A DNA stretch of 64,000 bases from Geminocystis sp. M7585_C2015_104 (GTDB taxonomy: Bacteria > Cyanobacteriota > Cyanobacteriia > Cyanobacteriales > Cyanobacteriaceae), in NCBI GenBank assembly GCA_015295805.1, contig DVEF01000065.1, positions 1 to 64,000 of the forward strand, given 5' to 3'. Shown here in pieces: positions 1 to 64,000 of the stretch (the first letter of the stretch is position 1; each line of letters begins with the position of its first letter). Made by a program: the position numbers and the translations under genes. The notes under the pieces are model-generated. The model ran no database searches, had not been told where the DNA came from, and saw only the letters and a program-made list of their open reading frames with translations.

Positions 1-1610
1 GCAATACCGATGGCCTCCTCTACGGTGGTGGCGGTGAAGGTTTCTACAGTGGGGATTCCATAGATACTAAGAAGGCGTTTTGACTCATATTCTGTTAGTA
101 GAGTGCGATTCTGACTATGTGCCTTTTCTATGATATTATTGACCTCAGTACGATGGGAGTTGTTGTATACGAGGGAAGATTCTGATAAACTGGGGGTCTC
201 ATATAGTCCTTTTAGGTTATAACTATAGCGCCACATGAGGTTAAATAAACGGGCGGCATCATCGGGGTAGGGTTGAGTGTATATGTTGGCCCGATTTAGG
301 ATTTCGATCCCCTCGGCTACACTGTTACCCCCCATCCAACTGGCAAGAATGGGTTTGCCTTTGACTTTTTCGGCGGCTTTGGTTAGGGCAATGGCAGTGC
401 CAGTGGGGTCAGTCATGTCTTGGGGTGTTAGAATAACTAAAAAACCGTCTGTGTTGGGATCCTGAGACACTATTTCTAGGGTTTTAGCATAACGCTCTGG
501 GGTAGCATCCCCTAGAATATCAATGGGGTTGCCGTGACTCCAATGGGGCGGTAGTATTTCATTCAAGGCGGCCATAGTAGTTTCACTCAACTCGGCTAGC
601 TTGCCTTTCCCCCAGGTGAGGGCATCTGTCGCCAGTACTCCCGGTCCCCCGGCATTTGTTACAATGGTCAAACGATTACCCTTTGGGCGGGGCTGCTTGG
701 CTAACAAGTCTGCCATGTTGAATATTTCTTTTACTGTATCTACTTGTAATACGCCACAACGACGGAAAGCAGCCGCCAAGACCCTATCACTACTACTCAT
801 GGCGCCGGTGTGGGAGGCAGCAGCTTTAGCGGCCTCAGTGGTGCGTCCTCCTTTGATTACAATAATGGGTTTGGATAGGGCCACTTCTCTAGCAGCGGAG
901 ATGAATGAACGGGCATCCCCCACTGATTCCATATATATTACTATACTCTGGGTGAGGGGATCATCGCCAAAATAGTAGATCAAATCTCCCCATCCGACGT
1001 CTAACATGGAGCCTATGGAGATAAAGGCACTAAACCCCAGATTTTCCCTTAAACTCCAGTCTAGAATAGCTGTACAAAAGGCTCCACTTTGACTGATAAA
1101 TGCCACATTGCCTTTTAGGGGGTTACTGCTGGCAAAACTGGCATTTAAGCCGGTGGGAGGACAGATCAAACCGAGGCAGTTGGGCCCTATAATTCTAAGA
1201 TTGCCCTTTCTAGCTTCTTTTAGTATCTGCTGTTCTAATTGTAACCCACTGGGGCCTATTTCCTTAAAACCGGCGGAGATAATAATTGCCCCTTTCACGC
1301 CTACTTCCACACACTGCCTAATTATATCTGGTACAGTGGCTGCCGGTGTAGCGATAACTGCTAATTCTACGGGCTCTGGTACATCCTTTATGGTAGGATA
1401 GGCCTTAATGCCCATTACGTTTTTGCGGTTGGGATTGACGGGATATACTGTACCACCGAAGGGGTGACTTATGAGATTCCAAAGTAGGGTGCGCCCTACA
1501 CTTCTCTCTTTTTCCGAGGCGCCAATCAAGGCTACTGATTTTGGTGCGAACATGAAACTGAGGGGGTTGTGATGGTAGCGCATCACATCGTGGGATTTAT
1601 CCTTTAGCAT
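1..1610 (-). CDS. Acyl-CoA synthetase (NDP-forming), acetate-CoA ligase type, 3'-truncated by window
   Basis: Read on the minus strand from an ATG at 1610, the frame stays open to the window edge (about 536 codons). The N-terminus carries a CoA-binding Rossmann segment (SVALIGAS, residues 25-32). A succinyl-CoA-ligase-like part follows with ISQSGA and a conserved SHTG, which fits the phosphohistidine site of the ADP-forming acetyl-CoA synthetase family. The last visible residues look like the start of an ATP-grasp domain ([20 protein letters not shown]), so the protein continues leftward. Family members interconvert acyl-CoA plus ADP and free acid plus ATP, or act as protein acyltransferases when a GNAT domain is fused; which applies cannot be seen here. 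Substrate unknown. Confidence 0.88.
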
Positions 1611-1703
1611 AATAATTGCCTTCCCTATCCCTAGTTGGACACCTTTAGCTTAACTCAGATGCCCCCCATCTCCACCAAAATTAACAACAATTTCACACAG
1701 CCG

Positions 1704-3149
1704 CTATTGTGCTACTACCAAGAGGGTTTGTAGGGTTGCATCTGTGACTCCGGTAATGGTACTTCCCTGGTGTATTATTTCCTGCAAGTATTGGATAGTT
1801 TCCCGGGAAATCAATTCTCCTGGTAAGATTAAAGGTATGCCGGGGGGGTATGGGCAGATAGTTTCGCCGCTGACGCAATTGATAGCCTCTGAGAGTTTCA
1901 CCCTGGTTTTTTTCTTGGCAAAGAAGGCTTGGCGAGGAGTCATAACGAGTGGGGGATTGGGTGGTGGTGGTGGCAGAAAGGATTGTTTTTTTGCCTGTCG
2001 GTATTGGGATAGTTGCCTAAAGCCGTTTATCAACTCCTCAATGTCTTTTTTGCAGTTGCCAGGGGAGATGATAAAGGTTAGAGTTTTCAAGGCAGGCAAT
2101 TCACAAATTACCCCAATACTGCGGAGTATGTCATCTGCCTGGTAGCCCGTCAACCCTAAATCCGCCACCTTTACTGTCAGACGTGTGGAATCTAAATCGA
2201 AGAAGTCATCCCGTGTTTCCCTTAACTCCAATACTGGTAGATAATCCAGTTGCTTGAGATGATTACGGGCAAAAGAGGCTAGGTTTACCGTTTGTGCCAT
2301 CAAAGCCTCCCCTCTGGTTGCCATTTGACTTCTAGCAGCATCCAGGGAGGCTAACAGTAAATAATTGGGGCTAGAAGACTGAACTAACTGTAGTGCAGCG
2401 GTGATAAAGTTGGGACTGACTATATTCCCCTGAAGGTGAAGCATAGCTGCCTGAGTCATCGCCCCTAGCACTTTGTGGGTGGACTGAATTACTATGTCTG
2501 CCCCGCAAGCCAGGGCACTTTTGGGCAGGGAGGGGTGAAAGGAAAAATGTGCTCCATGGGCTTCGTCTACGATCAAAGGTATGTTATACTGGTGGACAAA
2601 ATGGGCTATTGTGGTCAAATCGGCGCAAATCCCGTGATAGGTGGGAGAGACTAGCAAAACGGCACTAGTGTCGGGGTTGGCGGCAAGGGCATTGGCAATC
2701 TGCGGGGGGGAGAGGTTATAACATAAGTCGAAGTTGGCATCGTAGGCCGGGGTTAGGAATATGGGGGTAGCACCGGAGAGGATTAGGCCGAAAATGGCTG
2801 ATTGATGGGCATTCCTGGGGAGGATTATCTTCTTCCCCTCGCCACAGGTAGCTATAATGGCGGCAATAACACCACAAGTGGTGCCATTGGCCAAAAACCA
2901 AGTTTGGGACGCCCCGAAGGTTTCTGCTGCCAGTTGTTGGGCTTGTTGTATCACCCCAGTGGGATGGAACAGATTGTCTAATTCTGGCAATTCTGGCAAA
3001 TCATGACGAAAAACTGCTTCCCCTAGTAATTCCCTGAGAGTGGGATTGATGCCCCTGCCTTTCTTATGCCCTGGTGTACAAAAAACTGCCTCCCGTCTTC
3101 CGGCTACTTCTGCCAGCTTAGTTACGAGAGGCATCTGGTCTTGATTCAT
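1704..3149 (-). CDS. PLP-dependent Orn/Lys/Arg decarboxylase family protein
   Basis: A 481-residue fold-type I PLP enzyme of the group that includes basic amino acid decarboxylases. The PLP lysine is Lys226 in QSTHKVLGAM, preceded by the cofactor-binding DEAHGAH (195-201); TPGHKKG (25-31) is also typical. The length matches the short bacterial/cyanobacterial form without the N-terminal wing domain of the E. coli inducible enzymes. The expected role is cytoplasmic decarboxylation of lysine, ornithine or arginine to a diamine or agmatine for polyamine supply; substrate cannot be assigned from sequence alone. Its start lies 26 bp beyond the rpmA stop, so it may be read through from the rplU-rpmA transcript. 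Confidence 0.9.
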   Translation of the reverse strand: MNQDQMPLVTKLAEVAGRREAVFCTPGHKKGRGINPTLRELLGEAVFRHDLPELPELDNLFHPTGVIQQAQQLAAETFGASQTWFLANGTTCGVIAAIIATCGEGKKIILPRNAHQSAIFGLILSGATPIFLTPAYDANFDLCYNLSPPQIANALAANPDTSAVLLVSPTYHGICADLTTIAHFVHQYNIPLIVDEAHGAHFSFHPSLPKSALACGADIVIQSTHKVLGAMTQAAMLHLQGNIVSPNFITAALQLVQSSSPNYLLLASLDAARSQMATRGEALMAQTVNLASFARNHLKQLDYLPVLELRETRDDFFDLDSTRLTVKVADLGLTGYQADDILRSIGVICELPALKTLTFIISPGNCKKDIEELINGFRQLSQYRQAKKQSFLPPPPPNPPLVMTPRQAFFAKKKTRVKLSEAINCVSGETICPYPPGIPLILPGELISRETIQYLQEIIHQGSTITGVTDATLQTLLVVAQ

Positions 3150-3175
3150 CAGTAATTATATTTAAATGAATACCT

Positions 3176-3442
3176 CTAGGCCGCTGCTTCAACGGGATAA
3201 ACACTTACTTTTTTACGCTTACCTCTTTTGTACTCGAATTTAACTACCCCGTCAATGAGGGCAAAGAGAGTGTCATCGCTGCCCCTACCGACGTTTTCGC
3301 CGGGGTAGAATTTAGTGCCACGCTGACGTACTAGGATGTTACCGGCCTTAACAAATTGGCCGCCAAAGCGCTTGACACCTAGACGTTTGGCTTTTGAGTC
3401 TCTGCCGTTCCTCGTACTACCAGTACCTTTCTTATGTGCCAT
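3176..3442 (-). CDS. rpmA: 50S ribosomal protein bL27
   Basis: The 88-residue product begins [20 protein letters not shown], the diagnostic N-terminus of bL27, and contains [19 protein letters not shown]. bL27 sits at the base of the large-subunit central protuberance with its N-terminal tail near the peptidyl transferase centre. Unlike in Firmicutes there is no N-terminal cleavage extension. It follows rplU at 42 bp, the usual rplU-rpmA pair, so both are expected to be co-transcribed. Confidence 0.98.
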
Positions 3443-3484
3443 AGCTTCACTCCTACAACCGTACTGTTTGTATTTTACAATACC

Positions 3485-3850
3485 TTAGGCTGCTTGGGTT
3501 TGGGCTTGGGCGGGTTTAGCAGCCAGGATATCTTCACCGAGACTAATAGAGTCTATCATTACACGGGTTAACTCTTGTCGATGTCCTCTTTTTTTGCGGG
3601 TTTTCTTTTTGGGCCTCATCTTGTAGACGATGATTTTTTTCCCGCGGTAGTGACTTAGGATAGTGCCTTTTACTGTAGCCTTCTCGATGTAAGGCTGTCC
3701 CACATGGATATTATCTTCGTGGTTTATGAGAAGTACTTTATCAATGGTGATTTCACTGTTGACTTCTTGATGGATTCTGTCTACCTCGTAGTATCTACCG
3801 GCTTCGACTTTCAGTTGTTTCCCGCACAGTTCGATTATGGCGTATGTCAT
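3485..3850 (-). CDS. rplU: 50S ribosomal protein bL21
   Basis: This 121-residue protein starts [26 protein letters not shown] and contains [19 protein letters not shown], the basic rRNA-binding segment of bL21. The C-terminus is extended by an Ala/Gln-rich tail ([12 protein letters not shown]). It binds 23S rRNA in the large subunit. It is first in the rplU-rpmA pair. About 130 bp separate it from the upstream carboxypeptidase gene, enough for its own promoter, though I did not recognise one. Confidence 0.97.
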
Positions 3851-3981
3851 AGGTTTTTCAGTTTCCCTTGTTTACTGCCGTACAGGTAGCAGTGTTTTTC
3901 AAGGCACTGCCTTTTTCCCCACCTGGTCCGAGCAGATTAATTGACACAATCTCTGATTGTACCCCTAAATTCTGGCGAATG

Positions 3982-5238
3982 TCAACTGGGGGTGCGGATG
4001 CCAAATTTAACATCAATGGGGCTGTTGGGGATAATGGGTTGAATGGTCCAGAATTGTTGTAGTTTTTGGAGGAAGGTGTCTTGTTGTTTTCTAAGGTTAT
4101 CTAGGTTGTTGCCGTAGTTTACAATGGCAAAGTACACCTTGCCTTTTTCTGCGGTGGGTATAACCCCTGCCAGGGCACTGACTACGGCTAGAGTTCCAGT
4201 TTTACAGGGTATACCCCTGGGAATCTTACGGTGTTCTATAGTTCCTTTGTAGTCTATACTTGCTACAGGAAATAGGTCCCCCAGATTGTAATTAGTGTCT
4301 TCCAACATCATGTCTAGGGCCATTAACATTCTAGCGGCCGCCCGGGGGGAAATGCGGTTGCCTTCTCCCAACCATGAACCATTTACTAGGATAATTTCAT
4401 TTTGTGGGACCTTTGCCACTGTGGAGGCTATTGTGGCTATTTTGGCTCCTCCTCCCATTTGTCTAGCTAGGGCTTCGGCTATATGATTGTTACTATAAAC
4501 GTTCATCAGTCGGAGTATTTCCCTCAGGGTTAGGGATTGGTGGGTTAGTAGCAGCTGAGAGTTACCGGGTTTTCGGTTACTTGTTTTTACTGAGCCCCCT
4601 ATGACAATCTGGGGACGGCTAAAAGATTCTTGGATTTCCCGGTATTGTTTTTCAATAGCGGGGGACCAATTTTGGGCATTTAGGGCCTGTTTTAACATTT
4701 CGCCGCTTTTGAGGGGGTTGTCTTGGAAGTTCATCTGCCAGTGGCCCACAACTATTAAATCCCCCTCTACCCTTTTTATGCCTAATTTCTCTAGGCGGTT
4801 GGCTAGGGCTATGGCCTCTTCCCATACAAAAAGGGGGTCCCCTCCTGCTTCTACTATTATGTCCCCCTTAACCACACCCTCTTGGATATTGCCGGTGGTG
4901 TAAATGCGAGTGAGGAAACGATGTTCTAAGTCCCAGGTTTTCAACGCGGCGATGGTGGTGGCAATTTTGGTGAGGGATGCTGCCGGTGCGGGTATTTTCC
5001 CCCTATGATTAGCATGAATAGCCCAGTCTGATTGTACCCATATACCTTGTTGAGAAGAGGATAATCCCTGACTGGAGAGGGTGTCCAGATATTCTTGCAA
5101 AACCCGTTGAACTCGGGTGTCAGGGGTGGTGTCTAATTGAAATATCTCCGCCCGGTGCCAGGGTATTACTGGTGGTTTTTGGGGAGATTGGGGGGAAAAT
5201 AGGGATAGTAAAAAGCCCAAAAGCTCAGCAATCCACAT
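3982..5238 (-). CDS. dacB: D-alanyl-D-alanine carboxypeptidase, PBP4/S13 family
   Basis: A 418-residue penicillin-binding protein of the DacB (S13) type. All three active-site motifs are visible: SLTK (Ser88 nucleophile, Lys91), SNN (249-251) and KTG (346-348). A hydrophobic N-terminal stretch (residues 2-14) could be a signal sequence or membrane anchor, placing the enzyme in the periplasm. It should trim the terminal D-Ala of peptidoglycan stem peptides and may have endopeptidase activity. It lies downstream of the pst operon on the same strand with about 50 bp between, so some read-through from pst is possible but functional linkage is not implied. Confidence 0.93.
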   Translation of the reverse strand: MWIAELLGFLLSLFSPQSPQKPPVIPWHRAEIFQLDTTPDTRVQRVLQEYLDTLSSQGLSSSQQGIWVQSDWAIHANHRGKIPAPAASLTKIATTIAALKTWDLEHRFLTRIYTTGNIQEGVVKGDIIVEAGGDPLFVWEEAIALANRLEKLGIKRVEGDLIVVGHWQMNFQDNPLKSGEMLKQALNAQNWSPAIEKQYREIQESFSRPQIVIGGSVKTSNRKPGNSQLLLTHQSLTLREILRLMNVYSNNHIAEALARQMGGGAKIATIASTVAKVPQNEIILVNGSWLGEGNRISPRAAARMLMALDMMLEDTNYNLGDLFPVASIDYKGTIEHRKIPRGIPCKTGTLAVVSALAGVIPTAEKGKVYFAIVNYGNNLDNLRKQQDTFLQKLQQFWTIQPIIPNSPIDVKFGIRTPS

Positions 5239-5289
5239 GTTGCCTACTGAAACGACTCCTAGCCAATTCCACTAGCTAGTGGGGCTATT

Positions 5290-6195
5290 CTACCATTGGA
5301 CTGCCTTTCTCAACCGGTAACGTAAATAAATAGCAACCCCATTCATAAACAGGGTAAGGAGCACCAAAACGGCACCTGCGGCGGCAGCATTGGCCTGAAA
5401 ATCAGTGCTCGCGCGGGAAATCCAGTTAAACATTTGAATGGGCACCACCGTGAAGGGGGCCTGTAGCCACTGAAAGGATATAAAGGGGAACTTAGAGGTA
5501 AAGGGGGCTTCTGGCAAGAAGGCAATATAGGTGAGGGCTCCCACAGTGATTAGGGGGGCTGTTTCTCCTATGGCCCGGGAGACGGCCACTATTATACCAG
5601 TCAGAATACTACCCAGGGAGTAGGGCAAAACATGATCCCAAATTACCTGCCATTTGCTGGCGCCCACTGCGTAAGCCGCCTCTTTCAAACTGGCGGGGAT
5701 AGCCCTAATGGCCTCCCTGGAGACTACTACTACTGTTGGCAACATCAACAGGGCCACGGTCAAACCCCCTGTTAAGACACTTTCTCCCAGATTCCAGGAT
5801 TGGACAAAAATCCCCAGGGCTACAAGCCCGTAGATAATGGGAGGTACAGCCGCCAGGTTAGTGACATTAACCTCAATTAATCCTGCCAACCAATTGTCCT
5901 TCCCATACTCTTCTAGGTATATCCCAGCAGCTATTCCCACGGGAATAGAAAAAAGGGCAGCCAAGGACATTACCAATACTGTTCCCACCCAGGCTGAGAG
6001 TAGCCCCGCCTCTTTGGCATGACGACTAGGAAAACTCATAAAAAATTGCCAATTGAGCCTCGGCAGTCCATCAATAAACATCCCCGCCGTGAGGCCTAAA
6101 AGGACTATTAGGGCGAAGACAATGAGTGTGACGGCTACAATAGCAAAAATCTTCTCCGCCCACCTTCGGTATTTTAGATTTTCTCTGCTCTCCAT
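5290..6195 (-). CDS. pstA: Phosphate ABC transporter permease PstA, distal copy
   Basis: An inner-membrane permease of about 301 residues with the PstA signature GASKWQVIWDHVLPYSLGSILTG and several hydrophobic spans. An in-frame ATG lies 15 bp upstream at 6210, but the start at 6195 is preceded at about 7 nt by GGAGGT, the best Shine-Dalgarno here, so I choose it. It is the last gene of the pst operon, 38 bp after another pstA, and the two proteins are very similar along their whole length. The pair may form a PstA-PstA' heteromer with PstC or give alternative transporters; the sequence cannot decide. Confidence 0.92.
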   Translation of the reverse strand: MESRENLKYRRWAEKIFAIVAVTLIVFALIVLLGLTAGMFIDGLPRLNWQFFMSFPSRHAKEAGLLSAWVGTVLVMSLAALFSIPVGIAAGIYLEEYGKDNWLAGLIEVNVTNLAAVPPIIYGLVALGIFVQSWNLGESVLTGGLTVALLMLPTVVVVSREAIRAIPASLKEAAYAVGASKWQVIWDHVLPYSLGSILTGIIVAVSRAIGETAPLITVGALTYIAFLPEAPFTSKFPFISFQWLQAPFTVVPIQMFNWISRASTDFQANAAAAGAVLVLLTLFMNGVAIYLRYRLRKAVQW

Positions 6196-6233
6196 GTCCC
6201 CCACCTCCATTCCTCAATACCAAGTAATACAAG

Positions 6234-7157
6234 CTACCACTTGAGACCTTTTCTGAGCCTATAACGGAGATAAATGGCGACACCATTCATCAGGAGAGTC
6301 ATGACTACCAATACTGCCCCTGCGGCTGCGGCGTTTGCTTGGAAAGCTGCTTGAGGTCGCGATACCCAGTTAAACATTTGTATAGGCATCACGGTGAAGG
6401 GAGCCTTTAGCCAGGCAAAGGAGATATAGGGAAATTCTGATTTGAAGGGAGGATCTGGTAGAAAGGCGATAAAGGTCAAAGCCCCGATGGTGATGAGGGG
6501 TGCAGTTTCGCCAATGGCACGGGATAGAGCTACTATTATCCCAGTTAGGATGCTACCCAGGGAATAGGGAAGGAGATGATCCCAAATCACCTGCCACTTG
6601 CTGGCGCCTAGGGCGTAGGCCGCTTCTCGCAGACTGTTAGGAATGGCCTTAATGGCTTCCCTAGTGGCTACCACTATTACTGGCAGAATCAACAAAGACA
6701 GGGTCAACCCCGCCGTCAGTATACTTTCTCCTAGATTCCAATCCTGCACAAATAGCCCCAAAGCCAAAAGCCCATATATGATAGAGGGCACCCCTGCCAG
6801 GTTACTGATGTTGACCTCAATCAGTGCCGCCAGCCAGCCTTTTTTGCCGTACTCCTCCAGGTATATCCCAGAAGCCACGCCGATGGGAATAGCAAACACA
6901 GCCGTCATCAACATTACCACGGCCGTACCCACCCAGGCAGAAAGAATGCCGGCCTCCTCCGCCCTCCTGCTAGGAAAACTGGTAAAAAACTTCCAGCTGA
7001 GGCGGGGCAAGCCGTCTATAAACATTTTCACCGTCAAGGCCAAGAGGGTAAATAGGGCAAAGAAAATCAACAACAGCCCTACAATGGCAAAAATCTGACT
7101 TGCTATCTGACGGCGTTTGATATTCTCCTTAATGTCTTCCAGTTTTAAATTTGTCAT
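6234..7157 (-). CDS. pstA: Phosphate ABC transporter permease PstA, proximal copy
   Basis: A 307-residue inner-membrane permease with the same conserved stretches as its downstream neighbour, including DGLPRLSWKFFTSFPSR near the N-terminus and the EAA-type coupling loop EAAYALGASKWQVIWDHLLP. It should pair with PstC to form the phosphate channel energised by PstB. It begins 11 bp after the pstB stop. The order pstB before pstA differs from the common pstSCAB arrangement. Neither copy shows truncation or loss of the coupling loop, so both look functional. Confidence 0.94.
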   Translation of the reverse strand: MTNLKLEDIKENIKRRQIASQIFAIVGLLLIFFALFTLLALTVKMFIDGLPRLSWKFFTSFPSRRAEEAGILSAWVGTAVVMLMTAVFAIPIGVASGIYLEEYGKKGWLAALIEVNISNLAGVPSIIYGLLALGLFVQDWNLGESILTAGLTLSLLILPVIVVATREAIKAIPNSLREAAYALGASKWQVIWDHLLPYSLGSILTGIIVALSRAIGETAPLITIGALTFIAFLPDPPFKSEFPYISFAWLKAPFTVMPIQMFNWVSRPQAAFQANAAAAGAVLVVMTLLMNGVAIYLRYRLRKGLKW

Positions 7158-7168
7158 ACTACAAGCCC

Positions 7169-7972
7169 TTAGCCTATCTTACCACTGATGTACTCCTGGG
7201 TTTGGGGGTGGGAGGCATTGTTGAAGATGGTCTTGGTGTCGTTGAATTCAATCAGTTCTCCCATATACATGAAGGCGGTATAGTCAGAGAAACGGGCTGC
7301 TTGTTGCATGCTGTGGGTTACAATAATGATTGTCACCTTTTCCTTGAGGGAGACCATTAACTCTTCAATGCTTCTGGTGGCGATGGGGTCCAACGCAGAG
7401 GTCGGCTCATCAAACAAAACGATTTCCGGATCTGTTACTATAGCCCTAGCGATACACAACCTTTGCTGTTGTCCCCCGGAAAGGGCATATGCCGACTCGT
7501 GCAATCTGTCCTTTACCTCATCCCACAGGGCTGCTCCCCTCAGGGCTTCTTCCACTTTTTGGTCAATGTAACTTTTATCTTTAATTCCCCTGACTCTTAG
7601 GCCATAGGCCACATTTTCGTAGATGGACTTGGGGAAGGGATTCGGCTTCTGGAATACCATTGAAATGCGCATCCTCACCTCTATGGGGTCCACCTTGGGG
7701 GAGATGATATTCTCACCATTTACTAGGATGCCCCCTTCATAGCGGTTGCCCGGGTATAGGTCATGCATTCGATTGAAGCATCTAAGTAGTGTGGTCTTTC
7801 CACAGCCGGAGGGGCCAATGAGGGCAGTGACTTTATTAGCGGGAATATAGAAGTTGATGTTTTTCAGGGCATGAAAGCCGCCATAAAAGAAATTTAAGTC
7901 CACCACCTCTGCTACTACGGGAGGCCTTTCGGACACCATGGATTGTCCTTGTTCTTGTTCTACCATTGTCAC
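7169..7972 (-). CDS. pstB: Phosphate ABC transporter ATP-binding protein PstB
   Basis: A 267-residue cytoplasmic ATPase. Walker A is GPSGCGKTT (53-61), the ABC signature is LSGGQQQRL, and Walker B is [12 protein letters not shown]. The PstB-specific stretch [20 protein letters not shown] is also present. It powers phosphate import by the PstS-PstC-PstA complex and, in many bacteria, takes part in transporter-dependent control of the Pho two-component system. It lies between pstC and the two pstA genes. Only one pstB is present for two pstA copies, so both permeases must use this subunit or one encoded elsewhere. Confidence 0.97.
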
Positions 7973-8026
7973 CTATCTCCTCTACTTTAAGCAGGTTGCC
8001 ACAACAGGGTCTCTTTTTACAGTGTA

Positions 8027-8956
8027 CTAGTAAATTTCACGATAGCGTTTAGCTAACATGTAGCCTATAATGTTCAGGACCAGAGTCATCACAAACAGGG
8101 CCAAGCCTGCGGCGAAGATGGTCTGGTGCTCCAAAGTCCCACGAGGCAAGTCCCCCAAGGACACCTGTACTATGTATGCGGTGACGGTGGCTGCTGACTT
8201 GAAGGGGTTAAAGGTGAAGTTCGGTTGTAACCCTGCGGCCACTGCCACAATCATTGTCTCCCCCACTGCCCGGGATGCCGCCAGGATGTAGGAAGCAACA
8301 ATACCGGAGATGGCGGCCGGGAATACAACCCTTATTGCCGTTTGTAGTTTAGTTGCTCCCATGGCAAAAGACCCCTCCCTCAGAGCCACTGGCACTGCCC
8401 TCATGGCGTCCTCACTCAGGGAACTTACCAGAGGCACGATCATCAACCCCATTACTATTCCTGCACTTAGCATATTAAACCCTGGCAGTTCCGGGAACAC
8501 TTTCTGCAACAATGGAGTTACAAACAGGAGGGCAAAATAACCATAAACCACAGTGGGAATTGCCGCCAACAATTCCAGTATTGGCTTACAAATTTCCCTT
8601 ATTCCTGGCGGGGCGAACTCACTCAGGTAGATAGCTATTATGGTGCCCATGGGGACTGAAACCACCAGGGCTATGGCGGAGGTGGTGATAGTGCCTGACA
8701 ACAGGGCCCAAATGCCGTAACGGGGCTCAGCAAAAAGGGGTGTCCACTCCGTGCCCGTTATGAATTCCCACAAAGATACTTTTTGGAAGAATAAAAACGA
8801 CTCCTCTATCAGGAGAAAAATAATGCCAACAGTGGTCAAAACCGAGACACAGGCCGCCAAAAACAGTACTACTTCTATGGCCTTTTCTTTTATGTCTCTA
8901 ATTCTCCTGCTGGCCGAGACTTTTGTAAACGAAAATACAGTTTCCGACTTTGCCAT
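8027..8956 (-). CDS. pstC: Phosphate ABC transporter permease PstC
   Basis: A 309-residue membrane protein with about six hydrophobic spans. PstC features include GTEWTPLFAEPRYGIWALLSGT, the loop EGSFAMGATKLQTAIRVVFPAA and SRAVGETMIVAVAAG. It partners PstA in the inner membrane. An 82-bp gap separates it from pstS and contains a strong hairpin with a U-tract, so the permease genes are probably transcribed at a fraction of the pstS level. Confidence 0.95.
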   Translation of the reverse strand: MAKSETVFSFTKVSASRRIRDIKEKAIEVVLFLAACVSVLTTVGIIFLLIEESFLFFQKVSLWEFITGTEWTPLFAEPRYGIWALLSGTITTSAIALVVSVPMGTIIAIYLSEFAPPGIREICKPILELLAAIPTVVYGYFALLFVTPLLQKVFPELPGFNMLSAGIVMGLMIVPLVSSLSEDAMRAVPVALREGSFAMGATKLQTAIRVVFPAAISGIVASYILAASRAVGETMIVAVAAGLQPNFTFNPFKSAATVTAYIVQVSLGDLPRGTLEHQTIFAAGLALFVMTLVLNIIGYMLAKRYREIY

Positions 8957-9001
8957 TGTTTCCTACGGGGGGTTGCTAATGGGACTCAAACCACGCCATT
9001 T

Positions 9002-9025
9002 AAAAAGGGGGGGACAGTACCCCCC
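9002..9025 (-). terminator. Intrinsic terminator/attenuator between pstS and pstC
   Basis: On the minus strand the RNA would form six G-C pairs (GGGGGG/CCCCCC) around a six-base loop TACTGT, followed directly by five U. This is a textbook intrinsic terminator placed inside an operon, downstream of pstS and upstream of pstC. It probably lets most transcripts stop after pstS, giving excess binding protein over permease. Confidence 0.85.
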
Positions 9026-9038
9026 TGGCTCTATGGTA

Positions 9039-10040
9039 CTACAGGCCGGCCCTTAGAGGAACTCTGCCAACTTCTCCCTTGTCGAAACGGGCTTGGGCTT
9101 TCCTGTAGTCTTCTGCCGGCAAGGGCACATATCCTACCTGTCTGGACAACTTAGCGGCATTCTGGAGGTAGAATTTTACAAATTCTTTCACTTCTGGCTT
9201 GTTGGCAGAGGCTTTGCTCACGTAGATATACAGAGGACGGGACAGGGGCTTGTAGCTGCCGTTTAGTACGTTCTGAGCGCTTGGCAATACTGGTTTCTTG
9301 GTTTCTGGGTTGACAATGGCTAGGGCTTTCAGTTTATCGGTGTTTTCCTCATAGTAGGCGAAACCGAAATAGCCCATCCCGTTGGGGTCTCTGGCCACCC
9401 CTTGTACTAACACGTTATCATCTTCGCTGGGGGTGAAGTCGCTTCTGATGTCATTGTTTTTGCCCAGAACGGCTTCCTTGAAGTAGTCGTAAGTGCCGGA
9501 GTCTAAACCCGGACCATAGAGTTTAAACTCGGCATTGGGCCATTTGGGGTTGACCTGATTCCATCTTTTTATGCCTTTTTGTTGGCTTTCCTTACTCCAA
9601 ATAGTTCTCAATTCTTCAACGGTAATAGAGTCGATGGCCTTATTGTTTTTATTAACCACTACCGTCAGAGCGTCGTATGCCACAGGCAATTCTATGAATT
9701 CTACCCCAGATTTTTGACAGGCTTCTATTTCTTCTTTCTTTATGGGACGGGAGGCGTTTGAAATATCTGTTCTCACACCAGGGTTACTGCTGCAGAATTT
9801 TTCAAAACCCCCACCGGTGCCAGATACCCCCACTGTCACCCTAACGCTGCCTTTTTTCTGTTTTTGGAATTCTTCCGCCACTGCCTCGGTTATGGGGAAT
9901 ACGGTGCTAGACCCGTCGATTTTGATGGTTTTTGCCCCCTGAGAGTCAGCTTCTTTTTGCATCACACCCACCGCCAGGGCCACTGCGGTGGCGGTAGCCG
10001 CTACAACACCCATCATCCTGCTTTTGGTTTTCATAGCCAC
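9039..10040 (-). CDS. pstS: Phosphate-binding protein PstS
   Basis: A 333-residue periplasmic phosphate-binding protein. A hydrophobic signal region spans about residues 8-27. Phosphate-contact motifs are GSST (43-46), SGTGGGF (73-79) and the later [22 protein letters not shown] is typical of the family. No lipobox is seen, so it is probably soluble in the periplasm or loosely cell-wall associated. It is the first gene of the pst operon and lies directly behind a Pho box. The C-terminal half of the kinase gene at 55364-57298 resembles this protein. Confidence 0.96.
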
Positions 10041-10123
10041 TCCTTTTTTGGTTATGTGTTTTTCTCGCCTTTAAGACTTTTGTTTTTTACTTATTTGTTT
10101 CCGAACTGAGTCTACCTCGTTAA

Positions 10124-10164
10124 AATTAAATCCAGTTTAATCTAAGGTTAAATTTAGGTTAAAA
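10124..10164 (-). promoter_or_regulatory. Pho box (SphR/PhoB-type direct repeats) upstream of pstS
   Basis: On the minus strand there are three good 8-bp units, TTTTAACC, ATTTAACC and GATTAAAC, plus a weaker fourth, ATTTAATT. They are separated by exactly 3 bp, giving an 11-bp period. This matches the known cyanobacterial Pho box (YTTAAYYW repeats with 3-bp spacers) bound by SphR. The array ends about 84 bp upstream of the pstS start codon, and its distal unit overlaps the last codons of the upstream glycosyltransferase gene. The operon is therefore predicted to be induced by phosphate starvation. Confidence 0.88.
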
Positions 10165-11118
10165 TTGTCCTTCTTCATCAAAGCCATAGGTGTCGCGGAT
10201 TAGATAAAGTGGTCTTTGTTTAACTTCCTCATACATTCTTGCCAAGTATTCTCCTATCACCCCCAGGGAAATTAATTGAATGCCCCCCAGGAACAAAATA
10301 GCAACAATTGTGGAGGCATAGCCGGGTACGTCCACTCCGAAAACAATAGTTTTTACGACTATAAATAAGCCGTATAGAAATGAAATTAAAGATATAAATA
10401 ATCCCAAATAACTCCAGATTTTAAGAGGAACTGAACTGAAGGAGGTAATGCCGTCTATGGCAAAATTCCACAATTTCCACCAATTAAAGCTGGTCTTTCC
10501 TCCATGGCGTGGTAATCGGTCAAAATAAATTGTCGTCTGCTTGTACCCTACCCAAGCGAACAAACCTTTCATAAAGCGGTTCCTTTCGGGAATTAGTTTA
10601 AGGGCCTCCACCACCTTCCTGTCCAACAGACGATAATCGCCGGTATTGGGGGGGATGGGGATGTTGCTAATTCTGCTAATGATGGCATAAAACCACTCTG
10701 CTGTTTTCCGTTTCAGCCAAGATTCTCCCCTACGGGATTTACGGGTGGCATTGACTACATCATAGCCCTCCTGCCACCTGGCTACCAGTTCTACAATCAA
10801 TTCTGGGGGATCTTGTAAATCCGCGTCAATAGGTATTACCGCCTTACCATTGGCATAATCCAAACCGGCAGTCAAGGCAATTTCCTTACCAAAGTTACGA
10901 GATAGGTTTATAACCTTGATTCGGGGATCCCTTTTATGGTATTCAAGTAGTACTTGCAGGCTATTGTCCTCACTGCCATCATTGACACAGATTATCTCAT
11001 AGGTGACCTGGAGAGAGGCTAAAACTTCCGTCAGACGGGAGAAAAGGAGGGGAATATTTTCTGCCTCATTGTAACAGGGTACAATTATGGACAACTGTGG
11101 GGGGGAAGATGCAACCAT
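10159..11118 (-). CDS. Family 2 glycosyltransferase, polyprenyl-phosphate type, membrane-anchored
   Basis: A 319-residue protein with an N-terminal GT-A domain: LSIIVPCYNEAENIPLLF, a metal-binding PIDADLQDPPEL segment and GDYRLLDRKVVE. Two C-terminal transmembrane spans follow (roughly 230-255 and 265-290). This layout is that of DPM1/GtrB/ArnC-type enzymes that transfer a sugar from a nucleotide donor to polyprenyl phosphate at the cytoplasmic face. Donor sugar and final glycan are not predictable. Its 3' end carries part of the pst Pho box. It is monocistronic as far as can be seen. Confidence 0.92.
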   Translation of the reverse strand: MVASSPPQLSIIVPCYNEAENIPLLFSRLTEVLASLQVTYEIICVNDGSEDNSLQVLLEYHKRDPRIKVINLSRNFGKEIALTAGLDYANGKAVIPIDADLQDPPELIVELVARWQEGYDVVNATRKSRRGESWLKRKTAEWFYAIISRISNIPIPPNTGDYRLLDRKVVEALKLIPERNRFMKGLFAWVGYKQTTIYFDRLPRHGGKTSFNWWKLWNFAIDGITSFSSVPLKIWSYLGLFISLISFLYGLFIVVKTIVFGVDVPGYASTIVAILFLGGIQLISLGVIGEYLARMYEEVKQRPLYLIRDTYGFDEEGQF

Positions 11119-11209
11119 AACGAGACTGGCCTAAAAATCAGCCAACAGTTAAATCTCCTGGGCAATTCTCATTTTAGGGACTTATTTTTGTCAGCGAAAA
11201 GACATTTAC

Positions 11210-11641
11210 TCAGACGGTGCCTCTAATTTCTTCTACAATCCCGTCCCTTACCACTATTTCCACATTTAGTTTCTCCACTATGTTATCACCTACTTGTATT
11301 TCAAACAAGCTCTCGAATTGTCCTTGTATTACTTCTTGTCCTATTTCCAACATTTGTACTTGTTGCATTTGTTGCAACAGTTGGTTTTTTTGTTGTAGCA
11401 ATTCGGCCTTTCTTTGATTTACTTGTGCTTGGATGTTTTCTATTTGCTGTGGGGCTTGTAGGGTAGCCTGTCGTCTGATTTCGGCGATAGCCTGTTGAGC
11501 CTGTTGGTCTAATTGTAGTAGATTATCGTCAATTTGTTGGATTTGGGCTTGAATTTGCCGTTGCACTTCCTCTTGCCAGGCGGGAGTGACGATTACTTTG
11601 ACATTTACTGGGCGTTTAAGAATCAATTTTTTCAAATCCAT
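11210..11641 (-). CDS. YlqD family protein
   Basis: This 143-residue protein begins MDLKKLILKRPVNVKVIVTP and has a long Gln-rich predicted coiled coil (about residues 25-100), followed by a short beta-rich tail (VQVGDNIVEKLNVEIVVRDGIVEEIRG). This matches the YlqD family found in cyanobacteria and Firmicutes, whose function is not established. It starts 23 bp after the stop of the acyl-CoA/ACP synthetase gene on the same strand, so the two are probably co-transcribed. No membrane span or catalytic motif is visible. Confidence 0.85.
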   Translation of the reverse strand: MDLKKLILKRPVNVKVIVTPAWQEEVQRQIQAQIQQIDDNLLQLDQQAQQAIAEIRRQATLQAPQQIENIQAQVNQRKAELLQQKNQLLQQMQQVQMLEIGQEVIQGQFESLFEIQVGDNIVEKLNVEIVVRDGIVEEIRGTV

Positions 11642-11664
11642 CTTCCTGCAAAACTACTATGATT

Positions 11665-13584
11665 TTACTTGCTAAACATGGAATCAATAATATCCTGATA
11701 GTGGCTAGTTACAACAGCCCTTTTAATCTTCAGGGTTTGTGTCATCATGCCATTAGCCACCGAAAAGGGCTCTACAATGAATTCAAATACGGCAATACGG
11801 TCGTCTGGGCGGTAGCCAGGGCGATTTTTGATTTCCCGATTCAATTCCTGTTTAAACAGGTTCAATACTGGAGTACTATACAAGTCACTATTGAGTATTT
11901 CCTCCCTGGTGGCGTTGGGGGAAGGCAGGTTGAGATTCAGATTCTGGGATTTTGCCCACTGTTTAATTGCCTCTAAGTCTGGTACTATCAATGCCCCTAG
12001 ATGCTTTTGGTCCTGCCCTACTATCATTATTTGGTGGATGTAGGGACTACGGAGACAGGCATCCTCCAACGGCTGAGGTTCAATGTTCTCCCCGTTGCTT
12101 AGTACTATTGTGTCCTTGGCTCTTCCCGTAATCACCAGATCATTCATAGGCGTTACCCACCCTAGGTCCCCACTGTCAAACCATCCCTCCTCGTTAATTG
12201 CCTTAGCAGTGGCCGTGGGGTTTTTATAGTACCCCTGCATTACTTGGGTCCCTCGAATCCAGATCAAGCCCTTCTCGCCGGGAGGGAGAGGTTGGTGGGT
12301 TTCGGGATGAACAATTTGGATTTCTGTTTCTGGCAGTGGTTGTCCAGCAGAGCCAACGATGTTACGATGGAGACGACGGGCATTGGTGACGGGGGAGGTT
12401 TCTGTCAAGCCGTAGCCCACAATCAGAGGAATGCCTACTATTTGGAAGAAGTTGTCTATGTGTACGGCTAATGAGCCCCCTCCGCTTACCCAGGTTTTTA
12501 CACACCCCCCTACCCCCTCTCTTATCTTACTATACACCAACCTGTCTCCTAGTTTATGGAGGGGATAGTATAATAGTGCCTGTAATTTTCCTTTTAGTCT
12601 TTCTAGGGGGGTTGGTTGCAATTTTTGTAAGTCTAAACCTTTTTCCAGACGTTTCCCCTGGTGGTATTTTTCTGATGCTCTTAGGAAGAAGTTTATTATC
12701 TTTTGTTGTAGGGGGCTCTTTTCTTTGAATTGTTTTTGTATCCCGTCGTATACTGACTCCCACAAACGGGGCACTCCTACCATGTGATGGGGTTTATACT
12801 GTTTTAGGTCCTGTTTAAAATGGCGGATGCTGGTGTATATTAGGGTACAGCCTCTGGAGAATAGAAAGTATTCTGCTGCCCTCTCGTAGGAATGCCAACT
12901 AGGCAGGAGAGTTAACACTCTATCTCCTATCCTAGGCTGGATGATATGCTCCAGATAGCATACCTGGTGTAGGAGGTTGCGGTGGGACAACATTACCCCC
13001 TTTGGTTTTCCTGTGGTGCCGGAGGTGTATATCAGGGTTGCCAGGCAGTCTTTATGGATGTCGGGGGGAATAAAGTCATGAGTTGCACCTATTTGCAGGA
13101 ATTCCTCAAAATCGTACACTGGCTGGGCTTCATATTCTGGCTTCTTGCCAAATAAAATCACAACAAACCTTAGGGGGTATTTTTCTATTTCTGGGCGTAG
13201 TTTGTTGAGGGTTGCCTCATCTTCTACCACCAGGGCTATACTATCACTGTGTTCTATTATGTACAGCAATTCCTCTCTTTCTGCCTGGGACGAACGTACT
13301 GCATCTACACTCCCATTGACAATTATCCCCTGATCTGCTATCAACCAACGGGGGCTATTATCGGCTATTAGAGAGACTTTTTCCCCTGCCGCAACCCCTA
13401 GAGATTGTAAGGCAGCTGCAAATTGTTTTATTTTCTCTGCCAGTTGGGTATAGTTTAATTTCACTTCTGGTTGAAGATGTGGAGCCCACAAGGCCAGGGT
13501 TGTACCGGCGTATTCGGGCAATAAATCCCACAATTGTCCAAGATAATTGAGAGAAAAATAATCAGGGGTAGTCTTATTGCTCAT
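11665..13584 (-). CDS. aas: Acyl-ACP/long-chain acyl-CoA synthetase
   Basis: A 639-residue AMP-forming adenylate-forming enzyme. The P-loop-like motif YTSGTTGKPKGVMLSHRN is clear, followed by GYGLTETSPV, the AMP-binding GWFDSGDLGW and ITGRAKD. Length and context match the single cyanobacterial acyl-ACP synthetase (Aas), which reactivates free fatty acids released from membrane lipids by ligating them to acyl carrier protein; a CoA ligase activity is the alternative. It acts at the inner face of the membranes. The gene is followed closely by the YlqD gene. Confidence 0.93.
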   Translation of the reverse strand: MSNKTTPDYFSLNYLGQLWDLLPEYAGTTLALWAPHLQPEVKLNYTQLAEKIKQFAAALQSLGVAAGEKVSLIADNSPRWLIADQGIIVNGSVDAVRSSQAEREELLYIIEHSDSIALVVEDEATLNKLRPEIEKYPLRFVVILFGKKPEYEAQPVYDFEEFLQIGATHDFIPPDIHKDCLATLIYTSGTTGKPKGVMLSHRNLLHQVCYLEHIIQPRIGDRVLTLLPSWHSYERAAEYFLFSRGCTLIYTSIRHFKQDLKQYKPHHMVGVPRLWESVYDGIQKQFKEKSPLQQKIINFFLRASEKYHQGKRLEKGLDLQKLQPTPLERLKGKLQALLYYPLHKLGDRLVYSKIREGVGGCVKTWVSGGGSLAVHIDNFFQIVGIPLIVGYGLTETSPVTNARRLHRNIVGSAGQPLPETEIQIVHPETHQPLPPGEKGLIWIRGTQVMQGYYKNPTATAKAINEEGWFDSGDLGWVTPMNDLVITGRAKDTIVLSNGENIEPQPLEDACLRSPYIHQIMIVGQDQKHLGALIVPDLEAIKQWAKSQNLNLNLPSPNATREEILNSDLYSTPVLNLFKQELNREIKNRPGYRPDDRIAVFEFIVEPFSVANGMMTQTLKIKRAVVTSHYQDIIDSMFSK

Positions 13585-13703
13585 AGTTATTGTTGGCAGG
13601 TTTGTGTTTTTTTTTATCTTATATTTCCCTCTATTTCCCCGTCATTATCCATTGGGATAGATTCTCTACTGGCACATATCTACTCCCTGATGCTCTGTCT
13701 TTT

Positions 13704-14045
13704 TCAACCAGGAGGCCATTTCATCTGTCTACCTCCTAGAATGTGTATGTGGAGGTGCTCTACCGTTTGGCCCCCATCTTGGCCATTGTTGATTACCACC
13801 CTATAGCCATTGGTGAGGTTAGCTGTTGCTGCCACTTTTTTCACCGTCAACAACAAATGCCCCAGTAGACTCTCATCTTCCTTTTCTGCGTTGTCTAGAC
13901 GGGGGATAGGCTTTTTGGGAATCACCAGAATATGGGTTGGTGCCTGGGGGTTGATATCTTTTATGGCTATGCACAAATCGTCTTCGTACACTATGTCTGC
14001 TGGTATTTCTCTGCGGATGATTTTCCCAAAAACTGTATCACTCAT
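13704..14045 (-). CDS. HIT family (histidine triad) nucleotide-binding protein
   Basis: A 113-residue HINT-branch protein with the histidine triad HLHIHILGG near the C-terminus and the N-terminal [21 protein letters not shown] typical of bacterial HinT. The family hydrolyses nucleoside phosphoramidates and aminoacyl-adenylates; its physiological substrate in cyanobacteria is not known. The protein is soluble and full length. It is separated by about 120 bp from aas and starts about 180 bp from the divergent binding-protein gene at 14224. Confidence 0.95.
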
Positions 14046-14223
14046 TTTTTCTTTTCCACTTTCCTGATATCTATCAATGGTATCTATCAGCTTTTTTCAC
14101 TTTTGTCAAGTCTTTTTTCCCCTTCCTTCCCTGCTTGCCCCCCTCTATTTTTTTTTCACCTTTTTCTTTTTATATGTTATAATAAAACCGGTATTTTAAA
14201 TTAAATTAAGTCTGAGAAATACT

Positions 14224-15537
14224 ATGGATTTACTTGGGATTTTTGCTAAGGTAAAATACACCATTTTTAGGAGAATCATTCCTCTATTTTTTTGTCTGAT
14301 TATTATAGGGGGTTGTGGTGGGGGAAACTTAAACGTTGACGGAGGTGAAAACGTCACTAAGATAGTTTTATGGCATGGCATTAACCCTCCGGAGAATAGA
14401 GAAATATTTAACAAGTTACTGGCGGAATTTAATCAAGCAAACCCAGATATAGAGGTGGAGGCATTATACATTGGGCAACCGGATGAGCAATTGCCTAAAA
14501 TAATTGCGGCCATCGTGGGAAATCAACCTCCGGATATTCTTTGGTATGTGCCTCAATTGACGGGAAAACTAGTGGAGTTACAGGCTATAAAACCCCTACA
14601 AGATTGGTGGAATAATTTGCCGATAAAAGATGAAATCGACCCCGTTATGCTGCCAACTATGGAATTAGATGGAGATATTTGGTCGGTTCCCTTTGCCACC
14701 AATAACACTGCCGTTTTCTATCGTCCAAGTCTGTTTAAGGAGGCTGGCATAACAAAATTGCCTACCACCTGGGAGGAATTTAAACAAGTGGCAAAACAGC
14801 TAACTAAAGACGCCAACAACGATGGCATTGCTGAGCAAAATGGGGTTCTATTAGCAGTAGGCAAGGGAGAATTTACAGTCTTTGTTTGGCTACCTTTTAT
14901 TTTCAGCGCTAATGGAGAAATTGTTAGTGCCAACAACCAGCCTACTTTGACCAATCCAGGAATAGAAAAAGCCTTATCTTTGGGGAGGGAATTAGTAGAG
15001 GAGAAGGTGGCAATTTTGTCGGCACCAGACAGGGGATACGAGTTGGACAATTTTATTGCCGGCAAGGTGGCAATGCAAATCACAGGGCCTTGGACTTTGG
15101 CACAATTAAATCAAAGTGGTATTGACTACGATGTTTTTCCCCTGCCAGTGATTGAAAAACCTGCCACGGTTTTGGGGGGAGAAAATCTGTTTGTTTTTAA
15201 AACCACTCCCGAAAGAGAAAAGGCTGCCCTCAAATTCCTCGAATATATTCTAAGTGAGGATTTCCAGAAAAAATGGGCTATCTCTACAGGCTATCTCCCC
15301 ATTAATATCAAGGCTCAACAAAGTACAGAATACCAGGAATTTTTGAGACAAAATCCAGTAATAAAGGTATTTTTAGAACAAATGAAATATGCCAAATCCC
15401 GGCCTATTATAGCTGATTACCCCCTGATTTCTGAAAATTTAGGCAGGGCAATAGAATCTGTTTTACTAGGAAAAATGTCCGCTAAACAGGCCCTGGAAGA
15501 GGCACAAAAAAGAGTATACCTGGAGTCTAACACCTAA
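14224..15537 (+). CDS. Family 1 ABC-type sugar-binding lipoprotein
   Basis: This 437-residue extracellular solute-binding protein (MalE/UgpB-like) has a hydrophobic signal sequence ending in a lipobox with Cys31 (IIIGGC), so it is probably anchored to the outer face of the plasma membrane. Recognisable segments are ITLWHG-like IVLWHGINPPENREIF, VPFATNNTAVFYRPSLFKEAGI and the helical tail used by sugar ABC transporters. No permease or ATPase gene is adjacent, so it must work with components encoded elsewhere. Ligand is unknown; oligosaccharides, glucosylglycerol or glycerol-phosphate derivatives would fit the family. A well-placed promoter-like TATAAT lies near 14176. Confidence 0.88.
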   Translation: MDLLGIFAKVKYTIFRRIIPLFFCLIIIGGCGGGNLNVDGGENVTKIVLWHGINPPENREIFNKLLAEFNQANPDIEVEALYIGQPDEQLPKIIAAIVGNQPPDILWYVPQLTGKLVELQAIKPLQDWWNNLPIKDEIDPVMLPTMELDGDIWSVPFATNNTAVFYRPSLFKEAGITKLPTTWEEFKQVAKQLTKDANNDGIAEQNGVLLAVGKGEFTVFVWLPFIFSANGEIVSANNQPTLTNPGIEKALSLGRELVEEKVAILSAPDRGYELDNFIAGKVAMQITGPWTLAQLNQSGIDYDVFPLPVIEKPATVLGGENLFVFKTTPEREKAALKFLEYILSEDFQKKWAISTGYLPINIKAQQSTEYQEFLRQNPVIKVFLEQMKYAKSRPIIADYPLISENLGRAIESVLLGKMSAKQALEEAQKRVYLESNT

Positions 15538-15655
15538 GAAACCATGTTATAATCCAGGGGTCTATAAGGGGAATAAGTCAGTGCAATTTTTCCACTGGGC
15601 TGAGGAAATTTCCCGAGTAAAAAGTATATTTAGTAACAAAAAATAGGTAAAAACT

Positions 15656-18640
15656 ATGGTAGGCAGTCGGGAGTTGGCAGGAGCAAAATATGAGGAAAAA
15701 ACGCAACTGGTGGCCAGGGAATTAGTGGCGGCCACGAAGGAAAAAAATATCTTCCGGCAGTGGCAACAACAACTGCAGCTGGATGAGAAATTAATGGCCT
15801 GGGCAATGGCCAATCCAGGATTGCGGGTGCAATTGTTTCGTTTTATTGACACTCTGCCAGCATTGAGGAGTAAGGGAGAGGTAATACGACACTTACAACA
15901 GTATTTGACGGCAGAAGAGGTGGAATTGCCAGGAGAATTAAAAGCCCTTATCAATTTTACCTCCCCCGAATCCCCTGCGGCTTCCCTGGCGGCGGCAACC
16001 ATTGTCAAGGCAGTAGAAACTCTGGCCTATAAGTACATCTCCGGGGAGACTCTCAAAGATGTCATCAAGGTGGTGGAAAGAATACGGAAGGAGAAAATGA
16101 CCTTTTCCATCGACTTGTTGGGGGAGGCGGTTATAACGGAGAAAGAGGCAGATTCCTACCTACAGGGTTATCTGGACTTGATTTCCCACTTGGGAACACA
16201 GGCAACTACATGGCCTACTATACCAGAAGTCGATCTTGCCGACGGCCAACCTCTACCCAAAGTCCAGGTGTCTGTCAAGTTGACTGCTTTTTACTCCCAA
16301 TTCGATCCCCTCGATTTTGAGGGAAGTAAACAAAGAGTATGTGAGCGTTTGCGCCCTCTTTTAAGACATGCCCACGATTTTGGCGTGGCGGTGCACTTTG
16401 ACATGGAACAGTATGCTTACAAGGATGTTACTACCGCCATCTTACAAGACTTGTTGCTGGAGGAGGAATTCAGACAGAGAACCGATATTGGCGTTACTCT
16501 ACAGGCTTATTTACGGGATTCAGAGCAAGACTTGCACCGGTGGCTACAATGGGCGAAAAAACGGGAAAGTCCAATAACAGTGCGTTTGGTGAAGGGGGCC
16601 TATTGGGATCAAGAGGTGATTAAATCCTTACAAAATCACTGGGAAATCCCCGTATTTACTCAAAAAGCGGAAACAGACGTCAATTATGAGAATCTTACTG
16701 CTATTCTCTTGGAAAATCATCAGTATCTAAATGCAGCCATAGCCTCCCATAATGTTCGCAGCCAAGCCAAGGCTATTGCCATTGCCGAAACCCTTGGTAT
16801 TCCCAAGGGGAGTTTTGAGTGTCAAATTCTCTATGGCATGGGAGAGGATTTGGCCAGAGCTATAGTAAAACGGGGACATAGGGTAAGGGTTTATGCCCCC
16901 TATGGTAAACTATTACCGGGGATGGCCTATCTGATTCGTCGTCTACTGGAAAACACTGCCAATACTTCCTTTTTGCGGCAAAAGGCGGAGGGAAAACCGG
17001 TAGAGGAATTGATAAAACCCCCTACCGTGTCTCCTCAAACTCTTCCCCTCACCATTCTGGACAAGAATGAATATGGTGCCGCCGCTGATACTGACTTTGG
17101 GCGGGAGATTAATACTTATCGTATAAGAGAGGCTTTAACAAAAGTTCACAATCAACTGGGCAAGACTTATCTGCCTCTCATTAATGGGGAGTATGTACAG
17201 ACGGAAGACTATATAGACTCTCTCAACCCCTCCAATGGGGAAGAGGTGGTGGGCAGAGTGGGCTTAGTTAACCTTGACCAGGCAGAAAAAGCCATAGCTA
17301 GTGCCAAAGAGGCGTTTAAGACTTGGAGTAAGACGGATGTCACCGTTAGGGCAAACATCCTCAGAAGAGCTGCTGACATTATGGAGGCCAGACGACACCA
17401 GTTGACCGCCTGGATATGTTATGAGGTAGGAAAGGTGGTGAGGGAGGCAGATGCGGAGGTATCGGAGGCCATAGACTTTTGTCGTTATTATGCCTGGCAG
17501 ATGGAAAGACTGACCCAGGGATATAATTATGATGTGCCTGGGGAGACTAACCGCTACTTTTATCAGCCCCGTGGTATTGCCGTGATTATTCCCCCCTGGA
17601 ATTTTCCCCTAGCCATTGCCACGGGTATGACTGTGGCGGCTTTGGTGACCGGCAATTGTGCCCTTTTGAAACCCGCCGCCCCCAGCAGTGTAATTGGGGC
17701 CAAAATTGCAGAAATTCTGGTGGAGGCTGGCATTCCCAGGGGGGTATTTCAATTTATTCCTGGCAGAGGCAGCCAGGTTGGAGAATACCTAGTAAAACAT
17801 CCAGATGTACACATAATAGCTTTTACTGGCTCCAGGGAGGTAGGTTGTCAAATCTACGCCCAGGCAGCCATAGTCCAACCAAAACAAAAACACCTCAAAC
17901 GGGTAATTGCAGAAATGGGGGGCAAAAATGCTATCATCATCGATGAGAGTGCCGATTTAGACCAGGCCGTTACGGGTGTAGTACAATCCGCCTTCGGATA
18001 TAGTGGCCAAAAGTGTTCTGCCTGTTCCCGTGTCATTGTCCTGGAGAGCATTTATAATACATTTGTAGAACGTCTCTTAGAGGCAGTAAAATCCCTTAAT
18101 GTGGGGGATGCCAGACTGCCGAGTACCAAAGTTGGACCCGTTATTGATGCCAAGGCCCAGAAGAAAATCCTGGAGTACATAGAAATAGGGAAACAAGAGG
18201 CCTCCCTTGCCCTACAACTGCCTATTCCCAGTAAGGGCTACTTTGTCCCACCTACCGTTTTTACAGATGTAAAGCCAAATGCTACTATCGCCCAGGAGGA
18301 GATATTTGGGCCAGTGTTAGGGGTTATCAAGGCGGAAAACTTTGACGAGGCCCTACAGATAGCCAACAATACCGACTATGCCCTCACCGGTGGCCTTTAT
18401 TCCCGCACCCCCGCCCACATCGAAAGGGCAAGGCTGGAGTTTGAGGTAGGTAACCTCTACATCAACCGGGGCATTACCGGCGCCATTGTTGCCAGACAAC
18501 CCTTTGGGGGTTTCAAACTATCTGGCATTGGCTCCAAAGCTGGGGGCCCTGATTATCTGCTACAATTTGTAGAGCCTAAGGTAGTCACTGAGAATGTTCA
18601 GCGTCATGGCTTTGCCCCCATCCAGGGAATAGATAACTAA
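15656..18640 (+). CDS. putA: Bifunctional proline dehydrogenase / glutamate-semialdehyde dehydrogenase
   Basis: A 994-residue two-domain enzyme oxidising proline to glutamate. The N-terminal FAD proline dehydrogenase barrel spans roughly residues 90-420 (for example VRLVKGAYWDQE and YGKLLPGMAYLIRRLLEN). The C-terminal NAD-dependent aldehyde dehydrogenase spans about 495-975, with catalytic Cys787 in GQKCSACS and general base Glu753 in IAEMGGKNA. There is no N-terminal DNA-binding domain as in enterobacterial PutA, so it is not expected to be a self-repressor. The product lets cells use proline as carbon and nitrogen source. It stands alone and converges on the sigma factor gene. Confidence 0.95.
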   Translation: MVGSRELAGAKYEEKTQLVARELVAATKEKNIFRQWQQQLQLDEKLMAWAMANPGLRVQLFRFIDTLPALRSKGEVIRHLQQYLTAEEVELPGELKALINFTSPESPAASLAAATIVKAVETLAYKYISGETLKDVIKVVERIRKEKMTFSIDLLGEAVITEKEADSYLQGYLDLISHLGTQATTWPTIPEVDLADGQPLPKVQVSVKLTAFYSQFDPLDFEGSKQRVCERLRPLLRHAHDFGVAVHFDMEQYAYKDVTTAILQDLLLEEEFRQRTDIGVTLQAYLRDSEQDLHRWLQWAKKRESPITVRLVKGAYWDQEVIKSLQNHWEIPVFTQKAETDVNYENLTAILLENHQYLNAAIASHNVRSQAKAIAIAETLGIPKGSFECQILYGMGEDLARAIVKRGHRVRVYAPYGKLLPGMAYLIRRLLENTANTSFLRQKAEGKPVEELIKPPTVSPQTLPLTILDKNEYGAAADTDFGREINTYRIREALTKVHNQLGKTYLPLINGEYVQTEDYIDSLNPSNGEEVVGRVGLVNLDQAEKAIASAKEAFKTWSKTDVTVRANILRRAADIMEARRHQLTAWICYEVGKVVREADAEVSEAIDFCRYYAWQMERLTQGYNYDVPGETNRYFYQPRGIAVIIPPWNFPLAIATGMTVAALVTGNCALLKPAAPSSVIGAKIAEILVEAGIPRGVFQFIPGRGSQVGEYLVKHPDVHIIAFTGSREVGCQIYAQAAIVQPKQKHLKRVIAEMGGKNAIIIDESADLDQAVTGVVQSAFGYSGQKCSACSRVIVLESIYNTFVERLLEAVKSLNVGDARLPSTKVGPVIDAKAQKKILEYIEIGKQEASLALQLPIPSKGYFVPPTVFTDVKPNATIAQEEIFGPVLGVIKAENFDEALQIANNTDYALTGGLYSRTPAHIERARLEFEVGNLYINRGITGAIVARQPFGGFKLSGIGSKAGGPDYLLQFVEPKVVTENVQRHGFAPIQGIDN

Positions 18641-18647
18641 CCTGACA

Positions 18648-18674
18648 GACACTATCCCCCCTAGGGGGGGTGTC
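18648..18674. terminator. Convergent-gene hairpin between putA and the sigma factor gene
   Basis: A perfect inverted repeat, GACAC-(TAT)-CCCCCC then GGGGGG-(G)-TGTC, begins 8 bp after the putA stop and ends 6 bp before the stop codon of the opposing sigma gene. There is no long U-tract on either strand, but the GC-rich stem and position suit a bidirectional terminator. Confidence 0.6.
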
Positions 18675-18679
18675 ATCCA

Positions 18680-19684
18680 TCAGCCTGCCACATATTCCTT
18701 GACGGTATTTCTCCTCTTGCGCAGATGGGCTAAAGCCTGTTGTTCCAGTTGACGTACCCTTTCCCGACTGATATTCATTCTTTGCCCGATTTTCGCCAAG
18801 GACAATTCTTTCCCGTCTTCTAGGCCGAATCTGAGTTTTACCACCTGTTGTTGTTGGGGATTCAATTCTCCCAACAGTTTTTGTAGGTCTTGACGCAATA
18901 ACTCCTGGGTAATATAATTATCTGGAGATACGCCATCATCCTCTAGCAATTCTGACAATTCCGTGTCTTGGTTGTCCCCCACCTTCACGTCTAGGGATAT
19001 GGGCTGACGGGCAATGCTGAAGTACTCTCGTATTTGCGCCGGTTCTAGGTCTAGGGCTTCTGCGATTTCTGCCGGGGTTGGGCTGCGTCCCAGTTTTTGA
19101 GACAATTCCCTTTGGGTCTTCTTGATTTTGTTCAATTTTTCGGTAATATGGATTGGAAGACGGATGGTTCTGCCCTGTTGGGCTATGGCCCTGGTAATGG
19201 CTTGACGAATCCACCAGTAGGCATAAGTGGAGAATTTAAAACCCTTGGTGGGGTCAAACTTTTCCACCCCTCTTTCTAGTCCTAGACTCCCTTCTTGAAT
19301 TAGGTCTAAAAACTCCATGTTGCGTTTCTGGTACTTCTTGGCTATGGCCACTACCAGCCGCAGATTGGCCTCAATCATCTTCTGCTTTGCCCTTTTGCCC
19401 TGATAGAGGATTTTCTGTAACTCCTTGGGGGTTTTGTTGGCTTTTGCCGCCCATTCCTCTAGGGTGGGTTCCCTTCCCAATTCTTTGGTCAGTTCCTCCT
19501 TTATCTTGTACATAGCCATCATTTGCTGTACCTGCTTGCCAAACAGGATTTCCTGTTCGTGGCTTAAAAGAGGAACTTTCCCGATTTCCTGTAGATAGGT
19601 GCGAACCATATCTACAGTGTTGGTTTTTCTCTTGTCTGATTCGCTTACCTTTACTAGGTTAGCGTTTATCTTGGCGTTGGACAT
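18680..19684 (-). CDS. Group 2 sigma-70 factor (SigB/SigD type)
   Basis: A 334-residue RNA polymerase sigma factor lacking the large region 1.1 of RpoD. Region 1.2 is TVDMVRTYLQEIGKVPLLS, regions 2.3-2.4 are FSTYAYWWIRQAITRAIAQQGRTIRLP, and region 4.2 ends ISRERVRQLEQQALAHLRKRR. This is the layout of cyanobacterial non-essential group 2 sigmas, which redirect transcription under stress, darkness or nutrient change. I cannot tell SigB from SigD/SigC paralogues by eye, so no symbol is given. The 370-bp region upstream contains an unusual GC-rich structured element. Confidence 0.95.
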   Translation of the reverse strand: MSNAKINANLVKVSESDKRKTNTVDMVRTYLQEIGKVPLLSHEQEILFGKQVQQMMAMYKIKEELTKELGREPTLEEWAAKANKTPKELQKILYQGKRAKQKMIEANLRLVVAIAKKYQKRNMEFLDLIQEGSLGLERGVEKFDPTKGFKFSTYAYWWIRQAITRAIAQQGRTIRLPIHITEKLNKIKKTQRELSQKLGRSPTPAEIAEALDLEPAQIREYFSIARQPISLDVKVGDNQDTELSELLEDDGVSPDNYITQELLRQDLQKLLGELNPQQQQVVKLRFGLEDGKELSLAKIGQRMNISRERVRQLEQQALAHLRKRRNTVKEYVAG

Positions 19685-19856
19685 AGGGCTTCTCTTCTCC
19701 TTTTAATCAGCTCTGAGTGTTGAAATGGTTGGCGGCAAGGGCTACCTTTTCCCTTTCTAGTGCTTCCCCAGACCGATAGATTCTATTTTACTCTTACTTA
19801 GACGGCATTTTTGTTACAAAAGTTCATTTTTTTCTCTCTCCCACCCGGCTCTAGGT

Positions 19857-19995
19857 TACAATAGTATCGGACCGGGGCCGACGCCCCGTGGGTGGTCTCA
19901 CTTACTATGATGACAGCTTTGCCCCACCTCTGCTAGGGCTGGCGTTTGTGTGATTCCCGCTCTTTCGGGTAGGGCTATACGCACTTTTGTCCTTT
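19857..19995 (+). ncRNA. Candidate structured small RNA of unknown family
   Basis: Within the 375-bp gap between the sigma gene and birA lies a GC-rich island. On the plus strand a TACAAT -10-like box (19857-19862) precedes a run of hairpins: GGACC-GGGGC-CGAC-GCCCC closed by GGTCT, then GCCCCA/TGGC, then CCCG-CTCTTT-CGGG embedded in GTGTG/CGCAC. A TTTTGTCCTTTT tract follows. No ORF is present. The size (about 130 nt) and stacking suggest a regulatory RNA; I could not match it to 6S RNA, SRP RNA, tmRNA or RNase P RNA. The opposite strand would be the long 5' leader of the sigma gene, which is the main alternative. Confidence 0.4.
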
Positions 19996-20059
19996 TGGCT
20001 ATCCCTCCTTATGATTTTAGCTTACCCCTTTTCTGTCTTTGTTTAACACATCTTCCCCA

Positions 20060-20869
20060 TTACTTTCCTCTCCGGCTTATTCTATAGACGCCTTCGGCCT
20101 CTTTTTGGTAGCTGAGCTGATACTTCTCCGGAGATAGCCTTACTACTGTCTGTGCATTTTTTGCTTCCATTTTTACCAGTAAATCCCCCCCCTTGTCCAC
20201 TTCTAAAATCCTTCCTCTATTATCCCCTAATTTTACTTCTTTGTCAAGGTGAAAAAGAAACTTATTATAGGTATTAATAATACTTTCTATTCCTGAATTT
20301 AAATAATCATTATAGCCCTTAATCAAACTGTAAATGACCTGGCGAGCCAAAAATTGTAGTGGGGGTGGTTCTTTAGCAATTGTGTGGTAAAAGTAGGACT
20401 GTAGGCTGATTCCCCCGGGAGGCGGTGTATTTTCGTAGTTGAGCCCCACACCCACTACTGCCGCGGTGATTAGCTTATTTTCTGTTTTTGTCTCCCATAA
20501 AATTCCCCCCAATTTTTTCTCCTCTAAAACCAAATCATTAAGCCATTTTATTCTCACAGGAATATTCTGCTGATTAAAAGTCTCGACAATGGTCGCTGCA
20601 CTAAAGATTGTAAGATGAGATAGGGCTGTTACTGGCAAATTCAAATTTAATCCTACACTTAGATATAATCCTCCCTCCCTAGATTCCCACCTCTTGCCTC
20701 TCTGTCCTTTTCCTGCTAATTGTCTTTTTGCCATCACCACTAGGGGAAATTCCTTATTTTCCTCTTGCCTTAGTCTCCAGGCTTGGTTATTGGTAGAATC
20801 TAGGCTATCGTATAAATAGACCTTAATCCCATTTTCGCCTATATTTTGCCAGTACTCTTCTTTTCTCAT
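20060..20869 (-). CDS. birA: Biotin-[acetyl-CoA carboxylase] ligase
   Basis: A class I biotin protein ligase of about 269 residues without an N-terminal winged helix, so it is not a repressor. It has the biotinyl-AMP loop GKGQRGKRWES and the catalytic KWLNDLVLEEKKLGGIL. It attaches biotin to the BCCP subunit of acetyl-CoA carboxylase. I choose the ATG at 20869; an in-frame TTG at 20884 would add five residues and overlap the neighbour. The ATG forms one half of a CATATG palindrome whose other half starts the divergent DUF3038 gene. No clear Shine-Dalgarno precedes it. Confidence 0.92.
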   Translation of the reverse strand: MRKEEYWQNIGENGIKVYLYDSLDSTNNQAWRLRQEENKEFPLVVMAKRQLAGKGQRGKRWESREGGLYLSVGLNLNLPVTALSHLTIFSAATIVETFNQQNIPVRIKWLNDLVLEEKKLGGILWETKTENKLITAAVVGVGLNYENTPPPGGISLQSYFYHTIAKEPPPLQFLARQVIYSLIKGYNDYLNSGIESIINTYNKFLFHLDKEVKLGDNRGRILEVDKGGDLLVKMEAKNAQTVVRLSPEKYQLSYQKEAEGVYRISRRGK

Positions 20870-21316
20870 ATGCAACAGGCTCAAGAGGATTTAGATAATT
20901 TTATAGCTCCCAAAAAGGTTTCTGAAACCCCCAACAGACTTAGACTTATCTATTTAGCTATTTTGGCTTTAGGTATTCCTCTTGAATCTCGTATTATTCC
21001 TATTAGTAAATTGGAGTTAGATTTAGTAATTGATTATTTAGCAAGGCTGTTACAAAATTATGAAGAATTGATCAGAAGAGCATGTTCTCTGGTGGAACAA
21101 CAGGCAGAAATCCCCCCGGCCCAGAGAAAATATTATGGCCTGGTAAAAGAATATCTTGAACGATTTTCTCTCCTGTCTACCTCTGAAGAATTCCTCCCCC
21201 TGAATTTGTCCGGTAAGAATATTAATTCTATTGCCCTGAAAGTGTTGACAGACTTATTATTCTATAGTAGCAGGGCCGGCAAACGCTATCTCCACTCCCA
21301 GTTGCAGTGTCTTTAA
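20870..21316 (+). CDS. DUF3038-type cyanobacterial conserved protein
   Basis: The ATG at 20870 gives 148 residues, starting MQQAQEDLDNFIAPKK; an in-frame TTG at 20846 is less likely. The protein is helical and soluble, with LRLIYLAILALGIPLESRII and a C-terminal FYSSRAGKRYLHSQL, which I associate with the cyanobacterial DUF3038 family of unknown function. It is transcribed head to head with birA with no intergenic gap, so its promoter must lie inside birA. Codon use looks genuine. The family name is from memory and only moderately certain. Confidence 0.8.
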   Translation: MQQAQEDLDNFIAPKKVSETPNRLRLIYLAILALGIPLESRIIPISKLELDLVIDYLARLLQNYEELIRRACSLVEQQAEIPPAQRKYYGLVKEYLERFSLLSTSEEFLPLNLSGKNINSIALKVLTDLLFYSSRAGKRYLHSQLQCL

Positions 21317-21545
21317 AGGGAACTATGTTTAACTAAAATAGAGTGAAAGTTGGAACCATGGAAAGTCCTTGTAGTTGAAACAGGGTGGGGGTGTGGGTTT
21401 TTTTTGCCTTTATGATTGTACTTAATTGTTTCAATTGTTAGCACCATTGTCCGGGTTATTGTCAGGATGGGGAAGAAGACACGGTTTAGGAGAGGAATAT
21501 GACAGCAGACAGACAATAAAACCTAGTTTTGTGTTATCCTGTGTT

Positions 21546-22463
21546 CTACTGCCCCTTAAGATTCTTAACGATGACATTGGTATTCCATCTCATCATTTTC
21601 ACATAGGTGTCTGCTTCTCCCCCCCCCTTGCCAAGAGAGTCGGAATAGAGTTTCTCAGAAGCTACCCTCACCCCAGCTTCCACCGCCACTGTTTCCATCA
21701 GTCTTGGATTAATGCTGGTTTCCACAAAAACAGTCTCCACTCCACTGTTTCTGATTTTCGCCACTAATTCTCTTACAGTTTGGGCACTGGGCTGTTCTTC
21801 CGTACTAATGCCAATTAGTGTACCTAGTATTTTTATACCATAAGCCCTACCGTAGTATTGAAAGGCATCGTGGGTGGTTATCAGTTTCCTCCGACTTACA
21901 GGAATACTCGCTATCTGCTGTCTTATCCAATTGTCTAAGTCTTGCAACTGTTGTATCAGTACAGCAGCGTTTTCCTTGAAAATTGCCTCGTCTTTGGGAC
22001 TGGTTTTTATCAGTTCATCCCTGATAGTCTCCACCATTATTATGGCATTTTTCACGTCCATCCATACATGGGGGTCTACCTGTTTTTTGCCCTCATATTC
22101 TGTTTCCATGGGTTTTATCCTTTCTGTCTCGGCAACAGCCACCGCCTTGCCTCTTACATTAGTGGATTTTATCAGTTTGATTAGATTAGCCTCCAGATTG
22201 TAGCCGTTATAGAATACTATGTCTGCCCTTTCCAATTCTATATTATCTTTGGGCACAGGCTCATATACGTGAGGGTCATCCCCCGGTTTTAACAGACTAG
22301 TATGATTTATCCTACCCCCACCAACAGCCTGGGTAAAATCCGCAATAATCGTATTGGCAGATACTACTCTTATCCCCCCTTTATCTCCCCCCGGCTGATT
22401 GGCTTGTCTTTCACACCCCCCTATCAGTATCAATAAACACACACACCATATCCATTTTTTCAT
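21546..22463 (-). CDS. Metal ABC transporter substrate-binding lipoprotein (TroA/ZnuA cluster)
   Basis: A 305-residue cluster A-I binding protein. The lipobox is LIGGC with Cys17. Predicted metal ligands are His65 (DDPHVYEP), His132 (DPHVWMD), His198 (TTHDAFQYY) and Asp275 (KLYSDSLG). Their spacing matches the TroA set. A Glu replaces the third His in Mn-specific PsaA and MntC, so Zn, Fe or mixed specificity is more likely than strict Mn. The His-rich loop of ZnuA is absent. No permease or ATPase is adjacent. Upstream 11-bp direct repeats suggest control by an OmpR-type regulator. Confidence 0.88.
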   Translation of the reverse strand: MKKWIWCVCLLILIGGCERQANQPGGDKGGIRVVSANTIIADFTQAVGGGRINHTSLLKPGDDPHVYEPVPKDNIELERADIVFYNGYNLEANLIKLIKSTNVRGKAVAVAETERIKPMETEYEGKKQVDPHVWMDVKNAIIMVETIRDELIKTSPKDEAIFKENAAVLIQQLQDLDNWIRQQIASIPVSRRKLITTHDAFQYYGRAYGIKILGTLIGISTEEQPSAQTVRELVAKIRNSGVETVFVETSINPRLMETVAVEAGVRVASEKLYSDSLGKGGGEADTYVKMMRWNTNVIVKNLKGQ

Positions 22464-22472
22464 TTCTCTCTC

Positions 22473-22532
22473 CTTTTCATAATCTCTTCATATTCTACTG
22501 ACTGAAGAGACTTTTCATAATCTTTTCATAAA
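22473..22532. promoter_or_regulatory. Paired 11-bp direct repeats upstream of the TroA-like gene
   Basis: Four related 11-mers occur as two tandem pairs: CTTTTCATAAT-CTCTTCATATT (22473-22494) and CTTTTCATAAT-CTTTTCATAAA (22511-22532). The pairs are 38 bp apart start to start. An 11-bp direct-repeat period is characteristic of OmpR/PhoB-family response-regulator operators. The element begins 10 bp upstream of the TroA-like start codon and lies in the divergent gap with the gene at 22626, so it could serve either. It differs from the Pho box seen before pstS. Confidence 0.65.
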
Positions 22533-22625
22533 GCCTAAGTATATGATTGGATAGCCGTTATAACTGCAGTGCCTCCAAGGAGCTAAAATCAAAAACATAC
22601 AGATAAAGCCGAGGGTACAAAAGGT

Positions 22626-23138
22626 ATGAAGTATCTGGTAGCGGTATTATCTGACAGAATACAGGCAGAAGAGGTATACACCGCATTGGAAAAGGCAGGA
22701 ATCCCCACTACACAAATGTCTATTCTAGGAAAGGGTTATAAAGGCGCCGACGAATTTGGTTTTATTGACCCCTCCTTGCAGGCACGGAAAAATGCTATTA
22801 GGATGGCAATATGGCTGATTCCCTTTGGTTTTTTTGCCGGTTATACTTTTGACCTTATTACTACTATAGACGCCTTTGCCTGGGCCGGAAAGCCCTGGAA
22901 TCACATTATCGGCGGCTTTTTAGGCGCCATTGGTGGGGCGCTCGGTAGTATTTTTGTAGGAGGTGGTATCGGATTTACATCTGGCAGTGGGGATGCCCTA
23001 TCTTATCGCAATCGTCTCAATGCCGGCAAGTACATTGTAGTAGTCAAGGGAGATAATAATATCAAAAACCAGGCTACTGAAATTATCCGCCAATTCAACC
23101 CAGAAAATTTACAAGGCTACGAGACTACTGATCCCTAA
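22626..23138 (+). CDS. Conserved membrane protein with glycine-zipper-like segment, function unknown
   Basis: A 170-residue protein. The N-terminus (MKYLVAVLSDRIQAEEVYTALEKAGI, about 1-50) resembles the small alpha/beta domain of general-stress-protein-17M-type proteins. Two hydrophobic spans follow (about 58-82 and 90-120), the second very Gly-rich (GGFLGAIGGALGSIFVGGGIGF). A short C-terminal beta segment (KYIVVVKGD) repeats the first fold. Function is unknown; a stress-related membrane role is only a guess. It is first in a tight four-gene plus-strand cluster. Confidence 0.8.
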   Translation: MKYLVAVLSDRIQAEEVYTALEKAGIPTTQMSILGKGYKGADEFGFIDPSLQARKNAIRMAIWLIPFGFFAGYTFDLITTIDAFAWAGKPWNHIIGGFLGAIGGALGSIFVGGGIGFTSGSGDALSYRNRLNAGKYIVVVKGDNNIKNQATEIIRQFNPENLQGYETTDP

Positions 23139-23154
23139 TTCTTGCCCCTGATTT

Positions 23155-23703
23155 GTGAGTATGAAAAACTCTTCACGCTCCTCTTTTTATTATCACAAAC
23201 CATTGCTTGGAAATAGGCAGAAATTTCTCCAACAAAAGAATAGTAAACCTGCCCCAACATTATGGCGTTATCTCAGATATTTTAAATGGCGCCTGTTGCG
23301 AATAAAAGAACATCCCCAACGCTTAGCCAGGGGATTGGCCGTGGGAGTCTTCGCCGGGTGTTTGCCCTTAATGGGACTTCAATTTGCTATTAGTATTTTT
23401 CTGGCATTTATCTTCAGAGGTAACAAATTTTCTGCCCTAGCTGGTACTTTTATTAGTAATCCATTTACTTATGTGCCCCTGTTTCTTTTTAATTTCCAGG
23501 TGGGCAAATTTTTGATTGGTTTGTTTACGGATAATCGCCAACTGGATTTTCAGTGGAATTCTGTAGATGATTGGCGTAGTGAGGGGAGTGAAATAGCTGC
23601 AACTCTCTTATTCGGTTCAGTGGTAGTTGGTTTATTTTCTGCTATCATCGCCTATTATGGGCTACTCTATTTTCTACACCGTTGGCGTAGACAATCTAAC
23701 TAA
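23155..23703 (+). CDS. DUF2062 domain membrane protein
   Basis: A 182-residue protein with a basic N-terminus and three to four hydrophobic segments. The block HPQRLARGLAVGVFAGCLPLMG and FISNPFTYVPLFLFNFQVGK, with its Asn-Pro turn, is diagnostic of DUF2062. This family is found as a stand-alone inner-membrane protein or fused to glycosyltransferases; no activity is established. It starts 16 bp after the preceding stop and ends 15 bp before the SAM hydrolase gene, indicating co-transcription. Confidence 0.88.
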   Translation: MSMKNSSRSSFYYHKPLLGNRQKFLQQKNSKPAPTLWRYLRYFKWRLLRIKEHPQRLARGLAVGVFAGCLPLMGLQFAISIFLAFIFRGNKFSALAGTFISNPFTYVPLFLFNFQVGKFLIGLFTDNRQLDFQWNSVDDWRSEGSEIAATLLFGSVVVGLFSAIIAYYGLLYFLHRWRRQSN

Positions 23704-23718
23704 ATACACACAGAATCT

Positions 23719-24495
23719 ATGATTGTCTTATTGACTGATTTTGGACTTCAGGATGTTTATGTGGGGGTGATGAAAGGGGTTATTTATAGTATTAATCCCT
23801 CCGTTACTTTGGTAGATTTAACCCATGGAATCCCCCGACAAAATATTTTTGCCGCCAGTTTTGCCCTGCAGGAATCTGTCCCCTTTTTCCCCGACAATAC
23901 CATTTATTTGGCTGTAGTAGATCCGGGAGTTGGCAGTGAGAGGAAACCTTTGGCTATCTCCTTTGATAGAGGGATACTTGTAGGCCCCAATAATGGTATT
24001 TTTACTGGGGTCATTAACAATTATAAAATCAAAGAAATCAGAGAATTAACTAATTGTAAATACTGGCTAATCCCCAATCCCAGTAACACTTTCCATGGGC
24101 GAGACATTTTTGCACCTGTGGCAGCATATATAAGCAAAGGAATCCCCCTACAACAGCTGGGCAATCAGCTGGAGGAAAGGGAATTAATTAGACTTCCTTT
24201 ACCTCCTTTACAGGTAAAATCTACAGAAATAATCGGGGCAATTCAGTATATTGATATTTATGGCAACCTGATAACTAACATACCGGCAAAACTGTTAGAA
24301 AATAAAAACTGGTGTGTGGTGGACAAAGAAATAACAATACCCCACCGGCTAACCTACAGCAGTGTTGGGGTTAACCAGTTAGTGGCGTTAATTGGCAGTC
24401 ATGGGTATCTAGAAATAGCCGTCAATCAGGGAAGTGCTAAAATGTTTTTGAACAAGGAATATGGCGATACCATCACGGTTAAAATTTACAGTTAA
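23719..24495 (+). CDS. SAM hydroxide adenosyltransferase (SAM hydrolase, DUF62)
   Basis: A 258-residue member of the fluorinase/chlorinase superfamily. Typical segments are LLTDFGLQDVYVGVMKGVI at the N-terminus, IYLAVVDPGVGS, and GPNNGIFTG. The family mostly uses water to split S-adenosylmethionine into adenosine and methionine; halogenases carry an extra insertion loop that I do not see here. The physiological reason for SAM hydrolysis is unclear. It is third in the four-gene cluster, six bp before the DUF2301 gene. Confidence 0.92.
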   Translation: MIVLLTDFGLQDVYVGVMKGVIYSINPSVTLVDLTHGIPRQNIFAASFALQESVPFFPDNTIYLAVVDPGVGSERKPLAISFDRGILVGPNNGIFTGVINNYKIKEIRELTNCKYWLIPNPSNTFHGRDIFAPVAAYISKGIPLQQLGNQLEERELIRLPLPPLQVKSTEIIGAIQYIDIYGNLITNIPAKLLENKNWCVVDKEITIPHRLTYSSVGVNQLVALIGSHGYLEIAVNQGSAKMFLNKEYGDTITVKIYS

Positions 24496-24501
24496 AATTG
24501 A

Positions 24502-25173
24502 ATGACCATGAGTCCACAATCCCCAGTATACCAAGGACAATTTGGCCCCTATCAGATTACCTCGGCGGATAAACTAGAAGTCATTGTTTATCGTTTGGGT
24601 TTAACTCTTACTGGTTTGAGTTTTTCCCTCGGCAGTATTTTGTTTTTATGGAGGGGCCTAAATACTGCCACCGAATTGGCTTTGACTCTGTTGTTTTTCC
24701 TGTTTATTTTGGGCTTAGGAATTTGTCTGGAGACTATTCATATTTATCTTCAAACCCTTCGCAGTATATTGAGAATAGCCTGGATGGTGGGATTGAGCTT
24801 CACATTGTTTTTCCTGCTTACCAGTGACTATAATTTAGTAGAGTATGTAGCCAATCATCCTCCCTGCTTGCTTGGGATTGGATTTGTTTTTGTAAGTCTG
24901 ACGGGGATTTTTATCAAGGAGGCATTTTGTTTTAATCGCCTGGAGGCGAAAATCTTGAGTTTTGTTGTGCCCGTCACTATCCTCTCCTATATTACAGGAA
25001 TTTTAACCCCCAAGTTTGGCGGCTTTTTACTCACAGTCTGGAGCTTTCTGTTTTTGATTTTTATTCTCCGTAAATACAGTCAGGATATTCCTTCAGATAT
25101 AGGAGACAAGTCTGTGTTTGAATACCTGGCAAAACAAAGAGAATTAAAAAAACAAAAACGGGCAATCAACTAG
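24502..25173 (+). CDS. DUF2301 domain integral membrane protein
   Basis: A 223-residue polytopic protein with about six hydrophobic spans between residues 30 and 190 and a basic C-terminal tail (LAKQRELKKQKRAIN). The start YQGQFGPYQITSADKLEVIVYRLG and the loop FIKEAFCFNRLEAKIL are what I recall for the DUF2301 (COG5413) family, widespread in cyanobacteria and without known function. A second ATG two codons downstream is an alternative start. Its last 8 bp overlap the 3' end of the converging ribF gene. Confidence 0.85.
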   Translation: MTMSPQSPVYQGQFGPYQITSADKLEVIVYRLGLTLTGLSFSLGSILFLWRGLNTATELALTLLFFLFILGLGICLETIHIYLQTLRSILRIAWMVGLSFTLFFLLTSDYNLVEYVANHPPCLLGIGFVFVSLTGIFIKEAFCFNRLEAKILSFVVPVTILSYITGILTPKFGGFLLTVWSFLFLIFILRKYSQDIPSDIGDKSVFEYLAKQRELKKQKRAIN

Positions 25174-26140
25174 GAGACATTAAAAAGTAATTATCCAATA
25201 CCGTCTTACAGTCGTTGGCGATTTGTTTTTTTAACTCCTCTAGGGAGGTAAATTTTTTCTCATCGCGGATAAAGTGCATAAGACGCACATTTAGAATTTC
25301 CCCGTATAAATCTCCATACCAATTGGGAATATGTACCTCTATTGTGACAGTTTCTCCATCCACAGTGGGACGTTTGCCAATATTTACCACTGCTACAATG
25401 CTACTATTGTTGTTGTGGGCTTGTCCTCGGCCATTTAAGGGAAAAGGCAATTCTACCATGGCTTGATATACCCCATAACGGGGAAGGAATTTGTCTGGGG
25501 GGATTTCTAAATTTGCCGTGGGAAACCCTATTTGTCTTCCCAATTTTTTACCCTCAATAACCCTCCCCTGAATTTGATATTCTCTCCCCAACATTTCCCT
25601 AGCAATTTCTACCCTACCCTCCAGCAAACATTCCCTGATAAACGAGCTACTAATACGTCTTTTCTCTCCGTGTAAAACAATGGATTGTTCAGGGGTAATA
25701 TTGACTTCTATTCCATATCGTTTCGCTATATTTTCTAAGTCTTTGGCCTTTCCTTGTCTCCGGTAGCCAAAACGAAAATCCTCCCCAACACTGACAAAAA
25801 CAGCACCGATTTCCCTGTGTAAAACATCGGCGACAAATTGTTGGGGGGTAAGAGAGGCTAACTCCCTATCAAAAGGTAATAAAATTAACTCTTCTACACC
25901 CAATTGTCCCAGAATTTTGGCCTTTTCTTCTAGAGGAGTAAGCAGTTTTTTCTTCTCACCAGTGAAAAACTCCTGGGGATGGGGAATAAAGGTAACCACT
26001 GCCGTTTTTATGTTTTTTGATTTGTATGTTAGTATGGGCAGTATTACACACTGATGTCCCCGGTGAAGACCATCAAAATTGCCAAGGGCGATCGCCCTAT
26101 TACTGGGAGGAACTTGGGAGTAAGTTACAATTGTAATCAC
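25166..26140 (-). CDS. ribF: Bifunctional riboflavin kinase / FMN adenylyltransferase
   Basis: A 324-residue two-domain flavokinase. The N-terminal FAD synthetase domain has GNFDGLHRGHQ (22-32) and SSSFIRECLLEGRVE. The C-terminal riboflavin kinase domain has GRVIEGKKLGRQIGFPTANL. It converts riboflavin to FMN and then FAD in the cytoplasm. The gene contains the only exact HIP1 octamer (GCGATCGC, 26088-26095) that I spotted in the window. Its 3' end overlaps the converging DUF2301 gene by 8 bp. Confidence 0.96.
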   Translation of the reverse strand: MITIVTYSQVPPSNRAIALGNFDGLHRGHQCVILPILTYKSKNIKTAVVTFIPHPQEFFTGEKKKLLTPLEEKAKILGQLGVEELILLPFDRELASLTPQQFVADVLHREIGAVFVSVGEDFRFGYRRQGKAKDLENIAKRYGIEVNITPEQSIVLHGEKRRISSSFIRECLLEGRVEIAREMLGREYQIQGRVIEGKKLGRQIGFPTANLEIPPDKFLPRYGVYQAMVELPFPLNGRGQAHNNNSSIVAVVNIGKRPTVDGETVTIEVHIPNWYGDLYGEILNVRLMHFIRDEKKFTSLEELKKQIANDCKTVLDNYFLMSPS

Positions 26141-26293
26141 GACAACTAACTGTTAGGCAAAACTTATCTTTAACTATTTTATTGTGACTCCAAAAATTGT
26201 CAACTGTTATGGGAAAAAGGTGTCCAAATGGTTTTATAATACTTAGTTGAAGAAAAAATAGGCGGAATAAAAGATTATTTGAGGCCAAAAAGT

Positions 26294-27772
26294 ATGGAAA
26301 TAAAAACCAATAGCCAGAACAAATTAAATTGGAAAGGGGAAGCCATAGCCCTTGGTTTTTTTGCCCAGGATACAATCACTCTGGAGGGAGAATTGGCAGA
26401 TTTAGATCAAAGACTTGACGGTGTATTGAGTGAGTTGATTGCAGAAACAGAATTCAAGGGGAAACCAGACACCACTGTGGTGGCTAGGGTAGGAGGCAAA
26501 AATCCCATCAGAAAGGTGATTATCACCGGCTTGGGGAAGGAAGAAGAGGTGAGTTTAGACACCTTCCGTCAGGCAGCGGCCTCCATCGCCAGAGTTGCTA
26601 ATCAGGCGAAAGTAAAACATTTAGGAATCTGTCTGGCCTATCCCCAATACGATGATAACACCCTAGCCCAGGTGATTGCCGAAGGGATTATTCTTGCCTC
26701 CCATCAAGACAACCGTTTTAAGTCTGAGACACAAGATAAAAAGATCACCCTGGAAACAGTGGAGTTGCTGGAATCAAATGCTAAAGGGGAGGCTATCGAA
26801 AGGGCAAAAATTATATGCGATGGCGTGATTTTTGCTAGGGAGTTGGTTAACGCACCAGCTAATGTTGTAAACCCCGTCACCTTAGCAGAAACAGTACAAA
26901 ATCTAGCCCAACAATACGGGTTACAGTTGACCATTCTGGAAAGAGAAGACTGTGAGAAACTGGGAATGGGGGCATTTTTGGGGGTGGCACAAGCCTCTGA
27001 TTTACCTCCCAAATTCATCCATCTAGTATACAAACCCCAGACAGAGGCAAAACGGAAACTGGCTATTGTGGGCAAGGGATTAACTTTTGATTCCGGCGGC
27101 TTGAATTTGAAAGGCCCAGGTAGTGGTATTGAAACCATGAAGATGGATATGGGAGGCGCCGCCGCCGTTTTTGGTGCGGCTAAGGCAATTGCCCAGCTAA
27201 AACCCCCAGTAGAAGTGCATTTCATCAGTGCCGTAACTGAGAATATGATCAGTGGTAGGGCAATGCATCCCGGCGACATCCTTACCGCCTCCAATGGCAA
27301 GACGATTGAGGTTAACAACACCGATGCAGAAGGGCGTCTTACCCTTGCCGATGCCCTCGTCTATGCCGAAAAATTGGGAGTAGATGCCATAGTAGACTTG
27401 GCCACCCTTACTGGTGCCTGTATTATCGCCCTAGGCAACGATATAGCCGGCTTATGGACTAAAAATGAACAACTGGCTTCCCAATTGAAGACTGCCGCCG
27501 CCGCTGCCGGAGAGAAAATCTGGCAGATGCCCCTAGAGGAAAAGTACTTTGAACAAATGAAATCTACGATTGCTGACATGAAAAATACAGGTACCCGCGC
27601 TGGAGGCTCAATTACGGCAGCCCTCTTCTTGCAACAGTTTGTAAAAGACACCCCCTGGGCCCATTTAGACATTGCTGGGCCAGTTTGGGCAGAAAAACCC
27701 ACTAACCTTTACAATGAGGGAGGCACTGGTTTTGGTGTTCGCACCCTGGTCAACTGGGTTTTAAATAGTTAA
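26294..27772 (+). CDS. pepA: Leucyl aminopeptidase (M17)
   Basis: The ATG at 26294 gives 492 residues; the frame extends five codons upstream to a TTG, which I do not favour. The M17 signature [15 protein letters not shown] is present, and upstream [14 protein letters not shown] supplies metal-binding and catalytic residues of the dinuclear zinc site. The enzyme forms hexamers and removes N-terminal residues from peptides in the cytoplasm; some homologues process glutathione conjugates or Cys-Gly. It leads an apparent operon with the DUF2839 and FAD oxidoreductase genes. Confidence 0.96.
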
Positions 27773-27796
27773 TTAAAATAATCAGTGGGTAGACTT

Positions 27797-28009
27797 ATGG
27801 GAGAGTCCAAGAGAAGACAACAAACCCTAGGGGAGGAATACGGGAAGGAAAAGCCTATTTTACCATGGCTACCCTTTACCAAGAGTCAGGCTGAACAGGT
27901 GTATAGAATTACCACCCGAGGCGCCTGGATTGGCATTGGCGTCTTGGCAGTGGTGTGGGTTACCATCAGATTCATTGGGCCGGCCTTTGGTTGGTGGACA
28001 GTACAATAA
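27797..28009 (+). CDS. DUF2839 small membrane protein
   Basis: A 70-residue protein from the ATG at 27797 (an in-frame GTG at 27785 would add four residues). It begins MGESKRRQQTLGEEYGKE, has a central LPFTKSQAEQVYRITTRGAW and one C-terminal transmembrane span (IGIGVLAVVWVTIRFIGPAF). This matches the cyanobacterial/plastid DUF2839 family of unknown function. It sits 24 bp behind pepA, and its stop is one base before the next start codon, so translation coupling is likely. Confidence 0.85.
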   Translation: MGESKRRQQTLGEEYGKEKPILPWLPFTKSQAEQVYRITTRGAWIGIGVLAVVWVTIRFIGPAFGWWTVQ

Positions 28010-28010
28010 T

Positions 28011-30044
28011 ATGGGGGGGAAAAAAAGGCACTGGGGAAAACTGTTGTCTTTTCCCCTTGGCTTACTCTACGCCATGCCTGCCGCCGCCAACAATCCCCCC
28101 AGAGTAGATGCTACGGTGGAGTGCGACATTTTGGTGGTAGGAGGGGGATTGGCAGGGGTAGCCGCCGCTTATGAGGCTTTGTTAATGGGGAAAACTGTTT
28201 GTATTACTGACATTACCGACTGGGTGGGAGGACAAGTCTCCTCCCAAGGCACTTCTGCTTTAGATGAACGTCCCAGACAAAGACAGGAGTTGCTTTTCCC
28301 CCGTGGCTATCTAGAATTTCGCCAGAGGATAGCGCAATTCTATGGTACACTAAATCCAGGACAGTGTTGGGTCAGTCAGTCCTGTTTTCTACCAAAGGAT
28401 GCCCATACCATCTTATTACAGCAGTTACAAGATGCTGCCAGGAGGGGGAAAGGAAGGTTGAAATGGTTCCCCAACACTGTAGTGAAGGAGCTTACAACAG
28501 AGCAATTAAAATCCCCCAGCAGGAGTGTTCAAATTACTAGTGTTATTGCCATTCAACACTCCCCCCAACCCAACACGCCACCTTTAAATACAGAAACCCT
28601 TTCCCAGATTTTTGAAGACGCCTACACCTATGAGGATTCTGGAAGGCTGAGGAAGAAAATTATCCGTTTTGTGCCTCCTTTAGCCGACAAATGGCGGAAG
28701 AAAATACACTGGGTTGTCATAGAAGCCACTGAAACCGGGGAATTAGTAGCCTTAGCGGATGTGCCCTATAGACTGGGGATTGACGCCCTTAGCGAATTTG
28801 AGCCCTCTTCTTCCAGTAAAACCTCCTATCCCTATTGTACTCAGGGCTTCACTTACACTTTCGCCATGGAGATGACAGAGACTCCACAACCGCAATCTGA
28901 GCCCCCCTTTTACAAGCAATACGAGCCCTATTATAGTTATGAATTACCCAGACTGGCCAATTTTAACCTAGTCTTCACCTATCGTCGCATCTGGAAGGCA
29001 TTTGACAGCGACACGGAGGGTTTTGAAGGCATTTTTTGGACTAAACCCACCCCTGGTGACATCTCTATGCAAAATTGGACTTGGGGTAACGACTATCGTC
29101 CAGGCACCCCTCAAGATAATCTTATTTATACTAGGGAACAACTACAACAATTAGGACAATTAAAACCCGGGGGTTGGTTAGGCGGACTACGAGTTGAAAC
29201 CTTGCGTAAAGCAGAGGAACATGCCCTAGGTTTCTACTATTGGCTGGTGGCAGGCACCACTGATTCCCAATTAGGAGAGGGGGTAAAAAAACCCGCCCCC
29301 AATCACCGACTCCTCAAGGGCTTTGATTCCCCTATGGGTACCGCCCATGGTTTATCCAAGTATCCTTATATTAGAGAGTCTAGGAGGATTATTGGTCGTC
29401 CCAATTATGCCTATCCAGACGGTTTTGTCATCAACGAGATTGACATCTCCCGCCGCAATTACGCCTCTGATTACTATCGTAGTATCTTGAGTCCTGAACA
29501 ATATCGTCGTTTAAGGGCACTAATTGCTGGTTTGGAGGGCCTTTCGGTGTTAGCGGGGCATATACCCCCAGATAGGGCTCCAAAGCGCCGTCGCTCTACT
29601 ATTTACCCCGATTCTGTTGGGATTGCTCATTATGCCATAGATTTTCATCCCTGCATGGCAGAAACCCCCCCGGAAAAGCCAGGCAACCGGGAAAGGGAAG
29701 GGGAAAGAAGGGGTGAGGGCATGGCTTATCCCTTCCAAATCCCCCTTTCTGCCATGATTCCCCAGAAAATCGACAACATGATTGTAGCTGGCAAATCCAT
29801 TGCCGTCAGTCACATAGCCGCTGCCGCCTATCGCACCCAATCCTTTGAATGGGCTTCTGGCGCCGCCGCCGGCACCACTGCCTCTTTGGCCCTTAATTTC
29901 GACATTTTCCCCTACCAGTTTCTTGAAGGTTTTGCCTTTGCCAACAAATACCTACGGCAATTACAAACCCTTCTTGAAAACAACGGCAACCCTATCCGCT
30001 TCCCCAACACCTCCATCTTCAACCCCCAAGACGACTGGCTTTAA
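28011..30044 (+). CDS. Exported FAD-dependent oxidoreductase
   Basis: I choose the ATG at 28011 (677 residues), one base after the DUF2839 stop, over an upstream ATG inside that gene. The N-terminus is a signal peptide (basic MGGKKRHWGK, hydrophobic core, AAANNPP near residue 27). The FAD-binding motif CDILVVGGGLAGVAAAYEA follows at once. The C-terminal IDNMIVAGKSIAVSHIAAAAYR supports the FAD-dependent oxidoreductase family of PF12831 type. Substrate is unknown. A signal peptide on a flavoprotein implies Tat-independent or unusual export, or a membrane anchor; there is no twin-arginine. Confidence 0.88.
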   Translation: MGGKKRHWGKLLSFPLGLLYAMPAAANNPPRVDATVECDILVVGGGLAGVAAAYEALLMGKTVCITDITDWVGGQVSSQGTSALDERPRQRQELLFPRGYLEFRQRIAQFYGTLNPGQCWVSQSCFLPKDAHTILLQQLQDAARRGKGRLKWFPNTVVKELTTEQLKSPSRSVQITSVIAIQHSPQPNTPPLNTETLSQIFEDAYTYEDSGRLRKKIIRFVPPLADKWRKKIHWVVIEATETGELVALADVPYRLGIDALSEFEPSSSSKTSYPYCTQGFTYTFAMEMTETPQPQSEPPFYKQYEPYYSYELPRLANFNLVFTYRRIWKAFDSDTEGFEGIFWTKPTPGDISMQNWTWGNDYRPGTPQDNLIYTREQLQQLGQLKPGGWLGGLRVETLRKAEEHALGFYYWLVAGTTDSQLGEGVKKPAPNHRLLKGFDSPMGTAHGLSKYPYIRESRRIIGRPNYAYPDGFVINEIDISRRNYASDYYRSILSPEQYRRLRALIAGLEGLSVLAGHIPPDRAPKRRRSTIYPDSVGIAHYAIDFHPCMAETPPEKPGNREREGERRGEGMAYPFQIPLSAMIPQKIDNMIVAGKSIAVSHIAAAAYRTQSFEWASGAAAGTTASLALNFDIFPYQFLEGFAFANKYLRQLQTLLENNGNPIRFPNTSIFNPQDDWL

Positions 30045-30212
30045 TCCCTATACTCCCCAACCACCCTCTCTTGACATTTCCCCCCTTGCCAACATCCGCC
30101 GACGCACCCCAATGGATAGAATTGCTACTTTTTGCATCTAAACCCCTATTTTGTCCCCCGATTTAATGATGACAAATATCAATAAAAAAAGCCAAGGTAA
30201 ATTCAGTCAGAC

Positions 30213-30242
30213 AGATACACCAACGCGTAACGGTATCTTTTT
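30213..30242 (+). terminator. Intrinsic terminator of the pepA-DUF2839-oxidoreductase operon
   Basis: A six-base stem AGATAC/GTATCT (30213-30218 and 30233-30238) closes a 14-base loop containing the palindrome ACGCGT, and runs straight into five T. It lies 170 bp downstream of the oxidoreductase stop on the same strand. Confidence 0.6.
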
Positions 30243-30305
30243 ATTGAAATTTTTTATCATAAATTTTCCGTGTCCCCCGGGCTTGTTGAAAACAGACTGA
30301 GTTTA

Positions 30306-30328
30306 GGATAATGATTATTATTCGTATG
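30306..30328. promoter_or_regulatory. Fur-box-like dyad 1
   Basis: The sequence around GGATAATGATTATTATTC resembles the 19-bp Fur consensus built from GATAAT half-sites. It shares 21 of 23 positions with the dyad at 30433, including the trailing ATTCG-ATG. No protein gene starts near it. Confidence 0.55.
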
Positions 30329-30432
30329 TAATCCTCCCTGTATAACCTCACGGCCAATAAAGTAAGGGTTTATGATTGTAAACTGTAACCCAATCCCCAT
30401 CTACAACCCCATTTCCCCCCTCGCCGTATTCA

Positions 30433-30455
30433 GGATAATGATTATCATTCGGATG
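30433..30455. promoter_or_regulatory. Fur-box-like dyad 2 (near-perfect)
   Basis: GGATAATGATTATCATTC contains the exact 6-1-6 palindrome GATAAT-G-ATTATC overlapping AATGAT-T-ATCATT, the arrangement expected for two overlapping Fur dimers. It is 127 bp from dyad 1 and has no adjacent protein gene. Confidence 0.65.
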
Positions 30456-31275
30456 CGGTTGGTTACTCTCTTTACCACTTAGATACAACCCTTGACAACA
30501 GACAAAGGATTCTCCTTATCCTGCAGAAATTATATCACCCCTCACGAAGGCGGGGGATTACTTGTAGCCAAAGTCGTTGCCTTCCCCTTACCCACCCGAT
30601 GGGTGATAATTATTGTTTTCTTCTTCCCGGATAATCCCTTTCCTGCCGGCTATTCTTCCTTCCATGGTAGTAAACTAGTAATCTCGACACCAAAAGATAA
30701 TTGTTTGTCAATAGCAGGAGGGGTTTTTATTGCCATCCAACTGGTTACCACCCCCGGGGGAGATTATTCTCCCTTCCCTCTAGACTAGTTACTTACTCTC
30801 GCCTCCCTTTCCCAAGATAACTATTATCTGTTAATCTTTCCTTCCCCCCCTTCCCCTCTCTCTCTAATCCACTTTCTTTCTTCACCTTTAATCCCTTCCA
30901 TTCTTCTTTCTGCCTGCAATACCACTTCAGCTTGTTGATATTTTTTTATGCGGTTTTCCCCACATCCCCGACAGATTCTCTATCTACTTTCGAAGACAAA
31001 AACTATGACATTCCTCCCAACCTTTACAGTCAACCAGACAATTCCATTTTTTTTTTCTCCTATGTCCGTCTACCGGGCTTTTTATATGGGAAGACTTCCG
31101 TTATTATATCCAAGGCCACTTCCTTTTTTCTGCCTTTCCCCCACATTGTACTTTGTGTTTTTATTTTAGCAAGGGCTTAAGTTCCATCAAACTATTGCAA
31201 CTACCTCCTTGTTATGTGATTTATTCTTCTTCTTCTTCTTCTTTCTTTTCCTCTTCTCCGGATAACCCATAGGAA

Positions 31276-31293
31276 GGATTATCATTGTTATCC
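31276..31293. promoter_or_regulatory. Fur-box-like dyad 3 (weak)
   Basis: GGATTATCATTGTTATCC is an imperfect 18-bp dyad with GGAT/ATCC ends and an ATCATT half-site. Its divergence from consensus makes binding uncertain. Confidence 0.35.
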
Positions 31294-31362
31294 CCACCAA
31301 TTACTTCTCTTTTCCAAAAGCAAGATAAAAATTCTCATTCCCCTCTCCCTCCAATCACAGAA

Positions 31363-31382
31363 GAATGATTATAATTGGTATG
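31363..31382. promoter_or_regulatory. Fur-box-like dyad 4 / third copy of the 28-bp element
   Basis: GAATGATTATAATTGGTATG followed by CAATC aligns with dyad 1 (AATGATTATTATTCGTATG then TAATC), suggesting a duplicated, partly decayed element rather than chance. Confidence 0.4.
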
Positions 31383-31645
31383 CAATCAGTTTCCCCATTG
31401 CCAAATAACCCCTGAAAGCCGAAGACTATGTCAGAGTTGGTTACTAGTTGGTTACTAGTAGACAGACCATGGTGGTGGTTGGTAGAGTTAATCCCAGAAT
31501 AATGGTTGTCAACCGTTTCCCAGTCACCCCCTGCTAGGGATTGATAGTCTTGTAGAGACTGGCTACAGTGATTATTGTCCCCTTGCTATCAGCCACCCCT
31601 TTTAGTCTTCTTCTTCTCGTCTTCCCCCTCCCTTCCCCTCAACCC

Positions 31646-32047
31646 CTACCCCCTACTAGACAACATGGCCTTGATGGTAGCTACGAATTGTTCATGGTCA
31701 ACTACAGGCTTGGATATGTAACCATCAGCACCACTTTCCGCCAAAAACGCCTCTTTATCCCCCCGCATAGCATGGGCAGTAACCAGGATAACAGGAATAG
31801 ACCTAGTTTTCTCGTCCGATTTGAGCATTTGAGTTATTTGTATGCCGTCTACTGGTTTGCCCTGATAATAACTATTGGATAGGGATACGTCCATTAGAAT
31901 AATATCAGGAACACCCGCCCTTGCTAAACTCAAAATCTCCTCCACATCCTCACTTCCCTTTACTTCAAATCCCCCTCTTTTAGTCAAAATTTTTGCAAAC
32001 ACCTTCATGTTGACGGGGTCATCCTCTACAATTAACACTGTAGTCAT
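31646..32047 (-). CDS. Single-domain response regulator (CheY/DivK-like receiver)
   Basis: A 133-residue stand-alone receiver domain with no output domain. The acidic pocket is VEDDP, the phosphoacceptor Asp is in DIILMDVSL, the conserved Thr is in VILVTAHAM, and the Lys is in GYISKPV. It resembles DivK-like receivers and the PatA/TaxP-type partners of cyanobacterial hybrid kinases. It overlaps the upstream CRY-DASH gene by 4 bp (ATGA), indicating translational coupling. The pairing suggests the receiver may act in blue-light or UV signalling, though this is only inferred from position. Confidence 0.94.
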   Translation of the reverse strand: MTTVLIVEDDPVNMKVFAKILTKRGGFEVKGSEDVEEILSLARAGVPDIILMDVSLSNSYYQGKPVDGIQITQMLKSDEKTRSIPVILVTAHAMRGDKEAFLAESGADGYISKPVVDHEQFVATIKAMLSSRG

Positions 32048-33501
32048 TTTTTGGCCTGTCGGTATATTCTTTCATTACGTTTAATGGATTCAAAAAAGTC
32101 TACAACGGGACGAGGATAATCCAATCCTAATTTTACCCCATATCGTTTCTGTTCTTCAGCAGACAATTTCCAGGGCTCATGTATTTTTTCCCCCTTAATG
32201 GCGGCAATTTCTGGTAGCCAATGTCTTAAATAATCCCCATTATAGTCATAGTCTTTTGATTGCTTCGGTATGTTAAAATAACGGAAGCCCCTGGCATCAT
32301 TGCCCACACCGGCAGTATAATTCCAATTTCCCCAGTTACTACACACATCATAGTCTATCAAAAGGGACTCAAACCATTCCGCACCCATTTGCCAATTAAT
32401 CCCTAAATTCTTCGTCAGGAAACTGGCTACATTCTGTCTCCCTCTATTAGACATAAATCCTGTCTCCTTCAACTCCCTCATATTAGCATCTACTAGCGGG
32501 TAACCTGTTTGTCCCTCGCACCATGCTACAAATTTTTCCCAGTCTTCTTCCCACGGTAGGGAGAGATTTTGAATTCCAGAAAGGTAAAAAATGCGATTGC
32601 CATACTTAACAGCGGTAAAACGGAAGAAATCCCGCCAAAGCAATTCAAATACTAGCCAATAGGTGGAGTCATTTTTAACTCTTTCCTCCTCATACTTTTT
32701 CACCTGCCAATAAACATAACGTGGGGAAAGACATCCTAATGCCAACCAGGGGGAAAACTTAGAAGAATAATCCGCCCCCAGCATTCTATTACGAGTTTGT
32801 TTATAATCCTTAAGGCAGTCTTTTTCCCAAAAATAGTGTTTTAGTCTTTTTAACCCCTCCGTCTCTCCACCCCTGAAATTCAATACTGCCTTTGGTGAGG
32901 GGGTGAATTCTTCTAATCCTAATTCTGTTAAAGTTGGTATTTCCCCTATTTCCATCTCTGGTGTCGGTGGGAGTCTTTCGGGGGAGGGATAACAGGGTTT
33001 AACCTCACTCTTTTTCTCCACCTCCTTTCTAAAATTGGTAAACAAATCAGGAATTTCGCCCACCGGAAATGGCAAATCTTCTGGATGGTATAAGGTAGCC
33101 TGCCAGTAGCTTTCTACTTCCACATTCATCTTTTTTAGTCTCTTGGTAAGCTTTGTTTCTACTGATTTTTCCTCTGCCGTTGCTTCTTCTGAATAATAAA
33201 CTATTGCCACTTGATTTCGGTAGACTATTTCCGGTATAATTTCCTCCGGAATTCCTCTTCTGATAATCAAATTGCTTCCCAACTTTTGGAGGGAATTTCT
33301 CAAATCCGCTAGACTTTCCAACAGAAACCTTGCCCTAAATTTCCCCGTCTTCGGGAAGCCAAAAGAGGTGGTTTTGAATTGTCTTTCGTCTAAACAATAA
33401 AATGGTATAATCCTGTCAGGGTTTCCAGCTAAGGCTTTGTGGATTAGAATTTGGTCATGAATTCTTAGGTCATTACGAAACCAAATTAGTACAGTCTTCA
33501 T
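32044..33501 (-). CDS. Cryptochrome DASH / photolyase-family flavoprotein
   Basis: A 485-residue protein beginning TVLIWFRNDLRIHDQ with the N-terminal antenna domain and the C-terminal FAD domain. The segment LLWRDFFRF, NRGRQNVASFLTKNLGINW and DYDVCSNWGNWNYTAGVGND are characteristic of the CRY-DASH branch, which repairs pyrimidine dimers in single-stranded or looped DNA and may also signal. It is close in length to the Synechocystis CRY-DASH. It is followed by a receiver-domain gene with a 4-bp overlap. No other repair gene is adjacent. Confidence 0.94.
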   Translation of the reverse strand: MKTVLIWFRNDLRIHDQILIHKALAGNPDRIIPFYCLDERQFKTTSFGFPKTGKFRARFLLESLADLRNSLQKLGSNLIIRRGIPEEIIPEIVYRNQVAIVYYSEEATAEEKSVETKLTKRLKKMNVEVESYWQATLYHPEDLPFPVGEIPDLFTNFRKEVEKKSEVKPCYPSPERLPPTPEMEIGEIPTLTELGLEEFTPSPKAVLNFRGGETEGLKRLKHYFWEKDCLKDYKQTRNRMLGADYSSKFSPWLALGCLSPRYVYWQVKKYEEERVKNDSTYWLVFELLWRDFFRFTAVKYGNRIFYLSGIQNLSLPWEEDWEKFVAWCEGQTGYPLVDANMRELKETGFMSNRGRQNVASFLTKNLGINWQMGAEWFESLLIDYDVCSNWGNWNYTAGVGNDARGFRYFNIPKQSKDYDYNGDYLRHWLPEIAAIKGEKIHEPWKLSAEEQKRYGVKLGLDYPRPVVDFFESIKRNERIYRQAKK

Positions 33502-33666
33502 CTGCTATAATAACCCCGCCGCTGACAATAGGTAATGACAATAATTAATTTTCCCATTAGCCCGCCCTAATGGCAACAAAAGTCACCCTCCCGGTAGTAA
33601 AATAAATCCTGGGCTGAAGATGTTATAAGAGAATGTCAGGACCATTTTGGGATAAATAGGGTAAAA

Positions 33667-34533
33667 ATGGAAAAATTTACACATAAACCTGTTTTGGTTC
33701 AGGAAATCATAGAATACTTAAAAATAAAAGACAAGGGCCACTATTTAGATGCGACAGTTGGAGCAGGTGGGCATGCAGAATTGATTTTAAGCCAGGGAAA
33801 TAACATTAGAATAACCGCCATTGACCAGGACGAGTCGGCTATAGTTTTTGCCAAGGAAAGACTAAAATACTATGGGGAGAGGGTGACTTTTTTTCTAGGA
33901 AACTTCGCCGATTTTTCCCCAGAAGGTGACAGAATATTTGACGGTATTATAGCAGATTTGGGGGTCAGTTCCCCCCAACTGGATAACCCTAAAAGAGGAT
34001 TCAGTTTCCGCCTGGAGGGAGACCTAGACATGCGGATGAATCAAAGTCAACCTCTCACGGCAAAAGATATTGTTAACAGTTGGGGGGAAAAAGACTTGGC
34101 AGATTTGTTTTTTACCTACGGCGAGGAAAGATACTCTCGTCAGATTGCCCGTATGATAGTACAAAAAAGACCATTCTATACCACAACTCAATTAGCAGAA
34201 GCCATTGCCTCCTGTGTACCTTCAGAATACCGACATGGTAGAATACACCCAGCTACTCGCACTTTCCAAGCCCTTAGAATCAAAGTTAATGAAGAGTTGA
34301 GTAGTCTGGAGAAATTTTTACAAAAGGCACCATCTTGGTTGAAACAAGGGGGAAGAATAGCCGTCATCAGTTTCCATAGCTTGGAAGATAGAATTGTCAA
34401 AAACCAATTTCGCCATCATCCCCTCTTAAAAATTGTCACCAAGAAGCCCATTGTACCCAGTATAGCAGAAAAAAATAATAATCCTCGCTCCCGTTCCGCC
34501 AAACTCAGAGTCGCAGAAAGAATATCCCCCTGA
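33667..34533 (+). CDS. rsmH: 16S rRNA (cytosine1402-N4)-methyltransferase
   Basis: A 288-residue SAM-dependent methyltransferase. The opening [13 protein letters not shown], motif [14 protein letters not shown], and [23 protein letters not shown] are diagnostic of RsmH/MraW; the C-terminus has [14 protein letters not shown]. It methylates C1402 in the decoding centre of 16S rRNA. In many bacteria it heads the division-and-cell-wall cluster; here, as is common in cyanobacteria, it stands alone. Confidence 0.97.
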
Positions 34534-35102
34534 CATCTTTTCTCCCCCTTCAGGCAAAAATGATAATAGAAGAGGGTATTATTATCTCCCCATTTCACAG
34601 GCTATTATCCTTTTTGGTATTTGTTCATGGTATTCATTTACACTCTTTTAACTCCCTCTATTTACCCCGGTATCAGCCACAAACACAGAAAACAAATCCC
34701 CATCTGGAATCTGTCCAAATTTATACCATAGTTACCATACACACTTATAACGAAACAAGAAAATTAGAATTTCAATGCCCCCTTAGGCAGGGAAAATAAT
34801 ATGACTAGGATTGTTTTCGAGGTTAAGTCTACCCTTAAGTGCCCCGTGGCAACGGGAATAAATATACTCCTATAGGCTGCTAGAATACAACAGAAAAAAC
34901 AAAAGAATCCAAAGAAAACCCGGATTAAATTAATGGCTCTTTGGCCCTATAAAGTAGGGAGTAGGTCACAACAATTTTCTCCCTCTGACAGGATTTAAAC
35001 CTATAGCCGACAAGAAAAAAAAGACAGATAATTGTGATGTAAAAAAGAGCAACAAGTTGAGATAAAATCAGAGGGAGAACATTCTGAAATAAAAGCGTTA
35101 GG
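34534..35102. other. 569-bp intergenic region
   Basis: No gene is recognised. Two adjacent small hairpins occur on the plus strand: TTAAG-TCTACC-CTTAA near 34823-34838 and CCCGT-GGCA-ACGGG at 34843-34856. A TAAAAT box near 35063 could be the -10 of the downstream nucleotidyltransferase gene. The open frame at 34560-34799 lacks protein-like composition. Confidence 0.5.
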
Positions 35103-36176
35103 ATGAAAGCACTAGTTTTATCCGGTGGCAAAGGCACTCGTTTGCGCCCCATCACCTACACAGGTGCTAAACAATTGGTGCCAGTGGCAAATAAGCCCAT
35201 CCTGTGGTATGGCATTGAGGCAATAGTTAAGGCAGGGATTACAGATATTGGCATAATTATAAGTCCGGAAACAGGGGCCCAGGTAAAGGAAAAAACAGGG
35301 GATGGTAGTCGTTTCGGTGCTAAAATAACCTATATACTTCAGGAAAGCCCAGACGGTTTGGCACATGCTGTCAAAGTAGCCCGTCCCTTTTTAGCAGATT
35401 CCCCCTTTATAATGTATCTGGGGGATAACCTCATCGCCGACGACTTACAAGAGTATCTGGATGAATTCAAAAGTAAAAACCTAGACGCCCTAATCCTACT
35501 AAGAAAAGTCTCAAATCCAACGGCTTTTGGTGTTGCCAAACTGGATGAAAATGGACGGGTATTGGAGTTAGTAGAAAAACCGAAAACCCCCCCCTCAAAC
35601 TTAGCATTGGTTGGTATCTATTTTTTCTCTCCAGCTATCCATGAAGTTATCGAAACACTTAGGCCGTCCCCCAGGGGCGAGTTGGAAATTACTGATGCCA
35701 TTCAAGCCCTTATTGAAAGAGGTAAACACGTAGAGGCAAGACAGTTAAAAAATTGGTGGTTGGATACGGGGAAAAAAGACGATCTACTGGAGGCAAATAG
35801 GATTATTTTAGACACCACCCTGCCGCCGGGCGAAAAACCGGCTTTGGCAGAAAATAGTCAAATTATTGGCAGGGTAAAAGTAGGCCAGAACACCAGTATA
35901 GTCAATTCTACCATTAGAGGGCCTGTCATTATAGGAGACAATTGTCGTATTGAAAACTGCTTCATAGGCCCCTATTCTAGCATTGCCGATGGCGTCATCC
36001 TCACCGAAGTAGATATAGAACACAGTGTAGTACTGGAAAAGGCAGAGGTGAGGGGTATTCAGCAAAGAATTGTAGACAGTGTCATTGGACAGAGGGCAAA
36101 AATCTACTTTCAGCCTAAACGTCCCAAAGCCCTCAGTTTCATGGTGGGTGACGACTCTATAATAGAATTGGCCTGA
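35103..36176 (+). CDS. Glucose-1-phosphate thymidylyltransferase, long form
   Basis: A 357-residue sugar nucleotidyltransferase. The N-terminal pyrophosphorylase motif is LSGGKGTRLRPITYTGAKQLVPVANKP; YLGDN and EKPKTPPSNLALVGIYFF follow. The C-terminal third carries left-handed beta-helix hexapeptide repeats (IIGRVKVGQNTSIVNSTIRG), as in the long RmlA group (RfbA-like), which makes dTDP-glucose from dTTP and glucose-1-phosphate for deoxysugar synthesis. No other rml gene is adjacent. UTP or other sugars are possible alternatives. Confidence 0.92.
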   Translation: MKALVLSGGKGTRLRPITYTGAKQLVPVANKPILWYGIEAIVKAGITDIGIIISPETGAQVKEKTGDGSRFGAKITYILQESPDGLAHAVKVARPFLADSPFIMYLGDNLIADDLQEYLDEFKSKNLDALILLRKVSNPTAFGVAKLDENGRVLELVEKPKTPPSNLALVGIYFFSPAIHEVIETLRPSPRGELEITDAIQALIERGKHVEARQLKNWWLDTGKKDDLLEANRIILDTTLPPGEKPALAENSQIIGRVKVGQNTSIVNSTIRGPVIIGDNCRIENCFIGPYSSIADGVILTEVDIEHSVVLEKAEVRGIQQRIVDSVIGQRAKIYFQPKRPKALSFMVGDDSIIELA

Positions 36177-36263
36177 CTATTACCTATCTAATCCCCTTGT
36201 CAAAATACTCCATTGTACTCTATAATAGGAGAACGTGTTGTAAGGTGGCGTCCAGGCTTGGAT

Positions 36264-36337
36264 GGGTGCGTAGCTCAGATGGATAGAGCAACCGCCTTCT
36301 AAGTGGTTGGTCACAGGTTCGAGTCCTGTCGCACCCG
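36264..36337 (+). tRNA. tRNA-Arg (anticodon UCU)
   Basis: The 74-nt sequence folds as a cloverleaf: acceptor GGGTGCG/CGCACCC, D-loop AGCTCAGATGGATAGAG, anticodon loop CTTCTAA with anticodon TCT, and T-arm with GGTTCGAGTCC. The discriminator base is G. CCA is not encoded. No duplicated 3' end is seen nearby, so there is no sign of an integrated element. Confidence 0.96.
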
Positions 36338-36366
36338 TGTGTTGCATCAAGGGCCGCTAGGGGTCT

Positions 36367-36396
36367 AGCAGGTTGAATTCAAGCAGGTTAAATTCA
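36367..36396. repeat. 15-bp tandem direct repeat after tRNA-Arg
   Basis: Two adjacent copies of AGCAGGTTGAATTCA (second copy with A for G at position 9) lie 30 bp downstream of the tRNA. They are followed by a hairpin element. They do not resemble the tRNA 3' end. Confidence 0.7.
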
Positions 36397-36410
36397 CTAG
36401 ACAAGGTTTT

Positions 36411-36463
36411 GGTGTCGCTAGTTTTGTATTCCCCCTCGTAGTTGTAGCAGAAAAACTAGCACC
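36411..36463. other. Large hairpin in the tRNA-Arg downstream region
   Basis: CTAGTTTT (36418-36425) pairs with AAAACTAG (36452-36459), extended across a 3-nt bulge by GGTG/CACC at the ends. There is no U-tract directly after it, so it may be an RNA-processing or transcription-end structure. The rest of 36338-36786 shows no gene I can support. Confidence 0.5.
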
Positions 36464-36786
36464 AGGTCAAACTGAAAACAGGCTTAAAGCAGACAAGTCA
36501 AGGCAGAGTCTATTTTCCCCCCAGAATAAACCTGACCTTTAACCCCTCCCACAATCCCAGAAAAATTTGACTGAGGAGGACAAAATTGAGAAAAATTACC
36601 AAGAGATGGACAATGCTGACCAGACCATATGTTTATATATACCAAACAAGGATAATCCGGCTCAATCTCAAAGCCTACAGATGCACAAACTAGGCAGCGG
36701 ATAGGCGGCAATCAGCAATTGTTTCTAGCAACAGGAAGGCTCAAAAAACAAATTTACTTTCTGTAAGTTTAAAATGCCTATGGGGC

Positions 36787-37365
36787 TTAAAACTGAAAAT
36801 ACCTGAGTAGATGGTAGGCTAATTGGGGGTCAAGATCAAGTCTATTCTTTAAATCCCCCATGTGGCGGTATTCACCACCAGTTTCCCTCTCCCTTATGAT
36901 TTTTGTGGCTATTTCTGGCGGAAGGTTGGGGATTTGTTGTAGTTGGTTTAGGGTGGCATAATTGGGATTGATTCTTTCATTCTCGTAACAGCTATCTGGG
37001 AGGTAATAGCTGAAATACAATACCGGCCGCCATGGCTGGATTTGAAACACTGACACCCCCAAGGCTGCGGCTAAGTCTTCTATACACAACAAGGGGATAC
37101 CAGAATTTACAATCTCCACCAATTTTTTGGCTTGAATGATAGAAATGCCCGGCAATCTTAACCATTCGTCTACTGTGGCCCTATTTACGTCAATTTTCAC
37201 CCCTAATTCCCCTGCTATTTCTATCTCCCTCTCTGACTGGAAACGATAGTAAGGATTTTTTTTTAGTTTGGCTGCCAGTCGTTTTTTTTCCAGCAGCCAC
37301 TGCCAGTCATCTGACAACCACCCCATATATTGCAAATTATTAAAAATTTGGATTCTTGTTACCAT
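36787..37365 (-). CDS. ComEA-like helix-hairpin-helix protein
   Basis: A 192-residue protein with two helix-hairpin-helix units of the ComEA/T2SK type: DVNRATVDEWLRLPGISIIQAKKLVE (about 59-84) and NPNYATLNQLQQIPNLPPEIATKIIRERE. There is no signal peptide or membrane anchor, so it is probably a cytoplasmic DNA-binding protein rather than the periplasmic competence receptor. The N-terminal part (WLSDDWQWLLEKKRLAAKLKKNPYYRF) is not recognised. Function in cyanobacteria is unknown. It is divergent from psaM. Confidence 0.82.
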   Translation of the reverse strand: MVTRIQIFNNLQYMGWLSDDWQWLLEKKRLAAKLKKNPYYRFQSEREIEIAGELGVKIDVNRATVDEWLRLPGISIIQAKKLVEIVNSGIPLLCIEDLAAALGVSVFQIQPWRPVLYFSYYLPDSCYENERINPNYATLNQLQQIPNLPPEIATKIIRERETGGEYRHMGDLKNRLDLDPQLAYHLLRYFQF

Positions 37366-37459
37366 CTTAGGGCAAACTAGTCATTGAGTGCCAGGAGGGT
37401 TAATCCTCGGCTTGTTTTTCCCACTGCCAGAAAATACCATTGTCAGAGGAGTTTTTACC

Positions 37460-37555
37460 ATGCCTATTTCCGAAACTCAAGTATTTGTCGCCTTGATTAT
37501 TGCCTTGATTCCTGCTATTTTAGCCTATCGTTTGGGCCTTGAGTTATACAAATAA
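37460..37555 (+). CDS. psaM: Photosystem I subunit XII (PsaM)
   Basis: A 31-residue ORF too short for usual gene calling: MPISETQVFVALIIALIPAI then LAYRLGLELYK. One transmembrane helix and the C-terminal LAYRLGLELYK match PsaM, a small subunit at the PSI trimer interface in thylakoids. It is monocistronic, with a strong intrinsic terminator 35 bp downstream. Confidence 0.96.
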   Translation: MPISETQVFVALIIALIPAILAYRLGLELYK

Positions 37556-37589
37556 TCCCCTTTATCCTTATTACAATTAATTCCAAGTG

Positions 37590-37635
37590 GTGTAGGTAAG
37601 CCAATAACCTTCCATCATTACCTACACTGTCTTTT
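37590..37635 (+). terminator. Intrinsic terminator of psaM
   Basis: A perfect 10-bp stem GTGTAGGTAA/TTACCTACAC (37590-37599 and 37618-37627) is followed by TGTCTTTTT. The placement just after psaM and the U-rich tail make this a clear terminator. Confidence 0.88.
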
Positions 37636-37682
37636 TGTATTTCTTTTCTTGTTGCTTTGCCCTCTTCTGCCCATAGATAATT

Positions 37683-37711
37683 TTGCTTACAACTTGACTC
37701 CTAATTACAAT
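37683..37711 (+). promoter_or_regulatory. Promoter of candidate Yfr2-like small RNA
   Basis: TTGCTT (37683-37688) and TACAAT (37706-37711) are separated by 17 bp, a consensus-like sigma-70 spacing. Transcription would start near 37718, just before the hairpin described next. Confidence 0.6.
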
Positions 37712-37717
37712 AAAGTA

Positions 37718-37829
37718 AGGTCTCCTGCCTAGGGAAACATGGGCTAGTGGCAGTGGTGGGGTTTTTGATCCCATTGAGGTAATATCCCCTTGCACTCCTC
37801 AAAAAGAAAAATAAGGGGAGGTTTATTAA
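37718..37829 (+). ncRNA. Candidate Yfr2-family small RNA
   Basis: The predicted 5' hairpin is CTGCC-TAG (37725-37732) pairing with CTA-GT-GGCAG (37744-37753), leaving the loop GGAAACATGGG. A hairpin exposing GGAAACA is the defining feature of the Yfr2 family, abundant small RNAs conserved across cyanobacteria. A second stem (TGGG/CCCA) follows, and CCCCTT/AAGGGG before a T-rich stretch could end the transcript near 37829. No ORF competes. Length, about 110 nt, is slightly above that of typical members. Confidence 0.5.
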
Positions 37830-37961
37830 ATATACTGTCAGATAGAGGTAGCAAGGCGTGGTGACTACCTGTCAATGGCAGGATGAAAATTGGCAACAAA
37901 ACCACCTCATTGGTTTAATTTAGTTTAATTGGCGTTATCATAGACCCTTTCTACTCTACAA

Positions 37962-37995
37962 GGGCAGATGTTAACACATCCCTGCCCCTTATTTT
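37962..37995 (+). terminator. Hairpin with weak U-tract
   Basis: GGGCAGATGT (37962-37971) pairs with ACATC plus TGCCC around a TAAC loop, with a 2-nt bulge, and is followed by CTTATTTT. It could end the small-RNA transcript or an extended version of it; it lies 110 bp before the small ORF at 38107. Confidence 0.5.
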
Positions 37996-38106
37996 CCAAA
38001 ACCCCATGCCCATGGTGTTATCGGATACACAAACAGTTGAAACTTTTTCTCCTAAAATGAGTCCCAAATGTCAAAAGAGGGCAAAAGGCTTTGATGGGTT
38101 TGACTC

Positions 38107-38307
38107 ATGTTTCAAAGGCGTGTTTTTAGTGGTGTTTTTTTGCGTAATTGTCTGCTGGCTTACCTGTTGGTGGGTTTATCTTCTTCTTATATGGCGGATT
38201 CTTACCGCCAATTCAATAATAATATTCAGGGGGAAAATACCGAAATTTACTATCGTCTTATCTCCTTGCGTTTCTCCTATAGTCTTAGGGAAAATATCTA
38301 CAGGTAA
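38107..38307 (+). CDS. Hypothetical small protein
   Basis: A 66-residue frame with a hydrophobic N-terminal segment (VFLRNCLLAYLLVGLSSSYM) and a polar tail (SYRQFNNNIQGENTEIYYRL). Codon use looks like that of neighbouring genes, which is why I prefer it to the overlapping 104-codon frame starting at 38006. No family is recognised and no clear ribosome-binding site is present. It could be a short exported or membrane protein, or chance. Confidence 0.3.
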   Translation: MFQRRVFSGVFLRNCLLAYLLVGLSSSYMADSYRQFNNNIQGENTEIYYRLISLRFSYSLRENIYR

Positions 38308-38380
38308 TATAGGGGGATAATAAAAGACTTTTTAACATAAACAAACCTTCAAGGAAAATAGGGGCAATAGGGGCGTTGCG

Positions 38381-39169
38381 ATGTTTTACTTTGATGGGAA
38401 TTTGCATAGAGATAATAAAATCTCCCTTGACATAAATAGTCCCGTCTGGCTGTATGGAGTCTCAGTTTTTACTACTATTAGAATATATGGCCACTCCCTG
38501 TCTCATCCTCTAACTAATTGGAATCGGCATGTAAGGCGTTTAAAAACCAGTATAAGTGAATTTGAATGGCCAATGCCAGACTGGGAGAAAATAAAAACAG
38601 AGGTGGAAGACTTGTCAAAACACTTCCCTGTTATAAGGATTGCGATTCTTCCCGACGGCAAGGAGATTATTACGGGAAGGAATTTGCCCGAAAATCTAGG
38701 GGAAAAACAACGACAAGGAGTGAGGGGTTTAGTATTATATGATGACGTAGTAAAACGAGGGATAAGCCGACACAAAACAGGAAATTATTTACCCAACTGG
38801 TTGGCGTTAAATATGGCCAAAAAACAAGATTGTCAAGAGGCAATTTTAACTGATAAACAACACCACTGGCTGGAAACGGCAACGGGAAATCTCTGGGGTT
38901 ATAAAAAAGGTGTCTGGTTTACACCTCCCCCAGGAGAAATATTGCCAGGCATTGCCAGAGAAACTATTATCGACTATGCGGATTTTCCCATAGAAGTAAA
39001 CCAGTGGACCGAGGAATTTGTAGAAGAATTGGAAGCAGTTGCCTATAGTAACAGTGTGGTGGAAATAATCCCTTTTTCTGAAATCCAAATGAGGGATAAG
39101 ATTAAAAAATACAATCCCCTCCACCCCGCCTACTCCCTCCTGAGAGGTGTCTATAGTAAATTGGCTTAG
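38381..39169 (+). CDS. Class IV aminotransferase (aminodeoxychorismate lyase-like)
   Basis: A 262-residue fold-type IV PLP enzyme. The N-terminus FYFDGNLHRDNKISLDINSPVW and GVSVFTTIRIYG are typical, the PLP lysine lies in SRHKTGNYLPNWLA, and the loop QEAILTDKQHHWLETATGNLW is the conserved cofactor-binding stretch. The family includes PabC (4-amino-4-deoxychorismate lyase for p-aminobenzoate and folate), D-amino acid and branched-chain aminotransferases. PabC is the best guess by length and context-free similarity. Its stop overlaps the converging gene by 4 bp. Confidence 0.85.
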   Translation: MFYFDGNLHRDNKISLDINSPVWLYGVSVFTTIRIYGHSLSHPLTNWNRHVRRLKTSISEFEWPMPDWEKIKTEVEDLSKHFPVIRIAILPDGKEIITGRNLPENLGEKQRQGVRGLVLYDDVVKRGISRHKTGNYLPNWLALNMAKKQDCQEAILTDKQHHWLETATGNLWGYKKGVWFTPPPGEILPGIARETIIDYADFPIEVNQWTEEFVEELEAVAYSNSVVEIIPFSEIQMRDKIKKYNPLHPAYSLLRGVYSKLA

Positions 39170-39564
39170 TTATGCGGGTTTTCCCTTTCCACCCATGATT
39201 TTAAACGCAAAAGATTGAAAGTCTGTGCCAAACTCAACGGCAGTAAAGAAACCCCCTCTAAACGAGACTGAATCCAACCATCTCCCCAACACCACTCCTG
39301 ATAACCGTCTATAGCACCACTCAAAATTATTCTAATACAATTACTGTTAATGGTTTCCACGCAGTTTTCCACTTCCAATAAGCCAATTTTAAAAGTAAAT
39401 CTATCCCCTGACGACAACTCCTCTTTCCCTTCTTTCTTCTCTATAATATTCAGGGGGAAAAACCATTTTTGCAACTGCTCAACCCTCAAAATACTATCTC
39501 GTAGCCTTTTTTCTGTAGCGCTAATCTCAATTCTTAACTCGCTTTGTTGGAATCTACCCCACAT
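39166..39564 (-). CDS. Conserved hypothetical protein, START/SRPBCC-like
   Basis: A 132-residue protein without signal or membrane segment. Alternating strands (FTFKIGLLEVENCVETINSNCIRIILSGAIDGYQEWCWGDGWIQSRLEG) and a C-terminal helix suggest a ligand-binding SRPBCC-like fold, as in several uncharacterised cyanobacterial proteins. I do not recognise a named family. It converges with the class IV aminotransferase gene, sharing TTAG, and diverges from hflX. Confidence 0.7.
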   Translation of the reverse strand: MWGRFQQSELRIEISATEKRLRDSILRVEQLQKWFFPLNIIEKKEGKEELSSGDRFTFKIGLLEVENCVETINSNCIRIILSGAIDGYQEWCWGDGWIQSRLEGVSLLPLSLAQTFNLLRLKSWVERENPHN

Positions 39565-39691
39565 AAATCATCCCCCTTCCTGCTGCTAAAAAAGGGAATA
39601 AAAGTATAAAAAGTGCAAAATACAGGGAGAAAGATGCTATATTAGTAACTAGGGTTAATGACAACGACATAAGGGGCACAAATCTTTCTAG

Positions 39692-41389
39692 ATGTCCACG
39701 GAAAAAATATACGGCAGTCTTCAGGGATTAAAACCAAGTGAAATAAAACAGCTACAGAGATTATACCATCAGAGAATTAGAAGTGACCGTCTAACCACTG
39801 TAGAATTAGCAGAAAGAGTTGCCGCTATTAGTGCCCAACTAAACAAGGCTGTTAGTGTATATCTTAACCGCCGTGGCCAAGTGGTAAGGGTGGGGGTGGG
39901 CAACCTTTACCAGACAAAAATCCCCCCCTCCCAATTGCCTCGTTATAGTGGCTTGAGACTATCTGGCATCCGCTGCCTCACCACCTCCCTCTCCCCCTCC
40001 CCGCCGTCAGAAGCCTGTCTGACAGCCATGGTGCTGCAAAGACTAGACGCCCTAGTCTATCTAAATATAACTGATAAAGGGACTTTCCGCAAGGATGGCA
40101 GTCCCACCGGTTTTGTGTCTACTGTGTATCTAGCCCATCTTTTACCCCCTTTTGCCTCCGCCAACGGCAACCAGGGATACTGGCAAATATCTCCACCTTT
40201 GTCTCTAGATGCCGTTGCCAGCGAAGATTTCCTAGATTTGGTGGGCAACTTGGAGTCTGAATTTGAGCGAGAATACACTTCCCAAGAGACTTCCCCTGAA
40301 CAGGAAAGGGTACTACTTGTTGGAGTACATACTAGCGACATTAGTGAACAACAATTTCAGTACAACATGCTGGAATTGGCGCGACTGGTAGATACTGCGG
40401 GGGGGAAGGTAGTAGCCCAAATCACCCAGAAACGCCCCAAACCCGACAGTCAGACTGTGGTTGGCGCGGGGAAGGTGGCAGAGATTGCCCTTAAAGTCCA
40501 AAGCCTTGGTGTTAACCTTGTAGTATTTGATAGGGAACTATCCCCCTCCCAAGTGCGCACCTTGGAAGATGAATTTGGTGTTCGGGTTGTCGATCGCACA
40601 GAAGTAATATTGGATATATTTGCTCAAAGGGCTCAGTCTAAAGCAGGAAAGCTACAGGTGGAGTTGGCTCAACTGGAATACATGTTACCGAGACTTACAG
40701 GAAAGGGACAGGCTATGTCTCGTTTGGGTGGTGGTATTGGCACCAGAGGTCCAGGGGAAACTAAACTAGAAATGGAAAAACGGGCAATCCAAAAGAGAAT
40801 AGCCAGACTACAACAAGAAGTCAACGAACTACAAAGCCATCGCGCACGTCTCAGACAACAGAGACAGGCTAAGAATATGCCTTGTGTAGCCATTGTCGGG
40901 TATACCAACGCCGGCAAGTCTACTCTTATTAACAGTCTTACCAATGCCAATGTTTACACTGCAGACCAACTTTTTGCTACCTTAGATCCCACTACCAGAA
41001 GACTCTCCTTAATGGACCATAAAACAGGCAAATCCGGTACAATCGTCATCACAGACACAGTGGGCTTCATTCACGAATTGCCCCCGGAATTAGTGGACTC
41101 CTTCCGTGCTACCCTGGAAGAGGTAATAGAGGCGGATGCCCTTTTACATGTTGTCGACTTATCTCACCCAGCCTGGGAAAGTCATATCCAGTCTGTGAGG
41201 GATATTCTCAGAGATATGCCCCTTGCGCCCACCTTGGAAATTCTTGCCTTCAATAAAATCGACATTGCCGACAGTCAGCATCTAAATACTGCCAGGGAAA
41301 AATACCCCAATGCCCTTTTTATCTCCGCCGAAAAACGCCTGGGGTTGGAAACACTACGTCATCGTCTATTGTACACTCTTGTCCCCTAG
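39692..41389 (+). CDS. hflX: Ribosome-associated GTPase HflX
   Basis: A 565-residue GTPase. The HflX-specific GGIGTRGPGETKLEMEKR precedes the G domain with G1 GYTNAGKSTL, G3 DTVGFIHELP and G4 FNKID. The N-terminal part (about 1-190) is longer than in E. coli HflX, as usual in cyanobacteria. HflX splits stalled 70S ribosomes, notably after heat or antibiotic stress. It is followed by a 745-bp non-coding block with Fur boxes. Confidence 0.96.
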   Translation: MSTEKIYGSLQGLKPSEIKQLQRLYHQRIRSDRLTTVELAERVAAISAQLNKAVSVYLNRRGQVVRVGVGNLYQTKIPPSQLPRYSGLRLSGIRCLTTSLSPSPPSEACLTAMVLQRLDALVYLNITDKGTFRKDGSPTGFVSTVYLAHLLPPFASANGNQGYWQISPPLSLDAVASEDFLDLVGNLESEFEREYTSQETSPEQERVLLVGVHTSDISEQQFQYNMLELARLVDTAGGKVVAQITQKRPKPDSQTVVGAGKVAEIALKVQSLGVNLVVFDRELSPSQVRTLEDEFGVRVVDRTEVILDIFAQRAQSKAGKLQVELAQLEYMLPRLTGKGQAMSRLGGGIGTRGPGETKLEMEKRAIQKRIARLQQEVNELQSHRARLRQQRQAKNMPCVAIVGYTNAGKSTLINSLTNANVYTADQLFATLDPTTRRLSLMDHKTGKSGTIVITDTVGFIHELPPELVDSFRATLEEVIEADALLHVVDLSHPAWESHIQSVRDILRDMPLAPTLEILAFNKIDIADSQHLNTAREKYPNALFISAEKRLGLETLRHRLLYTLVP

Positions 41390-41469
41390 AAATTTATATT
41401 CCTAAACCTATACCGGTTGGATGGGATAGGGTGGGTATTTATCATTATGAGACTTTCCCCCCTTGATGG

Positions 41470-41490
41470 CATAATAATGATAATCATTTA
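41470..41490. promoter_or_regulatory. Fur box A
   Basis: Contains the exact palindrome AATGAT-A-ATCATT (41476-41488), the core of the Fur consensus, 80 bp after hflX. Confidence 0.7.
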
Positions 41491-41646
41491 ATATTTGGTG
41501 GGAGATGTACTAGGAATTCAGAAGACTATTGCAAGCAGGGAAAAAGGGGGTTTGCAAAGGGGAAGAGTGAGAAAGCTAGGGGGGTGGACTAAAATAGCCA
41601 CTGTGGATGTTTCATGATTTATCCAGCACGGCAGCCAAAAATTAAT

Positions 41647-41664
41647 AATAATGATAATCATTTT
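41647..41664. promoter_or_regulatory. Fur box B
   Basis: A second exact AATGAT-A-ATCATT palindrome (41650-41662), 174 bp from the first. Confidence 0.7.
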
Positions 41665-41810
41665 ACTATTAGCTAGGCAACTACCCTTCTATCTACCAAC
41701 CACAATCATCCCCCGTTACTACCAGTCATCACCCCAGTGGCCGGCATTGTGTATCGTATTTTATACCAAAGGACATGGCTAGGAAGCAGTCAGTTGGCAG
41801 GAGCGCATAT

Positions 41811-41827
41811 GAATAATTATCATTATC
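41811..41827 (+). promoter_or_regulatory. Fur box C overlapping the small-RNA promoter
   Basis: GAATAATTATCATTATC is the reverse of a near-consensus Fur box. It overlaps the predicted -10 TATCAT (41818-41823) that pairs with TTGGCA (41794-41799) at 18-bp spacing, so Fur binding would block initiation near 41829. Confidence 0.7.
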
Positions 41828-41828
41828 C

Positions 41829-41889
41829 ATCTTCCTCCTGGAGATTTTCCCTTTACATCTCTTAATAAACACCCCCTAGGCGGGGTTTT
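41829..41889 (+). ncRNA. Candidate Fur-controlled small RNA, IsaR1-like
   Basis: The predicted transcript of about 61 nt starts just after Fur box C with ATCTTCCTCCTGGAGATTTT and ends in a terminator hairpin ACCCC-(CTAGGC)-GGGGT followed by TTT. The exposed CTTCCTCC is complementary to Shine-Dalgarno-type sequences, as expected for a translation-blocking RNA. Size, Fur-box promoter and terminator match IsaR1, the iron-stress-activated RNA that down-regulates iron-rich photosynthetic proteins in cyanobacteria. I could not align it to IsaR1, so identity is inferred. Confidence 0.6.
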
Positions 41890-42134
41890 AGTGTTAGGAT
41901 GGGGGGTGGTAGGTAGAGAGACTACCGTGGTTGTGTCTCGCCTTTTCATTAATGAGAATATATTTGAATAATCCGATGAGGGGTGAGAGTTTTTTTTTGG
42001 GGTTTAAGAGGGTTAATTGTGCTAAAAAGTAGCAATAGAATGGGGGAAAGAATGAGGGGGAGGGAACCATAAATAGGGAGAGAGTGGGAAGATTTATTTT
42101 TCTAGCAATGACCCTCTCGGGTTAATATTACTTA

Positions 42135-43247
42135 ATGGTGGTCGTCAAGATACTTTACATTCCCATTTCACTAATGATAGCTAACCCGAGCCATAGCAAT
42201 GAGATTTATCACCTGCTTGCCTTCCTAGTGTCGATGAATGTAGTTTTATGGGCAACACCAGTAGTTAAGGCAATAGGGTTAAAGAGTGGATACGTAGACA
42301 AGCCCTCTGAACGTAAAATTCATAACAAGCCCGTTGTGAGAATTGGTGGGATTGCCATTTTTGTGGGCACAACGGCAGGATTATTAGTGGTGTGGTGGTT
42401 GGGGGGTTTTGGAGTTTTGCCACCGGCTAAAGATGCAGAGATATGGGGAGTTACCATTGGTGCTGTTTTATTCTTTATAATTGGTTTAGCGGACGACTTA
42501 TTTAGTCTTTCCCCTCAGTTTCGTTTAATTTTACAGTCTGTTATTGCCGGGTTTGCCTGGTATAAGGGGGTGAGAATCGAATTCTTTACCATTCCCTTTG
42601 GTGAATTAGTCCATATTGACATGTGGTGGCTAAGTTTGCCCATTACAGTTATCTGGTTAGTAGGGATGGTAAATGCCATTAACTGGATTGACGGGTTAGA
42701 CGGATTGGCGGCGGGGGTATGCGGCATTGCGGCGGTGGTGATGTTAATCGTCAGTCTGTTTATGAATCAACCGGCTGCAGCGTTGTTGGCGGCGGCTTTG
42801 GCGGGTGGTGCGTTAGGATTCTTACGTTACAACTTCAACCCGGCGGAAATATTCATGGGGGATGGTGGGGCTTATTTTATGGGATTCATGTTAGCCGGAG
42901 TGGCAGTCATTGGCATTGCTAAAACTGCTGCAGTTACTGCCGTATTCTTGCCCTTTCTCATTCTAGCAGTGCCCATAGTAGACATGGCCTGGGTAATTTT
43001 CTCCCGCATTTGCCAAGGTAAATCCCCTTTTTTACCCGACAAGCGCCACATTCACCATCGTTTGCTACAAGCAGGCGTCTCCCAACGTCTTACCGCCATC
43101 TATATCTACTCTTTAACCCTTTGGCTGGGAAGTATCGCCCTAGCTTTTGCTGGTTTTCCTAGTGGGGGCGTATATACTCTTGCCTCAACCCTCTTACTGG
43201 CTTATACCACTTGGCACGTCTGGCGCAATCGTCGTATTCCCTCGTAA
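42135..43247 (+). CDS. WecA/TagO-type undecaprenyl-phosphate sugar-1-phosphate transferase
   Basis: A polytopic 370-residue protein with about ten hydrophobic spans. The MraY/WecA family signatures are VDKPSERKIHNKPVVRIGG, GLADDLFSLSPQFRLILQ and NAINWIDGLDGLAAG; DKRHIHHRLLQAG near the C-terminus is specific to the WecA/TagO/Rfe group rather than MraY. It should transfer GlcNAc-1-P or a related sugar phosphate from a UDP-sugar to undecaprenyl phosphate for envelope or extracellular polysaccharide. An internal ATG at 42174 is an alternative start; neither has a clear Shine-Dalgarno. Confidence 0.92.
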   Translation: MVVVKILYIPISLMIANPSHSNEIYHLLAFLVSMNVVLWATPVVKAIGLKSGYVDKPSERKIHNKPVVRIGGIAIFVGTTAGLLVVWWLGGFGVLPPAKDAEIWGVTIGAVLFFIIGLADDLFSLSPQFRLILQSVIAGFAWYKGVRIEFFTIPFGELVHIDMWWLSLPITVIWLVGMVNAINWIDGLDGLAAGVCGIAAVVMLIVSLFMNQPAAALLAAALAGGALGFLRYNFNPAEIFMGDGGAYFMGFMLAGVAVIGIAKTAAVTAVFLPFLILAVPIVDMAWVIFSRICQGKSPFLPDKRHIHHRLLQAGVSQRLTAIYIYSLTLWLGSIALAFAGFPSGGVYTLASTLLLAYTTWHVWRNRRIPS

Positions 43248-43284
43248 GGGTTTGTCCTCATAAACCCCCATGCCCCTGTAACCC

Positions 43285-43341
43285 AATCCTAGCCCATTAT
43301 ACCTAATGGAGTAACCCTTAGGATTACAACGTTACACTTTT
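43285..43341 (+). terminator. Probable terminator after the WecA-like gene
   Basis: AATCCTA (43285-43291) pairs with TAGGATT (43319-43325), with an inner CCAT/ATGG stem, and a run of six T follows 11 bp later. The rest of 43248-43659 (about 410 bp) contains no supportable gene. Confidence 0.5.
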
Positions 43342-43659
43342 TTGCCTTTTTTCCCGTGGCTACCTAGATATATTACTAGGAAGGCCAGTGGGAGATTGGC
43401 GAGAAAGGATTTAAGACAATAAAACTACCTCTGTATTACTACCCCAACCAGCTACTACAGTTGGCCTTGTCATGCTTGGTCTTGGGTATTTGTGCCTAGA
43501 TGACCCGTTCCCCAACCCACTACCCAGGAGTAGCCGGGGCCACTTACAAAACGAGGAGACGCTCCTTGGAGAGAAGAAAAGCCGAAGTGGGCGGGCAGAC
43601 TTTAGGAGTAGTGGGGATGGACATGATGAGCACCCCACCCGCCACCCCTACACGTGGAA

Positions 43660-43731
43660 CACGCCCTGGAGGATTTGAACCCCCGCCATTCGGTTTTGGA
43701 GACCGACGTTCTACCACTGAACTAAGGGCGT
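43660..43731 (-). tRNA. tRNA-Trp (anticodon CCA)
   Basis: The 72-nt minus-strand sequence folds with acceptor ACGCCCT/AGGGCGT, D-arm AGTTCAGTGGTAGAAC, anticodon loop CTCCAAA giving CCA, and T-arm GGTTCAAATCC; the discriminator is G. It lies 125 bp downstream of rplS, the arrangement seen in other cyanobacteria, but the usual next genes secE and nusG are absent. Confidence 0.96.
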
Positions 43732-43856
43732 ATATGTTATCTTAAAGGAGCTAGACTGCAGCAGCTGTCCTCTCCATTATACCCAGACTGTTGAATTGTT
43801 GTCAAGGACGGGGCTGAGGAGAGGGAGAGTGGGGAGGGGTGGTTTCCAGACTATAA

Positions 43857-44255
43857 CTAGGATGCCGCCGTAGTTTCTTCCGGGGTGGCACGTTCCTGAC
43901 GCTGTTTTACCTTTGTAGCTTTACCCACTCTATGTCTGAGATAATAGAGTTTGGCACGACGGACCTTGCCACGACGAAGTACCTCTATGCTGGCAACGAT
44001 GGGAGAGTGTACTAGGAATACTCTTTCTACCCCCACTCCCTGGAAAATGCGTCTAACAGTAATGGTTTTGTTTATCCCGCCGTGGCGCATGGCTATGACT
44101 GTGCCTTCAAAGGGTTGTATCCTCTCTTTGCCGCCTTCCTGAATTCTAACGCCCACCCTCACGGTGTCGCCGACATGGATTTCTGGTATTTTATCCGCCG
44201 GCTTCATGTATTCCGCCTCTATGGACTTGATAATCTCACTGGGGTTAATAGACAT
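43857..44255 (-). CDS. rplS: 50S ribosomal protein bL19
   Basis: A 132-residue protein with the bL19 core: [37 protein letters not shown] and [21 protein letters not shown]. It bridges the 30S and 50S subunits. The C-terminal tail ([12 protein letters not shown]) is slightly extended. Transcription continues toward tRNA-Trp. Confidence 0.98.
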
Positions 44256-44376
44256 GGGGCTAGACTGCTAAAAAACTGACAATTGACCATAATAACCCTT
44301 TTGTGTGACTGTTGTCAATCCGTTATGACCTTATTTAAGATAGAATCTTGATTGGACAATTATCAGAGCAATAAGG

Positions 44377-45228
44377 GTGTTATCTGGCCGTAGGATCATA
44401 GGGGTTTTGTTGTTCCTGGGGATTTTTTCCCTCACCTTTGAGGTAAAAGGGCAGGCTTTATTGCCCTTTATCCCCCCCCTCAGTGGCGAGCAGTTGGACA
44501 ACTACAGCGTTAGGCTGATGCAGGATGCCATTCAACTGCTGCGTATTCAAGAGGTGGATTTAGCCCTCTCCCGCGCTAAGTTGGCTGTACAACTGTCCCC
44601 CCGTCGCTATGAGACTTGGTATATTCTGGGCACTGCCCAATCCCAGAAGGGAAATCATAAAGAGGCCCTGGGGGCTTTTCTAGAGGCCAAAAAAATTGCC
44701 CCCGACAATGCTGAGGTCCTATTTGCCCTGGGAAATTCTTACTTTCAAACGGGAGAATACCAGGCGGCAGTAAAGGAGTTGGAAGCCGGCTTGAAAATCA
44801 ACAGCCAGTCTCCCCAAGCCTATTTCGACTTGGGCAATGCCTATTTCAAGTTAAACCAGTATGACAAGGCCGTCGACGCCTATCAACGGGTTTTAAAACT
44901 GGAGGCTAGTTTTTGGCCCGCCATCAATAATATTGGACTGGTGGAGTACGAGCAGGGTAAAATCAAACAGGCTATGGAGTCTTGGCGTAAGGCTATTGCC
45001 ATAGACGAACAACAGGCCGAGCCCCTCTTAGCTTTGGCAGTAGCCCTTTATACTCAAGGTCAAACACAAGAGGCTATCCAATTGGGGAAAAAGGCTCTAC
45101 AATTAGATCCCAACTATGGCAACATCCACCATCTCATTTTGAATCTGTGGGGAGAAAAACTCATTGCAGACACCCGCAAATTCTTTCAGAATCGCGCCAT
45201 TGCCGTCTTCTTGCCCAAGGCTGACTGA
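44377..45228 (+). CDS. Exported tetratricopeptide-repeat protein
   Basis: A 283-residue protein from a GTG start preceded by AATAAGG. A signal peptide or anchor covers about residues 5-26 (IIGVLLFLGIFSLTFEVKG). At least five TPR units run from about 45 to 265 (for example AEVLFALGNSYFQTGEYQAA and PQAYFDLGNAYFKLNQYDKA). TPR arrays mediate protein-protein contacts; in cyanobacteria many assist photosystem assembly, but no partner can be named here. It lies upstream of the small thylakoid-type protein gene at 45357. Confidence 0.9.
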   Translation: MLSGRRIIGVLLFLGIFSLTFEVKGQALLPFIPPLSGEQLDNYSVRLMQDAIQLLRIQEVDLALSRAKLAVQLSPRRYETWYILGTAQSQKGNHKEALGAFLEAKKIAPDNAEVLFALGNSYFQTGEYQAAVKELEAGLKINSQSPQAYFDLGNAYFKLNQYDKAVDAYQRVLKLEASFWPAINNIGLVEYEQGKIKQAMESWRKAIAIDEQQAEPLLALAVALYTQGQTQEAIQLGKKALQLDPNYGNIHHLILNLWGEKLIADTRKFFQNRAIAVFLPKAD

Positions 45229-45356
45229 CTGCCGTGGGTTTTACTGAGAGGCACATTAAAAAACTTAAATTTTTTTTCAGACTCTAGCCAGTAATGATTT
45301 TTTGGGTTACCCTCTATAATTAGAAAACACTAAGGGGATGATAAGGTTTTCTTATT

Positions 45357-45497
45357 ATGTCCGATTTAAATCGTGGCATCATGAAGTTTGACGGGGCGGA
45401 TAAGCCGCTAGTGGTGGCCGTCTCCGCCGTCCTCATTTTGGGAAGTATCGCCGCCTTGATTATCTGGGCCTTGAATGTGGCCTATACCATAGACTAA
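45357..45497 (+). CDS. Small single-span cyanobacterial protein, photosystem-associated type
   Basis: A 46-residue ORF, too short for standard calling: SDLNRGIMKFDGADKPLVVA then a transmembrane helix (VSAVLILGSIAALIIWALNVA). The NRGIMKFDGADKP head followed by one helix is conserved in many cyanobacteria. I associate it with the low-mass photosystem II-associated proteins (Psb35/Ssl2148-like), but this identity is uncertain. The stop codon shares 4 bp (CTAA) with the converging cpcS. Confidence 0.8.
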   Translation: MSDLNRGIMKFDGADKPLVVAVSAVLILGSIAALIIWALNVAYTID

Positions 45498-46114
45498 TTG
45501 CTTCCAGGGGAGACAGTTGACAGTTGACCCGTTGAGGCAGGTATGTACTGGGACACCATAGCCTTCAGCTGTGCCTCCGGGACACAGCGTCTTTCGGAAC
45601 AGTAGGTCATCAGGTTAACCCCATTCATCATCTTAACAGTGCTCACCCGCACCCGGAAGTCGTCAGTGACAAACCAACACCTTTCGATGCCCTGGTTTTT
45701 CTCATACTCGGTGACGATGGTTAAAACCCCATCAGGGGCGAAACTGTACTGACACACGACGGGTATACCCTCCACATACCCCCTGTTGCGCAGGAAACGC
45801 CCTCTAGTTTTGTCGTCCTTGTCTGGAATGTCCACCAGAATCGCCGCCCACTTGGAGTCGGGGTTTAACTCGTCTAGATTGTCTTGCCATAGAAAGGTAG
45901 CACCACCTACAGCCAAGTCCGGATCTACATTTTGAGCTTTACATACTTCTATGATTCGTGGGTCATCCTTGTCTAGCACCTGGATGATTATATTAGAATC
46001 CCCCGACTGTTCCACCCCAGAGGTGTCAAAATGATGAACAGTACGTTTGGAATACCAGACTCCCTCACTCTTACGGAAGAAGTCCATCATTGTCATCGGT
46101 GGTTTTACATCCAT
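45494..46114 (-). CDS. cpcS: Phycobiliprotein lyase, CpcS/CpeS family
   Basis: A 206-residue lipocalin-fold lyase. MTMMDFFRKSEGVWYSKRTVHHF at the N-terminus and NGVNLMTYCSERRC near the C-terminus are typical of CpcS-I/CpeS. These enzymes attach phycocyanobilin or phycoerythrobilin to Cys84-type sites of allophycocyanin and the beta subunit of phycocyanin. No phycobiliprotein gene is nearby. It diverges from a pentapeptide-repeat and HEAT-repeat gene pair. Confidence 0.94.
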   Translation of the reverse strand: MDVKPPMTMMDFFRKSEGVWYSKRTVHHFDTSGVEQSGDSNIIIQVLDKDDPRIIEVCKAQNVDPDLAVGGATFLWQDNLDELNPDSKWAAILVDIPDKDDKTRGRFLRNRGYVEGIPVVCQYSFAPDGVLTIVTEYEKNQGIERCWFVTDDFRVRVSTVKMMNGVNLMTYCSERRCVPEAQLKAMVSQYIPASTGQLSTVSPGSN

Positions 46115-46244
46115 ATTCCGACCTGCAAGGTAAACTGTTAAGAAAATTAAACAGGGGTTTTAACAATAGTACCAGGGAATTTATGATAAAGGTTTAAGGC
46201 ATACGGCTCCGGGCACGATAAGAGCAATTCTAACATAATCGGAT

Positions 46245-47057
46245 ATGATATTGGCTCCTGTTTATTCCTTAGAAAAAGTCCTGGAAATACTCAACAATAG
46301 TAGGGACTTGGCTGGGACAAATCTGCAAAATTTGGACCTGTCGGGGATGGATTTACAAGGGGTGAATTTTACTGGCGCTAATCTGATTGGCATAAATTTT
46401 GAGAGGGCCAATTTGAGGGGGGCAGTGTTGGACAACAGTGATTTGCGGCGTGCCTGCCTTAAGAAGGCCAACCTAGAGGGTGCTAGTCTAAAAAACTGTC
46501 TTTTACAAAGGGCTCGTCTGGAGGGATGTAATCTTACAGGAGTAGATCTCAGTGGTGCTAAACTAGACTTGGCCTACTACTCGGCCGATACGAAATGGGA
46601 TAGTGGTTTTGATTACAAAAAGTCAGGGGCAGTGGGGCCAGGGGCATCCCTCAGTGGTGCTTTCCTTAACACCGCCTACCTAAGAGGAGTCGATCTGACT
46701 GGGGCTAACCTAAGAGGCGCCTACCTCAGTGGTGCAGATTTAACGGGCGCTAATCTCACTAAAGCCGCACTCAGTGGTGCTAATCTCAAATATGCCTTTC
46801 TCACTGGTGCCAATCTCCAAGAGGCAATTTTTATAGGTGCAGAGTTAGAGGGTGCGGATTTACGGGCCACTAACCTAAGAGGCGCCAATTTCGACAATAT
46901 CAGGAGTATTGCCGGCGCCGACTTTTCCTACGCCTACGGTATGACTGAAAGACTCCGTAGTATTATTTGCAGTTTTCCCCCCCAAGAGTTGAATCGTTGG
47001 AATACGTACACCCGCAATAATACAAGAGATAGTTTGAACACCTGTTATTACATATAA
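46245..47057 (+). CDS. Pentapeptide-repeat protein
   Basis: A 270-residue protein dominated by A(N/D)LXX repeats in two blocks, about 25-105 and 125-225 (NLRGAYLSGADLTGANLTKA). They form a right-handed quadrilateral beta-helix. A non-repeat linker with Asp/Tyr/Lys (YYSADTKWDSGFDYKKSG) separates them, and a short C-terminal extension ends in HEAT-gene-proximal DNA. There is no signal peptide. Function is unknown. The HEAT-repeat gene begins three bp after its stop, so the two are co-transcribed. Confidence 0.9.
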   Translation: MILAPVYSLEKVLEILNNSRDLAGTNLQNLDLSGMDLQGVNFTGANLIGINFERANLRGAVLDNSDLRRACLKKANLEGASLKNCLLQRARLEGCNLTGVDLSGAKLDLAYYSADTKWDSGFDYKKSGAVGPGASLSGAFLNTAYLRGVDLTGANLRGAYLSGADLTGANLTKAALSGANLKYAFLTGANLQEAIFIGAELEGADLRATNLRGANFDNIRSIAGADFSYAYGMTERLRSIICSFPPQELNRWNTYTRNNTRDSLNTCYYI

Positions 47058-47060
47058 ACT

Positions 47061-47963
47061 ATGAACCAGACAGAAATTAGATACAAGGCCAATTCCCTCA
47101 GTGTTACCCCCGAGGAGGCAGATTGTCTTCTGGAAAGGGTAAACAATTCCCTGTCTAGCAACAGTTTTGACCCTAATGACCACCAGACAATAGCTTTGAT
47201 GGTGGAGGCTTTGGGAGATGAGCGGGGGATGATGCGGCTTAAATTTGCCCAAAGACTGGCCATGGTTGGTAAGCCGGCAGTTCCCTTTTTGTTGGAAGCC
47301 CTCTCTAATCATCCCAATCCCGTGGTAAGACGTGCCGCCGCCAAAACTCTTACTTTGATCGCACCCCCCGAAGCTGTGCCCCAATTGATACACTCCCTAC
47401 TACACGATGAAGACACTGTGGTAAAGGGCTCATGTGTGGGGGCGTTAGCGGAGATTGGGGAGGAGTCAGTGCCGGAATTGTTAAGGATTATTGCCACGGA
47501 AAGAGATGAAACCATAAAAGGACATGCTGCCTGGGCGTTGGCCTTTATTGGCAGTCGGGCCAAAAACTACCTATACCAGGCCATGGCATCTGATTCTGTG
47601 GACGTCCGTTGTGCTGTGGTGGGGGTTTTAGGTAGTTTGGTACAGGAAAATGAGGACGAGGAAGCTCTACAACTTCTTTTCACCTCCCTTCATGATCCCT
47701 CCCCCGTGATTCGTTGTGAGGCCGCCGCCATTTTAGGCAAAATCCATCATCCCCAAGTGGCGTCCCATTTAATCCCCTGTCTGGGAGACCAAGAAGCGGA
47801 AGTGCGTAAGGCCATTGCCCTAGCCCTGATGAAGGTGGGAGATCCCTCCACCATTCCTCTTTTACAACAAGCATTGGAACGGGAGACGGACAAGAGTCTT
47901 AAACCCATTTTCCAACTCGCCCTCAATCAACTACAACGTAACTGGGCGAAAGACAGCGGCTAG
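47061..47963 (+). CDS. HEAT-repeat protein of the phycobilisome-lyase-like/NblB type
   Basis: A 300-residue helical-repeat protein. Residues about 70-290 contain six or more PBS-lyase HEAT-like units (PNPVVRRAAAKTLTLIAPPEAVPQL; DETIKGHAAWALAFIG; AEVRKAIALALMKVGDPS). Relatives are the CpcE/CpeY bilin lyases and NblB, which handles phycobilisome chromophores during degradation. Location beside cpcS, though on the opposite strand, supports a phycobilisome-related job, but generic HEAT scaffolds look the same. Start at 47061 follows the upstream stop by three bases. Confidence 0.86.
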   Translation: MNQTEIRYKANSLSVTPEEADCLLERVNNSLSSNSFDPNDHQTIALMVEALGDERGMMRLKFAQRLAMVGKPAVPFLLEALSNHPNPVVRRAAAKTLTLIAPPEAVPQLIHSLLHDEDTVVKGSCVGALAEIGEESVPELLRIIATERDETIKGHAAWALAFIGSRAKNYLYQAMASDSVDVRCAVVGVLGSLVQENEDEEALQLLFTSLHDPSPVIRCEAAAILGKIHHPQVASHLIPCLGDQEAEVRKAIALALMKVGDPSTIPLLQQALERETDKSLKPIFQLALNQLQRNWAKDSG

Positions 47964-49186
47964 GAATTGTTTTATGGCGCTCCCTTCCTTCACAGCCGTA
48001 CAGACGATGCCTATTATACACCCCTGGGGCAATTGGAATTATTGCTGGCGTTTAGCCTTTATTTCTTCTATTTGTCTGTTCGACCACTCTAGTCTTTCTA
48101 TCCCCCCATGCAGAAAAGCAAAAGGAGGCCTGTGGACCCAGGCCCCACTTCTTGGGGTCAGGACCTTTTGGCGATAAATACACAGGCCTTACACCAAGTT
48201 CCTCTGCCCTCTTTTAAACCTTCTAACGCCCCTGAGACCTGAAATTTGCAATTATCGCCACTATAGCTCTCTTATACTCATCGGCCCGCCTTATGTCTTC
48301 CAATGCCTTGCTATAGCCCTGTGAACTGGCCTTTCTTTGAGTGGAGGCCCTTTTCTGAGGATGTTTCCCATCAAGAAAACCTATGGCTATGTTATCCTCT
48401 CCATTCCATAAAAGAGTATACACAAGCTGAGCTCACTGTTTCTGATGTTTCTTTGAAAAAAACCTCACTTGTCTGTTGTAGTCGAATGTCTTTCCAGTGA
48501 GGCCTTCTTACACCAGTTAAAGGATATTCTACCTGATAAGGTGTATAAGACAGAAGTTAAAACACACCAGTCTGTAGGCAGAAATAGAACAGTTAGTCCA
48601 ACTATATCCCATCCCCCTCTCCCCTACATCCTACCCCCCCTTAGAGTCTATAACGACATTTTTGAGCTACAATGACTCGGCAAAACAGGCAAAAAGTAGT
48701 GTGTTTTTTGCTCTTCAAATACCTAGAAAAATTCCCCGTTTCAAAAAAATTAACCATGTTTCTTACGGATTATAAACATGTGGATAAACGAGAAAAAGAC
48801 AGCCAATGATATGGACTGTGTTTTTCCATCCCACTTATGCCCCCGCTTGGGGGAAAATTGGAAAAAAATAGAGTCTCAAGCAGGGTTTCTTAGGGGGAAA
48901 ATAAGAGAGGAAATGATAAGATGGCATAACAGAAAAAGATATATTTTTGCTTTGGTATGTCAAAAAAGAAGAGGTGCTAACGATATAACAAAATTGGCCC
49001 TGGCAGGGGAGGGGACGACAACAGACAGTTACAAATAGAATTTACAAATAGAATTGGAGAATAGAATAACAGTTATAGACACTATCCTATGGAGAGAAAA
49101 AGGGAAGAGGTTGCCGGGGGAGGGGAGGATGGATAATAATAAAAGTTTGGATTTAGTGGTTAACAAAGGTAAAGAAAAATAACATT
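47964..49186. other. 1.2-kb region without a supportable gene
   Basis: This is the second longest gap of the window. It holds a nested hairpin (48126-48189), an inverted repeat CCTCACT/AGTGAGG (48465-48503), and two short frames (48223-48423 minus; 48778-49038 plus) that look partly coding but match nothing I know. Degraded gene remnants or small RNAs are the likely content. Confidence 0.5.
48126..48189. other. Nested inverted repeats, possible structured RNA
   Basis: AGGCCTGTG (48126-48134) is exactly complementary to CACAGGCCT (48181-48189). Inside lies CCCCA-CTTCT-TGGGG (48143-48157). No U-tract follows. Confidence 0.45.
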
Positions 49187-50278
49187 ATGTTAAGGGCGGG
49201 AATAGTAGGACTACCCAATGTGGGCAAATCAACCCTCTTCAACGCAATAGTGACTAATGCCAAAGCGGAAGCGGCAAACTTCCCTTTTTGTACAATTGAA
49301 CCAAACGTGGGGGTAGTAGCAGTACCAGATGAGCGTTTGGAAGTGTTGGCTAAGATATCTAACTCTAAGAGAATTGTACCTGCCCGCATTGAATTTGTGG
49401 ATATTGCTGGTTTGGTAAAAGGCGCCAGTAAGGGGGAGGGTTTAGGGAATCAGTTTCTATCCCACATAAGACAGGTAGATGCCATTGTACATGTGGTGAG
49501 ATGTTTCGATGATGAAGATATTATCCATGTTTCTGGTTCAGTAGATCCAGTAAGAGACATGGAGGTAATAAATCTGGAATTGGCATTGGCAGACTTAGCA
49601 CAAGTGGAAAGACGACTGGAAAAACAAAGAAAACAGGCGAAAAAACAAAAAGAGGCAGCAGAAGAGGTAGCAGTGTTGGAAAAAATCCTCCCTCCCCTCA
49701 ACGAAGGTAAACCGGTGCGTCTGTTGTCACTGACTGCTGAGGAAAAGGCTTTACTCAAACCCTTAGGATTGTTGACTGCTAAGCCTGTAATTTATGCTGC
49801 TAATGTGAGTGAAGAAGATTTGGCTACTGGCAATGAGTGGGTAAACCAAGTAAGACAACAGGCAGAAAAAGAAAATGCTCTTGTGGTGGTAATATCGGCA
49901 AAAGTGGAGGCGGAATTGGCAGACTTACCCACAGAAGAAAAGGAAGAATATCTAGCAAGCCTGGGGGTGAAAGAGGGGGGATTAAAATCCTTGATTAAGG
50001 CTACCTACCAGTTGCTAGGACTACGCACCTATCTTACCACAGGGGAGAACGAAACCAGAGCCTGGACCATTGTAGCAGGTATGACGGCTCCACAAGCGGC
50101 CGGTGTTATCCACAGTGACTTTGAAAGGGGCTTCATTAGGGCGGAAACTATTAGTTATGAGGATTTAGTGCGCGCCGGAAGTATGGCTGCCGCTAGGGAA
50201 ATGGGATTAGTGCGCTCAGAAGGGAAAGATTATGTGGTACAAGAGGGAGACGTGATGTTATTCCGTTTTAATGTCTGA
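49187..50278 (+). CDS. ychF: Redox-regulated ATPase YchF
   Basis: A 363-residue Obg-family ATPase: G1 [13 protein letters not shown]3 [20 protein letters not shown], a coiled-coil insertion ([22 protein letters not shown]) and a C-terminal TGS domain ([20 protein letters not shown]). YchF binds ATP rather than GTP through the altered G4 motif and acts on ribosomes and oxidative-stress responses. Full length. Confidence 0.97.
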
Positions 50279-50310
50279 TCTTCTACGCTTGTTTGACCAA
50301 TGAAATACAA

Positions 50311-51180
50311 TTAATTTTCCCCCAATGCCTCCAGGAGGGATTGACGCATGAGGGAAAGAGGCGCCGCTAATCCCACCCAAATCTCTAAAGCCACCGCACC
50401 CTGTTTCACTAACATCTCACTGCCGTCGATACCAGTCAACCCTCTGGCAGCCGCCTGTTTTAGTAAAAGGGTTGGCCGGGGGTTGTAAATAAGGTCGTAT
50501 ACAATGGTACCATCAGTCATTAATTCTATTTCCTGGGGGGAAAGGGGAGACTGTTGACAGTGGGGATACATGCCAATGGGGGTGGTGTTGACAATCAGCC
50601 GGCATTGAGGGATTAAGGTGGGGATTTCCTCCCAGCTGTGAAGGGATATGCGATGCTGTAGGGGAGTGTTATGCCAGGAGAGGCCAAATTTGGTCAATTT
50701 TTCGGGATTACGTCCTACTATTCTGATTTTCTCACATCCCAACTGGGCACAACCGACAACGGCGGCACGGGCGGCACCACCATTGCCTAAAATAAGAGGG
50801 GTAGTGTGGGGCCAATCCCGCTTAATTTCCAAAAGAGGAGAAATAAAACCATCAACGTCAGTATTAGTGCCATACCACTCGTCTTCCTCCAACCAGACGG
50901 TGTTGACAGCCCCAATTAGTTTGGCCTTGTCGCTAATATGGTCTAACAGGGGTAAGACTGCCTCCTTGTGGGGGATGGTGACATTAAAGCCTCTAATACC
51001 AATAGCCCTAAAAGCCCGAAACACATCCCCCAGGTTTTCTGGTTTTACAGGGAAGGGCACATAAACATAGTCCAATTCTAGGGCACGAAGGGCCTGATTC
51101 TGGAATACAGGTGACAGAGAATGTTCTAGGGGGTAACCAATAATGCCTAATAGCTTAGTCTTACCAGTAATCTTCATCAC
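50311..51180 (-). CDS. aroE: Shikimate dehydrogenase
   Basis: A 289-residue NADP-dependent enzyme. Substrate-binding SLSP (21-24), catalytic Lys72 in NVTIPHKEAV and Asp108 in GTNTDVDGF are present, and GNGGAARAAVVG is the nucleotide-binding loop. It reduces 3-dehydroshikimate to shikimate in aromatic amino acid synthesis. It converges with ychF with about 30 bp between. Confidence 0.96.
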   Translation of the reverse strand: MMKITGKTKLLGIIGYPLEHSLSPVFQNQALRALELDYVYVPFPVKPENLGDVFRAFRAIGIRGFNVTIPHKEAVLPLLDHISDKAKLIGAVNTVWLEEDEWYGTNTDVDGFISPLLEIKRDWPHTTPLILGNGGAARAAVVGCAQLGCEKIRIVGRNPEKLTKFGLSWHNTPLQHRISLHSWEEIPTLIPQCRLIVNTTPIGMYPHCQQSPLSPQEIELMTDGTIVYDLIYNPRPTLLLKQAAARGLTGIDGSEMLVKQGAVALEIWVGLAAPLSLMRQSLLEALGEN

Positions 51181-51240
51181 CAGAAACTAGTAACAATCAT
51201 CAAGGGCGTAGAATCATATGATACGCCCCGGGGAGGAAAA

Positions 51241-51426
51241 CTAGCGTAATCCCAGCCAAGATAATAGGTCTTGTCCGGTAAAGTACTCAATGAGTAGTGT
51301 TAGGACAAAACCAATCATGGCGGCGCGCCCATTCAATCTCTCTGCATAATCATTGAAGCCGAATTTGGGCTCTTCTAGATTGGGGGTTACTTTGGGTTGG
51401 GGTTGGGGTTGTTGGGATTGTGTCAT
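51241..51426 (-). CDS. High-light-inducible protein (Hlip/Scp)
   Basis: A 61-residue one-helix member of the light-harvesting superfamily. The chlorophyll-binding ExxNGRxAM motif appears as AERLNGRAAMIGFVLTLL. The N-terminal 30 residues are Pro/Gln-rich. Hlips bind chlorophyll and carotenoid, associate with photosystem II assembly intermediates, and protect during high light. It resembles HliC/HliD-type short forms but the subclass is not assigned. Possibly transcribed together with aroE, 60 bp downstream. Confidence 0.94.
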   Translation of the reverse strand: MTQSQQPQPQPKVTPNLEEPKFGFNDYAERLNGRAAMIGFVLTLLIEYFTGQDLLSWLGLR

Positions 51427-51479
51427 GGGTTTCTACTCCTTTAACTTTTGTGAAGATTTTAGCATAGATTCTTGACAAA

Positions 51480-52622
<1,143 letters not shown>

Positions 52623-52683
52623 TCAACTAATGTACAACCTGGGGGCAGTAGTTGACAAATTCTTTTCCGGGGGAAACAAGGGG

Positions 52684-53127
52684 CTAAAAGTCTTCGTCAG
52701 GGGGCATATCCCATTTAGCGGAAAACACTTCCCCTAGCATTTCCTCTATGTTATCAAATCCCAGATTCCTACAGACCTGGTGTTCCCGACTCTCACTGGG
52801 CATGGGGATGAGGGTGAGGGTGCGATTTTCCTGGATTAGGTCAAAATAGGTTTCTTCGGGGGATACCTGATTCAGATACAGATAGTCGAAACTCTGCACA
52901 TTTATGTACAGACTCTTATTCACCACTATGGTAGCCTGATTTGGCTCATTGAATACTTCCAGTACTACTCCCCGCCCCTGATTCTGTATTACTCCATCTA
53001 TTTTGTGTATGTAACGAACGTGGGTTAAGTCATTGAGGAGACGTTTCATGTCTTCCTTGTTGACGATGATACCGGATTCGATTATACAGGGTGCAGGCAG
53101 TTGACGGGAATTATGTTGTTGACTCAT
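52684..53127 (-). CDS. Conserved cyanobacterial hypothetical protein
   Basis: A 147-residue soluble acidic protein. The N-terminus is polar (SQQHNSRQLPAPCIIESGIIVNKEDMKR), the middle forms a likely beta-rich fold (RYIHKIDGVIQNQGRGVVLEVFNEPNQATIVV), and the C-terminus is helical and acidic (GFDNIEEMLGEVFSAKWDMPPDEDF). I do not recognise a family. No signal, membrane segment or catalytic motif is visible. It lies divergently to cobS across a structured 310-bp gap and 94 bp upstream of tgt. Confidence 0.75.
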   Translation of the reverse strand: MSQQHNSRQLPAPCIIESGIIVNKEDMKRLLNDLTHVRYIHKIDGVIQNQGRGVVLEVFNEPNQATIVVNKSLYINVQSFDYLYLNQVSPEETYFDLIQENRTLTLIPMPSESREHQVCRNLGFDNIEEMLGEVFSAKWDMPPDEDF

Positions 53128-53175
53128 AGCAGTTTCCTTTTTTTTTTGCTCCTAATAATATTTACTACAACCCCC

Positions 53176-53357
53176 CGGGTTTGGGCTATCCTTAATCTGC
53201 ATCTTGGCTGTGGGAAGACGGGGAAGATGCCAGCAAATGGGGGGAGACTGGGACTAAATTAAAGATAGCAAACCCGAATCTTTTGGTTTTAATAGAGGGC
53301 TTTTTTGGGGAAATAATCAGCTTGTATTCTTATATTGGTGGCAACACCAGATTTTTT
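53176..53357 (+). promoter_or_regulatory. Structured leader with terminator upstream of cobS (candidate riboswitch or attenuator)
   Basis: A long outer helix CGGGTTT-GG-GCTATC (53176-53190) pairs with GATAGC-AAACCCG (53264-53276), 13 bp with one 2-nt bulge. Inside is GCATCTT/AAGATGC (53199-53205, 53224-53230); GCTG (53207-53210) could alternatively pair with CAGC (53231-53234). A terminator, TGGTG-GCAA-CACCA plus six T, follows at 53336-53357, and cobS begins 81 bp later. Fragments GTGGGAA, GGGGAA and AGACTGGGAC faintly resemble cobalamin-riboswitch core blocks, in the right order. Novel class, divergent cobalamin element and minus-strand leader all remain possible. Confidence 0.5.
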
Positions 53358-53438
53358 GGCATTTTCTGGTTATCACTACACAATGTTAACCCAAAATTTT
53401 CTGTTTGTTCAGGATAATTATCAATTTTTTTTACAATA

Positions 53439-54221
53439 ATGAAGGATATATTGGCGTCTCTGTGTGGGGCGATCGTATTTTATACGGCGATACCCCTTCC
53501 CCCTTTCCTGCCGGTGAGTCTGAAGAAGATTGCCCTGTGGTTAGGGTGGTTAGGGATTTTGTTAGGCTTAGTGGTGTCTTTGGCAGAGGCGATTCTTGGC
53601 TGGCTTGGCTTTTCCCCTCTGCTTAGCAGTGTTTTTGCTGTAGCCTGGTGGTTATACTTAACCGGCGGATTTCATTTTGATGGGCTGATAGACTTTGGGG
53701 ACTGTTTGGGGGTGCAGGGGGGCGTTAAAAAACGCCTAGAAGTGATGCAAGACAGCCGTGTGGGGGCTTTTGGTCTACTTTTAGGGTTTTTTGTCCTTTT
53801 TGTCAAGGTCGTGGCCTTGAGGGAGCTTTATGTGCCTGTGTGGTGGGGGTTATGTCAGTCTTTAAGTTGGGGTAGATGGGCGCAACTAATGGCCATCACC
53901 CTCTACCCCTATATCCGGGAGGGTGGGAAAGGGGCTTTTTTGAAGGGGGGGATAGAATCCTGGCGGGATGTAGTTTTGGGCTCTTCTTTTATACTTCTGC
54001 TAGGAGGGGTGGAATTGTGGTATTTCCGACATTCTCCTTGGGAAGCGTTGCTGGGAATGGGAATCTGTCTTAGCATTTCCCTGGTAGTGGCCTGGTTATG
54101 TCAAAAACCCCTTGGCGGACATACTGGCGACACCTATGGTGCTACGGTGGAAATCACAGAGGCCCTGATTCTCAGTTTTTTTACCCTCCCTCATCCCTTT
54201 TTGAGGAGTTGGTGGGGATAA
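53439..54221 (+). CDS. cobS: Adenosylcobinamide-GDP ribazoletransferase
   Basis: A 260-residue membrane protein with about six hydrophobic spans. The signature GGFHFDGLIDFGDCLG plus RLEVMQDSRVGAFG contains the conserved acidic residues of CobS/CobV. It joins the activated corrin ring to alpha-ribazole (or the adenine analogue used for pseudocobalamin) in the last step of B12 synthesis. No other cob gene is adjacent. A GATAATTATC palindrome lies at 53413-53422, and no clear Shine-Dalgarno precedes the ATG. Confidence 0.93.
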   Translation: MKDILASLCGAIVFYTAIPLPPFLPVSLKKIALWLGWLGILLGLVVSLAEAILGWLGFSPLLSSVFAVAWWLYLTGGFHFDGLIDFGDCLGVQGGVKKRLEVMQDSRVGAFGLLLGFFVLFVKVVALRELYVPVWWGLCQSLSWGRWAQLMAITLYPYIREGGKGAFLKGGIESWRDVVLGSSFILLLGGVELWYFRHSPWEALLGMGICLSISLVVAWLCQKPLGGHTGDTYGATVEITEALILSFFTLPHPFLRSWWG

Positions 54222-54292
54222 TCAACAATTACAGGGGGTGCCCCTTTTATCCCCCTACTTGTCATTACACACCCTGTGTCTCATAAATGGGG

Positions 54293-54547
54293 CTAGTAGT
54301 AGTCGGTTTCTGGTTGCATTTGTGGCACGGGTGTTTCAAAATTGGAGGCATCCCGGAGAAAACGCCATGCCTCCTCTTCGATGCGGTTAATAAGATAGTT
54401 TTCCATCACATTGGCGTGACGAAGACAGGCCAGATAACCCTCCATATACATCCGTAAGTCTTCGTAGCGCCCACCTCTGTGCCACAAGTCTACCATCCCG
54501 TCTGTGAGTTTTTGATAGTGCCGAATCGCCAAGGGATCTGTTAGCAT
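54293..54547 (-). CDS. DUF6761-type small conserved protein
   Basis: An 84-residue helical protein: MLTDPLAIRHYQKLTDGMVD, then GGRYEDLRMYMEGYLACLRH and INRIEEEAWRFLRDASNFE. It matches my memory of the cyanobacteria-restricted DUF6761 family of unknown function. Its start is 69 bp beyond the psb32 stop on the same strand. Confidence 0.82.
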   Translation of the reverse strand: MLTDPLAIRHYQKLTDGMVDLWHRGGRYEDLRMYMEGYLACLRHANVMENYLINRIEEEAWRFLRDASNFETPVPQMQPETDYY

Positions 54548-54616
54548 TGTTATTTGGCCTAGCTAGTGGATTAACTCTACCAGGGGCTATCAAACCTCCC
54601 TTGACTCCATTGTAAC

Positions 54617-55327
54617 TTAATTGCCTGGGAATCCTACATACCAAAAGTAGGTTACCATTGGGATCACTGTAGCCAGTACCAGCAGTACAATTGTCCACAG
54701 CATAGCACTACGGGTATCTGTCTCCTCGGCAGAGGCAAAGGTGCTTTCGATGTTAATCTCTTCCATTTTAGGCGCCCCTGGGTCCTGTTTGCCTGACAAG
54801 ACAGCCACCAGACGATTGCCAGCGGAGATTAATGCTTGGTTGTATTGTAAATCCTTAAGGAAATAGGGGAAGGTCTCATGGACTATACTATCTCTGATTT
54901 CTGGTGTAAGCAGATTAACAGTGTCATCTCCTTGGGCAATGGCGGTGCGGTTGCCAAGGGTGTCTACTACTATCAATACCTGATTTTTGGCATCGGCTGG
55001 GGAGGGATACCAGGTTTGGAATATTTCCCTTGCTAGGGAATCTATAGTCTGTCCGTAATCAAGACGCTCTATGACCACCATTCTCACTTCCTTGCCAGTA
55101 TTTTCCGCTAGCTGACGCAACATGTTAGACAGTTGTCCTTCGGTAGCACGACTGATTACATCCGCTTCATCCACAACCCACAAGTTTTCCCCCGCCGCTA
55201 CCATGGGCAAGTCGTAAACCCCCGTCGCCCTAGCTTCCTTTACAGCCACGTTTAGGAGGAATAACAGGGAGATAAAGACAGTAAAAACAATCCTTGTCGC
55301 CTTATTCATACCAACAGTTGTCCCCAT
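54617..55327 (-). CDS. psb32: Photosystem II repair protein Psb32 (TPM domain)
   Basis: A 236-residue protein with a signal peptide (hydrophobic IVFTVFISLLFLLNVAV, cleavage near ARA), a TPM/DUF477 domain from about 45 to 180 (DEADVISRATEGQLSNMLRQLAENTGKEV; QVLIVVDTLGNRTAIAQGDD) and a C-terminal transmembrane helix (LWTIVLLVLATVIPMVTYFW). This layout is that of Psb32, a thylakoid-lumen-facing protein that protects photosystem II and speeds its repair. An internal ATG at 55309 is an alternative start. It follows the receptor kinase gene by 37 bp on the same strand. Confidence 0.92.
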   Translation of the reverse strand: MGTTVGMNKATRIVFTVFISLLFLLNVAVKEARATGVYDLPMVAAGENLWVVDEADVISRATEGQLSNMLRQLAENTGKEVRMVVIERLDYGQTIDSLAREIFQTWYPSPADAKNQVLIVVDTLGNRTAIAQGDDTVNLLTPEIRDSIVHETFPYFLKDLQYNQALISAGNRLVAVLSGKQDPGAPKMEEINIESTFASAEETDTRSAMLWTIVLLVLATVIPMVTYFWYVGFPGN

Positions 55328-55363
55328 TGCACCACTTGTGACATATTATCCCACACCTGGGGC

Positions 55364-57298
55364 TTAAAAGGAGCGAATGGGAATAAAGCCAGCCTTTTCG
55401 ATTAGTTTTTGTCCTTCGTCACTCAACAAGAGATTGACATAAGCCTTTCCTGCCCTTGCTTGTAGACTGTCATCGTCTCTATATACCACAAAAAGGCGTC
55501 TCACTAGGGGGTATTCCTCATTCCTAAAGGCGTCATAGTCGGCAATTCTACCCTGTTGACGACACTGTTGGGAGGTGGGCAATTCTCCCTGATAGGGTTT
55601 AATCAAGGGGGAGGAGTCGTCTCGGGCGATGGCTAAGGGTTTAACATCACATTCTGGGATAAGATTCGCTGCCGAAGCCAAATAAATACTACCCCCTTGT
55701 TTTATGTCTTCCGAGGCAATGTGTTTAACCGCTTCCGCTGGGGTGGGAAAGGTTTGGACAGTTTTAGCAAGGGGCATATCCCCCATAATTTCCTCCTTCA
55801 GGATAACAGTGGCGCCACTTTCCGAGGGGGGAGTGTATGGTTTAATGGTGGCATTAGGCCCTCCTAGCTGCCGCCAGTTAGTGATTTTGCCCCCGTATAT
55901 CTGTCGTATCTGACCTATAGTTAGGCCTTCCACCCCTAAGTTATAGTTTACTACAAATACAACACCATCAATGGCTACAGGTGTCTGACCAAGTTTAATA
56001 CCTCTTTCATTGGCCTCTTCTATTTCACTTTTTTTCAGGGGGCGGGAAGACTGTGCTAAAGTTAGTTTATCATCCAATAGCATGGCTATACCCGTGCCCG
56101 AGCCCGGAGGCTTATTTAAGGGAAGTTTTTCGGTCAGATGAAACTGAGGCACCACCTCTTTTAGACGGGGGTTGAGGGTTTTATTTATTTTCTTCCAGGC
56201 TGTGCTACCTCCGTAAAACCAAGTGCCCTCAGGTATATCAGGAATATGGGCAAAACACTGCCATAGATTCTCCTTCGTGTTTTTGATGACCGTCTCCTGA
56301 CTTCTTTGACTGGGGCATTCTTTCACTCCAGTTACCGGGAGGGAGAAGATGTTAACGGTTAGTTTTGGCAGCAACCAGACTGCAAACAAGGCTACGGCTG
56401 CCGTTGCCGCCAGTGGCGTTAAAATGGGTTTGTAGGCATCTAGTGGCAGGGGCAAAAGGGGTTTTTTCCTTAGACTTTCTACTGCCCTTAGCATCTCTTC
56501 AGCAGTAGCATAGCGCTTTTGAGGGTCACATTCAATGGCCTTATTGATAATTTTCTTTAAGCCGTTACTGACATCCGGCGCATAATTGGACCATAACAGT
56601 TTAAGGGAGAGAGGGTCTCTTTCTATGGTATCAGGTCTTCTACGGGTGAGAAGGAAGACACATACCATTCCTAGGGAGTACAAGTCCGAATTATATGACA
56701 CCTTGCCTGAGAGTTGTTCGTGGGGCATATAACTAGGTGTGCCAATTACCAGACTGCTTTTTGCCTCTTCTCCTCCCCCCTCCTCACTACTGGTGTCGCT
56801 ACTCATTAATTCTTTTACCGCCCCGTAGTCAATTAAAACCGGTTTTTGATCCCTTTTCCTGATAATTATGTTTTCTGGTTTAATGTCTCGGTGGATAATC
56901 CCCCGCTTGTGCACATAGTCCAGTACTGGTAAAATGTCCAACAGTAGGTCTATTACAAAATCCTCAGTGACTGGACCTTGTTGTACTATTTGTAGAAGCG
57001 TTTTTCCTTCTATGTATTCTTGTACCAGAAAGAATTTATTGTTAAGGGAAAAATAGGCGTAAAGCTGAGGAATTTGTTTATTATCCGCACATAATTTCTC
57101 CAGGGTTTCTGCCTCTTTCCGGAAACGCTTTTCTAGGGATTTTCGGTATTTTTCGTTGGTAATACTGGGTTTAAACTGTTTGATAACACATATGCGTCTG
57201 GAGGGAAGGTGGGTGTCTTCTGCCAAATATGTCTTCCCAAAACCCCCTTGCCCCAAAATCTCCTTGATGAGATAACGTCCATATAGGAGGGTAGACAT
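55364..57298 (-). CDS. Transmembrane Ser/Thr kinase with extracytoplasmic PstS-like domain
   Basis: A 644-residue receptor kinase. The N-terminal Hanks-type kinase has the Gly loop GQGGFGKTY (16-24), Lys40, HRDIKPEN (136-143) and DYG in place of DFG (157-159). A transmembrane helix spans about 292-312. The C-terminal 340-644 is a phosphate-binding-protein domain: GGSTA (363-367), SGTG (400-403) and SESGAT (492-497) align with the phosphate-contact motifs of this window's PstS, and SRPLKKSEIEEANERGIK parallels its [18 protein letters not shown]. It probably senses phosphate or a similar anion outside and phosphorylates targets inside. It precedes psb32. Confidence 0.93.
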   Translation of the reverse strand: MSTLLYGRYLIKEILGQGGFGKTYLAEDTHLPSRRICVIKQFKPSITNEKYRKSLEKRFRKEAETLEKLCADNKQIPQLYAYFSLNNKFFLVQEYIEGKTLLQIVQQGPVTEDFVIDLLLDILPVLDYVHKRGIIHRDIKPENIIIRKRDQKPVLIDYGAVKELMSSDTSSEEGGGEEAKSSLVIGTPSYMPHEQLSGKVSYNSDLYSLGMVCVFLLTRRRPDTIERDPLSLKLLWSNYAPDVSNGLKKIINKAIECDPQKRYATAEEMLRAVESLRKKPLLPLPLDAYKPILTPLAATAAVALFAVWLLPKLTVNIFSLPVTGVKECPSQRSQETVIKNTKENLWQCFAHIPDIPEGTWFYGGSTAWKKINKTLNPRLKEVVPQFHLTEKLPLNKPPGSGTGIAMLLDDKLTLAQSSRPLKKSEIEEANERGIKLGQTPVAIDGVVFVVNYNLGVEGLTIGQIRQIYGGKITNWRQLGGPNATIKPYTPPSESGATVILKEEIMGDMPLAKTVQTFPTPAEAVKHIASEDIKQGGSIYLASAANLIPECDVKPLAIARDDSSPLIKPYQGELPTSQQCRQQGRIADYDAFRNEEYPLVRRLFVVYRDDDSLQARAGKAYVNLLLSDEGQKLIEKAGFIPIRSF

Positions 57299-57458
57299 AG
57301 TTTTTTGTTTATTTGGTGAGGGTTTTACCTCATTATGTTACATCAGCCTCAGAATCTGGCGGGATTTGTGTGTTGTAGAATACATGCTCTTTTGGTGACT
57401 GATAACAGTGGTTACCATAAAATGGCATATTGGTATGACAGTCTAGTAATCTGGATAT

Positions 57459-59000
57459 ATGATTCGCCGCAGAAAATCCCTCAGCGATTCTAAGATTCCT
57501 CTTGTTTCTTCCCTTTTAAACCATTACCTGGACAGTCTAATTATCAGTAAAATATTTGCCATAATTTCTGCCTTGAATTTCGGTTTAGTCATTTTTGACA
57601 TTACCTATATCCCCCTGAGAGATATTTGGCTAAATGGAAAAATTACTTTGGGTAAATTCAAAATGGGGCCTTACGAATACAAAGGAATTAATCTGAAAAT
57701 TATCCCCACCTCTGTTAGCAATTTTCTCGTGCAATACGATTTAATTAAAGGTATTCAACCTCATCGAGACACTCAGGCTTTTTTGGATAAGTACAACTCC
57801 TTGAAACAGACAATATATGCCAAAGGTTTAGAAAGTCCAGAAGCAGAGGCTATCATAGCAGAATTGAGACAAGCCAGTGACGAGATGATAACCAGTAATC
57901 CCTTCGCCCTAGCTGGCAAAACTGGCACTTTAGAGACTATAAAAAACCGCATGAGGGATTATATGAAGAATTATATCTACAACCCTCAGGATTCTTCCAG
58001 AATTGCTTTTACTTCTTTCTGGAACAGAGAATTTCTCGCAAAGAATACCCAGGAAAAATTGAGATTTTTTGACAATCAAATCATTCCTCTCATTAGGACT
58101 AACTTTTTTCGTCCTTTCAGCGAGAGTGGGGAATTCGTGGACTATTTCGGCTTGATTGATTTTCCTTTTATAGCAGTAATACTTGCTGATTTTGTTATTC
58201 GTTGTTTTGGAATTAGTCTACGGTATCGTGGGGTTAGTTTTAAAGATGCTATCCTTTGGCGTTGGTATGATTTAATTTTCCTTTTACCTCGTTATCGTTG
58301 GCTGAGAATTGTTCCAGTTATGATTCGTTTAGATGAGTCAAAAATTGTTAGCCTAGAAGACATAAAGAAACAGGCAAGTCAAGGCTTTGTGGCAACCGTC
58401 GCCGAAGACATAACAGAAATAGTTGTTTTAAGAATCTTCAACCAAGTCCAAAAACTAATTGAAACTGGCAGCATAGAAAGACTGGTAATCTCCCAGAATC
58501 CCGAGAGGGAATATATAGATTTAAATGACATCAACGAAGTAGCAGAAATCTCGAAAATTTTGGTAAATCTCATAGTAGAAGAAATCCTGCCCCAGATTCG
58601 AAGTGAAGTAGAGGCCCTGTTGGCATATATCCTAGAAAAAACCCTAAAAGAGTCACCTATTTACAACAACATTATCTTCCTAAACGATGGGGAGAAAATA
58701 GTCAAGGAAATAAGTCAAAAAACGGCAGCTGCTGTCTATAGGGCCCTGGGGGAAACTTTAAACAAATTGAGGGAAGAGGACAAAGTTTTTGAGCAACATC
58801 TGACGAAAATATTTGGGAAAATAGGAGATACAATTAATTTGAGGCCAAGGGCAAAACAGGATATAAACAAAATAGAGGGGTTATTGGTAGCCCTATTGGA
58901 GGAAGTGAAGGTCAATTATATCATGAGTCTAGCGGCGGAAGACATAGAAAGTATTTTGGACGAAAAACGAGCCCTTTTAAGCGGTACAAAACGAGAATAA
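57459..59000 (+). CDS. Large conserved membrane protein with voltage-sensor-like segment
   Basis: A 513-residue protein of unknown function. One hydrophobic span lies near residues 30-50, and a cluster at about 230-290 (FPFIAVILADFVIRCFGISL; WRWYDLIFLLPRYRWLRIVPVMIRL) resembles the S2-S4 region of voltage-gated channels, with an acidic-Arg pair and evenly spaced arginines. No pore loop follows; the C-terminal 220 residues are helical and cytoplasmic. It could be a channel-related regulator. It is divergent from the receptor kinase, and its stop directly abuts that of rlmN. Confidence 0.82.
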   Translation: MIRRRKSLSDSKIPLVSSLLNHYLDSLIISKIFAIISALNFGLVIFDITYIPLRDIWLNGKITLGKFKMGPYEYKGINLKIIPTSVSNFLVQYDLIKGIQPHRDTQAFLDKYNSLKQTIYAKGLESPEAEAIIAELRQASDEMITSNPFALAGKTGTLETIKNRMRDYMKNYIYNPQDSSRIAFTSFWNREFLAKNTQEKLRFFDNQIIPLIRTNFFRPFSESGEFVDYFGLIDFPFIAVILADFVIRCFGISLRYRGVSFKDAILWRWYDLIFLLPRYRWLRIVPVMIRLDESKIVSLEDIKKQASQGFVATVAEDITEIVVLRIFNQVQKLIETGSIERLVISQNPEREYIDLNDINEVAEISKILVNLIVEEILPQIRSEVEALLAYILEKTLKESPIYNNIIFLNDGEKIVKEISQKTAAAVYRALGETLNKLREEDKVFEQHLTKIFGKIGDTINLRPRAKQDINKIEGLLVALLEEVKVNYIMSLAAEDIESILDEKRALLSGTKRE

Positions 59001-60041
59001 TTATACAGAAAGAGAAAGTCTTCTGGCACGGAGTTGTCCACAAGCGGCATCAGCAGACAAGCCGCGGGAATAACGCACAGTGGCGGCGATTTTCTCCTGT
59101 TTTAGTATTTGGAGAAAACGGTTAATTCTCTCAAGGGAAGGACGTTGATAATGAGCCTGGGAAATGGGATTATAGGGGATAAGATTAACGTGACTTTGAA
59201 AACCCCTCACAAGACTAGCTAATTGTTTGGCATGGGAAGGCAAATCGTTAACTCCCGCCAAGAGGATGTATTCAAACGTAACCCGTCTGCCGGTGGTTTT
59301 AACATATTCTCGACAGTCTGCCAATAGTTGGGGGAGGGGATAGTGTTTGGCAGTGGGGATTAATTTCTCCCGTAGCTGTTGATTGGCAGCATGAAGACTG
59401 ACTGCTAAGGTAATTTGCAGGTGATGTTTGGCCAATTGTAGGATTTTTTGTGGCAAACCGACAGTAGAAACAGTAAGATTTCGTTGCCCAATGCCTATAT
59501 CTTTGTTAATAACCTCAATAGCAGGGATAAGCTGTGGTAAATTTAATAATGGTTCCCCCATCCCCATAAAAACAACATGGGAAACTCTCCTGCCAAAGTC
59601 TCTTTGAACAGTCAAAATCTGATCTACAATCTCATGGGTGTATAAATTGCGAGTAAAACCCCCTTTTCCCGTGGCACAAAAATCACATCCCATAGCACAA
59701 CCCACCTGAGTAGAAACACACACTGTCAATCTTTTCTCGGTGGGGATGCCAACGGTTTCAATAATCAAACCATCTTGTAGTTGCAGGAGGTATTTGCGAG
59801 TTCCGTCGTCGGCTATACTACGATGATAGAGAAAAGAACGACCAAGAATGGCATCACTCTGAGACTCTCGCCATTGCAAAGGCAAGACAGAAATTTCCCG
59901 CCAAGAGGTGGCAGCCTTCTGATAAAGCCACTGATACAGTTGTTTGCCTCGGTAGGTAGGCAATCCTTGTTTTTCCACCCAAGCGGTTAACTCAGCCAGG
60001 GATTTGCCCAATAATACTTCTGGTTTTGTGGTGGTAGACAT
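59001..60041 (-). CDS. rlmN: 23S rRNA (A2503-C2)/tRNA (A37-C2) methyltransferase
   Basis: A radical-SAM enzyme of about 346 residues from the ATG at 60041; the frame extends upstream to 60125 but that part is basic and unlike the family. The iron-sulfur motif CxxxCxxC is in [19 protein letters not shown], with the C-terminal Cys in [20 protein letters not shown] is also diagnostic. It methylates C2 of A2503 in 23S rRNA and A37 in some tRNAs. Being an Fe-S enzyme, it depends on iron supply. Confidence 0.96.
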
Positions 60042-60172
60042 TATTTTTTTGTCCTTCCTTATTTTATTTTTTATCTTTATTCCCCAGGGTGGCAGCCGGA
60101 AGGCTATTGAATTGAGACAAGACAAGGGGTGATACCTGTAAAATATATTCTAACTGGAGAAGAATAATAACT

Positions 60173-61189
60173 ATGCAGGGAATGGGATTTAAAGACTACT
60201 ATTCGATTTTGGGGGTTGACAAGAAGGCATCACCGGAGGAGATTAAAAAGGCATTTCGGCGACTAGCAGTAAAATACCACCCAGACAGGAATCCCAATGA
60301 CAAGGTGGCGGAGGAGAAGTTTAAGGAGATTAGTGAGGCTTATGAAATTTTAAGTGATCCTGACAAAAGGGCAAAGTATGATCAATTTATTCGTCTTGGG
60401 GGGGTTGGTGGCAAACAATCTCAGTCTCAGTGGACTTCTTCTAGCTCTACTAGACCAGGAGGCGATTCTCGTACCCGTTACAATAATGACATAGATTTCG
60501 ACTTTAGTAAATACGACAGTTTTGAACAATTTGTAGCAGACTTGTTAAAAAGACCCTTCGGCAATTATACCAGTACTGGGGCTGGCACTAAAAATTCTGG
60601 CAGCACTAAGAGTAGCACTAAAACCAGTTACAACTATAATGCCAAGGACAAGGGCAATGATGTAGAAAAGACAATAACCCTAACCTATAGTCAAGCATAT
60701 CATGGGGTGGAGACCAATGTGGATCTGGGGGTGGAGCAGATAAAGGTGAGAATCCCTCCCGGTGCGAAAAAAGGCACAAGGGTAAGAATTAGGGGAAAAG
60801 GGCAATTTAACCCCGTCACCAGTCAGAGTGGGGATTTATACTTAAAGGTGGACCTGAAGCCCCATGAATTATTTTATTTTCAAGATGACAAGTTAACTGT
60901 GGATGTACCTGTTACTCCCCATGAAGCCGTATTAGGGGGGGAAATTGAAGTGCCAACGCCGGAGGGAGGGGTGAAGGTGAAACTCCCTGCCGGTATTCGC
61001 AATGGACAATATTTGCGTCTGCGGGGGAAGGGATGGCCCAATCTACAGGGTGGGAAGGATGATTTATTTGTCAAGGTAGTGATTGCCACACCCCAAAATA
61101 TATCCCCCCAGGAAAGGGAGTACTATGAGAAGATAAAGGCAATTAGTAAAGAAAATCCTCGCGCCCATCTACAAAATGTGAGACTGTGA
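60173..61189 (+). CDS. J-domain co-chaperone, CbpA-like
   Basis: A 338-residue DnaJ-family protein lacking the zinc finger. The J domain (about 5-70) has [10 protein letters not shown], then a Gly/Ser/Thr-rich linker (about 80-150, including [18 protein letters not shown]) and two C-terminal substrate-binding domains ([35 protein letters not shown]). It should stimulate an Hsp70 (DnaK) ATPase. It resembles type B cyanobacterial DnaJ proteins. A second ATG three codons downstream is an alternative start. Confidence 0.95.
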
Positions 61190-61196
61190 GGGGGAG

Positions 61197-62345
61197 TTAA
61201 TATAGGTGAATCCGAGGAAGACGGTGTTTGAAGCCACAGAGAATCTCCCAGGATATGGTACCAATGGTATTAGCCCAAAGGTCGGCACTAATGATAGCAT
61301 CTTTTTCCCTCCCCAATAGGGTTACTATGTCTCCCACCTCAATATCCTCAAAGTCACTCACATCTATCATGAGTTGATCCATTGTAATATTCCCTATTTG
61401 CGGCGCATATCTTCCCTTGACAATCACCTTCATCCTATTAGATAACAGACGAGGCACCCCATCAGCATAACCTATTGCCACTACCGCCATTTTGATTTCC
61501 CGAGGGCACTTATATGTATGACCATAACTTACACCAGTATTAGGAGGTAGATGTTTAATTTGAGTGATGCGCGCCTTGACTTCCAATACGGGTTTAAGGG
61601 GGATGACGTCTTTCAGGTGGGGTGCGGGGTATAAACCATATAGACACAAACCCACTCTGACTAGATCATAATGGAGGGAGGTATCTGCCAGGGTGCCGGC
61701 GGAATTAGCCAGGTGAAGCAGGGGGATTTTTACCCCCAACGCCTTAATACGGGAAATAGCCTCTTCAAAGCGAGACTGTTGTATTTTCATGAAGGTAGTA
61801 TCTGGCTCATCTGCTGTAGCTAAGTGGGAATAAATACTTTTAAGACGGAGTCGGGGAAATTGCAAAAGGCAACGGACAAATTCTACAGCATTTTCCCAAC
61901 GGGTGCCCAATCTTGACATGCCTGTATCCAATTTTAGATGCACATCCAGGGTAGTATTCAAACTATTGACCACATCGGCAAAAATAGGGATTTGCTGGGG
62001 GGTGCATAAGGTGGGCTCAAGGTTATATCTGATAATCTCTTTCACTTCTGCCGCTGTATTAATTGCCCCTAGAATCAATATTGGCTTTTTTATGCCTGCT
62101 TCTCTTAATTCTATCCCTTCCCCCAGAGTAGCGATAGCTAGATAATCAACACCGGCATCCACCAGCGTTTCTGCCACTTTAACCGCACCATGGCCATAGG
62201 CATCTGCCTTTATTACTGCCATAAGACGACAGTTGGGCTTCAACCACTGTTTTATGGCTTTCACGTTGTGTCTCAAAGCCTTATGGTCAATAGTTATCCA
62301 TGCCCTTTGTTGTTGCAACTCTATCCTATTTAGACAATAATTCAC
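61197..62345 (-). CDS. alr: Alanine racemase
   Basis: A 382-residue fold-type III PLP enzyme. The PLP Lys46 is in AVIKADAYGHGA; the catalytic Tyr lies in GVSYGHTYKC; GLCLYGLYP and IGYADGVPR are family markers. It makes D-alanine for peptidoglycan. It converges with the J-domain gene with only seven bp between stops. Confidence 0.97.
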   Translation of the reverse strand: MNYCLNRIELQQQRAWITIDHKALRHNVKAIKQWLKPNCRLMAVIKADAYGHGAVKVAETLVDAGVDYLAIATLGEGIELREAGIKKPILILGAINTAAEVKEIIRYNLEPTLCTPQQIPIFADVVNSLNTTLDVHLKLDTGMSRLGTRWENAVEFVRCLLQFPRLRLKSIYSHLATADEPDTTFMKIQQSRFEEAISRIKALGVKIPLLHLANSAGTLADTSLHYDLVRVGLCLYGLYPAPHLKDVIPLKPVLEVKARITQIKHLPPNTGVSYGHTYKCPREIKMAVVAIGYADGVPRLLSNRMKVIVKGRYAPQIGNITMDQLMIDVSDFEDIEVGDIVTLLGREKDAIISADLWANTIGTISWEILCGFKHRLPRIHLY

Positions 62346-62471
62346 CTTCCCCTCTATTTATCTCTAACAGTTAGTTTTAATGAGCCACAGGACTGATGTT
62401 GCCCCTTATTTTGGTTGCCCCTCGCCTGCCTATTTTTATTTCCCCTGTTGTGTTTTTTCCTAGCACAATTC

Positions 62472-62666
62472 TCACAAATAGGTGCTCAACCACAGGTAGA
62501 TGAGGAGGGAGAAAATAGAGGTAAAAATCAGGACCAGCAACACACCTCCCGGGAGATTGGTGAGGTAGCCAAAGCCTCTTAAAACATATACAACAACGGC
62601 CATAGGAAAGGTTATTTTAAACACCAGGTTGCATACATTTTTAACCGGAACAAATCTCCTCATCAC
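62472..62666 (-). CDS. Small two-span membrane protein
   Basis: A 64-residue protein with a basic N-terminus (MMRRFVPVKNV) and two hydrophobic segments (about 12-34 and 38-62; LPGGVLLVLIFTSIFSLLIYLW). The pattern is common for small cyanobacterial thylakoid or plasma-membrane proteins, but I do not recognise a family. Its start is preceded by an A/G-poor stretch with no strong ribosome-binding site. Confidence 0.65.
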   Translation of the reverse strand: MMRRFVPVKNVCNLVFKITFPMAVVVYVLRGFGYLTNLPGGVLLVLIFTSIFSLLIYLWLSTYL

Positions 62667-62778
62667 CTAATAGCAAAGCTCCTAAATATTGGCCCACTGG
62701 ATATTATCTTATGAGAAAGTCATTTTGTCAAGCAATTTGGTATTATAATAGCCTCGAGGATACGAGGGATTTCCGCTG

Positions 62779-63039
62779 ATGAAAAACAGAGGAAGTTTGT
62801 TTGGTAATATACCTTGTTGGCGGGGGAGGAAGGAGTTTGTAGAAATACTAAAACAAGGAGATATACTGGAAAACCTAATTGAATTAAAAGCAGGAGATTA
62901 TATATTCATCCCCTCAGAAAACCCTCGTCAGAGGGCACACCTATGGCATAAATTTTCAGAAAAAACAGACATAATGGGAAAAAAAATAACTCCTCCCCGG
63001 GAGAGAGAGGAGATGACTGAGCTAATTTTTAGGCTTTAA
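62779..63039 (+). CDS. Hypothetical protein
   Basis: An 86-residue basic soluble protein (KNRGSLFGNIPCWRGRKEFVE; LIELKAGDYIFIPSENPRQR). Codon use matches the neighbourhood, and GAGGG lies 12 nt before the start. The segment GDYIFIPSENP could be a small beta fold; no family is recognised. Its stop shares TTAA with the converging prk gene. Confidence 0.55.
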   Translation: MKNRGSLFGNIPCWRGRKEFVEILKQGDILENLIELKAGDYIFIPSENPRQRAHLWHKFSEKTDIMGKKITPPREREEMTELIFRL

Positions 63040-64000
63040 ACCTTAGCTACTTGACTGGAGGTGGTGGCGACTTGGCCAGTGAGTTTTTCGTAGGTTTCCC
63101 GCATTTTTAGCCCTACTAACACCTGGAATAAACCAGTGCCATTATTTGAACCAGGATATTCCTTGTGTTTTAACAATAATTCTGTCATTTCACCGTAATA
63201 TTTGGTGCCGATGCGGCTGAGGTGACTCTCAATATAAATGATTTCTTCTAGATTATCGAACTGGCCGTCAATTTCTAGGACAGAAACCTCATTGCCAAGG
63301 TAGGTGTCAGGGCCGTAGAATAGTTTAATACCAGGGTAGGCACAGGTCAATTTACGGCCACAAGGACGCCATTCAATGGTAGAGCCTTCGTCGAATAGGT
63401 AGGCAGTTTCAAAATTGGGATTGCCTTCTTTTTGGATAAGACGCACTCTCAGAATGTTACTATCTGGATCATCTACTAATTGAGTGGGTAATACCTGGAT
63501 GATCACATCGGCGTATTGTCTCTGGGGTTCGATATAGGCGGTAAAGTCAGGTTTTCTGGCATTGATGGAGGCGATGACGTCTTCATAGGTATGCCCCCTT
63601 TCTGCCATATCCCTTTGGATTTTCCATTTAATTTTAACTGGTTCGCTTATATCCAGGTATACTCCAAAGTCCACTAGTTTTCTTACTCTCTCATCGTAGA
63701 AGGGGTGTAAACCCTCGATTACCACCAGCTTGTTGGGTTCAACCCTTTCTGGGGGGTCTATTGTACCAGTTTCGTGGTTGTATACTGGTTTTTCAATGGC
63801 TTGACCGTTTTTGAGGGCGGCAATTTGTTCGGCCATCAAATCGAAGTTATTGGCGCGAGGATCTAATGCTGTGATGCCCAATTCCTTTCTCTGCTTGCGA
63901 TCCAGACAATGGTAGTCGTCCAGACAGATTACAGTCATGAATTCTCTGCCAAACAAATCTTCTAGACGACGCAGAAAGGTTGACTTGCCACAGCCGGAGT
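63036..64000 (-). CDS. prk: Phosphoribulokinase, 5'-truncated by window
   Basis: The frame runs past the window edge, where the Walker A SGCGKSTFLRRLEDLFG is visible just upstream of an internal Met often taken as start. It catalyses ATP-dependent formation of ribulose-1,5-bisphosphate in the Calvin-Benson cycle. The redox-regulatory cysteine pair is present, one in SGCGKST and one in TVICLDDYH, as well as the C-terminal CGRKLTC pair (EWRPCGRKLTCAYPGIKLF). It should bind CP12 and GAPDH in darkness. About 15-20 N-terminal residues lie outside the window. Confidence 0.97.
   Translation of the reverse strand, partial: SGCGKSTFLRRLEDLFGREFMTVICLDDYHCLDRKQRKELGITALDPRANNFDLMAEQIAALKNGQAIEKPVYNHETGTIDPPERVEPNKLVVIEGLHPFYDERVRKLVDFGVYLDISEPVKIKWKIQRDMAERGHTYEDVIASINARKPDFTAYIEPQRQYADVIIQVLPTQLVDDPDSNILRVRLIQKEGNPNFETAYLFDEGSTIEWRPCGRKLTCAYPGIKLFYGPDTYLGNEVSVLEIDGQFDNLEEIIYIESHLSRIGTKYYGEMTELLLKHKEYPGSNNGTGLFQVLVGLKMRETYEKLTGQVATTSSQVAKV

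Follow-up and report, generated by a model that had tools for sequence, protein, structure and literature searches.

A single gene in the window (the whole 64,000-nucleotide stretch of DNA analysed here) encodes a Hanks Ser/Thr kinase, a predicted transmembrane helix and a PstS-type binding domain, and we consider it probable that its product is a single-pass receptor Ser/Thr kinase whose activity is controlled by a ligand through the PstS-type domain. What bacterial Ser/Thr kinases respond to is in most cases an outstanding question (PMC6069109). A kinase-linked binding domain of well-understood fold, present in many cyanobacterial families, offers a concrete pocket and would identify the signal of a widespread kinase class, and the fused gene is a handle in which sensor and kinase are held in one purifiable protein. 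The fusion and the gene pairs described below point to a little-noticed family of nutrient-receptor kinases in cyanobacteria, with phosphate as a candidate signal.

In the arrangement we propose, the N-terminal kinase would lie in the cytoplasm, the single helix would cross the inner membrane and the two-lobed PstS-type domain would face the periplasm, a topology suggested by hydropathy, by basic residues on the kinase side and by a conserved cysteine pair in the binding domain. Judging from the fold, a small ligand would close the two lobes, and this closure, probably via the pairing of two receptor chains, would turn kinase activity toward cytoplasmic substrates up or down. That closure may control the kinase is suggested by gene linkage, by repeated fusions and by the precedent of GlnH-GlnX-PknG (PMC6069109).

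The fused protein and its domains

The fusion gene (55364..57298, reverse strand) is a single open frame of 644 aa. A preliminary description of this DNA had set out that a single chain combines a kinase, a membrane helix and a domain of PstS fold, and this is borne out by Pfam, hydropathy and structural comparison. Another genome of the genus (G362/L039) has the fused gene between the same flanks, its kinase part being 98% and its PBP part 87-88% identical to those of the window; the open frame is therefore not an assembly artefact. An artefact or chance match is ruled out by the Pfam cut-offs, the structure and this sister genome taken together. A viral origin was rejected, as a viral scan found no relatives, and plasmids carry only distant copies (at most 32% identity).

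The kinase domain (residues 11-270; 56489..57268, reverse strand) matches Pfam Pkinase with an E-value of 1.7e-37 and 129.7 bits, against a cut-off of 31.7. Its best solved relative is PknB (E about 2e-26), whose fold it also matches, and the full catalytic set of K40, E62, D138, N143 and D157 aligns with PknB residues. Its motifs comprise the G-loop GQGGFG (16-21), K40, E62, HRDIKPEN (136-143) and, at residues 157-159, the sequence DYG in place of DFG, just as first described. Phosphotransfer activity is predicted from the sequence. The Phe of DFG is 97.9% conserved among cyanobacterial Ser/Thr kinases (PMC2176072); DYG is a rare variant of the motif and counts against the receptor-kinase reading. 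Pfam gives no PASTA match in the fusion protein, and the score with NF033483 is 144 bits against a cut-off of 450. Beyond the kinase, a basic RKK at 277-279 precedes the predicted transmembrane helix (residues 292-310; 56369..56425, reverse strand), which has a hydropathy of 2.19 over 19 residues and is the sole such segment of the protein.

The PstS-type extracytoplasmic domain (residues 351-644; 55367..56248, reverse strand) matches PBP_like_2 over residues 364-628 (E 3.4e-27, 96.3 bits against a cut-off of 27). Structure prediction, recommended in the preliminary description, was run on residues 351-644 and yielded a PstS fold: the AlphaFold2 model, built with 61 homologues, has a mean pLDDT of 94.6 and a pTM of 0.88, and its top structural matches are phosphate receptors, led by 1twy (Z 26.8; rmsd 2.1 over 240 residues), 4omb (26.1), 4gd5 (25.8) and 4q8r (25.6). 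A full-length model is confident over the kinase and over the PBP, and of low confidence in the membrane and linker stretch at 281-345. Local alignment of the domain with the window's own PstS gives 33% identity over 104 residues (E 2e-14) and includes the SRP-KK-EIE block that had been noted as common to both, reading SRPLKKSEIE in PstS. Cysteines at the positions of C550 and C579 (55562..55651, reverse strand) occur in 192 and 191 of 193 family members, respectively, and are lacking in the window's PstS; the pair fits an oxidising compartment and is likely to form a disulphide.

An anchored binding-protein family with many partners

The binding domain is a member of a family of cyanobacterial binding proteins anchored through a single TM (TM-PBPs). 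Matches were found in 266 of 390 cyanobacterial genomes, and relatives of the domain are encoded by 472 stretches of the genome collection, in a survey biased toward the PBPs closest to that of the window. The typical relative has about 360 residues; one N-terminal membrane anchor is present in 158 of 165 distinct unfused copies, and a lipobox in one. For 94 of these 165, a Ser/Thr kinase gene lies on the same strand no more than three genes upstream, and at this distance none (0/165) has a kinase gene downstream or on the opposite strand. The kinase is directly adjacent in 56 copies, many with gaps below 50 bp, and counted per locus the pairing holds in 76 of 142, across many families. Most paired kinases have four C-terminal TM segments (65/85) and a cysteine-rich prefix (82/85). 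A survey of kinase-PstS fusions and their neighbours, as the preliminary description had advised, has thus revealed both conserved gene pairs and recurrent fusions.

A LysR gene precedes the pair for 53 of 77 kinases and is absent from all 66 loci that lack a kinase; we take it to be RbcR/CbbR-like from sequence likeness, with an NCBIfam CbbR score below the cut-off. Many pairs adjoin a Peripla_BP_6 protein. A conserved run (L183 3125-5779, L041, L073 and many more) consists of this LysR, a multi-TM kinase with the 4-Cys prefix, one or two TM-PBPs and Peripla_BP_6, and at about 40 loci an ArgS-related (NrtL-like) protein is encoded two genes downstream of the PBP.

The survey yielded four kinase-PBP fusions: two from genomes of the window's genus, L037 from G319 and L195 from a Chroococcidiopsidaceae MAG. 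In the kinase tree L195 falls among the operon kinases and L037 beside a lineage of CHASE2 kinases. The window pair groups there with L255 and L232 (SH-aLRT 83), outside the operon-kinase cluster; neither L255 nor L232 has a PBP domain. In the PBP tree the window pair sits in a 98% group with the CHAT-PBPs L146 and L035 (Moorena, LEGE 07170), which also holds the kinase-linked L135. Since the four fusions occupy three separate places in both trees, the joining of kinase and PBP apparently happened three separate times. An origin by fusion of the usual gene pair where it stood was rejected for the window gene, both halves of which lie outside the operon groups; such an event would fit L195, because its kinase is within the operon cluster.

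The TM-PBP module is not confined to kinases, being also joined to CHAT domains (seven Pfam-verified cases), a caspase domain (L316) and TPR (L211). The CHAT-TM-PBP fusions are L036 (208-4022, preceded by genes for an HTH protein and a DUF1822 protein), L143, L144, L146, L167, L177 and L191, and the L316 gene (1968-4046, forward strand) encodes a Peptidase_C14-TM-PBP protein of 693 aa. The count of 24 'long' copies is an upper figure, as the 500 aa frame of L040 resembles a frame run-on and not a fusion; in L038 and L317 Pfam recognises the PBP but nothing in the N-terminal part. Because it has repeatedly been joined through one TM to unlike cytoplasmic domains, the PBP module is most likely a reusable extracytoplasmic sensor. 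A far broader proposal, which we regard as rather unlikely, is that one PstS-derived module serves as a general sensor wired through recurrent gene fusion to kinases, CHAT proteins, caspase-like proteases and TPR proteins, such that external phosphate, or an anion like it, would directly drive Ser/Thr phosphorylation together with proteolytic or cell-death programmes, outside the two-component SphS-SphR pathway.

Ligand and possible roles

E. coli PstS contacts phosphate through T10, F11, S38, D56, R135, S139, G140 and T141 (PMC10846223), contacts have likewise been described for SAR11 PstS (PMC12421899), and by alignment the fusion PBP retains four of the pocket Ser/Thr positions, S365, T366, S400 and S418. 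The first two lie in loop 1 (GGST 363-366; 56201..56212, this and the following loops on the reverse strand) and are kept in almost all of the 193 family members; the conserved S400 is in loop 2 (GSGTG 399-403; 56090..56104); and S418, in loop 3 (SSR 417-419; 56042..56050), takes the place of D56, where many PstS also have Ser. Loop 4 (TPPSESGAT 489-497; 55808..55834), aligned to 4q8r and the family, differs: the Arg position, that of Arg125 in 4q8r (PMC12421899), is occupied by Pro490, and S494-G495-A496-T497 stand where SGT would be. Of the correspondence between three loops and those of PstS that had been claimed earlier, the Ser/Thr residues are kept, but the third loop, SESGAT, can be matched only by a T-to-A change or a one-residue insertion and comes with the exchange of Arg for Pro. 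An anion pocket is likely on this evidence, and phosphate is a possible ligand.

An oxyanion is the most likely kind of ligand, and phosphate leads the candidates, with a chance that we would put somewhat short of even. The original proposal that the protein couples external phosphate to Ser/Thr phosphorylation is strengthened in its sensor part, by the gene pairs and the repeated fusions, and weakened in its choice of ligand by the Pro in place of Arg and the altered SGT loop. Its further suggestion, that the protein would bypass the SphS-SphR pathway, is conjectural, and the fusion gene lacks the Pho-box array that pstS has. An equally serious contender is that the domain binds something other than phosphate, be it a different oxyanion, a phosphonate, a phosphate ester or some cell-surface ligand, with a pocket re-tooled in the window's subgroup. 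Besides the two loop 4 changes, the same loop reads TAPFNSGAP in L035, the CHAT-PBP of the same clade; the domain scores 124.4 bits with the NCBIfam family for PstS proper (TIGR02136), under its cut-off of 206.6; and the LysR gene ahead of so many paired kinases hints at carbon. The lack of a Pho box before the gene points the same way. The pst operon of the window (5290-10040), 45 kb from the fusion gene and with its own pstS (9039-10040), has just upstream of pstS a perfect Pho-box-like array of 11-bp period, TTTAACCTAAATTTAACCTTAGATTAAACTGGATTTAATTT (10123-10163, reverse strand), and no Pho box was found upstream of the fusion gene (57299-57458) or before the sister gene, so that control by the Pho regulon was rejected. 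The same operon contains two tandem, closely similar pstA-like permease genes (5290-7157, reverse strand; 306 and 307 aa).

Against a ligand other than phosphate stands the fold itself, as the phosphate receptors that match the model span Z scores from 26.8 to 24, some 10 units above tungstate-binding TupA and LysR ligand domains (15-17). Most relatives, moreover, retain the canonical residues: of 94 kinase-linked relatives, 90 have the Arg and 93 a Thr, usually within GGT. Phosphate stays possible even with Arg lost, because a SAR11 PstS with Pro at the Arg position still binds it tightly (PMC12421899) and the window's own PstS (GPG) also lacks the pocket Arg.

The pocket substitutions of the window's subgroup could also be taken to mean that the domain has ceased to bind ligands and acts in protein-protein contact or dimerisation, keeping the kinase in an envelope complex, and a docking unit could equally be joined to as many kinds of cytoplasmic domain. 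We judge this unlikely, given that the pocket Ser/Thr residues are kept in nearly all 193 members, beyond what pure docking would need. That the fusion protein takes part in uptake, handing phosphate to a transporter regulated by the kinase, would agree with the PstS fold but is very improbable: pstC/pstA homologues lie near just one surveyed locus, the pst operon of the window has its own PstS, and a membrane-tethered, kinase-attached domain is poorly suited to shuttling.

The two neighbours of the fusion gene are of differing distribution. Downstream, on the same strand, is a true psb32 (54617..55327, reverse strand; NF047379, 283.7 bits against 160), as the preliminary description had recognised, although the gap is 36 bp and not 37. 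The accompanying suggestion, that external phosphate governs photosystem II repair through the kinase and psb32, is scarcely credible and a functional link was rejected: the adjacency, seen in both genomes of the genus, is confined to them, elsewhere in the family psb32 occurs in genomes that lack the kinase, and the remaining PBP loci of the survey are all without psb32. On the other side is the divergent ORF513 (57459..59000, forward strand), a conserved cyanobacterial membrane-type protein found in 117 of 145 genomes and with no Pfam, NCBIfam or PHROG match. In Thermosynechococcus-like genomes (L055, L060, L063, L064, L077, L079, L084 and L221) a homologue of ORF513 is encoded directly 3' of a TM-PBP gene, a second independent contact that merits attention.

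Comparison with known systems

Control of a Hanks kinase by a binding protein is already known; the family-wide pairing and the common sensor module are, to judge from our searches, undescribed. A 2007 survey of 286 cyanobacterial kinases listed 14 types of additional domain, ANF among them and none of PstS type (PMC2176072), and a 2025 review of cyanobacterial kinases mentions neither PstS nor the terms periplasmic or binding protein (PMC11863333). No paper on a kinase-PstS fusion in cyanobacteria was found in the open-access literature, using partly narrow wording.

Several known proteins share part of the design. The binding domain itself has the fold and most pocket Ser/Thr positions of PstS and Sll0540 (PDB 9l8j, 1twy, 4omb, 4q8r), but is tethered to a kinase, lacks a pstCAB partner, has a changed Arg and SGT and carries the additional cysteine pair. 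The cbSTKI-TM kinases (SpkF slr1225 class; PMC2176072), which resemble the PBP-paired kinases in their several C-terminal TMs, are Ser/Thr kinases paired with the PBP family to which the fusion's domain belongs; with some four TMs and a 4-Cys prefix they differ from the window kinase, which has a single TM, lacks the prefix and lies outside their cluster. Cyanobacterial ANF-domain kinases (alr0344, Ava_2791 and CwatDRAFT_0902; PMC2176072) also combine a kinase with a receptor-type ligand-binding domain, although ANF is of the type I (Peripla_BP_6/LivK-like) fold and not PstS-type.

Outside the cyanobacteria, the PASTA kinases PknB, PrkC and StkP, which include the best kinase match, likewise have a cytoplasmic kinase, one TM and an extracytoplasmic sensor, but theirs consists of peptidoglycan-binding PASTA repeats, which the fusion lacks. 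M. tuberculosis PknD, encoded beside pstS2 (PMC3322341), is another case of a Hanks kinase gene linked to that of a phosphate-binding protein; its own sensor is a beta-propeller, and PstS2 belongs to an uptake system. The closest functional precedent is the GlnH-GlnX-PknG system of Actinobacteria, where the genes are linked (PMC6069109, PMC9769921) and where control of a Hanks kinase by a periplasmic solute-binding protein has been proposed from genetic and structural evidence (PMC6069109). That system consists of three separate proteins with a soluble kinase and an amino-acid-binding GlnH, whereas in cyanobacteria one chain, or two genes, would bring the kinase together with a PstS-type domain.
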